Positions 1 to 64,000 of a stretch of 64,000 nucleotides of DNA are shown here, one piece after another (the stretch's first letter is position 1; the number at the start of each line of letters is the position of its first letter). The stretch is taken from assembly GCF_023195515.1 (NCBI RefSeq), contig NZ_JALPKR020000002.1:4999001-5063000 (forward strand). The letters are read 5' to 3'. Position numbers and translations under genes: made by a program. A model generated the notes under the pieces. It was not told the origin of the DNA, did no database searches, and saw only the letters and a program-made list of their open reading frames with translations. This DNA comes from Variovorax sp. S12S4 (GTDB taxonomy: Bacteria > Pseudomonadota > Gammaproteobacteria > Burkholderiales > Burkholderiaceae_C).

Positions 1-369
1 GACGTTGAACACCGTCGAGGCCTGGTCGAGCTTGGTGCGGAACACCGCGTAGTTGGCCTCGCTGTGGATCGTGCCGTCGGCATCAACCTTGTGCACCAGC
101 GGCAGGCCAACTACATGGCGCTGGTAGTACGGGTCGTGGAACAGCGTTTCCTTGATGCCGTAGACCCGGTCTTCGAGCATGCCCCGGCTCTCGAAAGACA
201 GCGTGGCAAGCGGCAGCCCGCGCTCGTGGTTCTCGCGCGGCTGCAGCCTGTAGCTGCACTCGTCGATGAAGAACGCGGGCCACAAGTCCCACTGCCCCGA
301 ATCGACGGCATGCGCATAGGCCGCGTACAGGCGCGACAGTTCGAGGTAGGCGTTGGCGTCGAGGTTCAT
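1..369 (-). CDS. nagH: Salicylate 5-hydroxylase-type dioxygenase small (beta) subunit, 3' end cut off by the window
   Basis: Reading leftward from the ATG at 369 gives 123 residues that run off the window without a stop. They begin [20 protein letters not shown] and fit a ring-hydroxylating oxygenase beta subunit, the non-catalytic SnoaL-like partner of the Rieske alpha subunit. The full family length is about 160 residues, so roughly the last quarter is missing. Its ATG overlaps the TGA of the large-subunit gene (ATGA, 369-366), which indicates translational coupling. The order reductase, large, small matches nagAa-nagG-nagH of naphthalene/salicylate operons. The symbol rests on that order and on general resemblance, so related hydroxylases (anthranilate or halobenzoate type) are not excluded. 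Confidence 0.75.
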
Positions 370-1625
370 GCCGCCTCCATCACTTCGCGCCAGTAGCGGT
401 ACATGCCGCGGATCAGCGTTTCGGTGACCATGTGATCGGTGTTCTCGACCTCGCGCCCACCCAGTTCGGCGAGCGTGCGGTGATACGGCTTCTGCTCGAA
501 GCCCTCCTGCGAAAACTCGATCACCTCGCCGTCGTCGGCCGAGACAAAACCGGCCGGCCCGAACAGGTTGGCCTGGCGCAGGCGCCTCTGGGTCATCTCC
601 TCGGTGTCGTCCTCGAAGCCGAAGTGCGTCCAGACGAAATCGAAGGCGTCGTGCCCCACGGGCTGTATGTGGCGCGTCGACACGCTGTTGACCTGCTGCT
701 GCAGGATGAGGCTGGGAAACAGCGTCATCATCACCGCCGTGGGCCCGTTCCACCAGGGCTCGGGCACGATGTCCAGAAAGCGCGGGTCCTTGAGCTGCAT
801 GCTTTCCTTGAAGCTGGACACCTGCGTGACCTGTGCGGCCTTGCCCGCACTGCCGCGGGTGGAAATCATCGCGGCGTGGCGGCCACGCGAATCCATCTTG
901 AGCTCCGACTTGTTGTCCGCACGCCAGAGCCCGAAGGTGACGAACCATGTGTGCAAGAGGCCCGGGTGGTATGGGTCCTTGATGTTCTCCTGCATCAGCT
1001 TCCAGTTGCCGGGAATGCGCTGGCGGTTGTAGCCGAGTATGGTGAGCTTGCGGCCGTCGAACAGGCGATCGAAGTAGCCAAGGATGTCGGGGCCGAGAAA
1101 GTCCTCGAAGGGCTCGATGTCGTGGTCGAACGATGCGAACACCACACCGCCGCGCGAGGCCACCTTGAGCTTGGTGAGGCCGTGCTCCTCGGTCTTGAAA
1201 TCGGCCGGCATGCCGCCGTTGACCTTGCCGTCCTGCTTCACACCGCGGCGAAATGGCACGCCCTGCAGGTCGCCCTTGAGCGTGTAGTTCCACTGGTGGT
1301 ACGGACAGACGAACTCCTTTCTGTTGCCGTGGCGCTCGCGGCAGAACTGCATGCCGCGGTGGGCGCAGACGTTCTCGAACACGTGGATGGCGCCCGCTTC
1401 GTCGCGCGACATGACGACGGAGCGCTCGCCGATGGCCGTGCGCTTGAAGTCGCCCGGGTTCGGAATCTCGGCTTCCAGGCCCACGTAGCACCAGTGCTTT
1501 TCGTAGAAGAAGCGCTGCAGCTCCTTCTTGTGCAGCGCCTCGTCGGTGTAGGCCATGAAGGGAATGCGGCTGGTCTTTTCGCTTTCCCATCGCAGCTCGA
1601 TCGGAAATACATCTTGCGTGCTCAT
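366..1625 (-). CDS. nagG: Salicylate 5-hydroxylase-type Rieske dioxygenase large (alpha) subunit
   Basis: 419 aa. The Rieske [2Fe-2S] ligands are visible as C87-x-H89 and C107-x2-H110. The mononuclear iron site has the canonical D217-x2-H220-x4-H225 motif, where D217 is the bridging acidic residue. The third iron ligand should be a C-terminal Asp, probably in the [12 protein letters not shown] stretch near residue 350. Length and domain order are typical of the family. With the small subunit and the ferredoxin reductase it would hydroxylate an aromatic acid, by gene order salicylate to gentisate. It has a good GGAG ribosome site, lies 33 bases after the reductase gene and overlaps the next gene by 4 bases, so it is part of one operon. 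Substrate is inferred, not proven. Confidence 0.8.
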
Positions 1626-1658
1626 CGCGGGTCTCCTTTTCTTGTCTGTCTCTGTTCT

Positions 1659-2648
1659 TCAGGTGCCTTGCAGGTAGAAGGCATCGGCATGGGTCTGCTC
1701 GGGTGCGAGGCCGCGCGCATGCACCAGCTGGGTCACGGCCTCGACCATCGGCGGCGAACCGCAGAGGTAGGCACGCCAGCCGTCGAGGCTGCCGGGCCCG
1801 TCGGCGCGTATGGCATCGGTGATGAGGCCCTGGCGCTGGTTCTTGCTCGCGGGGCCGGTAACGACCACCACATGCACCTTCAGCCCCGGATGCTGCGCTT
1901 GCAGTTCGGTGAGCTCGGCGAGCCCGTACACGTCGGCATCGGAGCGCACGCCGAGGTAAAGGTGAATCGGCTGCATCAGGTCGGCCTCAATCGCGCCCCG
2001 AACGATGGAGAGAATCGGTGCAAGCCCCGTTCCACCGGCCGCGCAGAGCATCGGCCCGCGGTGCTTCGTGCGCAGGTAGGCCGTGCCGAGCGGGCCGCTC
2101 ACCCGCACCGAATCGCCCATGCGCAACTGTTCGAAGATGTGCGCAGTGACGCGCCCGCCGGGCACCTTGCGGATATGAAATTCAAGCTCCGCATCGCGGC
2201 TCAATCCGGCCATGGAGTACGGCCGCGCCAGGTCGGGCGCGAACTGCAATTGCGCGTACTGGCCCGGTGAAAACTCCAGCGGCTTGTTCGGCTTGAGTCG
2301 CAGGCGGCGGATGTCGTGCGTGAGCACGTCGATGCCGGTCACGGTCGCCTTGAGGATGCGCGCCGGATGCACCACCACCTCGTCGGGCTCCGGAATCTCG
2401 ATGGTGCAGCTTTCGGTCAGCGTGCTTTGGCAAGCCAGCACGTAGCGCTCGCCCTGCCCGTCGGGGCGGATCGCGTCTTGCCCGGCGTCGAGCACCTGGC
2501 CAGCCACCACCTTGCAGCGGCAGGTTCCGCAGCGCCCCGACATGCAGCTATAGGACACCGGCACATGGTGCTCGCGCAGCACTTCGAGCAGGTTCGCACC
2601 GGGGCGGACTTCGAGCGTGCGGGCAATGGGGTGAATGTGCAGGTCCAT
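1659..2648 (-). CDS. nagAa: Ferredoxin-NAD(P)H reductase component of the aromatic hydroxylase
   Basis: 329 aa from the ATG at 2648; an in-frame ATG at 2750 would add 34 unconserved residues. The N-terminal plant-type [2Fe-2S] domain has C35-x4-C40-x2-C43 and C73. It is followed by an FAD domain with the RxYS motif (R142-P-Y144-S145) and an NAD(P) domain with GGTGLAP at 205-211. Length and domain order match NahAa/NagAa, which feed electrons from NAD(P)H to a separate ferredoxin shared by naphthalene dioxygenase and salicylate 5-hydroxylase. That ferredoxin is not in view and would be expected beyond position 1. First gene of the operon; its promoter must lie in 2649-2773. Confidence 0.8.
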
Positions 2649-2741
2649 CGTGGGCTTTTCTTTGCGGCGGCTCAAGAGGCCGGCCTGTCTCTGGAGCGGA
2701 TGATGCGTGGCGAATGCAAATTGACCAATAGAATCCGGTGA

Positions 2742-2759
2742 ATCGGTCACATCACCGAT
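2742..2759. promoter_or_regulatory. Operator-like dyad in the LysR/dioxygenase divergent promoter
   Basis: Imperfect inverted repeat ATCGGTCA..TCACCGAT: 7 of 8 positions pair around a CA centre. It contains the T-N11-A spacing typical of LysR-family binding sites. It lies 14 bases before the LysR start codon and about 95 bases before the reductase gene, so it could serve autoregulation and operon activation. No binding is shown. Confidence 0.5.
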
Positions 2760-2773
2760 ATGAATAGGTCTGC

Positions 2774-3688
2774 ATGCAACTCAAGGACATCGACCTCAAC
2801 CTGCTGCTGGTGTTCGACCGCATGCTGGCCGAGAAGCGCGTCTCGGCGGTGGCCGAATCGCTAGGCCTTTCGCAGCCGGCCATCAGCAATGCGCTGGCGC
2901 GGCTGCGCAAGCTGCTGGGCGACGAGCTCTTCTTGCGCACGGCGCGCGGCATGGAGCCCACGCCTTTCGCATTGCAGCTGGCCGAACCGGTGGCCTACGC
3001 CATGGGCGCGCTGCATTCGGCCCTGAACCAGCAGGTGGTGTTCGACCCCGCCACCAGCACGCGCAGCTTCACGCTGGCGATGACCGACATCGGCGAGATC
3101 TACTTCACGCCCAAGCTCATGGAAACGCTGTCTGGCACGGCGCCGGGCGTGACGATCAGCACGGTGCGCAACAACGCCGCGGCCAGCCTGCGCGATGAGC
3201 TCGAGGCCGGCCACGTCGACATTGCCATCGGTCTGCTGCCGCAGCTCAAGGCAGGCGTGTTTCAGCGCCGGCTGTTCTTGCAGCGTTATGTGTGCCTCTT
3301 CTCAAGTGCTCATCCGCTGGCGCGCAAGCGCAGCGTGTCGCTCAAGGACTTCAGCGCGGCCGACCACGTTCTGGTGCAGGCCGCCGGCACGGGCCACGGC
3401 AAGGCCGACGACGTGATGGCAGCGCAAGGCATTCAAAGGCACATTCGGCTCAGGGTGCCGCACTTCGTGGCCATTGGCCACATCCTGCGATCGAGCGAAA
3501 TGATCGCCACCGTGCCGGAGCGGCTGGCGCAGAGCATTGCGGAGCCGTTCGGCCTGGTGTGGCGCCCTCACCCGGTGCCGCTACCGCAGATTGCAATCAA
3601 CCTGTTCTGGCACGCGAAGGTGCATCGCGACCCGGGCAACCAGTGGCTGCGCGGATTGCTGTTCGACAATTTTGCGGACAGTGACTAG
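2774..3688 (+). CDS. LysR-type activator of the NahR/NagR group
   Basis: 304 aa. The N-terminus [20 protein letters not shown] and the winged HTH (about residues 8-66, with the conserved [16 protein letters not shown] core) resemble NahR, NagR and NodD-like regulators. The rest is the usual effector-binding domain. It is transcribed away from the hydroxylase operon with 125 bases between start codons, the classic arrangement in which a LysR protein activates its divergent neighbours when an aromatic inducer, here probably salicylate, is bound. The ATG at 2774 is the only start that keeps the conserved N-terminus. It ends 20 bases before the convergent thpR stop. Confidence 0.85.
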
Positions 3689-3707
3689 AGCGCGGCGGCG
3701 AAGAGCT

Positions 3708-4331
3708 TCAGGCGGGCCGGACCGCGGGCCACTGACCGAGCACCTCATGGATGCTTTCGCCCACGTGGCTTTCGATGAGGGCGAACGAATCCGCCCTCCA
3801 CCGGACCGGCTCGATCGGATGCCGCTCGACCTTTGTGGGCGTGTAGGCCAGGGTCATGTGAGGCGTGAAGCCGTGATCGGGCTTGAAGCCCGCATCGGCC
3901 AGCGCTTCGCCAAGACGCTGCCTGAAGGCTGCCAGCGCTGATGTCCCGCTTTCGCTGCCGCACAAAACGAATGCCTTGCTCTTGTCGAACCGCATGACCT
4001 CGTCGAACACCACATCGAAAGACGGAGGCGCCACGCTCGCTGCCGCATCGATGGCGGCCTGCACCTGCTTGCGCGGCACTGCCGCCGGATAGCTGCCGAG
4101 GTGATGCAGCGTGACGTGCAGGCGATGCGCCTCGGTCAGCTTTCCCTTCAGTGCATGCCGGTCCTTGAGGCGCGCGCCCAGCGCGGCAATCGAAGCGGCG
4201 TCTTCAGCGTACGGAAAGATCGCCATGAAAAGCGAGCGAGGCAGGCGCTCCTTGCGGGGCGCTGTGCCGCGAGCACGGCGCAGGGGCGGCGGCGGAGGGT
4301 CGATACCTGGGAGAAGAAGCTGTTCGGGCAT
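3708..4331 (-). CDS. thpR: RNA 2',3'-cyclic phosphodiesterase (2H family, LigT-like)
   Basis: 207 aa. Two HxT signatures of the 2H phosphoesterase superfamily are present: H72-V-T74 and H158-M-T160, the paired catalytic histidines. Family members hydrolyse RNA 2',3'-cyclic phosphates and were first known as 2'-5' RNA ligases. The N-terminus is proline and arginine rich (residues 10-32) and not part of the fold. Convergent with the LysR gene and divergent from TetR, so it appears to be a single-gene unit. Confidence 0.82.
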   Translation of the reverse strand: MPEQLLLPGIDPPPPPLRRARGTAPRKERLPRSLFMAIFPYAEDAASIAALGARLKDRHALKGKLTEAHRLHVTLHHLGSYPAAVPRKQVQAAIDAAASVAPPSFDVVFDEVMRFDKSKAFVLCGSESGTSALAAFRQRLGEALADAGFKPDHGFTPHMTLAYTPTKVERHPIEPVRWRADSFALIESHVGESIHEVLGQWPAVRPA

Positions 4332-4425
4332 GGAAAAAAATAAGAGCGTCTTCCCCGGAGATTCGGACTGCTGCTGGGCCCATAGCTTACCGAAAGCACC
4401 CGCATCGGCCAGGCGATTTGCGTTC

Positions 4426-4480
4426 TTGACGAATCAGGGCGGCTGCCCTATTCTCCGCGCCGTTTAGGACAGCCGTCCTA
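4426..4480 (+). promoter_or_regulatory. Promoter with two tandem palindromic operators for the TetR-YciI unit
   Basis: A -35 box TTGACG (4426-4431) and a -10 box TATTCT (4449-4454) stand 17 bases apart. A 16-base imperfect palindrome, CAGGGC-N4-GCCCTA (4435-4450), fills the spacer. A second palindrome, TAGGAC-N4-GTCCTA (4465-4480, perfect arms), sits where transcription would start. The two are related and are centred 30 bases apart, about three helical turns. This is the layout expected for autorepression by the TetR protein encoded just downstream. Confidence 0.65.
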
Positions 4481-4498
4481 GTTGCAGGAGGTACCGGA

Positions 4499-5101
4499 TT
4501 GCAGATGACCGCCATGGCCGACAAGACCACCCGCGAGCAGATCGTGGACGCCGCGGATCAGCTGTTCTACAAGCGCGGTTTCGAGGCCACGTCGTTCGCC
4601 GATATTGCCAAGGTGGTGAACATTTCGCGCGGCAATTTCTATCATCACTTCAAGACCAAGGATGAAATCCTGGATGCGGTGATTGCCGCGCGCCTTGGCC
4701 AGACGCGCGGCATGCTGGCGCAGTGGGAGGCATGCGGCCCCGATCCCATGAGCCGCATCCGAAGCTTCATTCATATCCTGATTGCCAACCAGTCCCTCAT
4801 CATGCGGCACGGCTGCCCGGTGGGTACGCTGTCTACCGAACTCGCCAAGCTGGACCATCCCTCGCTGAAGCAGGCCAACGGCCTGTTCACCCTGTTCCGC
4901 GTCTGGCTGCGAAAGCAGTTCGCGCTGCTGGGCCGCAAGGCCGATGCCGATGCGCTCGCCATGCACCTGCTCGCCCGGAGCCAGGGCGTGGCCGTGCTGG
5001 CCAATGCCTTTCGCGACAAGTCCTTCGTGCAGCAGGAAGTGCGGCAGCTGTGCGAGTGGCTCGAGTCCTGCGCGCGCAAGCCAGCCACCAGCAACCGCTG
5101 A
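4499..5101 (+). CDS. TetR/AcrR-family transcriptional repressor
   Basis: 200 aa. The N-terminal TetR HTH covers about residues 12-58, with the typical FADIAKVVNISRGNFYHHF recognition helix region; the rest is a helical ligand-binding domain. AGGAGGT at 4486-4492 is a strong ribosome site: spacing is 6 bases to the TTG at 4499 and 12 to the ATG at 4505, so TTG is preferred, though the ATG is possible and changes only two residues. Preceded by a promoter carrying two palindromes and followed 37 bases later by a YciI-like gene that is probably co-transcribed. The ligand is unknown. Confidence 0.85.
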   Translation: MQMTAMADKTTREQIVDAADQLFYKRGFEATSFADIAKVVNISRGNFYHHFKTKDEILDAVIAARLGQTRGMLAQWEACGPDPMSRIRSFIHILIANQSLIMRHGCPVGTLSTELAKLDHPSLKQANGLFTLFRVWLRKQFALLGRKADADALAMHLLARSQGVAVLANAFRDKSFVQQEVRQLCEWLESCARKPATSNR

Positions 5102-5138
5102 CCTCCAGACCCATCACCCTCCACAAACAGAGAAAACC

Positions 5139-5426
5139 ATGTTCATCGTGCTCCTCAAATTCTCAAGCAACAAGGCCAATGCAGCCCAGTGGATGGAAGG
5201 CCACAAGGCGTGGCTCCAGCGCGGTTTCGACGACGGCGTGTTCATGCTCGCCGGCAGCCTCAAGCCCAACCAGGGTGGTACCGTGCTTGCGCACCGCACG
5301 ACCATGGCCGAGCTGCAGGCGCGCGTCGACGCCGATCCGTTCGTTGCCGAGAAGGTCGTGAGCGCCGAGATCATGGAAATTGCGCCGGCCCGCGCCGACG
5401 AGCGGCTCGGCTTTCTGCTGGGTTGA
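5139..5426 (+). CDS. YciI-like small alpha/beta-barrel protein
   Basis: 95 aa, starting MFIVLLKFSSNKANAAQWME, a single YciI/DUF1330-like ferredoxin-fold domain. The GHKAWLQRGFDDGVFMLAGS stretch is typical: a conserved His followed by a glycine-rich strand. Members are small, usually dimeric enzymes or accessory proteins of mostly unknown activity. Located 37 bases after the TetR gene on the same strand, so it is the likely regulated target. No signal peptide. Confidence 0.8.
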   Translation: MFIVLLKFSSNKANAAQWMEGHKAWLQRGFDDGVFMLAGSLKPNQGGTVLAHRTTMAELQARVDADPFVAEKVVSAEIMEIAPARADERLGFLLG

Positions 5427-5450
5427 CTATCCCTATACCGCATCCACCTG

Positions 5451-6077
5451 ATGACCACATTGATCGACGGCCCCGACGGCCAACCACGCTGCCGCTGGTG
5501 CGCAAGCGCGCCCGAATTCCTTGCTTACCACGACACCGAATGGGGCTTTCCAGTAGCCGACGACCGCCGTCTGTTCGAGAAGCTCTGCCTGGAAGGCTTT
5601 CAGTCGGGGTTGAGCTGGCGCACCATTCTGGCCAAGCGGGAAAACTTCCGCGCGGCGTTCCACGGATTCGACTTCGACAAGGTGGCCCGCTTCACCGCGA
5701 AAGACGTCGAGCGCCTGCTGCAAGACGCGGGCATCGTCCGGCATCGGGGCAAGATCGAAGCAGTGATCCACAATGCCGCCCGTGCGCAAGAACTGGTCGC
5801 AGGCCACGGCTCGCTGGCGGCCTTCTTCTGGAGCCATGAGCCCGATGCCGACTCGCTTGCGGAACCGCAAAGCGCTTCGACCTCGGAGGCTTCCATCGCG
5901 CTTTCCAAGGCGCTGAAGAAGCTTGGCTGGAAGTTCGTCGGGCCGACGACTGTGTACGCCTTCATGCAGGCCATGGGCCTCATCAACGACCATGCGCAAG
6001 GGTGTGTGGTCCGGGCAAAGGCGGCGCGTGGTCGCAGCGCGTTCCAAAAGCCGCGAGCACGCCCAATCGCTGATTGA
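5451..6077 (+). CDS. tag: DNA-3-methyladenine glycosylase I
   Basis: 208 aa. Removes 3-methyladenine from alkylated DNA in base-excision repair. The residues that bind the structural zinc in E. coli Tag align here as C14, H27, H181 and C185, and E48 in LFEKLCLEGFQSGLSW corresponds to the substrate-contacting glutamate. Length is slightly above the E. coli protein because of an N-terminal extension of about ten residues and a basic tail. It starts 24 bases after the YciI-like gene and could be read through from the TetR promoter. Confidence 0.92.
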   Translation: MTTLIDGPDGQPRCRWCASAPEFLAYHDTEWGFPVADDRRLFEKLCLEGFQSGLSWRTILAKRENFRAAFHGFDFDKVARFTAKDVERLLQDAGIVRHRGKIEAVIHNAARAQELVAGHGSLAAFFWSHEPDADSLAEPQSASTSEASIALSKALKKLGWKFVGPTTVYAFMQAMGLINDHAQGCVVRAKAARGRSAFQKPRARPIAD

Positions 6078-6120
6078 CAAAGGCGCGGAACTCGCGCGTG
6101 CGCCGCGGCTCTGACAAGCC

Positions 6121-6816
6121 ATGCACGCCACGCCAGAACCAGGATCTGTCCGGGTCGAATCCGCACCGGATCGAGCACCGTCCGAACGGGCTGGCCGTGC
6201 GGCCGGCCTTCCACGGCGCACCGTTGCCGCGGCAATGGTCGTCTTTCCCGCGCTCTGGCTGGGTGCCCGTGCCCAGCCCGCAGCGGCCCGAATGGCCACG
6301 CCATCGCAAACCGAAGGGCCGTTCTATCCCGTCCGCCTGCCGAGCGATTCCGACAACGATCTACTGCGCAACGGCACGCTGAACTACCGTGGCGGCCAGC
6401 CCGCGTGGGTCGACGGCTCGGTGACCGACCTGGACGGCAAGCCGCTGCGCGGCGCGCAGGTCGAGATCTGGCAATGCGACGAAAACGGCCATTACCACCA
6501 CCCCGGTGACGGTGATCGCGCCGATGCGGCCTTTCAGGGCTTCGGCCGCGTGGCAGTCGGCGAGGACGGCAGCTACCGCTTCCGCACCATCCGGCCCGTG
6601 CCCTACAGCGGCCGGACGCCGCACATTCACGTCAAGGTGAAGCTGGGCACGCGTGAACTGCTGACCACGCAACTCTACGTGGCCGGCGACCCGGGCAACG
6701 CGCGCGACTTTCTCTGGCGCAACCTTCCCCAAGCTGCGAGGGACGCCATCACCGTGCCTTTCGAGCGCGGGACGGACGGGCTGCGGGCGCGTTTTCCGAT
6801 CGTGGTCGCGGCTTGA
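6121..6816 (+). CDS. Intradiol ring-cleavage dioxygenase family protein, probably exported
   Basis: 231 aa. The C-terminal 165 residues are a protocatechuate 3,4-dioxygenase-like domain. Candidate Fe(III) ligands are Y125, Y162, H168 and H170 (the last three in YSGRTPHIH), and the TEGPFYP motif is at 64-70. Residues 30-57 (LPRRTVAAAMVVFPALWLGAR followed by an Ala-rich stretch) look like a twin-arginine or Sec leader, preceded by about 30 unconserved residues. The true start may therefore lie downstream of the ATG at 6121, which lacks a clear ribosome site. Exported members of this family are known, but the substrate is unknown. No ring-cleavage partner genes are adjacent. Confidence 0.75.
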   Translation: MHATPEPGSVRVESAPDRAPSERAGRAAGLPRRTVAAAMVVFPALWLGARAQPAAARMATPSQTEGPFYPVRLPSDSDNDLLRNGTLNYRGGQPAWVDGSVTDLDGKPLRGAQVEIWQCDENGHYHHPGDGDRADAAFQGFGRVAVGEDGSYRFRTIRPVPYSGRTPHIHVKVKLGTRELLTTQLYVAGDPGNARDFLWRNLPQAARDAITVPFERGTDGLRARFPIVVAA

Positions 6817-6946
6817 GTGCGCCCGGGCTTGGCGACAGCGCCGCCTGAACGCGCTGTCGCAAAAAGGCGGGCGTTTGTATCTTTTCGTACAAGCGCGTAC
6901 TCCATCCGCCTACAGCCAGCGATCGGCAAAAATAAACAATCCCGGC

Positions 6947-7177
6947 ATGGTGGAACTGGACGACTCAGATCAGCATGCCCTGGCCGCGCAGGCGGCAGAG
7001 TGGCGCAGGCGCGCGCTTCGCGGAGACCGGCATGCACGCGGCATCGCCCATGCCCTTGAGGTGAAGGTACGAAAGCTTCGCGGCGATGTACCACCCATGA
7101 ATTACGACCTGGACACCCGGCCGCTCGCACCGTGGCAACCTTCCCGGCGCTGGTGGAACCCCTGGAAGCGCAACTAG
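6947..7177 (+). CDS. Small hypothetical protein
   Basis: 76 aa from the ATG at 6947 (an upstream in-frame ATG at 6875 would add 24 residues). No recognised domain. The first two thirds are hydrophilic with an alternating Ala/Arg helix (LAAQAAEWRRRALRG), and the tail is rich in Trp, Pro and Arg (WQPSRRWWNPWKRN). No signal peptide or membrane segment. It is followed within 11 bases by a good terminator, which supports it being a real transcribed gene. Confidence 0.5.
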   Translation: MVELDDSDQHALAAQAAEWRRRALRGDRHARGIAHALEVKVRKLRGDVPPMNYDLDTRPLAPWQPSRRWWNPWKRN

Positions 7178-7180
7178 GAA

Positions 7181-7211
7181 AAAAAAAGCCGCTGGGAGCA
7201 GCGGCTTTTTT
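7181..7211. terminator. Bidirectional rho-independent terminator
   Basis: Perfect 7-bp stem GCCGCTG (7188-7194) / CAGCGGC (7199-7205) with a GGAG loop, flanked by an A-run on the left and a T-run on the right. It can end both the small plus-strand gene and guaA on the minus strand. Confidence 0.88.
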
Positions 7212-7226
7212 ATGGAGAAGTGAACC

Positions 7227-8846
7227 TCACTCCCACTCGATCGTTGCCGGCGGCTTGCTCGACACGTCGTACGTCACCCGGTTGATGCCGCGCACTTCAT
7301 TGATGATGCGGCCCGACACCTTCTTGAGCAGCGCATAAGGCAGCTCGGCCCAGTCGGCGGTCATGAAGTCGCTGGTCTGCACGGCGCGCAGCGCGACCAC
7401 GTAGTCGTAGGTGCGGCCGTCGCCCATCACGCCCACGCTCTTCACAGGCAGGAACACGGTGAATGCCTGGCTCGTGAGGTCGTACCAGGTCTTGCCGGTG
7501 GCGTCGTCCTTGAAGTTGCGCAGCTCCTCGATGAAGATTGCGTCGGCGCGGCGCAGCAGGTCCGCGTATTCCTTCTTCACTTCGCCGAGAATGCGAACGC
7601 CCAGGCCCGGGCCGGGGAACGGATGGCGGTACACCATCTCCGGCGGCAGGCCGAGCGCCACACCCAGTTCGCGCACTTCGTCCTTGAAGAGGTCGCGCAG
7701 CGGCTCGAGCAGCTTGAGGCCGAGCTGCTCGGGCAAGCCGCCCACGTTGTGGTGGCTCTTGATGGTGACGGCCTTCTTGCTCTTGGCGCCGCCCGATTCG
7801 ATGACGTCGGGGTAGATGGTGCCTTGCGCGAGGAAGGTGGCGCCTTTGTGGCCTCCATCGCCCGCCTTGAGCTTGGCGGCTTCCTGCTTGAACACGGTAA
7901 CGAACTCGCCGCCGATGATCTTGCGCTTGGCTTCAGGGTCGCTCACGCCGGCAAGCTTGCCGAGGAACAGGTCGCTGGCGTCGACGCGAATCACCTTCGC
8001 GTGCAGCTTGCCTTCGAACATCTCCATGACCATGTCGCCTTCGTTCAGGCGCAAGAGGCCGTGGTCGACGAACACGCAGGTGAGCTGGTCGCCAATGGCG
8101 CGGTGGATGAGCGCGGCAGCCACGCTCGAATCCACGCCGCCCGAGAGGCCGAGGATGACTTCTTCATCCCCCACCTGCTCGCGGATCTTCTGCACGGCTT
8201 CGGCGATGTGGTCGCGCATGACCCAGTCGGGCTTCGCCTCGCAGATGCCGAGCACGAAGCGATCGATGATCGCCTTGCCCTGCACGGTGTGCGTGACTTC
8301 GGGGTGGAACTGCAGCGCGTAGTAGCGGCGCGCCTCGTCGGCCATGCCGGCGATGGGGCAGCTCTCGGTGCTGGCCATGAGCTTGAAACCGGGCGGCAGT
8401 TCGGTGACCTTGTCGCCGTGGCTCATCCACACGTTGAGCATGCCGAAGCCTTCGGGCGTGGTGAAGTCGGCAATGTCTTTCAAGAGCGCGGTGTGGCCAT
8501 GGGCGCGCACGGACGCAAAGCCGAACTCGCGCTTGTGGCCGCCCTCGACCTTGCCGCCGAGCTGGTGTGCCATGGTCTGCATGCCGTAGCAGATGCCGAG
8601 CACCGGCACGCCCAGGTCGAACACGGCTTGAGGCGCCTTGTCGGTGGTTTCTTCGTACACGCTCGCGTGGCTGCCCGAAAGAATCACGCCCTTGAGGTGG
8701 CCGTCGGCTGCGTATTCGCGCACCCATTCGTCGGTCACGTCGCAAGGGTGCACTTCGCTGAGCACGTGTGCTTCGCGCACGCGGCGTGCGATGAGCTGCG
8801 TGACTTGCGAGCCGAAATCGAGAATGAGGATCTTGTCGTGTTGCAT
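7227..8846 (-). CDS. guaA: GMP synthase (glutamine-hydrolysing)
   Basis: 539 aa from the ATG at 8846 ([20 protein letters not shown]). Converts XMP to GMP, the last step of guanine nucleotide synthesis. The N-terminal class I amidotransferase has its catalytic cysteine at C86 in LGICYGMQ, followed by the LQFHPEVTH motif. The ATP-pyrophosphatase P-loop is GLSGGVDSS near residue 240, and the C-terminal dimerisation domain ends PPATIEWE. Length is standard. It lies downstream of guaB on the same strand, but a toxin-antitoxin pair separates them by about 860 bases. The toxin stop is 13 bases upstream. Confidence 0.97.
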
Positions 8847-8859
8847 GGAGAAGACTCGG

Positions 8860-9294
8860 TCAGAGCGTTGAAATGTCGAACAGCCTGACGCCCGCTTGCG
8901 GCGCAGCCTGGATGAGTTGCTCGTCGAAGGTGGCGAGCGGAAGATTGAGCGATTTGGCGAGCCACAGGTAACCCGCGTCGTATAGCGAAACGCCGGCGTC
9001 GATGGCGACGGCCAACACCGCCTTGTGCTGGGCCGGCGCGAGCTCGTGCAGTTCCACGCGGTGGCGAATGGCATCGAGCACGCTCCACAGCCCTTCGACG
9101 GCCGAAGGAGGAATGCGGCCGCTGCGAACGCCGTTGGCAAGGATGTTGGCGCACTCCCATTGCCAGGCGTTAGGCGCCTGCGGCTCCACTTCGTCGCGGC
9201 GAATGGCGGCGTAGAGCTTGCGGGTGTGTTCGCTGGCCTGGTCGGGCAGCAGCCAGGCGGCGGTGACGGAAGCGTCCATGACGAAGGCTGTCAC
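8860..9294 (-). CDS. VapC-like PIN-domain toxin
   Basis: 144 aa, a single PIN domain. The four acidic residues expected to bind Mg/Mn are D7, E47, D106 and D124. PIN toxins are ribonucleases, often cutting initiator tRNA or rRNA. The GTG start at 9294 overlaps the antitoxin TGA (GTGA, 9294-9291), so the two are translationally coupled with the antitoxin first. The family is clear, the RNA target is not. It lies between guaB and guaA. Confidence 0.85.
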
Positions 9295-9539
9295 GATTGG
9301 CGCCCTTCGTCGAGCAAAGCGCGCACGGGCTGGCCGGGCTTGATGCTGGCGTGCAGCGCGTCGATCTGGCCGAGTTCGCGTTCGATCTGCTCGTCGGTGA
9401 TGACGGGCTTGCGCCGCACCGGCAGCATGCGCACCACCTCCTTGCCGTGGCGGGTGATGCGAACCTCCTCGCCCTTTTCGACCATGTCGATCAGGGCAGA
9501 GAAGTTGTTCTTGGCTTCGGCGATGCCGATGGATTGCAT
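9291..9539 (-). CDS. Phd/YefM-like antitoxin
   Basis: 82 aa from the ATG at 9539. The N-terminus MQSIGIAEAKNNFSALIDMV and the VRITRHGKEVVRMLP core are the Phd/YefM DNA-binding fold; the C-terminal third should wrap the toxin. An in-frame extension up to 9701 exists but crosses the operator array and is not conserved-looking. First gene of the toxin-antitoxin operon, directly under its own promoter. Confidence 0.85.
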   Translation of the reverse strand: MQSIGIAEAKNNFSALIDMVEKGEEVRITRHGKEVVRMLPVRRKPVITDEQIERELGQIDALHASIKPGQPVRALLDEGRQS

Positions 9540-9610
9540 TTGGGCCAGAAAGTTTGAATCTGGCCCAAATTCTAATCCCAATCTGGCCTGACTTTCAAGA
9601 TCTGGCCAGA
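9539..9610 (-). promoter_or_regulatory. Toxin-antitoxin promoter with TCTGGCC operator array
   Basis: On the minus strand a -35 box TTGAAA (9598-9593) and a -10 box TAGAAT (9574-9569) lie 18 bases apart. TCTGGCC or its complement occurs at 9543-9549, 9559-9565, 9582-9588 and as the self-complementary TCTGGCCAGA at 9601-9610. The first two form an 11-bp perfect inverted repeat (9539-9549 / 9559-9569) reaching the antitoxin start codon. This suggests cooperative autorepression by the antitoxin-toxin complex. Confidence 0.7.
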
Positions 9611-9618
9611 ATGAGCTT

Positions 9619-9699
9619 AGGCGGGCGCCGGGCCGCCCCAAGCCGGCCTGCGGCCCCTCGGGGGCAGCGACCCACACGCAGTGGGGGAGCGTGGGGGCC
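9619..9699. repeat. G+C-rich intergenic repeat-like segment
   Basis: About 80 bases of G/C-rich sequence with short inverted blocks (GGCCGCCCC..., CGGCCCCTCGGGGGCAGCGA, AGTGGGGGAGCGTGGGGGC) between guaB and the toxin-antitoxin operator. The wording resembles intergenic repeats I associate with Comamonadaceae genomes. Only one copy is seen here, so repeat status is inference. Confidence 0.4.
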
Positions 9700-9703
9700 A
9701 CAA

Positions 9704-11173
9704 TTACTCGGCGCGGTAGTTCGGCGCTTCCTTGGTGATCTGCACGTCGTGCACGTGGCTCTCACGAATACCGGCGGTGGTGATCTCGACGAACTCGGCC
9801 TTGTTCTTCATCTCTTCGATGGTGGCGCAGCCGCAGTAGCCCATGCTGGCACGCAAGCCGCCCGACATCTGGTACACGATGGAAACCATCGAGCCCTTGT
9901 ACGGCACACGGCCTTCGATGCCCTCAGGCACCAGCTTGTCGGCATTGGGATTGCCGGTGGTCGACTCCTGGAAGTAGCGGTCGGCACTGCCCTGCTGCAT
10001 GGCGCCAATGGAGCCCATGCCGCGGTAGCTCTTGTAGCTGCGGCCCTGGAACAGAACGATCTCGCCGGGGGCTTCTTCGGTGCCCGCGAACATGCCACCC
10101 ATCATCACGGTGCTTGCGCCCGCGGCAATGGCCTTGGCGATGTCGCCCGAATAGCGGATACCGCCGTCCGCGATCAGCGGAATGCCGGTGCCTTGCAGCG
10201 CGGTGGCCACGTTGTCCACGGCCATGATCTGCGGCACGCCCACGCCGGCAACGATGCGCGTGGTGCAGATAGAACCCGGGCCGATGCCGACCTTGACGGC
10301 GTCCGCGCCGGCGTCAGCCAGCGCACGCGCTGCGTCGCCGGTGGCAATGTTGCCGCCGATCACGTCGACCTGCGGATAGTTCTTCTTGACCCAGCGCACG
10401 CGCTCGATCACGCCGGCGCTGTGGCCGTGCGCGGTGTCGACCACGATGGCATCGACACCGGCCTTGACCAGCGTCTCGACGCGTTCTTCGGTGCCCGCAC
10501 CCACGCCGACTGCCGCGCCCACGCGCAGGCGGCCGCTCGGGTCGCGCGCTGCATTGGGAAAGCTGGTCTGCTTGGTGATGTCCTTGACGGTGATCAGGCC
10601 CTTGAGCTCCCACGCACTGTTGATGACCAGCAGGCGTTCGAGCTTGTGCTTGTTGAGCAGCGCCTTGGCTTCAGCAAGGGTGGTGCCGTCGGGCACCGTA
10701 ATGAGCTTTTCGCGCGGCGTCATGATCTCGCTCACCGGCACGTCCAGGCGGCTCTCGAAGCGCAGGTCGCGCCCCGTGACGATGCCCACCACCTTGCCGC
10801 CGTCGAGCACCGGAAAGCCCGAGATGCCCAGCTCGTCGGACAGCTGCATGACCTGCAGCACCGTGTGCGTGGGTGTGATCACCACCGGGTCGCGCAGCAC
10901 GCCGGATTCGTAGCGCTTCACCTTGGCAACCTGCGCAGCCTGCTCGGCCGCGGTGAAGTTCTTGTGCACGATGCCGATGCCGCCTTCTTGCGCAATGGCG
11001 ATCGCGAGGCGAGCCTCGGTCACGGTGTCCATCGCGGCGGAAACCAGCGGCAGATTGAGCGCGATGTTGCGGGAGAAGCGGGTGGCGAGGGAGGTGTCCT
11101 TGGGCAGGACCTGGGAGAACGCTGGCACCAACAACACGTCGTCGAAGGTGAGCGCTTTGCCGAGAAGGCGCAT
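9704..11173 (-). CDS. guaB: Inosine-5'-monophosphate dehydrogenase
   Basis: 489 aa from the ATG at 11173 ([20 protein letters not shown]). Oxidises IMP to XMP with NAD+, the rate-limiting step to GMP. The TIM barrel is interrupted by a CBS pair at about residues 95-205. The catalytic cysteine lies in [12 protein letters not shown] near residue 305, followed by the mobile flap. A GGAG ribosome site (complement of 11182-11185) and a -10-like TACAAT (11200-11195) precede it. guaA lies downstream beyond the toxin-antitoxin unit. The reading frame is open far upstream into rnfH, but that is antisense noise. Confidence 0.97.
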
Positions 11174-11353
11174 GGGTGAAGCTCCAAAAGACGGATTGTA
11201 ACGATGCCCGGTACTTACCCGCCCCCTGAGGGGCTTCGACCGATATCGGGCGCGGGTTGCGAGAGCGTCAAACGTCGCCAATTCCCAACTCGGCGGCGTG
11301 GAAAGCGTGGGCCTTTCGTGTTGCAAAACGTAAGGCCCAGCTAAACTCGCCGC

Positions 11354-11881
11354 ATGAAATTCGCGCATTGGCTCGTACTGGGATGTGTTTGCCTGCTGCC
11401 GCTGTCGGCCAGCGCGCAATGGCAATGGATCGACAAGAGCGGCAAGAAGGTCTTCAGCGACCAGGCACCGCCGCCCGATATTCCCGAGAAGAACATCCTG
11501 CGCCGCGCGGGCTCGCCGCCCCCGGCCCGCACCGGTTTTGGCTCGGCTCCCGCCGAGGGTGCCGCCTCCGACGAGGCAGCCGCCCCCAAGGCCCGCGAAG
11601 CCGCCGCAGCGCCCAAGCCGCCGGCGGTCGACAAGGAGCTCGAGGAAAAGACCAAGAAGGCACAGGCTGAAGAAAAAGCCAAGCAGGCCGCCGAGGCTGA
11701 GAAAAACGCCAAGATCAAGGCCGAGAACTGCGAGCGCGCACGCCAGGGCAAGGCCACGTTCGATAGCGGCATCCGCGTGGCCAAGGTCAACGCCAAGGGC
11801 GAGCGCGAAATCATGGACGATGCCGCTCGCGCCGCCGAGCAGAAGCGCCTTCAGTCGATCATCCAGAGCGACTGCAAGTAG
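11354..11881 (+). CDS. DUF4124 domain protein, exported
   Basis: 175 aa. Signal peptide at residues 1-21 ([21 protein letters not shown]), then a DUF4124 module ([22 protein letters not shown]) of the kind found at the N-terminus of many proteobacterial envelope proteins. After it comes a long Lys/Ala/Glu-rich, probably helical or coiled segment (about 85-140), then a C-terminal piece with [21 protein letters not shown] and a final Cys. Function unknown, likely periplasmic. Single gene with a possible promoter TTGCAA...TAAACT at 11321-11347, convergent with rnfH. Confidence 0.8.
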
Positions 11882-11891
11882 TCTCGAAGAC

Positions 11892-12226
11892 TCAGTAGCC
11901 GGCCTTGCCGCCCTTGCGGCGGTTCGCAAAAGGCCGGTACCCCGCGCGCCCTGCCGCTGAAAGCGCTCGCGGCGCGCCACCTTGGGGTCGACTGCCAAGG
12001 GCCGGCATAACTCGATGCGGTCGCCGTCCTTGAGCAGCTGGTTCCATTCGACTTCCCTGCCCCAGATTCCGGGCGTCATGGCCTGACGCCAATCCAGTTG
12101 CGGGAAGCGCTGCGCGAGGTCGCTGGCCTTCACCGCATCGTCCACGGTGGCCTCGGGCGCCAGCCGCAGCACTTGCTCGAACACCTCGCGCGGTGCGGGC
12201 GAGCAGCTCAGCGTGACTTCGATCAT
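11892..12226 (-). CDS. rnfH: RnfH-family ubiquitin-like protein, frameshifted near its C-terminus
   Basis: Starting at the ATG at 12226 ([20 protein letters not shown]), about 94 residues of an RnfH/UPF0125 beta-grasp protein can be read to [12 protein letters not shown]. The expected ending ([15 protein letters not shown] then TGA at 11892) is in a different frame. One missing base in the G-rich stretch around 11938-11945 explains the switch. Without it the frame has no stop until the end of guaB. The start overlaps the ratA stop (ATGA), the usual ratA-rnfH pairing. Function of RnfH is unclear. The lesion may be a sequencing error. Confidence 0.7.
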
Positions 12227-12672
12227 CCTTCCTTGCCGTAGACCTGCTCGGCGCGCTTCACGAAGGCTTCGACCAGGCTGGAGGCAACGGTGTCGAACAC
12301 CGGCCCCACCAGCGCCTGCAGCGCAAAGTTGCTGAAGCCGTAGCTCATGTGCAGTTCGACCCGGCAGGCCCGGTCGCCGGGCTCGCCCACGGGTGCGAAC
12401 TTCCAGATGCCGTCGAGATTGGAGAACGGCCCGTCGACCAGCTTGAGGTGCACTTCGCGCCCCGGTACGTGGCTGTTGCGGGTGGTGAAGCTCTGGTGAA
12501 GGCCGGCAAAAGCCAGGCCGACTTCGGCGGTCATGCCGGCCTCGTCTTCCTCGATGACCCGGGCCTTGTCGCACCAGGGCAGGAACTGCGGATACTTCTC
12601 CACATCGGTGACGAGCGCGTACATCTCTTCGGCGCTGTACCAGATGAGGACGGACTTGTTGACGGTTTTCAT
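12223..12672 (-). CDS. ratA: RatA-type START/SRPBCC (coenzyme Q-binding) protein
   Basis: 149 aa from the ATG at 12672 ([23 protein letters not shown]); upstream in-frame sequence to 12723 is not conserved-looking. Single polyketide-cyclase/START fold, related to Coq10. E. coli RatA was described as inhibiting 70S ribosome association, while other members bind ubiquinone, so its real role is debated. Overlaps rnfH by 4 bases and is divergent from smpB, an arrangement conserved across proteobacteria. Confidence 0.88.
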
Positions 12673-12734
12673 AGAATCGGGACAGCGTGCGCGACGGATT
12701 GTATTGAAGCCATGCGTCCCCATCTTTCCGAGCC

Positions 12735-13211
12735 ATGGCCACCAAGAAACAAGATACCTCCTCGCGCATTGCCGACAACAAGAAGGCCGCGTACAACTAT
12801 TTCTTCGAAGAACGCTTCGAGGCCGGCATCGTCCTCGAGGGCTGGGAAGTCAAGTCCCTGCGCGAAGGCAAGGTGCAGCTGACCGACGGCTACGTGGTGA
12901 TCCGCGACGGCGAGCTGTTCGTTGTCGGCCTGCAGATCAACCCGCTCAAGAGTGCGTCGACCCACGTCAACCCTGACTCCGTCCGCACCAAGAAGTTGCT
13001 GCTGCACAAGGAAGAAATCCGCCGGCTGGTCGGCAAGGTCGAACAAAAGGGCTACACGCTGGTGCCGCTCAACCTGCATTGGAAGGCGGGCAAGGTCAAA
13101 TGCGAGATTGCGCTCGCCAAGGGCAAGGCCGAGCACGACAAGCGCGACACCATCAAGGACCGCGAAGGCAAGCGCGAGGTGGAGCGCGCCATGAAAAGCC
13201 GCAGCCGCTAG
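12735..13211 (+). CDS. smpB: SsrA-binding protein SmpB
   Basis: 158 aa, normal length. Partner of tmRNA in trans-translation, rescuing stalled ribosomes. Shows the conserved oligonucleotide-binding core (ARKxEY-equivalent [35 protein letters not shown]) and a basic C-terminal tail ([13 protein letters not shown]) that enters the decoding centre. Divergent from ratA with 62 bases between start codons. The ssrA RNA gene itself is not in this window. Confidence 0.95.
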
Positions 13212-13301
13212 TTTCTTTTTTGCGCGGCATGGAATAAAACGCCACTGCGGGTGTTTATGCGGTGCCGCCGGCTGGTCGGTGCACCGAACCAGGAGTCTTC
13301 C

Positions 13302-13682
13302 ATGTCGCCTCTTCGCGTTTCTTCCGCCGGCCTTGCCGCGGCGCTGCTCGGCAGCGTGCTCGCACTTCCCGTTCTCGCCCAGCCCAAGGCCGCGGGCGGT
13401 GCGCTGGTCGGCCCGAACGGCATGACCCTCTACACCTTCGACAAGGACTCGGCCGGCAGCGGCAAGTCGGCATGCAATGGGGGCTGCGCGGCCAACTGGC
13501 CACCCTTCATGGCCACGGACGCCGACAAGCCGGCCGGCGACTTCACCCTCGTCACGCGGGACGACGGCAAGAAGCAGTGGGCGGCCAAGGGCTGGCCGCT
13601 CTACTACTGGGCCAAGGACACCAAGCCGGGCGACAAGACCGGCGACGGCGTTGGCGGGGCCTGGAAAACCGCCAAGCCCTGA
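13302..13682 (+). CDS. Secreted COG4315 (PF03640 repeat) protein
   Basis: 126 aa from the ATG at 13302, which has AGGAG at 13291-13295. Sec signal peptide at about residues 1-27 (ends VLALPVLAQP). The mature part has the two short repeats of the family: LVGPNGMTLYTFDKDSAG with an SACNGGCAANWPP cysteine pair, and WPLYYWAKDTKPGDKTGDG. Function is unknown; members are predicted periplasmic or surface proteins. A paralogous lipoprotein follows 128 bases downstream, so this is a tandem duplication. Confidence 0.82.
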   Translation: MSPLRVSSAGLAAALLGSVLALPVLAQPKAAGGALVGPNGMTLYTFDKDSAGSGKSACNGGCAANWPPFMATDADKPAGDFTLVTRDDGKKQWAAKGWPLYYWAKDTKPGDKTGDGVGGAWKTAKP

Positions 13683-13810
13683 GTGCACGTGATGTTTTGC
13701 TGAACTCGCGACGCCCGCCTACCGCGATTTGCCTTGAGGCCGGCATAAACTGCCGGCTCGCGCATCCAACTGGCTTGTGTTCGCGATTTTTCAACTGAAG
13801 GAGAAACTGC

Positions 13811-14206
13811 ATGAAATTGCTCAGCGCCTCGATCCTCGCGGCGGCATTGCTCGCCGGCTGCGGTGGCATGTCCAACAAGACCGCCAGCGCACCCGACACC
13901 CCCACTCGCACCGCCGACGGCGTGCTCGTCGGACCGAACGGCATGACGCTCTACACCTTCGCCCGCGATACTCCCGGCGCCGGCACCTCCGCCTGCAACG
14001 CCCAGTGCGCCGCCAACTGGCCGCCGCTCCCCGTGGCCGAAACCGCCAAGCCCATGGGCGGCTACACCATCATCGTGCGTGAAGACGGCAAGAGGCAGTG
14101 GGCCTACAAGGGTTCTCCGCTCTACTACTGGACGAAGGACAGCAAGCCGGGCGACAAGACCGGTGACGGCGTCCTGAACGGCGCCTGGAAGGTTGCCCGC
14201 CCCTGA
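13811..14206 (+). CDS. COG4315 (PF03640 repeat) lipoprotein
   Basis: 131 aa. Lipoprotein signal with lipobox LLAGC (Cys at 17) and a Ser/Thr/Pro linker, then the same domain as the preceding gene: LVGPNGMTLYTFARDTPGAG, SACNAQCAANWPP, and SPLYYWTKDSKPGDKTGDG. GGAG ribosome site at 13799-13802. Compared with its neighbour the anchoring differs (lipid anchor instead of cleaved Sec signal), suggesting division of labour after duplication. A strong terminator follows. Confidence 0.83.
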   Translation: MKLLSASILAAALLAGCGGMSNKTASAPDTPTRTADGVLVGPNGMTLYTFARDTPGAGTSACNAQCAANWPPLPVAETAKPMGGYTIIVREDGKRQWAYKGSPLYYWTKDSKPGDKTGDGVLNGAWKVARP

Positions 14207-14229
14207 GGCCGGCCATCCGCTGAATGCAA

Positions 14230-14259
14230 AAGGCCCCGGCGAAAGTCGGGGCCTTTTTT
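14230..14259. terminator. Rho-independent terminator between convergent genes
   Basis: Nine-bp perfect stem AAGGCCCCG (14230-14238) / CGGGGCCTT (14247-14255), loop GCGAAAGT, then a T-run. It ends the COG4315 pair; the A's at its left side also allow weaker use by the EamA gene. Confidence 0.88.
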
Positions 14260-14274
14260 CTTGTTTCGGTCCGC

Positions 14275-15204
14275 CTAGTGCGCGCTGGGCAGCACGCTGT
14301 CTGCCGCCGTGGTGCGCCGTCCGCGCAATGCGAGCAGCTCGTTGAACACCAGTGCGCCAATGACCAGCGCGCCACCGGTCAGCACACTGGGCGCGGGCGT
14401 CTCGCCGGCACCGAGCCACGCCAGCGCAATGCCGAAGATCACCTCGAGCAACGCGAGCAAGGCGACCTCAGGCGCCTTCAGCACCCGCGCGCAAAGCACC
14501 GAAAGCACGCACGGAATTGCCAGCTGGAACACGCCCAGGAAGGCAAGCAGGCCGAGGTCGTGCGCGTTCGCCTGAAAAGGCAGCGCAAAGGGCAGCGTGA
14601 ACAGCGCGCTGAGCGCCGCGCCGATGAGCACCGCGGGAACCAGGTCGATGTCTTGCCCCTTGGCATGCGCATGCTGAACCACCGTCCAGTTGGTGGCGCC
14701 GGCCAATGGCACGCAAAGCGCCACCAGGGTTCCAAGCAGCGATCCGCCCGCCGCCGCCCCGCCCTGCACCAGCTGCGTGCCGTACATCCACGCAATGCCG
14801 AGCCCGGCCACCACAATGGCGAGCCAGGTTCGAACGGGCAGCCGGTGGCCGATGAAGATGCGCGCGGCCAACGCCGTGAACAACGGCCCAAGTGCCATGG
14901 TCACCAGCACGCTGGCAGTGGAAGCCAGCGTGAGCGCCACCATGAAGGCGGTGAACATCACCGTCCAGCAGACGCCTGAAATCCACAGCGCGCGGCCGCC
15001 GCGCCGTATCTGCGAAAACACCGCCCGGCCCCGCCAAAGCGGCAAGATCACCAGCAGCGCAAGCAGCGTGAAGAGGCTGCGCCAGAAGGTGATCTCGAAA
15101 CTGTGCGCCTGCGCAAGGTGCCGCGTGACAACGCCCGCCGTGGCCCACATCAGGGTCACGGCGACCATCATCCACACGGCCCCTCCGTGCGTCAGGCGCA
15201 GCAT
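14275..15204 (-). CDS. EamA/DMT-family transporter
   Basis: 309 aa, highly hydrophobic with about ten membrane helices in two EamA halves (roughly 5-145 and 155-295). The drug/metabolite transporter superfamily exports amino acids, nucleosides or other metabolites; the substrate cannot be told from sequence. Ends 15 bases after the terminator and starts 31 bases beyond typA's stop, so it may be co-transcribed at the end of the rimP-typA run. Confidence 0.82.
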   Translation of the reverse strand: MLRLTHGGAVWMMVAVTLMWATAGVVTRHLAQAHSFEITFWRSLFTLLALLVILPLWRGRAVFSQIRRGGRALWISGVCWTVMFTAFMVALTLASTASVLVTMALGPLFTALAARIFIGHRLPVRTWLAIVVAGLGIAWMYGTQLVQGGAAAGGSLLGTLVALCVPLAGATNWTVVQHAHAKGQDIDLVPAVLIGAALSALFTLPFALPFQANAHDLGLLAFLGVFQLAIPCVLSVLCARVLKAPEVALLALLEVIFGIALAWLGAGETPAPSVLTGGALVIGALVFNELLALRGRRTTAADSVLPSAH

Positions 15205-15235
15205 CGGTGGTCGGTGTCGGTGTCGGTGCCGGCGA

Positions 15236-17071
15236 TCAGCTCGCCGTTTCGCGACTGGCGCGCTTGCGGTCGCTTTCCTTCAGGAAACGCTTGCGCAGGC
15301 GCACGCTCTTGGGCGTGATTTCGACCAGTTCGTCGTCCTCGATGAACTCGACGCCGTATTCCAGCGTGAGGTCGATCGGGGGCGTGATCTTGATCGCATC
15401 TTCCTTGCCGCTCACGCGGAAGTTGGTCAGCTGCTTCGTACGCGTGGCGTTCACCACGAGGTCGTTGTCGCGGCTGTGGATGCCGACGATCATGCCTTCG
15501 TACACCGGATCGTTGGCCTTCACGAACATGCGGCCGCGGTCGTCCAGCTTGCCCAGGGCGTAGGTGAAGATTTCACCGTCGTCCATCGAGATCAGCACGC
15601 CGTTCTTGCGGCTGCCGATGTCACCCTTGTGCGGTTCGTAGCTGTCGAAGATGTTGCTGATGAGGCCCGAGCCGCGCGTCAGGTTCAGGAACTCATTCGT
15701 GAAGCCGATCAGGCCGCGCGCCGGAATGCGGTACTCGAGGCGAACACGGCCGCGGCCGTCCGGTTCCATGTTGACCAGTTCGCCCTTGCGCTCGCCCAGT
15801 GCCTGCATCACGCCGCCCTGGTGCTGCTCTTCGATGTCGGCCGTGACCAGCTCGATGGGCTCGTGCTTCTCGCCGTTCACGGTGCGGAACACCACGCGCG
15901 GCTTCGACACGGCCATTTCGTAGCCTTCGCGGCGCATGTTTTCCAAGAGGATGGTCAGGTGCAGTTCACCGCGGCCCATCACTTCGAAAATACCTTCTTC
16001 GTCGGTTTCGTTCACGCGCAGCGCAACGTTGTGCTGCAGTTCCTTCTGCAGGCGGTCCCAGATCTGTCGGCTGGTGACGAACTTGCCTTCGCGTCCGGCC
16101 AGCGGGCTGGTGTTCACGCAGAAGTTCATGGTCAGGGTCGGCTCGTCGACCTTGAGCATGGGCAGCGGCGCGGGCTTGTCCTTGTCGGTCACGGTGACGC
16201 CGATGCCGATGTCGGCGATGCCGTTGATCAGCACGATTTCGCCGGGGCCGGCTTCAGTCGATTGCACGCGGTCCAGGCCTTGGAAAGTCAGCACCTGGTT
16301 GACGCGGCCCTTGACGGTCTTGCCGTCCGGACCTTCCATGACCAGCACGTCGGTCATGGGCCGGAGCGTGCCCTGGCTGATGCGGCCCACGCCGATGCGG
16401 CCGACGAAGGTCGAGAAGTCGAGGGCGGAGATCTGCAGCTGCAGCGGCGCGTCCGGGTCACCCTTTTGCGACGGAACGTGCTTCAGGATGGTGTTGAACA
16501 GGGCCGACATGTCGGGGCCCCACTGTTCACCAGGAGCGCCCTCTTCCAGCGACGACCAGCCGTTGATGCCCGAGGCGTAGACCACGGGGAAGTCGAGCTG
16601 TTCGTCGGTCGCGCCGAGCTTGTCGAACAGGTCGAAGGCGGCGTTGACCACCTTGTCGGGGTTGGCGCCCGGCTTGTCGACCTTGTTCACGACCAGGATC
16701 GGCTTGAGGCCGAGGGCCAGCGCCTTCTTGGTCACGAAGCGGGTCTGGGGCATCGGGCCTTCTTGTGCGTCGATCAGCAGCACCACGCCGTCGACCATGG
16801 ACAGCGCGCGCTCCACTTCACCGCCGAAGTCCGCGTGGCCGGGGGTGTCGACGATGTTGATGTGCGTGCCTTCCCAGGTCACGGCGCAGTTCTTGGCCAG
16901 GATGGTGATGCCACGTTCTTTTTCGATGGCGTTGTTGTCCATCACTGTGTCGACCACTTTCTCGTGCTCGGCAAAGGTGCCCGACTGGCGCAGCAGCTGG
17001 TCGACCATCGTGGTCTTGCCATGGTCCACGTGGGCAATGATGGCGATATTGCGGATTTGCTTGGTACTCAT
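15236..17071 (-). CDS. typA: Ribosome-associated GTPase TypA/BipA
   Basis: 611 aa from the ATG at 17071 ([20 protein letters not shown]). EF-G-like translational GTPase that binds 70S ribosomes and is needed under stress or cold. G1 AHVDHGKTT lies near the N-terminus, G3 is [12 protein letters not shown] and G4 NKVDKPG, followed by EF-G domains III and V and the TypA-specific C-terminal domain. The ATG overlaps the truB TGA (ATGA), placing it in the rimP-nusA-infB-rbfA-truB operon. A longer upstream open frame runs through truB and is an artefact. Confidence 0.96.
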
Positions 17072-18024
17072 GGTGTCGCTTCGGTCTGTTGTGCGTTCAA
17101 AAGAATTTGCTGGATTTCGATGGGGTTCAGCAAGCGCCCCGGAATCAATTCGTTGGCCGTGATGTGGGCCGTTCCCAGGAAGGCCGGCGGTTCGATGCCG
17201 AACACCGCCACCTCGTCGGCATCGGCCCAGCTGCCGCGGCGGCGCAGGCCCGAGAGAAAACGTGCCGCATCTTCGTTGCCGAGCATGACGCGGCTGTGGC
17301 CGTCCACCAGGGATTCGGCAGGCAGGAGTTGTGCCAGGCGCTCTTCCTCGCCCATGGCCTCGAGCGCCTCGAGCGTGACGCACTGCGCCTCGCCGAAGCC
17401 GCCGGTTGCAGTGCGGCGCAGCGAGGTCAGGTGCGCGCCGCAACCCAGGGCTTCGCCGATGTCTTCACCCAGGGTGCGAATGTAGGTGCCCTTGCTCACC
17501 GAGGCAACGATCCGCAGGGCGGTTTCGTCCGTTCGCGTGATGCTCAGCCGATGAATGACCACGTCGCGTGGCGCACGCTCTATTTCAATGCCTTCGCGCG
17601 CGTATTCGTACAGCGCCTTGCCGTCTTTCTTGAGCGCGCTGTGCATCGGCGGAACCTGGCGGATCGGGCCGGTGAACTGCGCCTCGACACGGGCCAGGTC
17701 TTCAGGCGTGACGTGCACCGGGCGCTCGGCGATGACCTCGCCCTCGGCGTCCGCGGTGGCGGTCTTCACGCCAAGGCGGGCTGTGGCCACGTAGGTCTTG
17801 TCTGCGTCGAGGTGCAACTGGCTGAACTTGGTGGCTGCGCCAAAGCACAGGGGCAGCACACCGGTCGCGAGTGGATCGAGCGTGCCGGTATGGCCCGCTT
17901 TTTCGGCGCGCAGCAACCACTTGGCCTTCTGCAGGGCCTGGTTGCTGGAAAGTCCCAGCGGCTTGTCGAGCAACAACACCCCATGCACAGGGCGCCGCTG
18001 CACCCTTGTGCGTGGCGCGTTCAT
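17068..18024 (-). CDS. truB: tRNA pseudouridine(55) synthase
   Basis: 318 aa. Makes the universal pseudouridine 55 in the T-loop of tRNAs. The catalytic aspartate is D50 in [26 protein letters not shown] lies upstream and the [12 protein letters not shown] motif downstream. Starts only 2 bases after the rbfA stop and overlaps typA by 4 bases, so translation is coupled along this operon. Confidence 0.95.
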
Positions 18025-18026
18025 GG

Positions 18027-18398
18027 CTAGTCGTCTTTCGAACGCGAAGCGACGGCCTGCGCAATGAGCGCATTCATGTCGGCCGCACGCTCGGTGGTGC
18101 GGTCGAACAGGAAGTGCAGCGTTGGCACGGTGTGGATGTGCAGGCGCTTGAACAGGCCATTGCGGAGGAACCCCGCGGCCTGGTTCAGCGCTTCGGTGGT
18201 TTCGTCCACGTCGCCTGTGAGCACGCTGAAGAACACCTTCGCATGCGCATAGTCGGGCGTGACCTCGACCGCCTGGATCGTGACCATGCCCACGCGCGGA
18301 TCCTTCAACTCGCGCGCGATCAGCTCCGTCAGATCGCGCTGGATCTGATCGGCAACCTTGAACGCGCGGTTGGGGGCGGCGGCTTTTCTTTTCGGCAT
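18027..18398 (-). CDS. rbfA: Ribosome-binding factor A
   Basis: 123 aa. Small KH-like protein that binds free 30S subunits and helps mature the 5' end of 16S rRNA; needed for cold adaptation. Shows the conserved core [24 protein letters not shown] and [17 protein letters not shown]. The N-terminus is basic ([11 protein letters not shown]). Lies 24 bases after infB and 2 bases before truB, the usual order. Confidence 0.95.
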
Positions 18399-18422
18399 GG
18401 ACTCTCTCGCGTCGAACGCTTG

Positions 18423-21378
<2,956 letters not shown>

Positions 21379-21402
21379 ATTGGTTTCGTGCCTCCATGAC
21401 CA

Positions 21403-22887
21403 TCACTCTTGGCCGGCGAACCAATGTTCGCGGGCTTTCAAGATGAGGGCTTTGGCGTCATCGGCGCTGTGGCCGGTGATCTCGGTGAGTTCATCGACCG
21501 CGAGGTCGGCGAGGTCGTCGCGGGTGTGCACACCCGCCTCGGCCAGCTTGGGAATCAGCTCGGGGTCGAGGCCTTCGAGGTCGCGCAGATTCTGCGAGAC
21601 GGTCTCGACGCCCTCTTCCTTGGCGATTTCCATGGTCAACAGCGCATCCTTGGCGCGCGTGCGCAGCTCGTTGATGGTGTCTTCGTCAAAAGCTTCAATC
21701 TCCAGCATTTCGGAGATCGGCACATAGGCCACTTCCTCGAGGCTGTTGAAGCCTTCGGAGATCAGGATGTCGGCGATTTCCTCGTCGACGTCGAGCTTTT
21801 CCATGAAGAGCTTGCGGCTGGCATCGGTTTCGACGGCCTGCTTCTGCGCAGACTCGTTGGCGTCCATGATGTTGATCTTCCAGCCGGTCAGGTCGGAAGC
21901 CAGGCGCACGTTCTGGCCGCCGCGGCCGATGGCGATGGCGAGGTTTTCCTCGTCGACCACCACGTCCATGGCGTGCTTTTCCTCGTCGACCACGATCGAC
22001 GATACGTTGGCCGGAGCCAGGGCGCCGATCACGAATTGCGCCGGGTCTTCGCTCCACAGCACGATGTCGACGCGCTCGCCGGCGAGCTCGTTGGTGACGG
22101 CGTTGACACGCGTGCCGCGCACGCCGACGCAGGTGCCGATGGGGTCGACACGCTTGTCATGCGACAGCACGGCGATCTTGGCGCGCGAACCCGGGTCGCG
22201 GGCGCAGCTCTTGATTTCGAGCAGGCCTTGTTCGATTTCGGGCACTTCCTGGCGGAACAGCTCGATCATGAACTCGGGTGCCGAGCGCGACAGGATGATC
22301 GGCGCGCCGCGCAGTGTCAGGTCGACCTCCATGATCATGGCCCGCACGCGGTCGCCGTTGCGCAGGTTTTCCTTGGAGATCATCTCGCTGCGGCGCAGGC
22401 GCCCTTCGACGCGGCCGGCCTCCACGATGATGTCGCCCTTGTCCAGGCGCTTGACGGTGCCCACGAAAATCTTGTCGCCGCGCGACATGAAGTCGTTGAG
22501 CAGCATCTCGCGTTCGGCGTCGCGGATCTTCTGCAGGATGACCTGCTTGGCCGCCATGGCACCGATACGGCCGATGGGCACGGATTCAACCGCTTCCTCG
22601 ATGTATTCGTCGACCTCGATGTCGGGCATTTCTTCCCGGGCTTCGAACAGGAGGATTTCCTGATCGGGCAGCTGCAGGCCGGCCTCGTCCGGAACGACGT
22701 GCCAGCGGCGGAAGGTTTCATAGTCGCCGCTGTCGCGGTCGACCGAGACGCGGATGTCCACGTCGCCCTGGTGGAGCTTCTTGGTGGCCTGCGCCAGTGC
22801 GGACTCGACTGCGCCGAAAACCACGTCGCGCTCGACGTTCTTCTCGCGCGAGATCGCATCCACCAACATCAACATTTCGCGATTCAT
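21403..22887 (-). CDS. nusA: Transcription termination/antitermination factor NusA
   Basis: 494 aa from the ATG at 22887 ([20 protein letters not shown]); an ATG three codons upstream is possible. Domains in order: N-terminal RNA polymerase-binding domain (1-125), S1 (about 130-200), two KH domains (about 205-345), and two C-terminal acidic/HhH repeats (about 360-490) as in E. coli. Binds RNA polymerase and modulates pausing, termination and rRNA antitermination. Sits between rimP and infB in the standard operon. Confidence 0.96.
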
Positions 22888-22904
22888 GCCACCCACTCCT
22901 CTAG

Positions 22905-23543
22905 TCAGTCCGGAACATTCGTTCCGTCGTCAATATCCGAAAAACCCGGTTGGGTTTTGGCCTTGCGGCCCTTGAAATCCACAATTGGCGCAAGCCGCGC
23001 ATCGCGCAGCTCGTCCAGCACGAAGCCGAGCGCATGCAACGTTGCAGGCGCGCGCTTCTTGCTCACTTTTTGACCCGGCTTGGGCTCGGGCGCATCGCTC
23101 CAGACGATTTGCCAGCCCGGGGCTCCGTTGGCCCCTTCCACGCGCTCCAGCGTGCCGCGAAACTTCTTGCGGGTAGCAGACACCTGCCCCGCCGCCGCGG
23201 CACCCATCGGCGCCTTGAGCGTGATGTCGATGATCTCGCCCACGAAACGTTCGAAATCCTGCTCATTGCGCAGCGGACGGTCAATACCCGGCGAGGAAAC
23301 CTCGAGCCGCTTGTAATCGACACCATCGACCTCGAGCGCAAATTGCAGCTGCCGCGTGACCTTTTCGCAATCTTCGACGGTCACGAAAGGCTCGGGAATA
23401 CCGGCAGCCACAGCTTCCGATGTGGGGGCCGTCCAGGGCAAATCAATCGTCACGCGCAGCAATCCCCCGGCCGACCGTTCGATCTCGACCAGGTCGTAGC
23501 CGAGTCCGGCTACGGTTTGTTCCACAATCTGCTGCAATGCCAC
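22905..23543 (-). CDS. rimP: Ribosome maturation factor RimP
   Basis: 212 aa from a GTG at 23543 ([20 protein letters not shown]); the upstream in-frame extension to 23630 is not family-like. Needed for 30S subunit maturation. The conserved core [20 protein letters not shown] and [21 protein letters not shown] is present. It is longer than E. coli RimP because of Burkholderiales-type inserts (about 125-145, 160-185). First gene of the operon; AAGGCG about 10 bases upstream is the likely ribosome site. Confidence 0.93.
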
Positions 23544-23635
23544 GTGTTCGAAAACGCCTTGTAAAAATGCCTGTGCGAAATGCTTGTACGCGCCACCCGC
23601 CCGCCACGGATGCACGCATTGAAAATGCATAGACC

Positions 23636-23667
23636 AAAAAAAACGGGCGGTTGGTACCCGCCCGTTT
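23636..23667 (-). terminator. Terminator of the MFS transporter gene
   Basis: Ten-bp stem AAACGGGCGG (23641-23650) / CCGCCCGTTT (23658-23667). Read on the minus strand it is followed by the complement of an A8 run (23636-23643), i.e. a T-run. It isolates the MFS/yej genes from the rimP operon. Confidence 0.85.
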
Positions 23668-23724
23668 GGTCGTGAGCCTCGAATTATATGCTATTCCTGT
23701 GATAAATGAAGTGGCTGGAGCGGC

Positions 23725-24924
23725 TCAAAACGCCTGCCGGCGCCGGGATCTGAACCAGACCAGCGCAAACAGCACGGAACCAAGCGCCAGCGCGGCGGCC
23801 GCCACCAGCAGCGGCAGCTGGAAAGACCCGGTCCGCTGGGCCAGCGGCGCCGCAAACAGCGGCCCGATGATCTGCCCGACCCCATAGGAAGCCGTCGCGA
23901 AGCCGATCAGCCCGGCCGCGGCATTTCCCCGCAAGCGGCGGGCATCTCGCATGGCAAAAAGCGTGATGGCCGTGAACGGCATGCCGAGCAGCAGGCTCCC
24001 AAGGGCAAAGCCCGTGATCGTCGGCCATGCGACCGACAGCACCACGCCCAGCGCCTGGAGCGCATAGGCCACGGCCAGCAGCAAACGGTTGTCCCAGTGG
24101 ACGGGCGCGCGGGCGCCGATCAGCGCGCCTGGAATGATGGCCAGCCCGAACAGCGGCCAGAAGAAGTCGGGCCAGGGCGAACCCGGCAGGGCCTGGCGGG
24201 CGATCACCGGAAGGAACGTCGCGGTGATGATGTAGCCGAAGCCGGCCAGGCCATACAGCGCAACCAGCCAGATCGCGTCGCTGCGCGCCGACGCCGAAGC
24301 AGCCGGCCCGGCTGCAGCCGGAGGTGCCGCCGTGGAACCGCTGGCGGCGGGCAGGTCGCCGTCATCAAATATCCGCCAGATCAGCGCCACCAGCACCACC
24401 GCGAGCAGGCCGAGGCCGATCCACCCGGCTTCCGAGCCCCAGCGCCCCAGGGCGCCGCCGAGCAGGCCGGTCATGGCAATGCCGATACCGGGGCCCGTGT
24501 AGATCACGCCGGCCAATGCCGGCGAATTGGTTTCGGCCAAGCGCCGCAAGCCCCACCCGGACGCGAAAACGAAGACCCAGGCGCTCATCACCCCCGCCGC
24601 CGTGCGCAAGATGCCCCAACTGGTAAAGCTGTGGAGCACGCCCATGCCGATCAGCAGCACCGTCGTGGCGGCCAGCCCGCCGCGCACCATGCTCTTGGCC
24701 TTGATGCCGATGGCCGCGCAGCTGACTGCTCCCAAGAAGTACCCCAGGTAATTGAGTGAAGCCAGCACGCCTCCGGCCTCGAGCTGCAGCTTTCCCTCGT
24801 GCAGCATGATCGGCAGCATGGGCGTGAAGGCGAAACGCCCCAGGCCCATGGCCACAGCCAAAGTGACCATGCAGGCCAGCGCCGCGCGCCAGGCACCGCG
24901 CCGGTTTTGTCCGACTCCCGACAT
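23725..24924 (-). CDS. YbfB/YjiJ-family MFS transporter
   Basis: 399 aa, about twelve predicted membrane helices, ending in a basic tail (RSRRRQAF). The start region ACMVTLAVAMGLGRFAFTPMLPIM carries the GLGRFAFTPMLP signature of this family. Substrate unknown. It lies 18 bases after yejF on the same strand and before a strong terminator, so it is probably the last gene of the yejABEF transcript. That could be chance, or it could link it to handling of an imported compound. Confidence 0.82.
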   Translation of the reverse strand: MSGVGQNRRGAWRAALACMVTLAVAMGLGRFAFTPMLPIMLHEGKLQLEAGGVLASLNYLGYFLGAVSCAAIGIKAKSMVRGGLAATTVLLIGMGVLHSFTSWGILRTAAGVMSAWVFVFASGWGLRRLAETNSPALAGVIYTGPGIGIAMTGLLGGALGRWGSEAGWIGLGLLAVVLVALIWRIFDDGDLPAASGSTAAPPAAAGPAASASARSDAIWLVALYGLAGFGYIITATFLPVIARQALPGSPWPDFFWPLFGLAIIPGALIGARAPVHWDNRLLLAVAYALQALGVVLSVAWPTITGFALGSLLLGMPFTAITLFAMRDARRLRGNAAAGLIGFATASYGVGQIIGPLFAAPLAQRTGSFQLPLLVAAAALALGSVLFALVWFRSRRRQAF

Positions 24925-24942
24925 CTTTCTTCAGTTCCGTTG

Positions 24943-26574
24943 TTATTCCAGCAGCGCGGCGGCCACCAGTTTCTTTGTATAGGGGTGCTCGGGTGTATCG
25001 AGCACGCGCTCGACCGGGCCGGTTTCGAGGATGGCGCCGTCCTTCATCACGATGACCTGGTGCGCCATGGCGCGGATCACCTCGACGTCGTGCGTGATGA
25101 GCAAATAGCTCAGGCCACGCTCGCGCTGCAGGCGCTGGAGCAATCCCAGCACCTGCTTCTGGATCGTGACGTCGAGCGCACTGGTGGGCTCGTCGAGCAC
25201 CAGCAGTTGCGGATCGACGATCAATGCGCGCGCAATTGCGAGCCGCTGTCGCTGCCCGCCCGAAAACTCGTGCGGATAGCGGTCGAGCAGCGACGGAAAC
25301 TGCGCCTCGCTCAGCCCCACGTCGGCCAATGCTGCAAGAGCTCGCGCCCGCCGCTGCACCGTGCCCAGTTCGGGTGCGTGCACGCGCAACCCCTCCCCTA
25401 CGATCTGCTCGACCGTCATGCGGGGAGAGAGCGAAGAAAACGGGTCCTGGAAAACCACCTGCATGACCCGGCGCAGGGCCAGGTCGGACGCGCGGTCGAC
25501 CGCCCACCCCTTGCCGTCCACCTTCAGCGCGCCGCGGTACTTCAACAGCCCGAGCGCGGCCAGCGCCAGCGTGGACTTGCCCGAACCGGATTCGCCGACC
25601 ACGCCCAGCGTTTCGCCGGGCGCTATGCGGAAATCGGCGTTCTCCACCGCGATGAATTCACCCTTGCGGAACCAGCCCGCGATGCCCGGCCTGGACACCG
25701 GATAGCTCACCCGCAGGCCTGTGGCCTCCAGCACCGGCTTCGCACCCGCGCCTAGGGCCACCGCGGAGACGTCGCGCTCCGGATGGCTGTCGATCAGCTT
25801 GCGCGTGTAGGCATGCTGCGGCGCTTCGAACACGGTGCCGACAGCGCCATGCTCGACGATGTGGCCGTTTTCCATCACCGCGACGCGGTCGGCAAACCGG
25901 CGCACCAGGTTGAGGTCGTGCGTGATCAACAGCACGGCCATGCCGTGCTTGCGCTGAAGGTCGGCAAGCAGGTCGAGGATTTGCGCGCGCACTGTGACGT
26001 CGAGCGCAGTGGTCGGTTCGTCCGCCAGCAGCAGGCGCGGCTTGCAGGCTAGCGCCATCGCAATCATGGCGCGCTGGCGCTGGCCGCCCGAAAGCTGGTG
26101 CGGAAACGACCTCGCCCGGCGTTCCGGCTCAGGAATTCCGGTGTCGGCAAGCAACCGGACGGCAGCCGCCTGCGCTTCCCGCGCGGAAAGCCCTTCGTGA
26201 AGTTCCAGCACCTCGGCAATCTGGTCGCCCACACTGTAGAGCGCATTGAGCGCCGTCATCGGCTCCTGGAAGATCATCGCGATCTCCTTGCCGCGGATGC
26301 CGCGCAGTTCACGCTCCGGAATCGACAGCAGATCGCGCGCATTCGAGCCGCTTCGCGCGTCGAACAATTTGGCGGAGCCGGTCACTTCGGCGTTCTGCGC
26401 CAGCCGCAGCAGCGACAGGGCCGTGACAGTCTTGCCCGAGCCCGATTCGCCGACAAGCGCGAGCTTTTCGCCCGCGGCGATGCGAAGGTCGACGCCGTGC
26501 ACCACGCTCTTGCCACCGAAGGCGACGCGCAGGCCCTTTACGTCGAGCAGCGGCTGATGGGGCATTTCGCTCAT
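24943..26574 (-). CDS. yejF: Peptide/microcin C-type ABC importer, fused double ATPase
   Basis: 543 aa from the ATG at 26574, overlapping the yejE stop (ATGA). Two complete ABC cassettes in one chain: Walker A GESGSGKT at 42-49 with LSGGQRQR and LLADEPTTALD, and a second GESGSGKST with FSGGQRQR and LVLDEPTSALD. A single polypeptide with two ATPase halves is typical of YejF, unlike the separate DppD/DppF. It energises import through YejB and YejE. Oligopeptide and C-terminal ABC domains (HPYTKKL) are present. Confidence 0.92.
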   Translation of the reverse strand: MSEMPHQPLLDVKGLRVAFGGKSVVHGVDLRIAAGEKLALVGESGSGKTVTALSLLRLAQNAEVTGSAKLFDARSGSNARDLLSIPERELRGIRGKEIAMIFQEPMTALNALYSVGDQIAEVLELHEGLSAREAQAAAVRLLADTGIPEPERRARSFPHQLSGGQRQRAMIAMALACKPRLLLADEPTTALDVTVRAQILDLLADLQRKHGMAVLLITHDLNLVRRFADRVAVMENGHIVEHGAVGTVFEAPQHAYTRKLIDSHPERDVSAVALGAGAKPVLEATGLRVSYPVSRPGIAGWFRKGEFIAVENADFRIAPGETLGVVGESGSGKSTLALAALGLLKYRGALKVDGKGWAVDRASDLALRRVMQVVFQDPFSSLSPRMTVEQIVGEGLRVHAPELGTVQRRARALAALADVGLSEAQFPSLLDRYPHEFSGGQRQRLAIARALIVDPQLLVLDEPTSALDVTIQKQVLGLLQRLQRERGLSYLLITHDVEVIRAMAHQVIVMKDGAILETGPVERVLDTPEHPYTKKLVAAALLE

Positions 26575-27650
26575 TTGTCGGCCTTTCGTGGATCGAGCGC
26601 ATCTCGCAGTGCATCGCCCATGAACGTCAGCAGCATCAGCGTGACGACCAGCACCCCGAAAGTGGAAAGCGAAATCCACCAGGCATCGATGTTGGCCTTG
26701 CCCTGGCTCAGCAGCTCGCCGAGCGACGGCGTGCCCGGCGGCACACCCAGGCCAAGGAAGTCGAGCGAGGTCAACGCCAGGATGGCCGCGCTCATGCGAA
26801 ACGGCAGGAAGGTGACTACCGGCACCATGCTGTTGGGCAGGATGTGGCGCCACATGATCTGCAGGTTGCCGACGCCCAGGGCGCGGGCGGCGCGCACATA
26901 GTCCATCTGCCGGTTGCGCAGGAACTCGGCGCGCACGTAGTCCGCCAGGCCCATCCACCCGAACAGGCTGAGCAGGATCAGCAGCAACGCAACGCTGGGC
27001 GCGAAGATCGCGCTGAAGATGATCAGCAGATACAGCTCGGGCATCGAACTCCATATCTCGATGAAGCGCTGGAACGCCAGGTCGACCTTGCCGGCAAAAT
27101 AGCCCTGCACCGCGCCTGCGATCACGCCAAGCACTGTGCCGATGGCAGTGAGCGCCAGCCCGAACAGCACGCTCACGCGAAAACCGTAGATCAGCTGTGC
27201 CAGGAGGTCGCGCCCGCGGTCATCCGTGCCAAAGAAGTTGTCGCCCGTGGGAGCCGCCGGACTTGGCGCCTTGGCGAAGTAGTTGAGTGTTTTGGGGCCG
27301 TAGGGATTGGGCGCGTAGATCGCCCAGTTACCGCCTTGCGTGATGCGCTCGCGAATGAAGGGATCGAGGTAGTCGGCCGGCGTCTCGAAATCGCCGCCGA
27401 ATGTTTTCTCGGAGTAGTCGCGCAGCACCGGGAAATAGGTGCGGCCCTCATAGCGCAGAACCAGCGGCTTGTCGGTAGACAGCACTTCGGCAAACAGGCT
27501 CAGCACCACCATCGCGGTGAAGATCACCAGGCTCCAGTAGCCAAGGCGGTTGCGCTTGAAGCGTATCCACGCACGGCGGCTGGGAGAAACATGCGCCGTG
27601 CTAGTGGGTACCGCCTTGGCATTCTGGCCAGCCGGCACCGCGACGGACAT
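26571..27650 (-). CDS. yejE: Peptide/microcin C-type ABC importer permease YejE
   Basis: 359 aa from the ATG at 27650, 7 bases after the yejB stop; an upstream in-frame ATG at 27692 would overlap yejB. One N-terminal helix (about 28-48), a long periplasmic loop, then the BPD-transporter domain with the EAA-like motif DYVRAARALGVGNLQIMWRHILPN that contacts YejF. Length and loop match YejE/DppC-like proteins of this subgroup. Operon order yejA-B-E-F. Confidence 0.92.
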   Translation of the reverse strand: MSVAVPAGQNAKAVPTSTAHVSPSRRAWIRFKRNRLGYWSLVIFTAMVVLSLFAEVLSTDKPLVLRYEGRTYFPVLRDYSEKTFGGDFETPADYLDPFIRERITQGGNWAIYAPNPYGPKTLNYFAKAPSPAAPTGDNFFGTDDRGRDLLAQLIYGFRVSVLFGLALTAIGTVLGVIAGAVQGYFAGKVDLAFQRFIEIWSSMPELYLLIIFSAIFAPSVALLLILLSLFGWMGLADYVRAEFLRNRQMDYVRAARALGVGNLQIMWRHILPNSMVPVVTFLPFRMSAAILALTSLDFLGLGVPPGTPSLGELLSQGKANIDAWWISLSTFGVLVVTLMLLTFMGDALRDALDPRKADK

Positions 27651-27657
27651 CGCGCTT

Positions 27658-28695
27658 TCAGTCGAATTTGACACGCGGGTCCACCCAGACATAACAGAGA
27701 TCGGAAATCAGCTTGGTCACCAGGCCGATCAGCGTGAAAAGGTACAGGGTGCCAAGCACCACCGGGTAGTCGCGCCGTATCACGCTCTCATAGCCAAGCA
27801 GGCCCAGCCCGTCGAGAGAGAACAGGGTCTCGATGAGCAGCGAGCCCGCGAAGAATGCGCCGATGAAGGCCGACGGCAAGCCGGTGATGATCGGGATGAG
27901 CGCATTGCGGAACACATGCTTCCACAGCACCTGCCGCTCACCCAGCCCCTTGGCGCGGGCGGTGAGAACGTATTGCTTGCGGATTTCTTCGAGAAAGGCG
28001 TTCTTGGTGAGCATGGCCGTTACCGCAAAGCTGCCGAGCACCATGGCGGTGACAGGCAGCGTGATGTGCCAGAGGTAGTCGACGATGCGTGCGCCCCAAC
28101 TCAGTTCATCCCAGTTCGACGAGGTCAATCCTCGCAATGGAAACCACTGAAGCTGCCCGCCAAAAATGACCAGCAGCGCCACCCCGAGCACAAAGCCCGG
28201 AATGGCATAGCCGATGAGCACGATGAGCGTGCTGATCAGGTCGAACCGCGTCCCCGCCCTGACCGCCTTGGCGACGCCCAGCGGCACCGCAACACCGTAG
28301 CTGATGAAGAACGTCCATAGGCCCAGGCTGATCGACACCGGCAGCTTCTCCAGAATCAGCGTCCACACATCCTTGTTCTGGAAGAAGCTCCTGCCGAGAT
28401 CGAAGCGCGCGAACTGGCCAAGCATCTGCCAGAGGCGCTCATGCGGCGGCTTGTCGAAGCCGTAGAGCGCCTTGATCTGTTCAAGCCGTTTCGGGTCGAC
28501 GCCCTGGTTGCCCCGGTAGGAACCGCCGCCCGATTCGAAACCGCCACCACCACCGGCGCCCGCGGTTTTTGCCTCGGCCAGGTATTGCTCTACCGGCCCT
28601 CCGGGCACGAACTGGATCACCAGGAAAGTGACGAGCAAAACGCCCAGCAGCGTGGGAATGAACAGCAACAGCCGCTTGAGTACATAGGAGAGCAC
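27658..28695 (-). CDS. yejB: Peptide/microcin C-type ABC importer permease YejB
   Basis: 345 aa. DppB-type permease starting MLSYVLKRLLLFIPTLLGVL, with six membrane helices and the EAA-like loop YVLTARAKGLGERQVLWKHVFRN. A Gly/Ser-rich insert (AGAGGGGGFESGGGSYRG, residues 47-64) follows the first helix; this insert is also seen in other YejB proteins. Located 18 bases after yejA. Confidence 0.92.
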   Translation of the reverse strand: MLSYVLKRLLLFIPTLLGVLLVTFLVIQFVPGGPVEQYLAEAKTAGAGGGGGFESGGGSYRGNQGVDPKRLEQIKALYGFDKPPHERLWQMLGQFARFDLGRSFFQNKDVWTLILEKLPVSISLGLWTFFISYGVAVPLGVAKAVRAGTRFDLISTLIVLIGYAIPGFVLGVALLVIFGGQLQWFPLRGLTSSNWDELSWGARIVDYLWHITLPVTAMVLGSFAVTAMLTKNAFLEEIRKQYVLTARAKGLGERQVLWKHVFRNALIPIITGLPSAFIGAFFAGSLLIETLFSLDGLGLLGYESVIRRDYPVVLGTLYLFTLIGLVTKLISDLCYVWVDPRVKFD

Positions 28696-28713
28696 GGTTC
28701 GTTTCCTTCTCTT

Positions 28714-30525
28714 CTATTGTTTCTGCGGCTTGGCCCACCAGGTTCCCATGACCCAGGCTTCGGCACCGGCATACGGCGGCATCGGGGCCTTGAACGCCAG
28801 CCGGCGGTCGTCGTAGGCGACGCGGTGCGACGTCAGCGTCCATTGCGGAATCAGGTAGTGGCTGTGCATGACCACCCGGTCCAGTGCGCGGCACGCGGGC
28901 AATAGTTCGGCCTTGCTGTCGGCTTCCACGATTTTCTTCAGCAGCGCGTCGACCGCGGGCGTGGACACGCCCATGTAGTTGCCCGAACTCTCCGTCTTGG
29001 CGGCCTTGCTGCCGAAGATCTCGAGAAGCTGCTGGCCCGGGTTGTTGGTGCCTGGAAAGTTGATGGTGGTGACGTCGAACTCGAACCGGTCGAGACGCTC
29101 CTGGTAGAGCGCGAAGTCGACCGGCGCGAAGTTCAGCGAGATGCCGAGCTTTTCGAGGTTGCGCATCCAGGGCGACACCGTGCGCACGCCGCCTTCCTTG
29201 CTGTCAAGGTATTCCAGCGTCATCGCCTCGCCCTTCGCATTGCGCAGTGCGCCGTCCCGGTATTCCCAGCCGGCGGCTTTCAGCAGGTCGCGGGCGCGCC
29301 GAAGGTTGTTGCGCAGCGACTGCCCGGCGCCTTCGGTGGTGGGCGGGGCATACATCGGGCCGAAGCTCGCCTCCGGGATCTTGCCTCGCCAGGGCTCGAG
29401 CAGCGCCTTCTCTTCGGCGGAGGGCAAGCCTTGGGCTTCGCAGTCGGTGTTGCCGAACAGATCCTTCACGCGTGGATAGCCGTTGTAGAACATCTGGCGG
29501 TTCATCCACTCATAGTCCAGCGCCAGGCCCAGCGCCTCGCGCACGCGCGGGTCGCTCAGCTTGTCGCGGCGGCTGTTCAGCACGAAGCTCTGGAACCCGG
29601 AAGGCTTCTTGTGCGGAAACTCCCGCTTGATGAGCTCACCGGAGTCGAAGCGCTTGCCCGTGACGCGGCGCGCCCAGTCACCCGCCGAATAGAAGCTCAT
29701 CATGTCGAACTCCCCGGCCTTCAACGCCTCGAGGCGGGCCGTGTTGTCCTTGTAGATCTTGATGGTGATGCGGTCGAAGTTCTGCGCGCCGCGGTTCACC
29801 GCCAGATTGCGCCCCCAGTAGTTGGGGTCGCGCACATAGGTGATGTCCTTGCCGAAGCGAACGGGCCCGATCTTGTAGGCCCCGCTGCCGATCGGAATGT
29901 CCATCACCACCTGGTCGAAAGGCTTGGCCTTGCCGTTCTCCATGCCCCAGGCACGACTGAAGACCGGCAGTCCGCCCACGATCAACGGCAATTCGCGGTT
30001 TGGCGTCTTGAAGCGGAAGCGGATCGTGCGGGCGTCCAGCACGTCGGCGCCCTCCACCTCCTGCAACATGGTCTTGTATCCGGGCGAGGTGAAGGGGCCG
30101 ATCAACGTGTCGTAGCTGTGCTTCACATCGGCGGCTTCCACGGGCATGCCGTTGTGGAAGCGGGCCTCCGGACGCAGCCGGAACGTGACGCTGAGGCGGT
30201 CCGGCGCAACCGCGACGTCTTCGGCCAGCAGGCCGTAGCCCGAGGCGGTTTCGTCCATCGATCCGGTCAGCAGCGAGTCGAACAGCAGGCCGTCCAGGTA
30301 GGCCGGCGGCGCGCCCTTGATGGTGAAGGGGTTGTACTTGTCGAAGGTCGAATAGCGCTGGTTGCTCACGAGCCGGAGCTCGCCGCCCTTGGGTGCATCG
30401 GGGTTGACGTAGTCGAACGACTGGAAGCCGGGCGCGTATTTCAGGTCGTCCCAAAGTGCATATCCGTGCGCCCCCCATGCGGGAACCGCGCACAACGTCA
30501 ATAACCAAGCCCAGGTAAACCGCAT
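28714..30525 (-). CDS. yejA: Periplasmic substrate-binding protein of the Yej importer
   Basis: 603 aa from the ATG at 30525, which gives a clean Sec signal ([21 protein letters not shown]); upstream in-frame codons to 30621 overlap fabI and are not signal-like. SBP family 5 (oligopeptide-binding) protein, starting its mature part with [21 protein letters not shown] as in YejA. E. coli YejABEF imports microcin C and other peptide-nucleotides, and homologues serve antimicrobial-peptide tolerance. Divergent from fabI with only 37 bases between start codons. Confidence 0.92.
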
Positions 30526-30562
30526 GCGAGAATTCTGCCCAAGATTTTCACGAGGCAACTTC

Positions 30563-31345
30563 ATGGGCTTTCTTTCCGGCAAAAAACTGTTGATCACCGG
30601 CGTGTTGAGCAATCGCTCCATTGCCTACGGCATCGCCAAGGCCTGCCACGAACAAGGCGCCGAGCTCGCCTTCAGCTATGTCGGCGAGCGGTTCAAGGAC
30701 CGTATCACCGAATTCGCCGCCGATTTCGACTCCAAGCTGATTTTTGACTGCGATGTGGGCGACGACGCGCAGATCGACAAGCTCTTTGCCGATCTGGCGC
30801 AGACCTGGCCCAAGTTCGACGGTTTCGTGCACAGCATCGGCTTTGCACCGCGCGAAGCCATCGCGGGCGACTTTCTCGAAGGGCTCTCGCGCGAGGGCTT
30901 CAAGATTGCGCACGACATCAGCGCCTACAGCTTCCCGGCCATGGCCAAGGCAGCCCTGCCCTACCTGAACGACAAGTCGGCGCTGCTGACGCTGACCTAC
31001 CTGGGCGCCGAACGCGCGCTGCCCAACTACAACACCATGGGCCTGGCCAAGGCCTCGCTCGAAGCTTCGGTGCGCTACACCGCGGCGTCGCTCGGCCCCA
31101 AGGGCATGCGGGTCAACGGCATCAGCGCCGGCCCGATCAAGACGCTGGCGGCCAGCGGCATCAAGGGCTTCGGCAAGATGCTGTCCGCCGTGGCAGACGC
31201 CTCGCCGATCCGCCGCAACGTGACGATCGAAGAAGTCGGCAACGTGGCCGCCTTTCTGCTGAGCGACCTGGCCAGCGGCGTCACGGCCGAAATCACCTAC
31301 GTGGATGGCGGCTTCAGCAACGTCGTGGCGGGAATGGCCGAATAA
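30563..31345 (+). CDS. fabI: Enoyl-ACP reductase (NADH) FabI
   Basis: 260 aa from the ATG at 30563, preceded by GAGG; an in-frame ATG at 30524 would add 13 residues overlapping yejA. Last reductive step of fatty-acid elongation. Catalytic residues match E. coli FabI: Y146, Y156 and K163 in [20 protein letters not shown]. The nucleotide-binding glycine region is [13 protein letters not shown] (13-25). This is the triclosan-sensitive type of enoyl reductase; no FabV or FabK is present here. Confidence 0.96.
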
Positions 31346-31485
31346 GGGACTGGCTCCCGGCTTCGACAGAACATTCCTTCATCGATTGGCAACGACTTCT
31401 TGCTAACCCGACGTTCCCTCTTGCTCGCCGGGATCGGCGCGCTGGCGGCCAATGCGGCCGCGGCGCGCCCGCCGCCCCAGCGCTG

Positions 31486-32250
31486 ATGCTGGCCGAGGTC
31501 TATCGCCCCGGCATGTCGCTGGCCGACTATTGGGTCAGCGAAAAGTACGACGGGGTGCGCGGCTACTGGGACGGCAAGCGGCTCTGGACGCGCGGCGGCG
31601 AGCCGGTGGCGGCACCCGCCTGGTTTACCGCGCCGCTGCCCAAGCAGCCGCTCGACGGCGAGTTGTGGGCCGGCCGGGGCCAGTTTGCGCACGCCGTTTC
31701 TACCGCGCGCAGCCAGACGCCCAACGACGGCGCCTGGCACAGCATGCGCTTCATGGTGTTCGACCTGCCGAGCCAGGGCGGTGATTTCACCGCGCGGCTG
31801 GCGGCGCTGCGCAAGCTGCTGCCGATCACCGATGCCCCTTGGATCGTGGCCGTGCCGCAAGAGCGGGCCACCACGCATGCGGACCTGCAGGCACTGCTCG
31901 ACAAGACGGTGAAGATGGGCGGCGAAGGCCTCATGCTGCATCGGGGCGGATCGCTCTATCGCGCGGAACGCAACAACGACCTGCTCAAGGTAAAACCCCA
32001 TGAAGACGCGGATGCCCGCGTGGTGGGTCATGTGCCGGGCAAAGGCAGGCACGGCGGGCGGCTGGGTGCGCTGCTGGTCGAAACGCCCGAAGGCAAGCGC
32101 TTCAAGCTCGGCACCGGCCTGACCGATGCCGAGCGCGACAATCCGCCCGCGGTCGGCAGCTGGGTGACCTACCGCTTCAATGGCATGAACGCCAGCGGCC
32201 TGCCGAGGTTCGCCCGTTTCATGCGGGTGCGGATCGACCTGCCCTCTTGA
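31486..32250 (+). CDS. ATP-dependent DNA ligase, Lig E-like; leader in another frame
   Basis: 254 aa from the ATG at 31486. Minimal nucleotidyltransferase plus OB fold: motif I K20-YDGVRG (the adenylated lysine), LDGELWAGRG, GGEGLMLHRG and LLKVKPHED. Size and content match the small Lig E ligases of Gram-negatives, most of which carry an export signal. Just upstream, 31400-31483 encodes LLTRRSLLLAGIGALAAN, a Tat-like leader, in a different frame that ends in a stop overlapping this ATG (TGATG). The coding frame also stays open upstream (GAPAAPALMLAEV). One lost base around 31452-31475 would account for this; repaired, the protein would be exported. Confidence 0.82.
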   Translation: MLAEVYRPGMSLADYWVSEKYDGVRGYWDGKRLWTRGGEPVAAPAWFTAPLPKQPLDGELWAGRGQFAHAVSTARSQTPNDGAWHSMRFMVFDLPSQGGDFTARLAALRKLLPITDAPWIVAVPQERATTHADLQALLDKTVKMGGEGLMLHRGGSLYRAERNNDLLKVKPHEDADARVVGHVPGKGRHGGRLGALLVETPEGKRFKLGTGLTDAERDNPPAVGSWVTYRFNGMNASGLPRFARFMRVRIDLPS

Positions 32251-32292
32251 ACGCGGCAGGCCGAGCGTGCCGCGCGCTTCCTCGGCTCTTTG

Positions 32293-34596
32293 TTATTTCT
32301 TCGGCGCGGCCACGCAGTCCGCGTAATAGCGCTTCTTGCCGGTTTCGTCGATGCGCGCCACCAAGCCGTGGATGTCGGTTTCGAAGCCCGGGCACTGCAG
32401 GTTGAACTCGCGCGAAAACTTGAGGTAGTCGACGATCTTCTTGTTGAACACTTCGCCCGGAATGAGCAGCGGAATGCCCGGCGGGTACGGCGTGATCAGG
32501 CTGGTGGTGATACGGCCTTCGAGTTCGTCGATTTCCACGCGCTCGGTCTTGCGGTGCGCAATGTGGGCAAAGGCGTCGCTGGGCTTCATGGCCGGCGTCA
32601 GGTCGCTCAGGTACATCTCGGTCGTGAGGCGCGCCACGTCGTAGCGCGCGTACAGCTGATGGATGTGCTGGCACAGGTCGCGCAGGCCCAGGCGCTCGTA
32701 GCCGGGGTGCTGCTGGCAGAACTCGGGCAGGATGCGCCACATCGGCTGGTTGCGCGCGTAATCGTCCTTGAACTGCTGCAGGGCAGTGAGCAACGTGTTC
32801 CAGCGGCCCTTGGTGATGCCGATGGTGAACATGATGAAGAAGCTGTAGAGCCCGGTCTTCTCCACGATCACGCCGTGCTCGGCAAGGAACTTGGTCACCA
32901 CGCTCGCGGGAATGCCCGTTTCGGCAAAGTTGCCCTCGAGGTCCAGCCCGGGCGTCACGATGGTCGACTTGATCGGGTCGAGCATGTTGAAGCCATCGGC
33001 CAGCTCGCCAAAGCCGTGCCAGTTGCGCGGCGACTTCTTGCTCTTGCTCGGCTTGCCGTTCTTCTCGCCCGTCATGATCCAGTCTTCGGCGCGGCCGATG
33101 CCTTCGTCGACGAGCTTTTCGGGGCCCCAGACCTTGAACCACCATTCGTCCTTGCCGAACTCTTCTTCCACCTTGCGCATGGCGCGGCGGAAATCGAGCG
33201 CCTCGAGAATGCTCTCTTCCACCAGCGCGGTGCCGCCGGGCGGCTCCATCATGGCGGCGGCCACGTCGCAGCTTGCGATGATCGCGTACTGCGGGCTGGT
33301 CGACGAGTGCATGAGATAGGCCTCGTTGAACAGGTCGCGGTCGAGCGCACGGTTCTGCGAGTCTTGCACCAGCACGTGGCTGGCCTGGCTGATGCCGGCC
33401 AAGAGCTTGTGGGTCGACTGGGTGGCAAACACCAGCGATTCCTTCGGGCGCACGCGGCGCTTGCCCATGGCGTGGTAGGCGCCATAGAACGGGTGGAAAG
33501 CCGCATGCGGCAGCCACGCCTCGTCGAAGTGCAGCGTGTCGACGTAGCCGTCGAGCATGTTCTTGATGGTCTCGGTGTTGTAGATCACGCCGTCGTAGGT
33601 CGACTGGGTGAGCGTCATCACGCGCGGCTTGACCTTGTTCGGGTCCACGTCGGCGAGCAGCGGGTTGGCCTTGATCTTGGCCTTGATGGCGCTCTGCTCG
33701 AACTCGCTCTTCGGAATGGGGCCGATGATGCCGAAGTGGTTGCGCGTGGGCTTCATGAACACCGGAATCGCGCCGGTCATGATGATCGCGTGCAGGATCG
33801 ATTTGTGGCAGTTGCGGTCGACCACCACCACGTCGTCCGGCGCCACCGTGTGGTGCCACACCATCTTGTTGCTGGTGCTGGTGCCATTGGTCACGAAGAA
33901 GCAATGGTCGGCGTTGAAGATGCGCGCCGCATTGCGCTCGCTGGCCGCCACCGGGCCGGTGTGGTCTAGCAGCTGGCCGAGTTCTTCCACCGCGTTGCAG
34001 ACGTCGGCGCGCAGCATGTTCTCGCCGAAGAACTGGTGGAACATCTGCCCCACCGGGCTCTTCAGGAACGCCACGCCGCCCGAGTGGCCCGGGCAGTGCC
34101 ACGAGTACGAACCGTCTTCGGCGTAGTCGATCAGCGCCTTGAAGAACGGCGGCTGCACGCCTTCGAGGTAGCTCTTGGCCTCGCGGATGATGTGGCGCGC
34201 CACGAACTCCGGCGTGTCCTCGAACATGTGGATGAAGCCGTGCAGCTCGCGCAAGATGTCATTCGGAATATGGCGCGAAGTCTTGGTTTCGCCGTAAATA
34301 TAGATCGGCACATCGGCGTTCTTGCGCCGCACCTCGCCAATGAAGTTCCGCAGGCTGAGCACGGCCGGGTCCAGGTCGGGACCCACGGTGAATTCCTCGT
34401 CGTCGATCGACAGGATGAACGCGCTGGCACGGCTTTGCTGCTGGGCAAACTGGCTCAGGTCACCATAGCTCGTGACGCCCAGCACCTCGAAGCCCTCGCT
34501 TTCGAAGGCCTGCGCAAGCGCGCGAATACCGAGGCCCGAGGTGTTTTCGGAGCGGAAGTCCTCGTCGATGATGACGATGGGGAAGCGAAATTTCAT
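32293..34596 (-). CDS. Orn/Lys/Arg decarboxylase family, PLP-dependent
   Basis: 767 aa from the ATG at 34596 (MKFRFPIVIIDEDFRSENTS). N-terminal receiver-like wing domain (1-130), aspartate-aminotransferase-fold PLP domain with the Schiff-base lysine K397 in ATQSTHKLLAG and D358 in HFDEAW, then the C-terminal domain. Family members make cadaverine, putrescine or agmatine and raise pH in acid stress. Length and wing domain fit the large inducible-type enzymes (AdiA, CadA, SpeF), but I cannot decide the substrate from sequence. No amino-acid antiporter gene is next to it. Confidence 0.88.
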   Translation of the reverse strand: MKFRFPIVIIDEDFRSENTSGLGIRALAQAFESEGFEVLGVTSYGDLSQFAQQQSRASAFILSIDDEEFTVGPDLDPAVLSLRNFIGEVRRKNADVPIYIYGETKTSRHIPNDILRELHGFIHMFEDTPEFVARHIIREAKSYLEGVQPPFFKALIDYAEDGSYSWHCPGHSGGVAFLKSPVGQMFHQFFGENMLRADVCNAVEELGQLLDHTGPVAASERNAARIFNADHCFFVTNGTSTSNKMVWHHTVAPDDVVVVDRNCHKSILHAIIMTGAIPVFMKPTRNHFGIIGPIPKSEFEQSAIKAKIKANPLLADVDPNKVKPRVMTLTQSTYDGVIYNTETIKNMLDGYVDTLHFDEAWLPHAAFHPFYGAYHAMGKRRVRPKESLVFATQSTHKLLAGISQASHVLVQDSQNRALDRDLFNEAYLMHSSTSPQYAIIASCDVAAAMMEPPGGTALVEESILEALDFRRAMRKVEEEFGKDEWWFKVWGPEKLVDEGIGRAEDWIMTGEKNGKPSKSKKSPRNWHGFGELADGFNMLDPIKSTIVTPGLDLEGNFAETGIPASVVTKFLAEHGVIVEKTGLYSFFIMFTIGITKGRWNTLLTALQQFKDDYARNQPMWRILPEFCQQHPGYERLGLRDLCQHIHQLYARYDVARLTTEMYLSDLTPAMKPSDAFAHIAHRKTERVEIDELEGRITTSLITPYPPGIPLLIPGEVFNKKIVDYLKFSREFNLQCPGFETDIHGLVARIDETGKKRYYADCVAAPKK

Positions 34597-34704
34597 GAGC
34601 AGGGCTCCGGACAGGCAATGAGGCGCGAAGTGTACGGAATTCGGATGAAGGATTGCGTGAGCTTTTGACTCAGAATGTCGAGCGTCCATCAAAGAGGAGA
34701 AGAC

Positions 34705-35130
34705 ATGGCGAATTCCACCATCTGGTGGCTGATAGCGGGAGCCGCGATCGTGCTCGAATTGCTCTCGGGTACGGTCTACCTGTTGCTGCTGGCCACCGGC
34801 TTTGCAGCCGCAGCCATTGCCGCGCACCTGGGCATGGGCACCGTCACGCAGTTGGTCGTGGCGGCCGTGGTCGGCGTGGGCGCGGTGCTGGTCTGGTACG
34901 CCGTGCAGCGCAGGCGGCCGGCCGCCCCGCCCACCGAGGCAAATCGCGACGTCAACATGGACATCGGCGAAATCATCCACGTGGAGGCATGGAGCCCCGA
35001 GGGCACCGCCACCGTGCGCTATCGTGGCGCCCAGTGGACGGTGGTGCAGCGCGCGGGCCGCGTCCCGTCGGCCGGAGAGCACCGCGTGGTCGAAGTCATC
35101 GGCAGCCGCCTCGTGGTCGAAAAGACCTAA
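34705..35130 (+). CDS. NfeD-like membrane protein
   Basis: 141 aa from the ATG at 34705 with an AAAGAGGAGAAG ribosome site. Two or three membrane helices in residues 5-68, then a C-terminal OB-fold (MDIGEIIHVEAWSPEGTATV, RYRGAQWTV) typical of short NfeD proteins. NfeD partners of SPFH proteins act in membrane microdomain organisation and quality control. A gene for an SPFH protein follows after 26 bases, so they form the usual pair. Confidence 0.87.
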   Translation: MANSTIWWLIAGAAIVLELLSGTVYLLLLATGFAAAAIAAHLGMGTVTQLVVAAVVGVGAVLVWYAVQRRRPAAPPTEANRDVNMDIGEIIHVEAWSPEGTATVRYRGAQWTVVQRAGRVPSAGEHRVVEVIGSRLVVEKT

Positions 35131-35156
35131 ACACAGAATTCAAGAGGAGAAACATC

Positions 35157-36086
35157 ATGGAATTTTCGGTTCCCATCATCATCCTGGTCATTGCGATCAT
35201 CTTCATCAGCCAGTCGGTCAAGTTCGTGCCGCAGCAGAACGCATGGGTGCGCGAGCGCCTGGGCAAGTACCATGGCACCATGACGCCCGGCCCCAACTTC
35301 CTGATCCCTTTCATCGACCGGGTCGCCTACAAGCACAGCCTGAAGGAAATTCCGCTCGACGTGCCCAGCCAGATCTGCATCACGCGGGACAACACCCAGC
35401 TGCAGGTCGACGGCATCCTGTACTTCCAGGTGACCGACCCGATGCGCGCGAGCTATGGCTCGTCGAACTACATCGTGGCCGTGACGCAGCTGGCCCAAAC
35501 GTCTCTGCGCAGCGTGATCGGCAAGCTCGAGCTCGACAAGACCTTCGAGGAACGCGACGTCATCAATGCGCAAGTGGTTGCGGCGATCGACGAGGCGGCG
35601 CTCAACTGGGGCGTGAAGGTGCTGCGCTACGAAATCAAGGACCTGACGCCGCCCAAGGAAATTCTGCTGGCCATGCAGGCGCAGATCACCGCCGAACGCG
35701 GCAAGCGCGCCCTCATCGCCGCCTCCGAGGGCCGCCGGCAGGAGCAGATCAACATCGCCACCGGCGAACGCGAGGCTTTCATTGCCCGCTCCGAGGGCGA
35801 AAAGCAGGCCCAGATCAACAACGCCCAGGGCGAGGCGGCCGCGATCACGGCGGTGGCCACCGCCACGGCTGACGCCATCGAGCGCGTGGCTGCGGCCATT
35901 CGCCAGCCGGGCGGTGAACAGGCCGTGCAGCTCAAGGTGGCCGAGCGCGCCGTCGATGCCTACGGCAAGGTGGCGGCCGATTCCAAGACCACGCTGATCG
36001 TGCCGAGCAACATGAGCGAAACGGCGGCGCTCATCGCCTCGGCCATGCGCATGGTCCAGGCCGGCAAACCGCAAAATCCGGCCTGA
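35157..36086 (+). CDS. SPFH/band 7 (paraslipin, QmcA-like) protein
   Basis: 309 aa from the ATG at 35157 with AAGAGGAG upstream. N-terminal membrane anchor (residues 4-20), SPFH domain (about 22-180) with NAWVRERLGKYHGTMTPGPN, then a long Glu/Ala/Gln-rich helix (about 180-260) for oligomerisation. Resembles E. coli QmcA and stomatin-like proteins that form large ring assemblies and associate with FtsH. Encoded with the NfeD partner upstream; a tRNA gene follows 24 bases after its stop. Confidence 0.9.
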   Translation: MEFSVPIIILVIAIIFISQSVKFVPQQNAWVRERLGKYHGTMTPGPNFLIPFIDRVAYKHSLKEIPLDVPSQICITRDNTQLQVDGILYFQVTDPMRASYGSSNYIVAVTQLAQTSLRSVIGKLELDKTFEERDVINAQVVAAIDEAALNWGVKVLRYEIKDLTPPKEILLAMQAQITAERGKRALIAASEGRRQEQINIATGEREAFIARSEGEKQAQINNAQGEAAAITAVATATADAIERVAAAIRQPGGEQAVQLKVAERAVDAYGKVAADSKTTLIVPSNMSETAALIASAMRMVQAGKPQNPA

Positions 36087-36094
36087 GCGACTGC

Positions 36095-36100
36095 TACAAT
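36095..36100 (+). promoter_or_regulatory. Probable -10 box of the tRNA-Ser gene
   Basis: TACAAT stands 10 bases before the tRNA 5' end. No good -35 is visible in the end of the SPFH gene, so this is a weak call. Confidence 0.4.
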
Positions 36101-36110
36101 CGAGGGCTCA

Positions 36111-36201
36111 GGAGCGGTGGATGAGCGGTTTAAGTCGCACGCCTGGAAAGCGTGTGAGGGTTAATAGCCCTCCGCGGGTTCGAATCCCGCCTGCTCCGCC
36201 A
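36111..36201 (+). tRNA. tRNA-Ser (anticodon GGA)
   Basis: 91 bases including an encoded CCA (36199-36201). Acceptor stem GGAGCGG pairs with CTGCTCC (36191-36197) with one G-U. The anticodon arm reads GCACG-CCTGGAAA-GCGTG; the anticodon GGA is at 36145-36147. A long variable arm (GAGGGTTAATAGCCCTC) is diagnostic for serine. The T-arm is CGGGTTCGAATCCCG. It decodes UCC and UCU. Confidence 0.97.
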
Positions 36202-36260
36202 GAGATTGATTGTTCGTAACCGTTCGCGAACATGCAGCAAAAGAAGAAAGCCCGAGTTGC

Positions 36261-36283
36261 CCCAAGGCACCTTGGGCTTTTTT
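36261..36283 (+). terminator. Terminator after tRNA-Ser
   Basis: Stem CCCAAG / CTTGGG with a GCAC loop (36261-36276) followed by C and T6. The outer GCCC (36251-36254) could also pair with the GGGC at 36274-36277. Confidence 0.7.
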
Positions 36284-36386
36284 GTGGGCGCCGTTGTACT
36301 CCAGCAACGCGCCCGGCACCGCCAACCGAGGTCGTCTGGCGGTACCATCCAAAGGTCTTACTTTTCACGCCTGCAAAGGAGCCCGG

Positions 36387-36743
36387 ATGGCCGGACAGCA
36401 ACAAACTTCATCGCGTGGCGACACGTCACTCGAACAGACATTGGAGAAGACCGAAGCGGTTGCCGCGGACGTGCAGCGGGCATCGGACAACCTTGCGGTC
36501 GTGAACACGGTTCTCGAACAGGGGCTGCCTGAAGAAGTACAGGTGGGCGACGTGGCCCAGGCCATCGAGCACACCAGCCAGCTCGAGGAAAAGCTGGCCA
36601 AGTCGGCGGAAACACTGGCCGAGGTCAACGCGGCCTTGAGCGAAGAAATCGAAAAGCGGCTCGAAGCCACTGCCGAGCGGGACGAAAGCCAGGCCGAGGC
36701 GGAAGAACTCAAGGCAAGGATTCGAGCTGGCGCGTCGGACTGA
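36387..36743 (+). CDS. Predicted coiled-coil protein of unknown function
   Basis: 118 aa from the ATG at 36387, with AAAGGAG at 36375-36381. No signal or membrane segment. Almost entirely helical and acidic with heptad-like spacing of Leu/Val/Ala from about residue 15 to 112 (LEEKLAKSAETLAEVNAALS, EKRLEATAERDESQAEAEEL). A single-domain response regulator gene follows 108 bases downstream. I do not recognise a family; it could be an adaptor or a structural protein. Confidence 0.65.
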   Translation: MAGQQQTSSRGDTSLEQTLEKTEAVAADVQRASDNLAVVNTVLEQGLPEEVQVGDVAQAIEHTSQLEEKLAKSAETLAEVNAALSEEIEKRLEATAERDESQAEAEELKARIRAGASD

Positions 36744-36851
36744 CCGTCTTTTCGGTCCGTCCCGGCCGAATGGATTGCGCCTTATCCCTTCTCCTACGCT
36801 GCGGACTCATCCGGCACGCTACGCTATTGGTTCTCAAAGCGAAACCACGGC

Positions 36852-37244
36852 ATGGCCCTCATCACGTTCCTCGTAGAGGACAACAAGACCATCAGAGACA
36901 ACCTGGTTCCGGCCCTCGAGGACCTTGTCAACGGACAGGTCGTCGGGTTTGCTGAAACCGAGTCGGCCGCGCTCGCCTGGCTTGCCGCCCATCCCCATGA
37001 CTGGCAGCTTCTCATCATCGACCTGTTCCTGAAGGAAGGCTCCGGCCTTGGCGTGCTCTCGGGCTGCAAGACCCGCGGACCCGGCCAGCGCGTGGTGGTG
37101 CTGAGCAACTACGTCACGGCCGACATCCGCGCCCGCTGCGAGGCACTGGGCGCAGACGCGGTCTTCGACAAATCGCGCGATCTCGACGCCTTCATCGAAT
37201 ACTGCAACACCGACCGGCCCTCGGGCCACGCTGCCCTCACCTGA
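36852..37244 (+). CDS. Stand-alone response-regulator receiver domain
   Basis: 130 aa: one CheY-like receiver domain and no output domain. Phospho-acceptor D57 (LLIIDLFL), acidic pocket E9-D10, and conserved K107 (FDKS), with S/T switch residue in VVVLSNY. A short tail follows. No histidine kinase is nearby, so it probably serves as a phosphorelay intermediate or a protein-protein regulator of an unlinked system. Preceded by a coiled-coil gene and followed by a terminator. Confidence 0.82.
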   Translation: MALITFLVEDNKTIRDNLVPALEDLVNGQVVGFAETESAALAWLAAHPHDWQLLIIDLFLKEGSGLGVLSGCKTRGPGQRVVVLSNYVTADIRARCEALGADAVFDKSRDLDAFIEYCNTDRPSGHAALT

Positions 37245-37270
37245 TTGCCGGCGTAAGGCGGCAGGCAACA

Positions 37271-37299
37271 AAAAGGGCCCGAAGGCCCTTTTCTTTTTT
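37271..37299. terminator. Bidirectional terminator
   Basis: Nine-bp perfect stem AAAAGGGCC (37271-37279) / GGCCCTTTT (37284-37292) with a CGAA tetraloop and T-run to 37299. It separates the receiver-domain gene from the convergent amino-acid binding protein gene. Confidence 0.88.
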
Positions 37300-37328
37300 G
37301 CGCATTGCTGCGCCATGCGGTGAGCCGA

Positions 37329-38534
37329 TCAGCGCACCACGGCGATTTGCGTACGCACGCCACCCTTGTAGGTGAAGAGCGTCAGCGCGCCGTTCTTGAT
37401 GTCGCCCTTTTCGTCGAAGGCGATCGGGCCGGTCACGCCCTTGTATTGCACCTTGCCGACTTCCGGCAGGTACTTTTCAGGGTCGGCGGAACCGGCCTTG
37501 ACCATGGCTTCAGCCAGCACGTTGACCGCGTCGTACACGTACGGTGCATAGATCTGCACGTCCACGCCGTTCTTGGTCTTGAACTTGGCCTTGAAGTCTT
37601 CCAGCGGCTGCTTGAAGTCGCCATCGACACCGCCGGCTTCGGCGCAAACCACCATCTCTTCGCCGATGGCATCGCCAGCCAGCTTCGGCAGTTCGCCGGT
37701 GCACAGGCCGTCGCCGCCCATGAACTTGACGTTCAGGCCGAGCTGCTTGACCTGCTTGAGCATCGGGCCGCCAACGGCGTCCATACCGCCGAAGAACAGC
37801 ACGTCGGGCTTGGCAGCCTTGAGCTTGGTCAGGATGGCGTTGAAGTCGGTCGACTTGTCGGTGGTGAACTCGTGGCCGACGATGGTCGCGCCGGCAGCCT
37901 TGGCTGCCTTTTCGAATTCTTCGGCAACGCCCTGGCCGTAGGCCGTGCGGTCGTCGATCACGGCAATGTTCTTGCCCTTGAGCGTTTCGACAGCGTACTT
38001 GCCCAGCGTGCCGCCGAGTTGCGTGTCGTCGGCCACCACGCGGAACGTGGTCTTGAAGCCTTGGCGCGTGTACTTGGGGTTGGTTGCCGAAGGCGAAATC
38101 TGCGGAATGCCGGCGTCGCTGTAGAGCTTGGAAGCGGGGATGGTGGTGCCCGAATTCAGGTGACCCACGATACCGTTGACCTTGCTGTCGACCAGCTTCT
38201 GGGCCACGGCCGTGCCTTGCTTCGGATCGCCTGCGTCGTCTTCGGGCAGCAGCTCGAACTTGGCGACCTTGTCGCCGATCTTGAGGCCCTTGGCATTGAG
38301 GTCTTCGATGGCCATCCGGGCGCCGAACTCATTGTCCTTGCCAAGGTGGGCAATCGGACCGCTGGTGGGTGCCACGTGGCCGATCTTGACGACCAGTGCG
38401 TCTGCCGGAGGCGCTGCAGGTGCCGGGGCCGCTGCCGTGGGCGCCGGTGCGGCGGGTGCAGCTGCTTCTTCTTTTTTGCCGCAAGCCACAAGCGTGAGTG
38501 CAGCCAGTGCGACCGCAGTCCATTTCAATTGCAT
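37329..38534 (-). CDS. Branched-chain amino-acid-type ABC transporter binding lipoprotein
   Basis: 401 aa from the ATG at 38534. Lipobox LVAC with Cys at about 18, then an Ala/Pro-rich linker (EEAAAPAAPAPTAAAPAPAA). The mature protein is a LivJ/LivK type I periplasmic-binding fold (VVKIGHVAPTSGPIAHLGKD, GARMAIEDLNAKG, AVIDDRTAYGQG). Binds branched-chain amino acids or related ligands. The permease and ATPase genes are not adjacent, so it works with components encoded elsewhere. A lipid-anchored LivK-like protein is unusual for E. coli but common in this group. Confidence 0.87.
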   Translation of the reverse strand: MQLKWTAVALAALTLVACGKKEEAAAPAAPAPTAAAPAPAAPPADALVVKIGHVAPTSGPIAHLGKDNEFGARMAIEDLNAKGLKIGDKVAKFELLPEDDAGDPKQGTAVAQKLVDSKVNGIVGHLNSGTTIPASKLYSDAGIPQISPSATNPKYTRQGFKTTFRVVADDTQLGGTLGKYAVETLKGKNIAVIDDRTAYGQGVAEEFEKAAKAAGATIVGHEFTTDKSTDFNAILTKLKAAKPDVLFFGGMDAVGGPMLKQVKQLGLNVKFMGGDGLCTGELPKLAGDAIGEEMVVCAEAGGVDGDFKQPLEDFKAKFKTKNGVDVQIYAPYVYDAVNVLAEAMVKAGSADPEKYLPEVGKVQYKGVTGPIAFDEKGDIKNGALTLFTYKGGVRTQIAVVR

Positions 38535-38674
38535 GAGAACCTCCAGAACATGGATAAATAAAACTAAACAAGAAACCGGTCGTGTGATCCGGGCGCGCAG
38601 ACCTCGCAAGTTTCGCGCCGCGGACCAGCGGCACCCTCACGCCTACCGACCTGCGGCGCAGTTTAGCTGAAGCT

Positions 38675-39088
38675 TTATGCTCCGGAAGCTGGCGTAGACC
38701 CTGTGTTTTCCGAGAGTTCGGCGGCCATTGCTTCAATGACCAAAGCACGCAAAACGGCCTCGATTTCTTCACGCAGCCGAGGCAGCATCGAGTCGAGTTG
38801 CTGTTGAACGGCGGCCGACACCGTGTCGCTCAAACGCTCTTCCAAAGACAGGTCCACGCGCTGCAGCACCCGATGCAAGAGCTGCTCTTCCAGGCGCACG
38901 ATTTCGGCGTCGGACCGCTGCTCGGCCGGGGGCAACGCCACCGCTTCGGCGGGGTCGACCGGCGGTGCCGGCGTGCTGGCGGGAACAGGCGGCTTGCCGG
39001 CCTCGGCGGCCACGGGCTCGGCCGGGAGATCGAGCACGGTGGTCAGGGTAGGAACGAACCGGGGCGGTGTACGCAGCGTGCTGGCCAT
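38675..39088 (-). CDS. Hypothetical protein in the pepA-holC operon
   Basis: 137 aa; its ATG overlaps the holC stop (ATGA, 39088). First 70 residues are Pro/Ala-rich and probably disordered (PVPASTPAPPVDPAEA). The second half is a predicted amphipathic helix bundle (IVRLEEQLLHRVLQRVDLSLEERLSDTVSAAV..., LREEIEAVLRALVIEAMAAEL). No domain recognised. Tight coupling to holC suggests a conserved place in this operon, but a role in replication is only a guess. Confidence 0.65.
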   Translation of the reverse strand: MASTLRTPPRFVPTLTTVLDLPAEPVAAEAGKPPVPASTPAPPVDPAEAVALPPAEQRSDAEIVRLEEQLLHRVLQRVDLSLEERLSDTVSAAVQQQLDSMLPRLREEIEAVLRALVIEAMAAELSENTGSTPASGA

Positions 39089-39531
39089 CAGGAAGCGCTC
39101 CTCGCAAAATCGTGCGGCTGGATGGTGTAGCCCCGGTCGGCATAGTGGCGCCACCGCGAGCGGCCGATCTGCCGGTCCGTGGCCTCGTCGCTCACGATGT
39201 CGATCAGGCGCTCGAACCGCTCGAAGCCCGCCGGAACCTCGGGCCCCAGGTTCACGAGCATCTCGCGGTGCGGAAGCGAAGCAACATCCGCACCCTCGGC
39301 CGAAAGAATGACCGGCGAACGGGCCACCATATGCGCCTGCGCGTCGCCGCGGCAATGCGCGATGAAGTCGGACGGCGAGAGTTGCCAGAGCGCGGCATCC
39401 ACGGCCTCCAGCACCTGCGCCTCGCCCACCACCACCACGCGCAGCCCGCGCGCGCTCACGGCCTTTCGAACCAGCCGGCAGGCGTAGTTGACCTTGTCCG
39501 GCGTATTGAAGTGAAAGCCGATTTCCGTCAC
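39088..39531 (-). CDS. holC: DNA polymerase III chi subunit
   Basis: 147 aa from a GTG at 39531 that overlaps the pepA stop (GTGA). Fold and motifs match HolC: TEIGFHFNTPDKVNYACRLVRKA at the start and LWQLSPSDFIAHC in the middle, then the conserved HREMLVNLGPEVP loop and FERLIDIVSDE. The chi subunit links the clamp loader to SSB during lagging-strand synthesis. The pepA-holC order is widely conserved. Confidence 0.92.
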   Translation of the reverse strand: MTEIGFHFNTPDKVNYACRLVRKAVSARGLRVVVVGEAQVLEAVDAALWQLSPSDFIAHCRGDAQAHMVARSPVILSAEGADVASLPHREMLVNLGPEVPAGFERFERLIDIVSDEATDRQIGRSRWRHYADRGYTIQPHDFARSAS

Positions 39532-41060
39532 TGTGCGGACCGGGCCTTTCGCGCGGCGGGGCCGGCGTTCTTGCGCGCGGCCTTCGGCGCGGGCGCCTTG
39601 GCCGCACCGCTGCGTGCGCGTTCCATCAGGTAAGACATCAGCAGGCCCACCGGACGGCCGGTCGATCCCTTGGCCGCCCCGCTCTTCCAGGCCGTACCTG
39701 CGATGTCCAGGTGCGCCCACGCAAAATCGCCGGCAAAGCGCTGCAGGAACTTGGCCGCGGTAATGGCGCCGCCGGCACGGCCCGCCACATTGGCCACATC
39801 GGCAAAGTTGCTCTTGAGGCCGTCGGCGTATTCGTCGTCCAGCGGCAGGCGCCAGCAACGGTCTTGCGATTCTTCCCCGGCCGCCTGGAGCGCGGCGGCC
39901 AGCGTTTCGTCGGCCGTGAAAAGGCCGCTGCGCACGCCGCCCAGCGCCACCACGCACGCACCGGTGAGGGTGGCAATGTCGATCACGGCAGCGGGGTCGA
40001 AGCGCTTGGCGTACGTCAGCGCGTCGCACAGGATGAGGCGCCCTTCCGCATCGGTGTTCAGCACCTCGATGGTCTGCCCGCTCATGCTGGTGACCACATC
40101 GCCAGGCTTGATGGCGCGGCCGTCGTTCATGTTCTCGCACGAGGGCACCAGGCCCACCACGTTGATGGCGGGCTGGATTTCGCCCAGCGCGCGGAAGGTG
40201 CCGAGCACGCTGGCGGCACCGCACATGTCGAACTTCATCTCGTCCATTTCGGCCGCCGGCTTGAGCGAGACGCCGCCGGTGTCGAAAGTAATGCCCTTGC
40301 CGACCAGCACCACGGGCGCTTGGTCCTTCGGGCCGCCCTGGTAGCGCAGCACGATGAAGCGCAGCGGCTCGGCCGAGCCTTGCGCCACGGCCGCGAACGA
40401 GCCCATGCCGAGCTTCTGCACTTCCTTGGGGCCCAGCACCTCGCATTTGATGCGGGGCAGCTTGGCCAGGCCTTGCGCGGCGTCAGCCAGCAGCGTGGGC
40501 GTGCAATAGTTGCCCGGGCGGTTGCCCCATTCCTTGGCAAATTCGATGCCGGACACCGTGGCCCGGGCTTCATCGAAGGCCTTGCTCACAGCCGCGGCAT
40601 CGCTCACACCCACCGTGAGGTTTCGGATGGAACGCCCGCCGTCGCCGTTCGAAGCCTTCGATTTGCTCGTGGTGTAGACATAGCTGGCGTCGGCTGCCGC
40701 GGCAACGGCGCAGGCCACCGCCGCGCCGTCGGCTTCATGCGCAAACACCATCACCACCCGCTTGGGCGCATGGGCCTTGGCCGCATTGACCGCCGCGATG
40801 ACGCCGCTGCGCACCGACGCAGGCTTACCGTCGCCAATCGCAGCGAGCACCACGCGCGAGGCCACCACCTCGTCCGGATGGTAGAGCGCGAGCAGCTTGC
40901 CGGCCTTGTCGGGCAGGTCGCCGGCCTTGCGCGCGCTGGCAATCAGGGCGGAAAGCGGGTCCTTGGCGGTGATGGGGGCGCTGCCGACGAGCACGATCAG
41001 AACGTCGGATTTTTCGGCCGCGGCGCGGGCGACGGTGAGGGTCTTGAGCTGAAAGTCCAT
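39528..41060 (-). CDS. pepA: Leucyl aminopeptidase PepA
   Basis: 510 aa. M17 metalloaminopeptidase; hexamer with two metal ions. Conserved VLVGKGITFDTGGVSLKP and LNTDAEGRLILCDAL supply the metal-binding Asp/Glu/Lys residues. The N-terminal regulatory/DNA-binding domain (about 1-170) is present, as in E. coli PepA, which also acts in site-specific recombination and transcription control. Starts 21 bases from the divergent lptF start. A Lys/Ala-rich tail (about 490-510) follows the catalytic domain. Confidence 0.95.
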   Translation of the reverse strand: MDFQLKTLTVARAAAEKSDVLIVLVGSAPITAKDPLSALIASARKAGDLPDKAGKLLALYHPDEVVASRVVLAAIGDGKPASVRSGVIAAVNAAKAHAPKRVVMVFAHEADGAAVACAVAAAADASYVYTTSKSKASNGDGGRSIRNLTVGVSDAAAVSKAFDEARATVSGIEFAKEWGNRPGNYCTPTLLADAAQGLAKLPRIKCEVLGPKEVQKLGMGSFAAVAQGSAEPLRFIVLRYQGGPKDQAPVVLVGKGITFDTGGVSLKPAAEMDEMKFDMCGAASVLGTFRALGEIQPAINVVGLVPSCENMNDGRAIKPGDVVTSMSGQTIEVLNTDAEGRLILCDALTYAKRFDPAAVIDIATLTGACVVALGGVRSGLFTADETLAAALQAAGEESQDRCWRLPLDDEYADGLKSNFADVANVAGRAGGAITAAKFLQRFAGDFAWAHLDIAGTAWKSGAAKGSTGRPVGLLMSYLMERARSGAAKAPAPKAARKNAGPAARKARSAQ

Positions 41061-41081
41061 AATCCTTTTTTTCCTCGAACG

Positions 41082-42224
41082 ATGTTATTCCATTCTTCCC
41101 TACGCAAGGAGCTGTCGCGCAGCTTCGGAGCGACCCTCGTGGTCCTGGTCACCATCGTGATGACCATGATGCTCATCCGCACGCTCGGGCTCGCCTCCAA
41201 GGGCAGCGTGAACCCGTCCGAAGTGTTCCTCGTGATGGCATACACGGTGCTCGGTTACATGCCGACCATTCTGAGCCTGAGCCTGTTCATTGCCATTGTC
41301 GGCACCTTGTCGCGCATGTACCGCGACAGCGAAATGGTGATCTGGTTCTCCAGCGGACGCGGCCTGGTCGACTTCGTGCAGCCGCTGTTCCGCTTTGCCT
41401 GGCCGGTGCTCGCGCTGATCGCCATCATGGCTCTGCTGGGCTGGCCCTGGGCCAACTCGCAAACCATCGGCATGCGCGCGCAGTATGAAAGGCGCAGCGA
41501 CATCGAGCGCGTCACGCCCGGCGAATTCCGGGAATCGGCCGGCCGGATCCGCGTCTTCTTCATCGACAAGGACACGCCCGACGGCGCCACGGCCACCAAC
41601 GTGTTCATCTGGGCCATCGAGCGGGGGCTGCAGATCACCACATCGGCGCGCAGCGGCCGCATCGAGAACGTGGGCGAGCACCGCTACCTCATGCTGAGCA
41701 ACGGCCAGCGGGTCGAACGCCCGCTGCTGCCCACGGCAACCTCGGGCCTCAAGATCAGCGAATTCGAGACCTACGGCACCCGCGCCGGCGGCAACGACTC
41801 GTTTACCACCGACTCCACGCCGGCACGCGCCAAGCCAACGCTCCAGCTCCTGCGCGAGCCCGGCGACGCGAACCGCGGCGAACTCGCCTGGCGCATCGGC
41901 ATGCTGCTGGCCGCTATCAACTTCGTGCTGCTCGCACTGACCGTCTCCAGCGTGAACCCGCGCGTGGGGCGCAGCGGCAACCTGCTGTTTGCGCTGTTCG
42001 CCTTCGTCGTCTACTACAACATGCTCAACCTCGGCCAAAGCTGGATCAGCTCGGGCCGCTACGGCATGGGCTCCTTCATGCTGCTGCTTCACGGCGGCGT
42101 GCTGCTGATCGGCGTGGCATGGCTGGTTTTGCGCAATAACAACTGGGGCAGGCGGCGCAGGACGGAACGCGTCATTGCCGGCGGCCTGCCGTCCCAGCCC
42201 AACAAGATCGACCCGACCACGTGA
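41082..42224 (+). CDS. lptF: LPS export permease LptF
   Basis: 380 aa from the ATG at 41082 (MLFHSSLRKELSRSFGATLV). YjgP/YjgQ family: membrane helices at about 15-35, 50-75, 100-120 and three near the C-terminus (about 290-365), with a periplasmic jellyroll between. With LptG and LptB2 it extracts LPS from the inner membrane. Overlaps lptG by 4 bases (GTGA, 42221-42224) and is divergent from pepA, the same arrangement as in E. coli. Confidence 0.93.
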   Translation: MLFHSSLRKELSRSFGATLVVLVTIVMTMMLIRTLGLASKGSVNPSEVFLVMAYTVLGYMPTILSLSLFIAIVGTLSRMYRDSEMVIWFSSGRGLVDFVQPLFRFAWPVLALIAIMALLGWPWANSQTIGMRAQYERRSDIERVTPGEFRESAGRIRVFFIDKDTPDGATATNVFIWAIERGLQITTSARSGRIENVGEHRYLMLSNGQRVERPLLPTATSGLKISEFETYGTRAGGNDSFTTDSTPARAKPTLQLLREPGDANRGELAWRIGMLLAAINFVLLALTVSSVNPRVGRSGNLLFALFAFVVYYNMLNLGQSWISSGRYGMGSFMLLLHGGVLLIGVAWLVLRNNNWGRRRRTERVIAGGLPSQPNKIDPTT

Positions 42225-43330
42225 AAACAATCCGACGCCTGATCTACGTCGAGGCACTGAAGGCCGTGGCCTTCGTGACGCTCGGCTTCCTGAGCCTGTT
42301 CTTCTTCTTCGACTTTGTCGATGAGCTGCAATCGATCGGCAAGCCTGAAAGCCTGGCCTACGGCCCGGCGCAGGCACTGGTCTACGTGACCCTGCTCATT
42401 CCGAGCCACCTTTATGAGCTGCTCCCGATCACGGTGCTGATCGGCTGCATCTTCGTGATGGCGCGGCTGGCACAAAGCTCCGAATACACCATTCTTCGCA
42501 CCAGCGGCCTCGGCCCCTGGCGCGCGCTGCGCACCCTGCTGCTGCTGGGCGTGGGTTTCGTTTTCCTGACCTTTGCCATCGGCGACTACATCGCGCCGGC
42601 GTCCGAGCGCACGGGCCAACTGCTCAAGTCGCGCTACCAGGGCACCTTCTCGCTGGTCGGCAACACGGGCGCGTGGCTCAAGGAAAAGCGCGACAACGTG
42701 TCGTACGCCGTCAACGTGCTGTCGATTTCGCGCGACGGCTCCCTTCGGAATGCGCGCATCTTCGAGTTCGACGAAAAGGGCTATGTGCGCAAGCAGCTGC
42801 TCGCAACTTCCGCGCGCATCCTCGACGACCGCTGGGTCTTGTCGGATGTCGAGCTGCAGGACTACGACACGCGCAGCGACGCCAACAAGGCACACATCCT
42901 GACCAGCCGGGTGCCAGAGATCGAGTGGCCGACCACCCTCACGGCCGAAATGGTGTCGGTCGCCCTTTTGCGGCCCGACCGCATGAGCACCATCGACCTG
43001 TTCGACTACATCAGCCACCTCGAAGCCAACGGGCAGACCGCCCAGCGCTACGAGATCCAGTTCTGGCGCAAGGTCTTCTATCCGCTCTCGTGCCTGGTGA
43101 TGGTGGTGCTCGCCCTGCCCTTCGCGTACCTGCATTTCCGCCAGACCGGCATCACCACCTATGTGTTCGGCGGCGTGATGATCGGCATCAGCTTTTTCCT
43201 GCTGAACAACGTGTTCGGCTATCTCGGCAACCTGAGCAACTGGTCACCATGGCTGACCGCCGCTGCGCCGGGGCTGATCTATTCGGTCATGTCGCTTGCC
43301 GCATTCAGTTGGCTGGTTCTTCGAAGATAG
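42221..43330 (+). CDS. lptG: LPS export permease LptG
   Basis: 369 aa from a GTG at 42221 inside the lptF stop. Same fold as LptF: N-terminal helices (about 12-32, 60-82, 100-118), periplasmic domain, three C-terminal helices. The LYELLPITVLIGCIFVMARL stretch is the LptG signature. Forms the LptB2FG transporter; lptB is encoded elsewhere. Confidence 0.94.
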   Translation: MKTIRRLIYVEALKAVAFVTLGFLSLFFFFDFVDELQSIGKPESLAYGPAQALVYVTLLIPSHLYELLPITVLIGCIFVMARLAQSSEYTILRTSGLGPWRALRTLLLLGVGFVFLTFAIGDYIAPASERTGQLLKSRYQGTFSLVGNTGAWLKEKRDNVSYAVNVLSISRDGSLRNARIFEFDEKGYVRKQLLATSARILDDRWVLSDVELQDYDTRSDANKAHILTSRVPEIEWPTTLTAEMVSVALLRPDRMSTIDLFDYISHLEANGQTAQRYEIQFWRKVFYPLSCLVMVVLALPFAYLHFRQTGITTYVFGGVMIGISFFLLNNVFGYLGNLSNWSPWLTAAAPGLIYSVMSLAAFSWLVLRR

Positions 43331-43347
43331 AAGCGGGGAAGCCGGAC

Positions 43348-43722
43348 ATGACCACGGTGAATGCAAGGGGCATCATCCTCCTGGCCCATGGCTCGCGCGA
43401 CGAGCGCTGGCGCGAGCCCATCGAGGCCGTGGCCGCGCGCGTCACGGCGCTCGATCCGCAGGCGCGGGTGGTTTGCGCCTACATGGAGTTGGCAACGCCC
43501 GACCTGCGCACCGCGTCGGCAGCGTTGATTGCGAGCGGCGCCAAGTCGCTCAGGGTCGTTCCGCTGTTCCTGGGCATGGGCAAGCACGCCCGTGAAGACC
43601 TTCCGCTGCAACTCGACGCCCTGCGCGGCACTTGGCCCCAAGTCGAATTCCAGCTTGCCAACATCGTGGGCGAAGAGCCTGAACTGGTCGAGCTGCTGGC
43701 CAGAATCGCAACCAAATCTTGA
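43348..43722 (+). CDS. cbiX: CbiX/SirB-type chelatase domain protein
   Basis: 124 aa, single short CbiX domain (half the size of long class II chelatases). Metal-binding histidines are H14 (ILLAHGSRDERW) and H80 (PLFLGMGKHAREDLP). Short CbiX proteins insert cobalt or ferrous iron into sirohydrochlorin for B12 or siroheme. It lies 64 bases upstream of cysB; siroheme is the cofactor of sulfite reductase, so the neighbourhood fits sulfur assimilation and ferrochelation to siroheme. Confidence 0.87.
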   Translation: MTTVNARGIILLAHGSRDERWREPIEAVAARVTALDPQARVVCAYMELATPDLRTASAALIASGAKSLRVVPLFLGMGKHAREDLPLQLDALRGTWPQVEFQLANIVGEEPELVELLARIATKS

Positions 43723-43753
43723 ACTCCCGGGCATTTCGATAGACTCCGAAGGC

Positions 43754-43782
43754 ATAATGAATTCCGCAATAAGACGGAATTT
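43754..43782 (+). promoter_or_regulatory. Promoter -10 and inverted repeat before cysB
   Basis: A -10-like CATAAT (43754-43759) is followed by the perfect inverted repeat AATTCCG-N8-CGGAATT (43761-43782), which ends 3 bases before the cysB ATG. It lies over the transcription start and the ribosome site, fitting autorepression by CysB or an RNA hairpin that limits translation. Confidence 0.55.
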
Positions 43783-43785
43783 GAT

Positions 43786-44727
43786 ATGAATCTGCACCAA
43801 TTCAAGTTTGTTCAGGAAGCCGTGCGGCGCAACCTGAACCTCACGGAAGCGGCCAAGGCGCTCCACACTTCGCAGCCCGGGGTGTCTAAAGCCATCATCG
43901 AGCTCGAAGAAGAACTCGGCGTCGAAATCTTCGCCCGCCACGGCAAGCGCCTCAAGCGGGTCACCGAGCCGGGCCAGCACGTCATTGCCAGCATCGAGCT
44001 GATCATGCGAGAAGTGGGCAATCTCAAGCGCATCGGCGAGCAGTTCAGCGCGCAAGACAGCGGCACCCTCTCCATTGCCACCACCCACACCCAGGCGCGC
44101 TACGTGCTGCCGGTGCCGGTGGCCAGGCTCCGCGAGGCCTACCCCAAGGTCAACGTGAGCCTGCACCAGGGCTCGCCCGACCAGGTGGCGCGCATGGTGA
44201 TCGACGAAATTGCCGAGGTGGGTATTGCGACCGAATCGCTCGCGGACTACGCAGAGCTGGTGACCCTGCCTTGCTACGAATGGCAGCACGTGCTGGTGCT
44301 CCCCAAAGACCACCCGCTGGCAGCCAAGGAGCGCATCTCGCTCGAAGACCTGGCGCACGAGCCCATCATTACCTATCACCCGTCGTTCACCGGCCGCACG
44401 CGCATCGACCACGCCTTTGCGCAGAAAAAGCTCACGCCGCGCATCGCGCTCGAGGCCATCGACTCCGACGTGATCAAGACCTATGTGCGCCTGGGCCTGG
44501 GCGTTGGCATCGTGGCCGAGATGGCGGTGCGCGACGAGTCGAATGCCGACCTCGTGGTGCGCCCCATGGGCCACGTGTTCGGCCAGAACATTGCACGCGT
44601 GGCGTTCAAGCGCAGTGCCTACCTTCGCAACTTCGTCTTCAAGTTTGCCGAGCTGCTGTCCGACCGGCTCGACCGCAATCTGATTGCCAAGGCCCTGAGC
44701 GGGCATCAGCAAGACTACGATCTTTGA
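43786..44727 (+). CDS. cysB: LysR-family sulfur regulator CysB
   Basis: 313 aa. N-terminal winged HTH starts MNLHQFKFVQEAVRRNLNLT, typical for CysB, and the effector domain follows (TTHTQARYVLPVPVARLREA, TYHPSFTGRTRIDHAF). CysB activates sulfate and thiosulfate assimilation genes with N-acetylserine as inducer; Burkholderiales members also control sulfonate use. A cbiX chelatase gene upstream supports the sulfur context. The CysB-specific region with SFTGR is intact. Confidence 0.92.
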   Translation: MNLHQFKFVQEAVRRNLNLTEAAKALHTSQPGVSKAIIELEEELGVEIFARHGKRLKRVTEPGQHVIASIELIMREVGNLKRIGEQFSAQDSGTLSIATTHTQARYVLPVPVARLREAYPKVNVSLHQGSPDQVARMVIDEIAEVGIATESLADYAELVTLPCYEWQHVLVLPKDHPLAAKERISLEDLAHEPIITYHPSFTGRTRIDHAFAQKKLTPRIALEAIDSDVIKTYVRLGLGVGIVAEMAVRDESNADLVVRPMGHVFGQNIARVAFKRSAYLRNFVFKFAELLSDRLDRNLIAKALSGHQQDYDL

Positions 44728-44759
44728 TATTTCAGCAGCCCCAGCTTCCGACCACGACC

Positions 44760-45935
44760 ATGAGCACTGTTCTTTCCGCCCCACGCACGCCGGAGATCAC
44801 CACCAAGCTGCCCGCCGTCGGCACCACCATCTTCACCGTGATGTCCGCGCTGGCAACCGAGAAGAACGCGGTGAACCTCGGCCAGGGCTTCCCCGACTTC
44901 AACTGCGACCCGAAGCTGCTTGAAGACGTGACGGCCGCCATGGCCGCGGGCCACAACCAATATCCGCCGATGCCCGGCATTCCCGCACTGCGCGAAGCCA
45001 TTGCCGGCAAGATTGCCGCGCTGTACGGCCACAGCTACAACGCTGCCACCGAGATCACGGTGACCGCGGGCGCCACGCAGGCGATCATCACGGCCATTCT
45101 TGCCGTGGTGCGCGCGGGCGACGAGGTCATCGTGCTGGAGCCTTGCTACGACAGCTACGTGCCCAACATCGAGCTTGCAGGCGGCAGCGTGGTGCGCGTG
45201 CCCCTGACGCCGGGTACCTTCCGACCCGACTTCGACAAGATTGCCGCGGCGCTCTCGCCGCGCACGCGCGCAATCATCGTCAACACGCCGCACAACCCGA
45301 GCGCCACCATCTGGACCGCGGCCGAAATGCGCAAGCTCGAAGAGCTGCTCGCGCCGACCGACGTGTTCGTGATTGCCGACGAGGTTTACGAGCACATGAT
45401 CTACGACGGTGCGCAGCACGAAAGCGTGGCCCGCTTCCCGGGCCTTGCGGCGCGCAGCTTCATCGTGAGCAGCTTCGGCAAGACCTATCACGTCACCGGC
45501 TGGAAGGTTGGCTACGTGGCGGCGCCCGCGCCGCTCATGGCGGAATTCCGCAAGGTGCACCAGTTCAACGTGTTCACGGTGAACACACCCATGCAGCATG
45601 CGCTCGCGCAGTACATGGCCGACCCAAAGCCGTACCTCGAGCTTCCGGCCTTCTACCAGCACAAGCGCGACCTTTTTGCCGCAGGGCTCGCCGAAAAGAC
45701 CCGCTTCAAGCTGCTGCGCAGCGAAGGCAGCTACTTCCAGTGCGTCGACATCTCGGCAGTCAGCGATCTCTCCGAAGCCGACTTCTGCCTGTGGCTCACC
45801 AGCGAGATCGGGGTGGCGGCCATTCCGCTGTCGGCCTTCTACGGCAACGTCTTCGACCAGCGCGTGGTCCGTTTCTGCTTCGCCAAGAAGGACGAGACGC
45901 TGATCTCCGCGCTGGACCGTCTCGCCCGCCTTTGA
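44760..45935 (+). CDS. ybdL: Methionine aminotransferase (YbdL-like)
   Basis: 391 aa from the ATG at 44760. Fold-type I PLP enzyme. K241 in SSFGKTYHVTGWKVG forms the Schiff base; NTPHNPSATIW and FVIADEVYEH are conserved. Very close in wording to E. coli YbdL, which transaminates methionine and some aromatic amino acids. It starts 32 bases after cysB, so methionine salvage may be co-regulated with sulfur assimilation (inference). Confidence 0.88.
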   Translation: MSTVLSAPRTPEITTKLPAVGTTIFTVMSALATEKNAVNLGQGFPDFNCDPKLLEDVTAAMAAGHNQYPPMPGIPALREAIAGKIAALYGHSYNAATEITVTAGATQAIITAILAVVRAGDEVIVLEPCYDSYVPNIELAGGSVVRVPLTPGTFRPDFDKIAAALSPRTRAIIVNTPHNPSATIWTAAEMRKLEELLAPTDVFVIADEVYEHMIYDGAQHESVARFPGLAARSFIVSSFGKTYHVTGWKVGYVAAPAPLMAEFRKVHQFNVFTVNTPMQHALAQYMADPKPYLELPAFYQHKRDLFAAGLAEKTRFKLLRSEGSYFQCVDISAVSDLSEADFCLWLTSEIGVAAIPLSAFYGNVFDQRVVRFCFAKKDETLISALDRLARL

Positions 45936-46069
45936 GTGGGCTGAGGCGGCTTCAAGGCCGACGCCAACGGTAGGACAGTCCTGACCGCCGAAGGAGCGGC
46001 TTTCCGGCGTGTGTTGCGCTCCCGGACACCGAGCATCGATCTCGTAACAACAACGTCCAGGAGAAAAGC

Positions 46070-46228
46070 ATGTCCCTCTCGTTCATTCTGCTGATCATTC
46101 TGATCTTGCTGCTGATCGGTGCGCTGCCGAGCTGGGGCTACAGCCGCAGCTGGGGCTACGGGCCAAGCGGTGGCCTGGGCCTCGTCCTGGTGATCGTGAT
46201 CATCCTGGTGCTCATGGGACGCATATAG
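46070..46228 (+). CDS. DUF3309 small membrane peptide
   Basis: 52 aa, too short to be picked up by simple long-ORF rules but with an AGGAGAA ribosome site at 46059-46065. Two hydrophobic helices (SFILLIILILLLIGALPSW and GLGLVLVIVIILVLMGRI) flank a WGYSRSWGYGPSG loop, the DUF3309 signature. Widespread in proteobacteria, function unknown. Followed by a terminator. Confidence 0.82.
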   Translation: MSLSFILLIILILLLIGALPSWGYSRSWGYGPSGGLGLVLVIVIILVLMGRI

Positions 46229-46257
46229 CGCTCACTGAAATTTCTCGCACCTGAAGA

Positions 46258-46280
46258 AGCCCGCGCAAGCGGGCTTTTTT
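46258..46280. terminator. Terminator between DUF3309 gene and hrpA
   Basis: Stem AGCCCGC (46258-46264) / GCGGGCT (46269-46275) with a GCAA loop and T-run. It ends the plus-strand unit just before the hrpA stop. Confidence 0.87.
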
Positions 46281-46291
46281 GCGGCCTGCGA

Positions 46292-49200
46292 TCAGGCCTG
46301 CAGCTGGGCCCAGGCTTTGTCCAGCCGCTTGATGCTGACTGGCTGTGGCGTGCGCAGTTCCTGCGCGAAAAAGCTCACGCGAAGCTCTTCGAGCAGCCAG
46401 CGGAATTCGAGCATGCGATCGTCCACCACGCCCTTGCGCTCCGCCACCAGGCGCCAGTAGCGCTGCTCCTGCGGGCGCAGTTCGGCCAGCTTGGCGGCGT
46501 CGCGCGCGGGGTCGGCACGGAGCTTGTCGAGTCGCAGCACGATCGCCTTGAGGTACCGCGCGAAATGCTGCAACTGCGTCCACGGCGCATCGGCAATGAA
46601 CCGCTTGCCCACCAGGCGCTGCAACTGCTGGGCGGCGTCCTGCACGGCTTCGGGCTGGATCTTGGTGTCCTTGATCTTGCGTGCGGCTGCCGCGTATTCG
46701 ATCAGGATGGTCGATGCAAGCCGCGCCACCTCGTTCGCAATCAGCGTGAGCCGGCCCCGGCCCTCTTCGAGCCGGCGCTTGAATGCAAACTCGTCGGTGG
46801 GCAGCGGCTCCTGCAGAAACGCGCGGTCGATCGCCACGTCGATGATCTGCGTGCGCAACTCTTCCGATGTGCCGAGCGGCATGTAGGCCACCGCCATCTT
46901 CTGCAGATCGGGGATGTTCTTCTCGAGGTACTTGAGCGCGTCTTTCAGCTGCAGCGCAAACAGCCTGCGCAGGCCGGCGCGGTGCTTTGCGGCGGCCACG
47001 GCGGGCTCATCGAACACTTCGATGGTGACGGCATCGCCCTCGTCGCGCAACGCCGGAAACCCGATGAGCGACTGCGATCCGCGGCGCACTTCCATCAGTT
47101 CTGGCAGCTCGCCGAAGCTCCAGCTCGTGTAGCGCTGGCCGGCGGGCAAGCTCGGCGCGGCCTGTGCCGGCGCGGCGGCGTTGCCCTTGGCTTGCGCGCG
47201 CCCATCGGCACCATCCGCCGGCTTTCGCTCCGCGGATGCCTTGACGTTGAGCCCCGCCAACGCCTGAAAGGCACCGCGCGCCTGCGCGCCCAGTTCGGCC
47301 TTGAGCGCCCCCAGGTTGCGCCCCATGCCAAGCTGGCGCCCATGCTCGTCCACGATGCGCAGGTTCATGAACAGGTGCGGCGGCAGCATGTCGAGCTTGA
47401 AGTCGGCGCGCTTCACGTCGATGCTCGTGGCATCGCGCACGCGCTTGAGCAGCACGTCGGTCAGCGAGCCGTGGCCGAACACCTCGGGCGCCGAGAGTTC
47501 TTCCGCCAGCTTTGCCGCCGAATCGGGCAGTGGCACCAACCTGGAGCGCGGGCGCTGCGGCAGGCTCTTGAGCAGCGCCTGGATCTTGTCCTTGAGCATG
47601 CCGGTGACCAGCCATTCGCAGCGCTCTTCGCTCACCTGGTTGAGCACGAAAAGCGGCACGCTCACCGTGAGACCGTCCTTCGCGTCGCCCGGCTCGTGCA
47701 GGTAGCTCGCGGCACAATCGACACCGCCGAGCCGCAGCGTGGGCGGAAACGACTGCGTGGTAATGCCTGCCGCCTGGTGGCGCATCAGCTCTTCGCGCGT
47801 CAGGTACAGCAGGCGCGGCTGCTCCTTCGAGGCATGGCGGTACCAGTTCTCGAAGCTGATGCCGCTCGCCACATCGGCGGGCAACTGCGCGTCGTAGAAG
47901 GCGAAGATCAGCTCTTCATCGACCAGCACGTCTTGCCGGCGCGCCTTGTGTTCCAGCCCCTCGACCTCGCGCACCAGCTTGCGATTGGCCGCAAGGAACG
48001 GAAACTTGCTTTCCCACTGCCCGCCAACCAGCGCCTCGCGAATGAAGATCTCGCGCGCCGCCACCGGATCGACCTTGGTGAAATCGACGCGGCGCCCGCT
48101 GTAGACCACGAGCCCGTACAGCGTTGCGCGCTCGAGCGCCGAAACCTGTGCGCCCTTCTTCTCCCAGTGCGGATCGAGCAGTTGCTTCTTCAGCAGATGG
48201 CCGGCCACCTGTTCGAGCCACTGCGGCTCGATGTTGGCAATGCCTCGGCCGAAGAGCCGCGTGGTCTCGACCAGCTCGGCCGCAACGATCCAGCGGCCCG
48301 GCTTTTTCTTCAGGTGCGCGCCCGGATGGCGGTAGAACTTGATGCCGCGCGCACCCAGGTACGCCTCGTCGTCTTCCAGCTTCCAGCCCACGTTGCCGAG
48401 CAGGCCCGCCAGCATCGACAGGTGCAGAGGTTCGTAGCCCGCGGGCTCGGCGTTGATGCGCCACTTGTGCTCGGTCACGACCGTGAGCAGCTGCGAATGG
48501 ATGTCGCGCCATTCGCGCACGCGGCGGATGTTGATGAAGTTCTGTCGCAGCAACTGCTCGTACTGGCGGTTGCTCAGCTTGTGGGTGTCGCCGTGCCCGC
48601 CGCGCGCATCCGCGATCCATTTCCACAGGCGCAGGTAGCCGCTGAACTCGCTCTTCTCGTCGTCGAATTTCGAATGTGCCTGGTCGGCCTGCTGCTGCGC
48701 ATCCATCGGGCGGTCGCGCACGTCCTGCACACTGAGGGCCGATGCGATGACCAGCACCTCTTCTAACGCGCCGCGTGTGCGCGCCTCCAGGATCATCCGG
48801 CCGACGCGCGGGTCGAGCGGCAGCTTGGCCAGCTCGGCACCCGTGGCCGTGAGCTCGTTGGCGTCGTCCACCGCGCCCAGTTCGTTCAGCAGCTGGTAGC
48901 CGTCGGCAATCGCACGCGGCGAAGGTGCTTCGAGAAATGGAAAGCGCGCCACGTCGCCCAGGCGCAGCGACTTCATGCGCAAGATGACGCCGGCGAGCGA
49001 AGAACGCAGGATCTCGGGATCGGTAAAGCGCGGCCGGCCTTCGAAATCCTTCTCGTCGTAAAGCCGGATGCAGATGCCGTTGGCCACACGGCCGCAACGC
49101 CCCGCGCGCTGGTTGGCCGCGGCCTGGCTGATCGGCTCAACCAGCAATTGCTCGACCTTGCTGCGGAAGCTGTAGCGCTTGACGCGCGCCGTGCCTGTGT

Positions 49201-50239
49201 CGATCACGTAGCGGATGCCCGGCACGGTGAGCGAGGTTTCGGCCACGTTGGTGGCCAGCACAATGCGCCGGCCCGTGTGGCCGTCGAAGATACGGTCCTG
49301 CTCGGGGCCCGACAGCCGTGCGAACAGCGGCAGCACCTCGGCGTTGCGCAGCAGCGGCTGGTGGCTCAGGTGGCGGCGCAGGTGGTCAGCGGCCTCGCGG
49401 ATCTCGCGCTCGCCGGGCAGAAAAACGAGGATGTCGCCCGCGTTGTGCGGATCGCGCCAGAGCTCGTCGACGCCATCGGCAATGGCGTCGTTCAGGTCAT
49501 GCTCGCGCGACTCCTCGAACGGCCGATAGCGCTGCTCGACTGGGAAAGTACGGCCCGACACGTAAATGATCGGCGCAGGTCCCTTGCCCGAGGCAAAGTG
49601 CTGCGCAAAGCGGTCGGCATCGATGGTGGCCGAGGTCACGATCACCTTCAGGTCGGGCCGGCGCGGAAGAATTTCGCGCAGGTAGCCCAGCAGGAAGTCG
49701 ATGTTCAGTGAGCGCTCGTGCGCCTCGTCGATGATCAGCGTGTCGTAGGCCTTGAGCAGCGGATCGGTCTGCGTTTCCGCCAGCAGGATGCCGTCGGTCA
49801 TGAGCTTGACCGACGCGTCGCGGCTCAGCCGATCCTGAAAGCGCACCTTGAAGCCGACCACATCGCCTAGCGGCGTTTTCAGTTCTTCGGCAATGCGCTT
49901 GGCCACCGAGCTTGCCGCAATGCGGCGCGGCTGCGTGTGGCCGATGAGTCGGCCCTTGCCCGGCGGCGCATTGAGCTTGCCGCGGCCGAGCGCCAGCGCG
50001 ATCTTCGGAAGCTGGGTGGTCTTGCCCGAGCCCGTTTCGCCGCAGACGATCACGACCTGGTGCGCCTCGATGGCGGCCATGATTTCATCGCGCCGGCCGG
50101 AGACCGGGAGCGATTCGGGAAAGTCGATGCGCAAGGGAGCGGAAGGTGTCGTGGTCGTCAAGGGAAAGCTATTCGGAGAAGACGCGGCAGGCAAACCGTC
50201 GATTATCGGCGCGCGCCGCCACTGTTGCACGGCTCCCAC
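46292..50239 (-). CDS. hrpA: ATP-dependent RNA helicase HrpA
   Basis: 1315 aa from a GTG at 50239; a TTG at 50161 (LTTTTPSAPLRIDFPESLPV) may be the real start, removing 26 unconserved residues. DEAH-box helicase: Walker A GETGSGKTT at 67-75, DEAH at 169-172, SATIDAD, then the helicase C, HA2, OB and the long HrpA-specific C-terminal region to LDKAWAQLQA. Length is close to E. coli HrpA (about 1300). Acts on mRNA and rescues stalled ribosomes. No clear ribosome site decides between the starts. Divergent from the AAA+/M41 gene. Confidence 0.92.
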   Translation of the reverse strand: MGAVQQWRRAPIIDGLPAASSPNSFPLTTTTPSAPLRIDFPESLPVSGRRDEIMAAIEAHQVVIVCGETGSGKTTQLPKIALALGRGKLNAPPGKGRLIGHTQPRRIAASSVAKRIAEELKTPLGDVVGFKVRFQDRLSRDASVKLMTDGILLAETQTDPLLKAYDTLIIDEAHERSLNIDFLLGYLREILPRRPDLKVIVTSATIDADRFAQHFASGKGPAPIIYVSGRTFPVEQRYRPFEESREHDLNDAIADGVDELWRDPHNAGDILVFLPGEREIREAADHLRRHLSHQPLLRNAEVLPLFARLSGPEQDRIFDGHTGRRIVLATNVAETSLTVPGIRYVIDTGTARVKRYSFRSKVEQLLVEPISQAAANQRAGRCGRVANGICIRLYDEKDFEGRPRFTDPEILRSSLAGVILRMKSLRLGDVARFPFLEAPSPRAIADGYQLLNELGAVDDANELTATGAELAKLPLDPRVGRMILEARTRGALEEVLVIASALSVQDVRDRPMDAQQQADQAHSKFDDEKSEFSGYLRLWKWIADARGGHGDTHKLSNRQYEQLLRQNFINIRRVREWRDIHSQLLTVVTEHKWRINAEPAGYEPLHLSMLAGLLGNVGWKLEDDEAYLGARGIKFYRHPGAHLKKKPGRWIVAAELVETTRLFGRGIANIEPQWLEQVAGHLLKKQLLDPHWEKKGAQVSALERATLYGLVVYSGRRVDFTKVDPVAAREIFIREALVGGQWESKFPFLAANRKLVREVEGLEHKARRQDVLVDEELIFAFYDAQLPADVASGISFENWYRHASKEQPRLLYLTREELMRHQAAGITTQSFPPTLRLGGVDCAASYLHEPGDAKDGLTVSVPLFVLNQVSEERCEWLVTGMLKDKIQALLKSLPQRPRSRLVPLPDSAAKLAEELSAPEVFGHGSLTDVLLKRVRDATSIDVKRADFKLDMLPPHLFMNLRIVDEHGRQLGMGRNLGALKAELGAQARGAFQALAGLNVKASAERKPADGADGRAQAKGNAAAPAQAAPSLPAGQRYTSWSFGELPELMEVRRGSQSLIGFPALRDEGDAVTIEVFDEPAVAAAKHRAGLRRLFALQLKDALKYLEKNIPDLQKMAVAYMPLGTSEELRTQIIDVAIDRAFLQEPLPTDEFAFKRRLEEGRGRLTLIANEVARLASTILIEYAAAARKIKDTKIQPEAVQDAAQQLQRLVGKRFIADAPWTQLQHFARYLKAIVLRLDKLRADPARDAAKLAELRPQEQRYWRLVAERKGVVDDRMLEFRWLLEELRVSFFAQELRTPQPVSIKRLDKAWAQLQA

Positions 50240-50264
50240 AATGCGCGGCTGCCACGCAACAGGC

Positions 50265-50306
50265 GGAGTAAATAGTCTTTACTCCCGCGCAACCCGCCGC
50301 TACGAT
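50265..50306 (+). promoter_or_regulatory. Promoter with AT-rich dyad over the -35, upstream of the AAA+/M41 gene
   Basis: Perfect inverted repeat GGAGTAAA (50265-50272) / TTTACTCC (50278-50285) around TAGTC. Its right arm supplies a -35 TTTACT (50278-50283), which lies 17 bases from a -10 TACGAT (50301-50306). Start of transcription would fall near 50313. The rest of 50240-50557 holds only a possible 30-codon frame and no other gene that I can see. Confidence 0.5.
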
Positions 50307-50313
50307 TGCGCCC

Positions 50314-50406
50314 ATGACCTCCTTCCTCGTACCCCCCACTTTGCGCGGCCGCCGCGCAAGCCATGCCCCGGTGCATGGCGGGGTCGAGCTGCCGCGTCCG
50401 GCCTGA
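50314..50406 (+). CDS. Possible 30-codon leader frame
   Basis: ATG at 50314, 8 bases after the -10 box, so it would be leaderless or nearly so. It encodes MTSFLVPPTLRGRRASHAPV plus ten more residues and ends 151 bases before the AAA+/M41 start. No family, no ribosome site. It could be a regulatory upstream frame or simply noise. Confidence 0.25.
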   Translation: MTSFLVPPTLRGRRASHAPVHGGVELPRPA

Positions 50407-50557
50407 AGAAGAAGCCCGCGCGTCCGTTGCACCGGACGCCCTGCTCGCTTCCACGGCCGAAGCGCAGCAACCGACCCTCACACAGCATCTGCATTGCCGC
50501 CTTCTCGCCCGCGAGGGAGCGGCGGCTTCTTCATTTCCGTTTTTTTCAAGAATTTCC

Positions 50558-52540
50558 ATGTCCAACGACATTCATCCAGACCTGCATGCGGCGCTCTCCG
50601 AGCGGACGCGCCATCTGCAGGCAGTTGCCCAGGCGCTCAAGACCGAGCTCTTCGGCATCGACGACATCATCGACCGCGTGATCGATTCACTGCGGGCGTG
50701 GTACGTGTTTCCGCAACTCATCAGCCGCCCGGTCATCGTGTGCCTGTGGGGCCTCACGGGCACCGGCAAGACGCAGCTGGTGCGCAGGCTCGCGCAGCAC
50801 CTGGGCTTTTACGACCGCTTCATCGAAGTGCAGATGGACGGCTTCAGCCACGGCTCGGGCTACAGCAGCCGGGGTTCGATTTCGGCCATGCTGGCCGAAT
50901 CGGGCATCGACGAAGGCACGCCGGGCATCCTGGTGCTCGACGAGTTCCAGCGCTTTCGCACGCTCGAGAGCAACGGCAACGACGCCAGGGTCGAGCGCTA
51001 CCAGGACGTGTGGGCGCTGCTCTCCGACGGCCGGCTGCCGCCGGCGCTGTCGATGCTCGGCGAAATCGAGGCCTCGCTCGCCCAGGCCGAATACGAGCAA
51101 GACCGCGACGGCCCGCCCGACAAGAAGAAGGCGAAGAAGCGAAAGCTCCACCTTGCCCCCTGGGAAGCGCAGGAAATCAAGCGCTGCCTCAAGCTGCCCG
51201 AAACGCTGCTGCAGATCATGGCCTGGAAGCCTTCCGAGGTGCATGCACGGCTGCGCGCCTTCCGCGACACGCAGCAGAGTTGGGAGACCGACTACAGCAA
51301 GCTGCTGGTGTTCGTCTCGGGCAACCTCGACGAGATGTATGCCGAAACCGCGCGGCGCGTCGAAGACTGCGACACCGACGCCGACATCTTCCATGCGCTG
51401 ACGAAGAAGCTCTCGCTGATCGATGTGAAGAAGGCGCTGGCCGAACGCTTCAAGCCCGAACAGGTGGCGCGGCTGGGCAACAACCACGTCATCTACCCGT
51501 CGTTCAGCCGGGCCACCTATGTGCAGCTGATTCTTTCGATCTGCGACCGCTACGTGGAAGAGATCCGTGAAAGCTCGGGTGTGCGCTTCATGCTCGAGTC
51601 GAGCGTGTACGAGCAGATCTACGCCAACGCCGTTTTCCCGGCACAGGGCACGCGCCCGCTGTTCTCCTCGATCCACGCGATCCTGAGCGCGACGCTGGTC
51701 AACGCGGCACTCTGGGCGCTGGAGCAAGGCGCGGGCGGTACAGAGCCGGTGTGGCTGTCGCTTGAAACGACGGGCGACAAGGCTTGCATCGTGGCTCGGT
51801 ACCGGGAAGGCAAGCGCGAGGTGCGCCGCAGCTTTGCGGTCACGCTCGAGCTCAACCGGCTCAAGCAGCGCTCGAACGAAGACTTTCGGGCCCTGCTGGC
51901 GGTGCACGAGGCCGGCCACGGCGTGGCCTACGGCCTGCTGTTCGGCCGCGCGCCGCAGGAGATCAAGATCAACGTCGCGTCTTTCGAGGGCGGCTACAAC
52001 AGCTACGAAGACCGCAAGGCATGGTCGCGGCAGAACCTGCGCGACCGTATCTGCGTCGGTCTGGCGGGCCGGGCCGCGGAGCAACTGGTGTTCGGCGAAC
52101 AGGCCTGCACCTCGGGTGCGTCGCAAGACTTCCGCCAGGCCACCGCTTTCGCCGCGCAGTACGTGCGCCATTACGCGTTCGGCACGCGGCTGAGCCGCAC
52201 CGACGTGGCCAACGACGCCGAGGACAACCTCAACACCGACCTGAAGGCCACCAACCCGGAGATCGAAGCGCTGCTCGCGCAGGAGCATGCACGCGCGCTG
52301 GCGCTGCTCGAGGCGCACACGCCGGCCTTCATGGCGGTGGTCGATGCGCTGATGCGCGAAGGCTCCGTGGCGCCGTCGCAACTGGCCGAAATGCTCGACC
52401 TGCCCGCCGACGCGGGCGAATCGACCGACGCCTATGCCGCGCTGCTGGCCACCTTCAGGGCACGCAAGCTGCCCGGTTCGGAGCCTCCCGAGGCGCCGGG
52501 CGGCCCCGGCGCCGCCCGGCTGCTGCGCGCGTTGGCCTGA
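50558..52540 (+). CDS. Soluble HSP100-like AAA+ ATPase fused to an M41 (FtsH-type) zinc peptidase
   Basis: 660 aa from the ATG at 50558; the frame is open upstream to an ATG at 50363, but that part is not conserved-looking. AAA+ part: Walker A GLTGTGKT (65-72), Walker B ILVLDEF (124-130), sensor-1-like SGN (254-256), an arginine-finger-like FKPEQVARLG (298-307) and sensor 2 GTRPL (364-368), a Clp/HSP100 pattern rather than FtsH's. A 120-residue insert with a Lys-rich run (189-196) sits after Walker B. Peptidase part: HEAGH (H450, E451, H454), GLAGRAAEQLVFG (501-513) and the third zinc ligand D524 in TSGASQDF, as in FtsH. No membrane helix or signal. Probably an unfoldase-protease; targets unknown. 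Confidence 0.8.
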   Translation: MSNDIHPDLHAALSERTRHLQAVAQALKTELFGIDDIIDRVIDSLRAWYVFPQLISRPVIVCLWGLTGTGKTQLVRRLAQHLGFYDRFIEVQMDGFSHGSGYSSRGSISAMLAESGIDEGTPGILVLDEFQRFRTLESNGNDARVERYQDVWALLSDGRLPPALSMLGEIEASLAQAEYEQDRDGPPDKKKAKKRKLHLAPWEAQEIKRCLKLPETLLQIMAWKPSEVHARLRAFRDTQQSWETDYSKLLVFVSGNLDEMYAETARRVEDCDTDADIFHALTKKLSLIDVKKALAERFKPEQVARLGNNHVIYPSFSRATYVQLILSICDRYVEEIRESSGVRFMLESSVYEQIYANAVFPAQGTRPLFSSIHAILSATLVNAALWALEQGAGGTEPVWLSLETTGDKACIVARYREGKREVRRSFAVTLELNRLKQRSNEDFRALLAVHEAGHGVAYGLLFGRAPQEIKINVASFEGGYNSYEDRKAWSRQNLRDRICVGLAGRAAEQLVFGEQACTSGASQDFRQATAFAAQYVRHYAFGTRLSRTDVANDAEDNLNTDLKATNPEIEALLAQEHARALALLEAHTPAFMAVVDALMREGSVAPSQLAEMLDLPADAGESTDAYAALLATFRARKLPGSEPPEAPGGPGAARLLRALA

Positions 52541-52580
52541 GCTGCGCGAACCTTCGTTCAAGAATGCACAATCACGCTCC

Positions 52581-53927
52581 ATGTCCACCGTTTTCAACTT
52601 CACCTTCGTGCCCTGGTTCCGCTCGGTCGCGCCCTACATCCACACGCACCGCGGTAAGACTTTCGTGGTCGCCCTGGCGGGTGAGGCGATTGCGGCGGGC
52701 AAGCTGCAGAACATTGCGCAAGACCTGGCGCTGATCCAGAGCATGGGCGTCAAGATCGTGCTGGTGCACGGCTTCCGCCCGCAGGTCAACGAGCAGCTCG
52801 CCGCCAAGGGGCACGAGGCGCGCTATTCGCACGGCATCCGCATCACCGACGAGGTGGCGCTCGATTCCGCCCAGGAGGCCGCCGGGCAGTTGCGCTACGA
52901 GATCGAAGCCGCATTCAGCCAGGGCCTGCCGAACACGCCAATGGCCGGCTCTACGGTGCGCGTGATCTCGGGCAACTTCATTACGGCGCGGCCCATCGGC
53001 GTGGTCGACGGCGTGGACTTCAAGCATTCGGGCCTGGTGCGCAAGGTGGATGCGGTGGGCATCCGCCGCACGCTCGACTTCGGCGCCATGGTGCTGATGT
53101 CGCCCTTCGGCTTCTCGCCCACCGGCGAGGCGTTCAACCTGACGATGGAAGAAGTTGCGACCAGCGTGGCCATTTCGATCCAGGCCGACAAGCTGATCTT
53201 CCTGACCGAAATTCCGGGCATCCGCATCGACAGCGAACTGCCCGAGAGCGAAGACAACCCCATCGACACCGAGCTGCCGCTCGCGGCGGCCGAGAAGCTG
53301 CTGGCCTCGCTGCCGCCGCCGCAAAAACCCACCGATACCGCGTTTTACCTGCAGCACTGCGTAAAGGCGTGCAAGGCCGGCGTGGAGCGCAACCACATCC
53401 TGCCGTTTGCGCTCGACGGCTCGCTGCTGCTCGAGGTGTATGTGCACGACGGCGTCGGCACCATGGTCATCGACGAGAAGCTCGAGAGCCTGCGCGAAGC
53501 CACGGTGGACGACATCGGCGGCATCCTGCAGCTGATCGAGCCCTTCGAGCGCGACGGCACCCTGGTGAAGCGCGACCGCACCGAAATCGAGCGCGACGTG
53601 GGCCACTACACGGTCATCGAGCATGACGGGGTGATCTTCGGCTGTGCGGCGCTCTACCCCTACCCCGAGGCGCGCACGGCCGAGATGGCGGCGCTGACGG
53701 TATCGCCCCAGTCGCAATCGCAAGGCGACGGCGAGCGCATCCTCAAGCGCATCGAGCACCGCGCCAAGGCCATGGGGCTGGAAAGCATCTTCGTGCTCAC
53801 CACCCGCACCATGCACTGGTTCTTGAAGCGCGGCTTCCAGCAAGTCAACCCCGACTGGCTGCCCGAAGCCCGCAAGCGCAAGTACAACTGGGACCGCAAG
53901 AGCCAGGTTCTGGTCAAGAAAATCTGA
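52581..53927 (+). CDS. argA: N-acetylglutamate synthase
   Basis: 448 aa from the ATG at 52581. First step of arginine synthesis: acetyl-CoA plus glutamate. N-terminal amino-acid kinase-like domain (about 20-290; MGVKIVLVHGFRPQVNEQLA) that binds arginine for feedback control, and a C-terminal GNAT domain (about 300-440; VVIDEKLESLREATVDDIGG region, LTTRTMHWFLKRGF). Classical ArgA length. It follows the AAA+/M41 gene after 40 bases and could share its transcript. Confidence 0.93.
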   Translation: MSTVFNFTFVPWFRSVAPYIHTHRGKTFVVALAGEAIAAGKLQNIAQDLALIQSMGVKIVLVHGFRPQVNEQLAAKGHEARYSHGIRITDEVALDSAQEAAGQLRYEIEAAFSQGLPNTPMAGSTVRVISGNFITARPIGVVDGVDFKHSGLVRKVDAVGIRRTLDFGAMVLMSPFGFSPTGEAFNLTMEEVATSVAISIQADKLIFLTEIPGIRIDSELPESEDNPIDTELPLAAAEKLLASLPPPQKPTDTAFYLQHCVKACKAGVERNHILPFALDGSLLLEVYVHDGVGTMVIDEKLESLREATVDDIGGILQLIEPFERDGTLVKRDRTEIERDVGHYTVIEHDGVIFGCAALYPYPEARTAEMAALTVSPQSQSQGDGERILKRIEHRAKAMGLESIFVLTTRTMHWFLKRGFQQVNPDWLPEARKRKYNWDRKSQVLVKKI

Positions 53928-53950
53928 ACCCATAAAGGACGCCCGCCGCC

Positions 53951-54598
53951 ATGACGCTCGCCACCGCCCTGCTGTTCTCCATCGTGGCGCTGGCCGCCAT
54001 TGCCACGCCCGGCCCGACCGTGCTGCTGGCGCTGAGCAACGGATCGAGACGCGGCGTCCGCGGCGCGCTGCCGGGCATTCTGGGCGCCGTGCTGTCCGAC
54101 TTCGTCCTGGTCGGCGCCGTGGCGCTGGGCCTGGGCGCCTTGCTGGCCGCCTCTGAGTTCTGGTTTTCGATGCTCAAGTGGGTGGGCGCCGTGTACCTTG
54201 CGTGGCTGGGCATTCGCATGCTGCGCTCCAAGGGCGGCAGCTTCGACGCGCCCAGGGCCACTGCAGGCGGCCCTTCGTCCGCCGCCCCCAAGGAGGGCCG
54301 CAAGGTCTTCCTCAAGTCGTTCCTGGTGGCGGTCACCAACCCGAAGGGCTACCTGTTCTGCTCGGCGTTGATGCCGCAGTTCATCGACCCGGCGGCTGCG
54401 CAGGGCATGCAGTACGCCATCATCGCCGTGCTGTTCGCCTCGCTCGATGCAGCGGTCATGCTGGTCTACGCCTTCGTCGGCGCGCGCGCCATGCGGCTGC
54501 TCACGGCCGACGCGGCCCGCTGGATCGACCGCACCTGCGGCGCGATGCTGCTGGCGCTGGCCGGCTCGCTCGCGTTCTACCGGCGCAGCGGCACCTGA
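53951..54598 (+). CDS. LysE/RhtB-family amino-acid exporter
   Basis: 215 aa with about six membrane helices. The start ATPGPTVLLALSNGSRRGVRGALPG is the family signature. Exports amino acids or related compounds; the substrate is not evident. It starts 23 bases after argA, so arginine-pathway or lysine-pathway overflow export is possible given argA upstream and dap genes downstream. Confidence 0.86.
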   Translation: MTLATALLFSIVALAAIATPGPTVLLALSNGSRRGVRGALPGILGAVLSDFVLVGAVALGLGALLAASEFWFSMLKWVGAVYLAWLGIRMLRSKGGSFDAPRATAGGPSSAAPKEGRKVFLKSFLVAVTNPKGYLFCSALMPQFIDPAAAQGMQYAIIAVLFASLDAAVMLVYAFVGARAMRLLTADAARWIDRTCGAMLLALAGSLAFYRRSGT

Positions 54599-54628
54599 GC
54601 CGACCGGAGCGGCCGGCGACCCGTCGCC

Positions 54629-54634
54629 GATAAT
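54629..54634 (+). promoter_or_regulatory. -10-like GATAAT before dapC
   Basis: GATAAT ends 8 bases before the dapC ATG, suggesting a short or absent 5' leader. No convincing -35 is visible. Confidence 0.35.
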
Positions 54635-54642
54635 CGCTCTCC

Positions 54643-55863
54643 ATGAATCCCCTGCTTTCCAAGCTCCAGCCCTACCCCTTCGAGCGGCTGCGGCTCCTTT
54701 TCGAGGGCGTCAAGCCCAATGCCGATTACGCGCCGGTCAGCTTGGGCATCGGCGAGCCCAAGCACGCCACGCCAGAGTTCATCAAGGAGGCGCTGGCGGC
54801 CAGCATGTCGACACTGGCGGCCTACCCCGCAACGGCGGGCAACCTGAAGCTGCGCACCGCCTTTACCGACTGGCTGAAGCGCCGCTACGCCCTGCAACTC
54901 GACCCGGGCTCACAGGTGCTGCCGGTCAACGGCTCGCGCGAGGCGCTGTTCTCGCTGGCGCAAACGGTGGTCGACGCCAGCAAATCGCCCGCGCCGGTGG
55001 TGGTTTCGCCCAATCCGTTCTATCAAATCTACGAAGGCGCGGCGCTTCTCGCCGGCGCTGAGCCCTATTACGTTCCGAGCGTGGCGTCGCGCAATTTCGC
55101 GGTCGATTGGGACAGCGTTCCCGAGGCGGTCTGGGAGCGCACGCAGTTGGTGTTCGTCTGCTCGCCGGGCAACCCGACCGGCGCCGTCATGCCGCTGGAC
55201 GAATGGAAGAAGCTTTTCGCGCTGTCCGATCGCTTCGGGTTCGTGATTGCCGCCGACGAGTGCTACAGCGAAATCTACTTTCGCGACGAGCCGCCGCTCA
55301 GCGGCCTGGAAGCTGCTGCCAAGCTGGGCCGGAGCGACTTCAAAAACCTGATTGCGCTCACCTCGCTGTCCAAGCGCAGCAACGTTCCGGGCCTGCGCAG
55401 CGGCTTCGTGGCAGGCGATGCCGCCATCATCAAGAGCTTCTTGCTCTACCGCACCTACCACGGTAGCGCCATGAGCGGCACCGTGGCCGCGGCCAGCATT
55501 GCGGCCTGGGGCGACGAAACCCACGTGGTCGAAAACCGCGCCAAGTACCGCGCCAAGTTCGACGCCGTCACGCCGCTGCTTGAACCGGTGCTCGATGTGC
55601 GGCTGCCGGATGCCAGCTTCTACCTCTGGGCAGGGGTGCCCGAAGTGTGGGCTGGCGACGACGAATCCTTCGCCCGTGAGCTCTACGCTCAATACAATGT
55701 TACGGTTTTGCCGGGGAGCTATCTGGCGCGCGACACGGCGCACAGCCCCAACCCCGGCCGCGGCCGCATCCGCATGGCTTTGGTGGCCGAAACTGCCGAA
55801 TGCGTGGAAGCCGCCGAACGCATCGTCCGCTTCGTCCAATCCGGTGCGCGAAGCCAGCGCTGA
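54643..55863 (+). CDS. dapC: N-succinyldiaminopimelate aminotransferase
   Basis: 406 aa. Fold-type I PLP enzyme: K244 in ALTSLSKRSNVPGLRSGFVAG is the PLP lysine, with CSPGNPTGAV and ADECYSEIYF upstream. The SLSKRSNVPGLRSGF wording is characteristic of DapC. Converts N-succinyl-2-amino-6-ketopimelate to N-succinyl-LL-DAP in lysine and peptidoglycan synthesis. Directly upstream of dapD (43-base gap). Confidence 0.93.
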   Translation: MNPLLSKLQPYPFERLRLLFEGVKPNADYAPVSLGIGEPKHATPEFIKEALAASMSTLAAYPATAGNLKLRTAFTDWLKRRYALQLDPGSQVLPVNGSREALFSLAQTVVDASKSPAPVVVSPNPFYQIYEGAALLAGAEPYYVPSVASRNFAVDWDSVPEAVWERTQLVFVCSPGNPTGAVMPLDEWKKLFALSDRFGFVIAADECYSEIYFRDEPPLSGLEAAAKLGRSDFKNLIALTSLSKRSNVPGLRSGFVAGDAAIIKSFLLYRTYHGSAMSGTVAAASIAAWGDETHVVENRAKYRAKFDAVTPLLEPVLDVRLPDASFYLWAGVPEVWAGDDESFARELYAQYNVTVLPGSYLARDTAHSPNPGRGRIRMALVAETAECVEAAERIVRFVQSGARSQR

Positions 55864-55906
55864 ACCGCTGCTTTCCCGGCTCCCATTTTTTACCTGAGAC
55901 TCTCCC

Positions 55907-56740
<834 letters not shown>

Positions 56741-56798
56741 TCGACAGGCTCCCGCCTTTGTCCCGTTAGAAAACAACAGCACCCGAGGAGAGAGACCG

Positions 56799-57947
56799 AT
56801 GAACATGATGGAGCGAATTCTTCGTTTGATGGCCGAGCGCAAGGCCTCCGACATCTACCTCTCGGCCCACTCCCCGGTGCTGATCCGCATGAACGGCACC
56901 TGCGTGCCGATCAATGCGCAGGTGCTGCCCGCCACAGCGCCGCTCGCGCTGCTGGCCGAAGTGGTGCCCGAAGCCCGCATCCAGGAGCTGGAAAGAACGG
57001 GCGAACTCAACATGGCCGTGATGCTCGAGGGCGCCGGCAACTACCGCATCAGCGCCATGCGCCAGCGCGGCAGCTATGCGGTGGTGGTGCGGCACATTGC
57101 CTCGACCATTCCCAGCTTTGCCGACCTGAACCTGCCCGACATCCTCAAGACGCTGATCATGGAGAAGCGCGGGCTGATCCTGATGGTCGGCGCCACGGGC
57201 GCGGGCAAGACCACCACGCTGGCTTCGATGCTCGACTACCGAAACGAGCACGCCACGGGCCACATCCTCACGGTGGAAGAACCCATCGAGTTCACCTACA
57301 CCAACAAGAAGTCGCTGGTGAACCAGCGCGACGTGGGCAGCGACACCGAGTCGCTGCAGGTTGCGCTCAAGAACGCGTTGCGCCAGGCGCCCGACGTGAT
57401 CCAGATCGGTGAAATCCGCGACCGCGAAACCATGACGGCGGCCATTGCCTATGCGCAGTCGGGCCACCTGTGCGTGGCCACGCTGCATGCCAACAACAGC
57501 TACCGTGCGCTCAACCGCATCCTGAGCTTCTTCCCGGTCGAGGTGCGCCCCACACTCTTGGGCGACCTGGGCTCGGCCCTGCGCGCCATCGTGTCGCAGC
57601 GGCTGCTGCGCACGCCCACCGGCGGCCGCGTGCCGGCGCTCGAAGTCATGCTCAACACGGCCCTGGTGGCCGAGCTGATCGAAAAGGGTGACTTCTCCGC
57701 CGTCAAGGAAGCCATGGAGCAATCGATGGCCGAAGGCTCGCAAACCTTCGAAGAAGACATTGCCCGCCTCATCACCGAAGAGCGCGTGACGCGCGAAGAA
57801 GGCCTGGCCCAGGCCGACTCGCCGACCAACCTGATGTGGCGCCTGCAAAACCGCGCCGCGCCCAAGCCCAAGACCGAAGACCGCCACCTGACGGACCAGG
57901 TCGACGAACCCACCTTTACCGACATCACGCTGGACGTGAAGTTCTGA
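56799..57947 (+). CDS. PilT/PilU-type pilus retraction ATPase, closest to PilU
   Basis: 382 aa, the length of Pseudomonas PilU. N-terminal PAS-like domain (1-100), then the secretion ATPase: Walker A GATGAGKT (131-138), Asp box/Walker [14 protein letters not shown], and His box [11 protein letters not shown]. The C-terminus extends past the PilT core ([20 protein letters not shown]). PilT/PilU drive type IV pilus retraction. It has its own AGGAGAGA ribosome site and lies between dapD and dapE, away from any other pilus gene in the window. Confidence 0.87.
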
Positions 57948-57972
57948 ACCCAGCCCTTCCGGCTTTTTTCCG

Positions 57973-59151
57973 ATGTCCCGTACGCTCCAGCTCGCCGAAC
58001 AACTCATCTCGCGCCCCTCCGTCACCCCCGAGGATGCGGGTTGCCAACAGATCATCGGCGAACGGCTGGCGCCGCTGGGCTTCACGCTTGAAACCATCGA
58101 GAGCGGCCCAGCCGACTTTCGCGTGACCAACCTGTGGGCAGTGCGCCGGCCCACCGGGGCCGCGGCGACGAAGACGCTGGTGTTCGCCGGCCATACCGAC
58201 GTGGTGCCCACCGGCCCGCTCGAGCAATGGACCAGCCACCCCTTCACGCCCACGCACCGCGGCGGCAAGCTCTACGGCCGCGGCGCCTGCGACATGAAGA
58301 CCTCGGTCGCCGCCTTCGTGGTGTCGATCGAAGAATTTCTCAAGGCCACGCCCGACCCGAAGCTCACGCTCGCGCTGCTGCTCACCAGCGATGAAGAAGG
58401 CCCCGGCGTCGACGGCACCGTCGTCGTGTGCAATGCCCTCGCTGCGCGCGGCGAAGTCATCGACTACTGCATCGTCGGCGAGCCCACAGCCGTCCAGCGC
58501 TGCGGCGACATGATCAAGAACGGCCGCCGCGGCACCATGAGCGGCAAGCTCACGGTGAACGGCGTGCAGGGCCACATCGCCTATCCGCACCTGGCAAAAA
58601 ACCCGGTGCACGCCTTTGCGCCTGCGCTGGCCGAACTGGTGGCTATCAACACGGCCGGCGGTTGGGACGCTGGCAATGCGTACTTCCAGCCCACCAGTTG
58701 GCAGATCAGCAATTTCCATTCGGGCACGGGCGCGAGCAACGTGATTCCGGGCAGCGCGGTCATCGACTTCAACTTTCGCTTCTCGACCGAGTCGACACCC
58801 GAATCGCTGCAGAAGCGCGTGCACGCGGTGCTCGATGCCCATGGCGTGGACTACACCCTTGCCTGGACTGTCGGCGGCCTGCCGTTTCTCACCACACCCG
58901 GCGAGCTGGTGGCATCGGTGCAGGCGGCCATTGCAGACGAAACCGGCATCCAGACCGAGCTATCGACCAGCGGCGGCACCAGCGATGCCCGCTTCATCGC
59001 CAAGATCTGCAAGCAGGTTGTGGAGCTCGGCCCGGTCAACGCCAGCATCCACAAGATCGACGAGCACATCGACGTGGCCGAGATCGAGACGCTGAAGAAC
59101 ATCTACAAGCGCACGCTGGAGCGGCTCGAAGTGCTGCTCAACCCATCATGA
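57973..59151 (+). CDS. dapE: Succinyl-diaminopimelate desuccinylase
   Basis: 392 aa, di-zinc M20 peptidase-family enzyme. H74 and D76 (FAGHTDVVP), D107 ([12 protein letters not shown]) and E141/E142 ([13 protein letters not shown]) are the metal and catalytic residues. Releases LL-diaminopimelate from its succinyl form. Located 25 bases after the PilU-like gene, completing the lysine/DAP branch with dapC and dapD. Confidence 0.95.
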
Positions 59152-59164
59152 AGCGCTTGTCTTT

Positions 59165-59262
59165 CTCCCTCCCTCCCGGGGAGGGCCGGGGTGGGGGCAA
59201 TCGGCGCATCTATTGGACGCTCTGCCCGCCCCCATCCCAACCTTCCCCAAAGGGGGAAGGAG
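59165..59262. repeat. Imperfect palindromic G/C-rich intergenic element
   Basis: Two long arms, 59165-59198 (CTCCCTCCCTCCCGGGGAGG...) and 59224-59262, pair as an imperfect inverted repeat (about three quarters identical after complementing) around a unique centre. Type and location resemble REP/BIME-like elements of Burkholderiales. Its right end, GGAAGGAG, also serves as the ribosome site of prmB. Confidence 0.55.
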
Positions 59263-59269
59263 CAAATCC

Positions 59270-60151
59270 ATGAGCACCGTCATCGAGCTGATCGAAGCCG
59301 GCGCCAAGCAGCTGGAAGAGGCCGGCGTCGCCTTCGGCCACGGCACCGCCAACGCGTTCGACGAAGCCGCCTGGCTTGTGCTGTGGCGCCTGAAGCTGCC
59401 GCTCGACGACCTGGACGCGGTGGCCGACACGCCCGTGTCCCCGGCCGATGCCGGCAAGGTGCAGGCGCTCGTCGAAGAGCGCATTGCCACGCGCAAGCCC
59501 GCCGCCTATCTCACAAAGGAAGCCTGGCTGCAGGGCGTGCCCTTCTATGTGGACGAGCGCGCCATCGTGCCGCGTAGCTTCATTGCCGAACTGATTGCCG
59601 ACGGCAGCATCGACTACTGGCTGGGCGAGCACACGCAGCGCGTGCTCGACCTGTGCACCGGCAACGGCAGCCTGGCCGTGCTCGCGGCGCTGACCTATCC
59701 GGACGTGACGGTGGACGCCGCCGACCTGTCGGTGGAAGCGCTCGAAGTAGCCGCCATCAACGTGACGCGGCACCAACTCGATGCACGCGTGACGCTGATC
59801 GAATCGGACGGCCTCAAGAAGGTAGCCGGCCCCTACGACCTGGTGCTGTGCAACCCGCCCTATGTGAACAGCGCGAGCATGGCCGCCCTGCCCGCCGAAT
59901 ATCGCGCCGAGCCTGAACTGGCGCTGGCCGGTGGCACCGACGGCATGGACTTTGTGCGCCAGCTGTTCGCCGACGCGCCTTCGCGCATGAGCGAGCAGGC
60001 GGTGCTGGTGCTTGAAATCGGCAACGAGCGCGACTACTTCGAGGCGGCGTTTCCGCAGCTCGAGGTGGTGTGGCTCGAAACGTCGGCGGGCGAGGACCAG
60101 GTCTTGCTGGTCACCCGCGCCGCCCTGCTGGCCGGCGCCGGCGCGCGTTAG
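59270..60151 (+). CDS. prmB: Ribosomal protein L3 N5-glutamine methyltransferase PrmB
   Basis: 293 aa from the ATG at 59270, 7 bases after a GGAAGGAG; an upstream in-frame ATG at 59213 lies inside the palindromic repeat. Class I SAM methyltransferase: N-terminal PrmC/PrmB domain, SAM-binding VLDLCTGNGSLAV (125-137), catalytic NPPY at 195-198. Modifies Gln150 of L3 in ribosome assembly. PrmB is preferred over PrmC because of length and the DERAIVPRSFIAEL stretch. Confidence 0.88.
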   Translation: MSTVIELIEAGAKQLEEAGVAFGHGTANAFDEAAWLVLWRLKLPLDDLDAVADTPVSPADAGKVQALVEERIATRKPAAYLTKEAWLQGVPFYVDERAIVPRSFIAELIADGSIDYWLGEHTQRVLDLCTGNGSLAVLAALTYPDVTVDAADLSVEALEVAAINVTRHQLDARVTLIESDGLKKVAGPYDLVLCNPPYVNSASMAALPAEYRAEPELALAGGTDGMDFVRQLFADAPSRMSEQAVLVLEIGNERDYFEAAFPQLEVVWLETSAGEDQVLLVTRAALLAGAGAR

Positions 60152-60287
60152 CTGCGCCTGGCCAAGCCCCCATCGCTTTCCGCAGCCTGCGCTGCGGCCC
60201 CTTTATCGGGCGCTCTTCGCCCCTATGCCCCTTTGCGCCAGGCCGTCCGGGGCTGGGCGGGATAATCGCCCCTACGGTTCCTATTTC

Positions 60288-62312
60288 ATGATTACTCTCA
60301 AAAACGTCATTCTTCGCCGCAGCGCCAAGGTTCTGCTCGACGGCGCCACCGTCACTCTCAACCCCGGTGAAAAGGTCGGCCTGGTGGGCCGCAACGGCGC
60401 GGGCAAGTCGACGCTGTTCGCGCTGCTCAACGGCACGCTGCACGAAGACGGCGGCGACTTTTCAGTGCCCAAGCACTGGCGCATGGCCCAGGTGGCACAG
60501 AACATGCCCGAAACCGACGAGTCGGCCACCGAATTCGTGGTGGGCGGCGACACCCGCCTGACCGAGCTGCGCGAGAAGCTGGCCGCCATCGAGGCCGCCT
60601 ACGAGGCCAACCCCGACGATGGCGACATCGGCATGGAACTGGCCCACGCGTACACCGACCTGGCCGATGCCGGCGAACACGACGCAGTGCCGCGCGCGCA
60701 GGCGCTGATTCTTGGCCTGGGCTTCAAGTCGCATGAGCTCGACGAGCCCGTGAACAGCTTCTCGGGCGGTTGGCGCATGCGCCTGCAGCTGGCCCGCGCG
60801 CTGATGTGCCCGAGCGACCTGCTGCTGCTCGACGAACCCACCAACCATCTGGACCTGGACGCGCTCGTCTGGCTCGAAGCCTGGCTGCAGAAGTACGCCG
60901 GCACCATGATCGTCATCAGCCACGACCGCGAGTTTCTCGATGCCGTGACCGACGTGACCCTGCACATTGCCAACGCCCAGCTCACGCGCTACGGCGGCAA
61001 CTACAGCAAGTTCGAGGACATGCGCGCGCGGCAGATGGAGCAGCAGCAAGTTGCCTTCAGCAAGCAGCAGGACAAGATCGCCCACCTGCAGAAGTTCATC
61101 GACCGCTTCAAGGCCAAGGCCAGCAAGGCCAAGCAGGCGCAAAGCCGCGTCAAGGCGCTGGAGCGCATGGAGCGCGTGGCGCCGCTGCTGGCCGAGGCCG
61201 ACTTCACCTTCGAATTCAAGGAGCCAGGCAACATTCCGAACCCGATGCTCTCGATCAGCAATGCGAGCTTCGGCTATGAGATCGAAGGCGAAGAGCCCAA
61301 GACCATTCTGCGCGGCGTCAGCCGCTCGGTGCTGGCGGGCCAGCGCATCGGCATTCTGGGCGCCAACGGCCAGGGCAAGTCGACCCTGGTGAAGACCATT
61401 GCGCGCGAAATGGGCGCGCTGGCCGGCCAGGTGACCGAAGGCAAGGGCCTCAACATCGGCTACTTTGCGCAGCAGGAACTCGACGTGCTGCGCCCGCAGG
61501 ACACACCGCTCGAGCACATGGTGCGCATGGCGCGCGAACTCGGCAGCAGCGTGAAAGAGGCCACCGGCGAGCAGGCCTTGCGCGGCTTCCTGGGCAGCTT
61601 CAACTTCAGCGGCGACATGGTGAAGCAGCCCGTGGGCACCATGAGCGGCGGCGAAAAGGCGCGGCTGGTTCTCGCGATGATGGTGTGGCAGCGCCCCAAC
61701 CTGCTGCTGCTGGACGAGCCCACCAACCACCTGGACCTGGCCACCCGCGAGGCCCTGGCCGTGGCCCTGAACGAGTTCGAAGGCACGCTGATGCTCGTGA
61801 GCCACGACCGTGCGCTGCTGCGCTCGGTATGCGACGAATTCTGGCTGGTGGGCCGCGGTGTGGTCACCGATTTCGACGGCGACCTCGACGACTACCAGCG
61901 CTACCTGCTCGACGAAGCCAAGCGGCTGCGCGAAGAGGCCAAGGTGGCCGTGCGCGAGGCCGCAAGTGCCGCTGCACCCGCCGTGGCTGCGCCTGCGCCT
62001 GCGCCGGCTGTCACCGAGAGCGAATCCGCTGCCGCCGCCAAGAACCCGCAGCAGCGCAAGCAAGACGCCCAGGGCCGCCAGCAACGCAGCGACCAGGCCA
62101 AGCCCATCAAGCGCGAAATCGCGCAGATCGACGAACGCCTGGGCGCGGCAGGCGCCGAACGCACGGCGCTGGAGGCGCGCCTTGCGCAGCCGCTGCCGTC
62201 GGCTGAAATTGCCGAAGCAGGCAAGCGGCTGAAAATCCTCAACGAAGAAATCGGCCGCCTCGAGGAGCGCTGGCTGGCCCTGTCGGACCAGCTCGAGGCG
62301 CTGGCGGCCTGA
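60288..62312 (+). CDS. ABC-F subfamily ATPase, YheS-like
   Basis: 674 aa from the ATG at 60288; -10-like GATAAT at 60261-60266. Two ABC cassettes without membrane domain: Walker A GRNGAGKST (about 35-43) and GANGQGKST (about 360), signatures FSGGWRMR and MSGGEKAR, LLLLDEPTNHLDLD twice. The linker between them holds the P-site tRNA-interaction region. A long Ala/Gln-rich, then coiled C-terminal tail (about 560-674) follows. ABC-F proteins act on ribosomes; this one most resembles YheS. Confidence 0.87.
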   Translation: MITLKNVILRRSAKVLLDGATVTLNPGEKVGLVGRNGAGKSTLFALLNGTLHEDGGDFSVPKHWRMAQVAQNMPETDESATEFVVGGDTRLTELREKLAAIEAAYEANPDDGDIGMELAHAYTDLADAGEHDAVPRAQALILGLGFKSHELDEPVNSFSGGWRMRLQLARALMCPSDLLLLDEPTNHLDLDALVWLEAWLQKYAGTMIVISHDREFLDAVTDVTLHIANAQLTRYGGNYSKFEDMRARQMEQQQVAFSKQQDKIAHLQKFIDRFKAKASKAKQAQSRVKALERMERVAPLLAEADFTFEFKEPGNIPNPMLSISNASFGYEIEGEEPKTILRGVSRSVLAGQRIGILGANGQGKSTLVKTIAREMGALAGQVTEGKGLNIGYFAQQELDVLRPQDTPLEHMVRMARELGSSVKEATGEQALRGFLGSFNFSGDMVKQPVGTMSGGEKARLVLAMMVWQRPNLLLLDEPTNHLDLATREALAVALNEFEGTLMLVSHDRALLRSVCDEFWLVGRGVVTDFDGDLDDYQRYLLDEAKRLREEAKVAVREAASAAAPAVAAPAPAPAVTESESAAAAKNPQQRKQDAQGRQQRSDQAKPIKREIAQIDERLGAAGAERTALEARLAQPLPSAEIAEAGKRLKILNEEIGRLEERWLALSDQLEALAA

Positions 62313-62339
62313 ACCGAACCTGCAAAGGAGACACGCGCC

Positions 62340-62843
62340 ATGCCGTCCGCCATCGAACTGGCCCGGGGTGACGAAAAGCTCATTGCCGCGGTCCACCGCA
62401 GCCGCCGGCTGATCGGCCGCAAGGCCCTGATGGCCGCTGCCGCCAGCGCCATTCCGGTGCCCGGCGTCGATTGGGCGGCCGATGCCGCCCTGCTCTCGCG
62501 GCTCGTGCCGCAGATCAGCGCCGAGTTCGGCCTTTCGGTCACCCAGGTCGAAAAGCTCGCGCCGCACCAGCGCGAGCGCATCCAGAAGGCTGCCACCACG
62601 GTTGGCGCCCTGCTGGTGGGCCGGCTGGTCACGCGCGACCTGCTGATCAAGCTCGCCAGGCATGCCGGCGTGAAGCTCACGGCCAAGCAGGCCGCCAAGT
62701 ACGTGCCGATTGCCGGGCAGATCGTTTCGGCCGCGTTAGGCTACGCCGCCTTGCGTGCGTTGGGCGAGCAGCACATCAAGGACTGCGTGCGCGTCAGCTC
62801 GACCCTCGCCTTATCGCCTCCCGAACCGCACGCGCCCGCCTGA
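62340..62843 (+). CDS. DUF697-like membrane-associated protein
   Basis: 167 aa with AAAGGAG upstream (62324-62330). The segment ALMAAAASAIPVPGVDWAAD and LVPQISAEFGLSVTQVEKLA resembles the DUF697/YcjF-type hydrophobic hairpin, and a second hydrophobic stretch (YVPIAGQIVSAALGYAALRA) follows near residue 130. Function unknown. Its 3' end overlaps a convergent small gene by 50 bases. Confidence 0.7.
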   Translation: MPSAIELARGDEKLIAAVHRSRRLIGRKALMAAAASAIPVPGVDWAADAALLSRLVPQISAEFGLSVTQVEKLAPHQRERIQKAATTVGALLVGRLVTRDLLIKLARHAGVKLTAKQAAKYVPIAGQIVSAALGYAALRALGEQHIKDCVRVSSTLALSPPEPHAPA

Positions 62844-63027
62844 AGGCGCAGTCGTCGAACAGCGCAAGGCCGACGCAAGCCGCGGTGACCAGACCTGAAA
62901 TGGCCAGCCCACCCAGGCCGTAGTCACGCAGGCGAATTCCGTAGAAGAGCGCTGCGGCAGACAGCAGCGCCAACAGCGCGCAAAGCGCCCGGTCGAGCCA
63001 CAGGCCCGGTGTCGATGGCCTTTGCAT
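62794..63027 (-). CDS. Small two-helix membrane protein
   Basis: 77 aa from the ATG at 63027. Two predicted membrane helices (about 11-30 and 38-57) joined by a short RLRDYG turn, with a basic tail (RRARAVREAIRRGSS). Its start is 3 bases after the stop of a 38-residue basic frame, so the two form a mini-operon read leftwards from the S24-repressor promoter region. Overlaps the 3' end of the DUF697-like gene by 50 bases on the opposite strand. No family recognised. Confidence 0.55.
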   Translation of the reverse strand: MQRPSTPGLWLDRALCALLALLSAAALFYGIRLRDYGLGGLAISGLVTAACVGLALFDDCAFRRARAVREAIRRGSS

Positions 63028-63030
63028 GGT

Positions 63031-63147
63031 TCAGCCCATGGGGTGAACCTGACCGCGGCACGGCTTTATGCCACGTGCTCGTTTTTCCGTTTGCTTTCGC
63101 GTTGGCCCTGAGGCTTTCGGCGCCAGCACCAACTTGCGTGGTTTCAT
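63031..63147 (-). CDS. 38-residue basic peptide
   Basis: Begins MKPRKLVLAPKASGPTRKQT; eleven Lys/Arg in 38 residues. AAGGGAG, 8 bases before the ATG, is one of the clearer ribosome sites in this part of the window. Followed after 3 bases by the two-helix membrane protein and divergent from the S24 repressor. Codon use is less G/C-rich than the neighbours, so it might be a recent or non-coding stretch. Confidence 0.42.
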   Translation of the reverse strand: MKPRKLVLAPKASGPTRKQTEKRARGIKPCRGQVHPMG

Positions 63148-63161
63148 GGCAAATACTCCCT

Positions 63162-63188
63162 TTCAACTATTCTAGAGTCCAAGTTGAA
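63162..63188. promoter_or_regulatory. Operator-like inverted repeat of the S24 repressor locus
   Basis: TTCAACT (63162-63168) and AGTTGAA (63182-63188) are perfect inverted arms with a 13-base spacer. The spacer contains TAGAAT (63174-63169 on the minus strand), a -10 box for the leftward peptide/membrane-protein unit. Binding here by the S24 protein would shut that promoter. Confidence 0.6.
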
Positions 63189-63215
63189 TATTCGCCTGCG
63201 CTTAAATCTGCGCCC

Positions 63216-63935
63216 ATGGAGACTATTGCAGCGCGTGCACTGGCAGCACGCAAATACGCCAAGATGACCCAGAAGCAGGCCGAAGCCGCTTCGGGCGTCA
63301 AGCAGTCGAACATCTCGAAGATCGAACGGGGCGACACCGGCCGCTCGATGGGCCTGCTCGCCCTGGCTCGCGCGTATCGCGTCGACCCCAACTGGCTCGA
63401 CACCGGCGACGGCCCCGCTCCATGGGACGAAGTGCAACTGCGTCCGGCCCGAGACAACGCCAATGAACCTCCCGGCCCATACCGCGTCACGCGAACGCCG
63501 CCCTCGAGCCCTTCATTCAGCCCGGGCACGCCCGGTACGGTGCCGCTCATTGCATGGACGCAGGCGGCCACATGGACCGGCGGCGCCGGCCGAGGCCCGA
63601 TCGATGCCGAGCGATGGATTCCCTGCGTTGCGCATCACAGCGCCGGCAACACCTATGCATTGCGCGTGCGCGGCGACAGCATGACCGCCCCGCACGGCCA
63701 CCTGAAGAGCTACCCCGCGGAATCGATCATCTTCGTCGACACGCTGCGAACAGCGCCCGCCGACGGCGAACGCATCATCGCCAGGCTCGAGTCGAACAAC
63801 GAGGTCACGTTCAAGGTCTTCAAGGAAGAAGACGGCCGCCGCTGGCTGCTGCCGTTGAACCCCAGGCACGAGCCGATCCGCGCGGAGTTCATCGTGCTGG
63901 GCACCGTCATCGGCAAGTGGGAAGACGAAGACTGA
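63216..63935 (+). CDS. XRE-HTH / S24 peptidase-fold repressor
   Basis: 239 aa from the ATG at 63216, 8 bases after a TTAAAT -10-like box. N-terminal HTH (about 8-60; MTQKQAEAASGVKQSNISKI), linker, and a LexA/CI-type S24 domain with catalytic S155 (RVRGDSM) and K200 (VTFKVFK). In phage-type repressors the self-cleavage Ala-Gly usually follows VPLISWVQ; here it reads VPLIAWTQAATW, so Gly is replaced by Ala (117-118). Autocleavage may be weakened or shifted. No phage genes are next to it within the window, which ends 65 bases later. Confidence 0.85.
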   Translation: METIAARALAARKYAKMTQKQAEAASGVKQSNISKIERGDTGRSMGLLALARAYRVDPNWLDTGDGPAPWDEVQLRPARDNANEPPGPYRVTRTPPSSPSFSPGTPGTVPLIAWTQAATWTGGAGRGPIDAERWIPCVAHHSAGNTYALRVRGDSMTAPHGHLKSYPAESIIFVDTLRTAPADGERIIARLESNNEVTFKVFKEEDGRRWLLPLNPRHEPIRAEFIVLGTVIGKWEDED

Positions 63936-64000
63936 CGCACGCGCCAGGTCAGGTTGCGTGCAGGTTCGGCGGGCACAGTAGAGGCTCCTTCTCCCCGTGG

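Follow-up and report, generated by a model that had tools for sequence, protein, structure and literature searches.

The window analyzed here, a stretch of 64,000 nucleotides from Variovorax sp. S12S4, harbors at positions 50558 to 52540 of the forward strand an open reading frame (ORF) which specifies 660 amino acids followed by a stop codon. As judged from its translation, Pfam and homologues, the product (here termed the hybrid protein) combines an AAA+ module (approximately residues 7 to 402) with an M41 peptidase (approximately residues 440 to 615). The mechanically derived ORF opens earlier, at 50363, and the start was placed at 50558 because the closest homologues open with MSNDIH. The gene is flanked by an hrpA-type DEAH helicase gene (46292 to 50239, reverse strand) and an argA-type gene (52581 to 53927, forward strand, its start being picked by eye within an ORF at 52434 to 53927). 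These names, like hisA, hisF, hisE, and tatA/tatC below, were assigned from the sequences and presumably apply.

Among 7994 scored candidates, 1215 matched the hybrid protein at E ≤ 1e-3, the weak ones possibly being FtsH, and 118 of the 120 matches listed covered at least 89% of the query; the gene is, therefore, not considered a chance product. The best named matches belonged to Variovorax (98% to Variovorax sp. DXTD-1). Recent acquisition, as judged by composition, left no trace in GC3, which at 0.877 lies inside the range of five neighboring genes (0.833 to 0.931).

Domain organization of the hybrid protein

The large subdomain of the AAA+ module (approximately residues 7 to 260, 50576 to 51337; all features of the protein lie on the forward strand), outlined by Pfam, profiles, and the structural model, contains the Walker A motif GLTGTGKT (residues 65 to 72, 50750 to 50773), the Walker B motif GILVLDE (residues 123 to 129, 50924 to 50944), and the sensor-1 residue N256 (51323 to 51325). 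Residues 286 to 402 (51413 to 51763), delimited by profile comparisons, comprise the arginine-finger region and a small domain of the HSP100 D2 type. Within this region, FKPEQVARLG (residues 298 to 307, 51449 to 51478) and GTRPL (residues 364 to 368, 51647 to 51661) align with FRPEFLNRID and GARPL of the ClpB encoded by the same genome and supply the candidate arginine finger R305 and the candidate sensor-2 residue R366, respectively.

In the C-terminal half, the Pfam Peptidase_M41 domain spans residues 443 to 609 (51884 to 52384) with 69.4 bits (cut-off of 29.9; E value of 4.7e-19) and includes the zinc-binding and catalytic motif HEAGH (residues 450 to 454, 51905 to 51919; H450, E451, and H454), GLAGRAAEQL, and TSGASQD, the last of which holds the candidate third zinc ligand, D524 (52127 to 52129). 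When a profile of residues 440 to 660 was compared with the genome's own proteins, FtsH was retrieved with 60.8 bits and the sole other match had an E value of 0.88; this half of the protein has FtsH as its only counterpart. The FtsH model TIGR01241 scored 61.5 bits, confined to residues 434 to 605, the curated cut-off being 600 bits; the M41 zinc peptidase domain of that family is present.

Conservation was followed in 113 aligned rows, namely, the window protein and 112 bacterial loci, some of which represent one genome drawn from two collections. R305, R366, H450, E451, and H454 were retained in all 113 rows, N256 and D524 in 112, and K71, D128, and E129 in 110, the rows missing key residues being the fragments. 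In the 67 viral loci described below, D128, N256, R305, and R366 were kept in every copy, K71 and E129 in 66, and the four residues H450, E451, H454, and D524 in 65. The FtsH-type peptidase motifs and three zinc ligands reported in the preliminary description were thereby corroborated by Pfam and by an HExxH motif in 113/113 bacterial rows, and the zinc residues were found to persist among homologues, where their loss would have spoken against it. The functions of the Walker, sensor, arginine-finger, and zinc motifs are presumed from those of the known families.

The stretch from the DGRL helix to sensor 1 comprises 95 residues in the hybrid protein versus 19 in the genome's own ClpB, equating to approximately 76 extra residues, with some 10 more before the DGRL helix (counted by eye). 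The 120-residue insert after Walker B that had been described is, thus, an overestimate. The family-specific insert (approximately residues 161 to 244, 51038 to 51289), delineated by this comparison and by helix prediction, is mostly helical (predicted helices at residues 164 to 183, 201 to 211, 217 to 221, and 225 to 237) and is the family's own addition, which possibly serves substrate choice. The GYVG pore loop of the same ClpB is absent from the hybrid protein by sequence comparison; 70 members of a 75-row alignment have W or Y at column 101 or 102, which may represent the pore-loop aromatic.

An HSP100-type motor without a membrane anchor

The generic AAA family (PF00004) was the best Pfam AAA model for the hybrid protein (residues 61 to 145, 31.7 bits). 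AAA_2 was absent from the Pfam matches of the window protein, as was an above-cut-off match to ClpB_D2-small, which exceeded its cut-off in three of the seven relatives scanned; AAA_2 and ClpB_D2-small both appear in some relatives, and many distant members of the 75-row alignment carry one or the other as a precomputed label. Neither a second AAA module nor an N-domain was found by Pfam in the 660 residues, which hold one AAA module, while class I HSP100 proteins possess two AAA modules and an N-domain. At the whole-protein level, NCBIfam models for ClpA, ClpB, and ClpV scored 33.4, 24.9, and 19.3 bits, below their respective cut-offs of 993, 1232, and 885, with the ClpA match located on the N-terminal part.

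Profile comparisons were more discriminating once the AAA+ module was split. The whole module tied by hhalign score between the HSP100 D2 set (88.4 over 262 columns) and the FtsH AAA set (88.8 over 94 columns), and the P-loop part gave a near tie (94.6 versus 93.4), leaving this half ambiguous in sequence between HSP100 and FtsH. Such ties, and the rank of PF00004, are compatible with a diverged FtsH which lost its anchor and whose native AAA domain came to resemble HSP100 through convergence. This explanation is, however, considered very improbable, as residues 286 to 402 were assigned to the HSP100 D2 set at 93.8%, versus 0.55% for FtsH AAA, and a profile of residues 1 to 402 retrieved the genome's own ClpB as its best match (40.7 bits; the next other gene scored 19.3) and, with filters disabled and a threshold of E ≤ 1, failed to retrieve the FtsH of the same genome. 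The relatives exceeding the ClpB_D2-small cut-off likewise argue against it.

Structural comparisons were in agreement with this assignment. A profile built from 11 members, when compared with known structures, matched ClpB and ClpC through its N-terminal half (best over residues 293 to 402, E value of 4.6e-9) and FtsH structures through its C-terminal half, with weaker matches to Msp1 and Lon (E value of 2.8e-4 for Lon). The AlphaFold2 models were of moderate quality (mean pLDDT of 74.9 and 73.4, falling below 50 in the arginine-finger loop). FtsH entries ranked first in the VIA and Foldseek tables for the full-length model, many with an rmsd above 11 Å over two domains, because of its M41 half; the motor was, therefore, folded and searched alone, whereupon all 50 Foldseek matches listed were HSP100 proteins. 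The matches listed for the motor alone were all Clp-type and count against a diverged FtsH; FtsH was not among them, an absence which by itself excludes nothing.

By profiles and Foldseek, the hybrid protein, thus, carries the D2-type AAA+ module with small domain that marks HSP100/Clp proteins, while an FtsH-type AAA module with its lid was not recovered by residues 286 to 402 or by the motor profile. The proposal that the ATPase is Clp/HSP100-like, originally drawn from FKPEQVARLG and GTRPL, holds for residues 286 to 402 and for the best match to ClpB, and the separate motor and peptidase profiles lend support to the suggestion that an M41 peptidase was captured by a different AAA+ clade to yield a protein that is neither FtsH nor ClpAP. 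The accompanying expectation that the AAA region would not score best as an FtsH AAA domain was borne out for the arginine-finger and small-domain half; against it stand the near tie of the P-loop half, the tied whole-module score, and the first rank of the generic PF00004 in Pfam.

The FtsH anchor consists of two N-terminal transmembrane helices. No 19-residue hydropathy window reaches 1.6 in the hybrid protein, whereas two peaks were detected in seven of eight FtsH-type controls, which comprised the genome's own FtsH and plasmid-encoded proteins (those with peaks being from Caballeronia, Euzebya, Stanieria, Vescimonas, Aneurinibacillus, and a Pseudomonas aeruginosa plasmid, in addition to the own FtsH). 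The membrane anchor of the TIGR01241 family is, accordingly, absent. A single window above 1.6 was recorded in 6 of 75 aligned members (all within residues 478 to 615), in 4 of the 68 sequences that make up the viral set (67 viral copies plus the window protein), and in 10 of 113 bacterial rows; the sole N-terminal example, at residue 4 of locus L094, falls within an over-extended ORF start, and no N-terminal anchor is shared across these three sets. The ORF, its domains, and the lack of membrane helices, as first noted, were confirmed, and an anchor shared among close homologues, which would have contradicted the preliminary description, was not encountered.

The eighth control, encoded on a Rhizobium tumorigenes plasmid (L162, 1624 to 3552), pairs a classical AAA domain with M41 and displays no hydropathy peak; it is perhaps another, independent soluble M41 protease, and hints, in favor of a diverged FtsH, that FtsH-like proteins may lose their anchor. 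The P. aeruginosa plasmid protein (L160, 1687 to 3579) is FtsH-like with two hydropathy peaks and is encoded near an rpoH gene.

Distribution, viral relatives, and a small upstream gene

Relatives of the hybrid protein were identified in Variovorax, Ramlibacter, Rhodoferax, Polaromonas, and Xenophilus, followed by Thiothrix, Thiolinea, and Bacteroidota (names attached to P0207, P0253, and P0258). Identity to the window protein drops to 28 to 34% among distant members of the 75-row alignment. In the family to which the window belongs, 28 of the 250 genomes sampled (19 of 126 genera) encode the protease, as do 1/300, 4/370, and 5/397 genomes sampled from the order, class, and phylum, respectively, each count including the window's genome. 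An internal stop was reported in 7 of 30 match rows of the family sample; one genome (G787; L034 and L037) carries a split copy and another (G902; L035) a fragment. The patchy distribution and broken copies show that the gene is dispensable and can be lost. Current labels on relatives range from AAA family ATPase, M41 peptidase, and hypothetical protein to cell division protease FtsH and signal recognition particle GTPase, and the last two of these are put in question by the present findings.

A divergent hrpA-type gene and an argA-type gene flank the hybrid gene in Variovorax, Acidovorax, and some others, its location being different in other genera. In three Thiothrix-type genomes (L156, L157, and L158), it follows genes presumed to be hisA and hisF, and in two of these, hisE-like and then tatA/tatC-like genes lie downstream. 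A mobile plasmid gene was considered and set aside, as 20 plasmid records matched, none over more than 80% of the query.

A scan of IMG/VR yielded 67 distinct viral loci with relatives (L167 to L233), on contigs of up to 548 kb, in 65 of which both halves reside in one ORF. The other two, L228 and L229 (4968 to 6419), encode the motor only (483 amino acids), with no M41 ORF in their fetched flanks. Near the hybrid gene of L231, a second ORF (9935 to 11941, 668 amino acids) gives a weak match to the motor profile (40 bits) and has no M41 domain. Hallmark searches, which covered 50 of the 67 loci, detected Terminase_6N in 16 records and the Gp23 T4-type capsid family in 18 (17 over cut-off; 0/14 cellular controls); at least one hallmark was present in 20 of the 50 and neither in 30, some records being near copies. 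No 16S rRNA was detected in the 40 viral records searched for it, which constitutes a weak test of viral origin. The 378,912-base record L172 carries both hallmarks, and the last bases of a phage clamp-loader gene (matching phrog_168 at 2.1e-61) overlap the start of its hybrid gene. L167 and L168 (14.7 and 15.6 kb), which fall inside the Burkholderiales clade of the quick tree and weakly match the small upstream protein (both described below), may represent host DNA. No PHROG family matched over both halves, and the INPHARED phage records retrieved with three queries (11, 9, and 8) did not match over more than 80% of the query in any instance. A shared viral neighbor was sought among ORFs of at least 60 amino acids in the fetched flanks and rejected, the commonest family occurring in 8 of 52 distinct viral loci, all of one clade of the quick tree.

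Presence in phages combined with patchiness in bacteria, and weak PADLOC matches to the AAA part only (best E value of 4.3e-6 over 38 residues), might point to a bacterial defense protein taken by phages as counter-defense, or the reverse. We consider this the least probable of the explanations weighed: the gene adjoins housekeeping-looking genes (presumably hrpA/argA or hisF) in the loci read, no PADLOC match listed covers the M41 half, and none of the plasmid matches spanned the query to the extent given above.

Trees were constructed at two levels. The quick tree comprised 85 rows and omitted L209, L228, L229, and repeats; the careful tree, of 47 rows, also omitted L167/L168 and most long-branched viral rows, the long L206 being kept. 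In the careful tree, nine Burkholderiales rows formed one group (100/100) within a 15-row set (100/99) that also contained six viral rows, of which two (L172 and L179) possess both hallmarks, one (L181) possesses Gp23 only, two (L169 and L170) possess neither, and L174 lay outside the hallmark searches. Bacteroidota and Thiothrix rows formed a second group (100/100), most "envbac" rows being metagenome proteins, three with Bacteroidota names. A single bacterial clade was rejected (p-AU of 0.0089, indicative as the AU test was run after the quick tree). Two captures from phages would be the simplest reading of this unrooted tree, with one transfer each way as the alternative.

A gene for a small basic protein lies just upstream of the protease gene on the same strand in 55 of the 80 named loci of Burkholderiales, within 245 nucleotides of the protease match in 54 of the 55, and its ORF ends before the protease gene begins (examples being L065, 9550 to 9834; L087, 9700 to 9990; and L115, 9607 to 9909). 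The protein comprises some 75 amino acids from an MSA start, with a net charge of +8 to +17 in stretches of 89 to 116 amino acids, and five members gave no significant match in Pfam, NCBIfam, or PHROG (best E value of 0.018). Within the same 250-genome draw, the small gene was present in 31 genomes, the protease in 28, and both in 24 (adjacent in 22), a co-occurrence far above chance (hypergeometric 2.6e-23, uncorrected for kinship). The small gene was found beside the protease in 55 of 59 other bacterial loci versus 0 of 21 Variovorax/Ramlibacter loci; two genomes of the window's genus (G766 and G851) gave a weaker match only, on another contig. It was absent from the window's genome at E ≤ 1e-4, visual inspection of all three forward frames between 50240 and 50572 revealing none, and its profile found no match in Thiothrix-type loci or near viral copies, with the weak exceptions of L167 and L168. 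Four genomes, including the window's, have the protease without the small gene, and seven the reverse; in three genomes (G788, G865, and G898; L254, L256, and L246), the small gene was seen with no protease piece in the fetched flank.

The small upstream gene, like the relatives in Thiothrix, Bacteroidota, and huge phages, had escaped the preliminary description. Where present, the small protein may be an adaptor, regulator, or substrate of the protease. Its association with the protease at more than half of the named loci, together with the large family-specific insert, the lack of an N-domain match, and the patchy distribution, lends some weight to a dedicated protease, whose AAA+ module would act on one target, remodeling or cleaving it, rather than degrade proteins generally, the target or adaptor in Burkholderiales conceivably being this small basic protein. 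Such a role is judged unlikely, albeit less so than the alternatives above, since neither the Variovorax/Ramlibacter nor the Thiothrix-type loci have the small gene next to the protease, the window's genome lacks it at the threshold given above, seven genomes carry it without the protease, and the full set of unfoldase residues is kept.

Proposed function and comparison with known systems

We propose, with a probability of about 0.73, that the hybrid protein is a cytosolic, single-chain, ATP-dependent metalloprotease, in which a hexameric ring of the HSP100 D2 type feeds M41, and which occurs in huge phages and two separate bacterial lineages. The D2-type AAA+ modules would assemble into the ring, hold the substrate in its pore, and unfold it using ATP, the unfolded chain then being passed to the M41 zinc-peptidase domains of the same polypeptides. 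Such ATP-driven threading into an M41 chamber is predicted because the Walker, sensor, arginine-finger, and zinc residues are conserved, by analogy with HSP100 and FtsH. Substrates would possibly be picked by the helical insert beside sensor 1, and in many Burkholderiales the small basic protein may participate, the Variovorax, Thiothrix-type, and viral loci lacking the small upstream gene. Points that weigh against the proposal are the moderate quality of the models, the missing GYVG pore loop, the ambiguous P-loop half, and the dispensability of the gene. Chances appear even that the family constitutes a separate, membrane-free class of AAA+ protease, with an HSP100-D2 motor and M41, which is part of the gene pool that huge T4-like phages share, entered bacteria through two or more captures, and was joined in Burkholderiales by a dedicated small basic partner.

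To our knowledge, ClpXP/AP/CP, HslUV, Lon, FtsH, and the proteasome each join a fixed motor clade to a fixed peptidase. The hybrid family breaks the rule for FtsH, its M41 domain residing on an anchor-free HSP100-type motor. If active, it would indicate that motor and peptidase are swappable in evolution, would afford huge phages their own protein-degradation machine, and would provide a naturally soluble M41 machine for mechanistic work. For YME1L, the insoluble membrane anchor is reported to have been bypassed by engineering (PMC5095350). The titles and abstract openings searched, preprints and most subscription papers aside, contained no description of an HSP100-M41 fusion.

Like FtsH/HflB and the mitochondrial i-AAA and m-AAA proteases, the hybrid protein belongs to the M41 family, with HExxH and an Asp third ligand, and carries motor and peptidase on one chain; it differs from them in its lack of hydropathy peaks, its HSP100 D2-type small domain, and its extra helical insert. 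With ClpB, ClpC, ClpA (second AAA domain), and single-ring ClpX, HslU, and Skd3, it shares the AAA+ fold, the F-[RK]-P-E-x(3)-R motif, the G-x-RP sensor 2, and the D2-type small domain, but it has one AAA+ module, no N-domain match, no GYVG pore loop, and a C-terminal zinc peptidase fusion, with no separate ClpP/HslV-type partner seen. In its presumed working, it resembles Lon, a soluble protein which likewise unites motor and peptidase in a single polypeptide and to which the motor profile gave the weak match reported above, although the peptidase of Lon is of the serine-lysine type, while that of the hybrid protein is an M41 zinc metalloprotease. Each half is known in its own right; what is new, as read from sequence, is their pairing in one anchor-free chain, which is conserved in Burkholderiales, the Thiothrix group, Bacteroidota, and huge phages.
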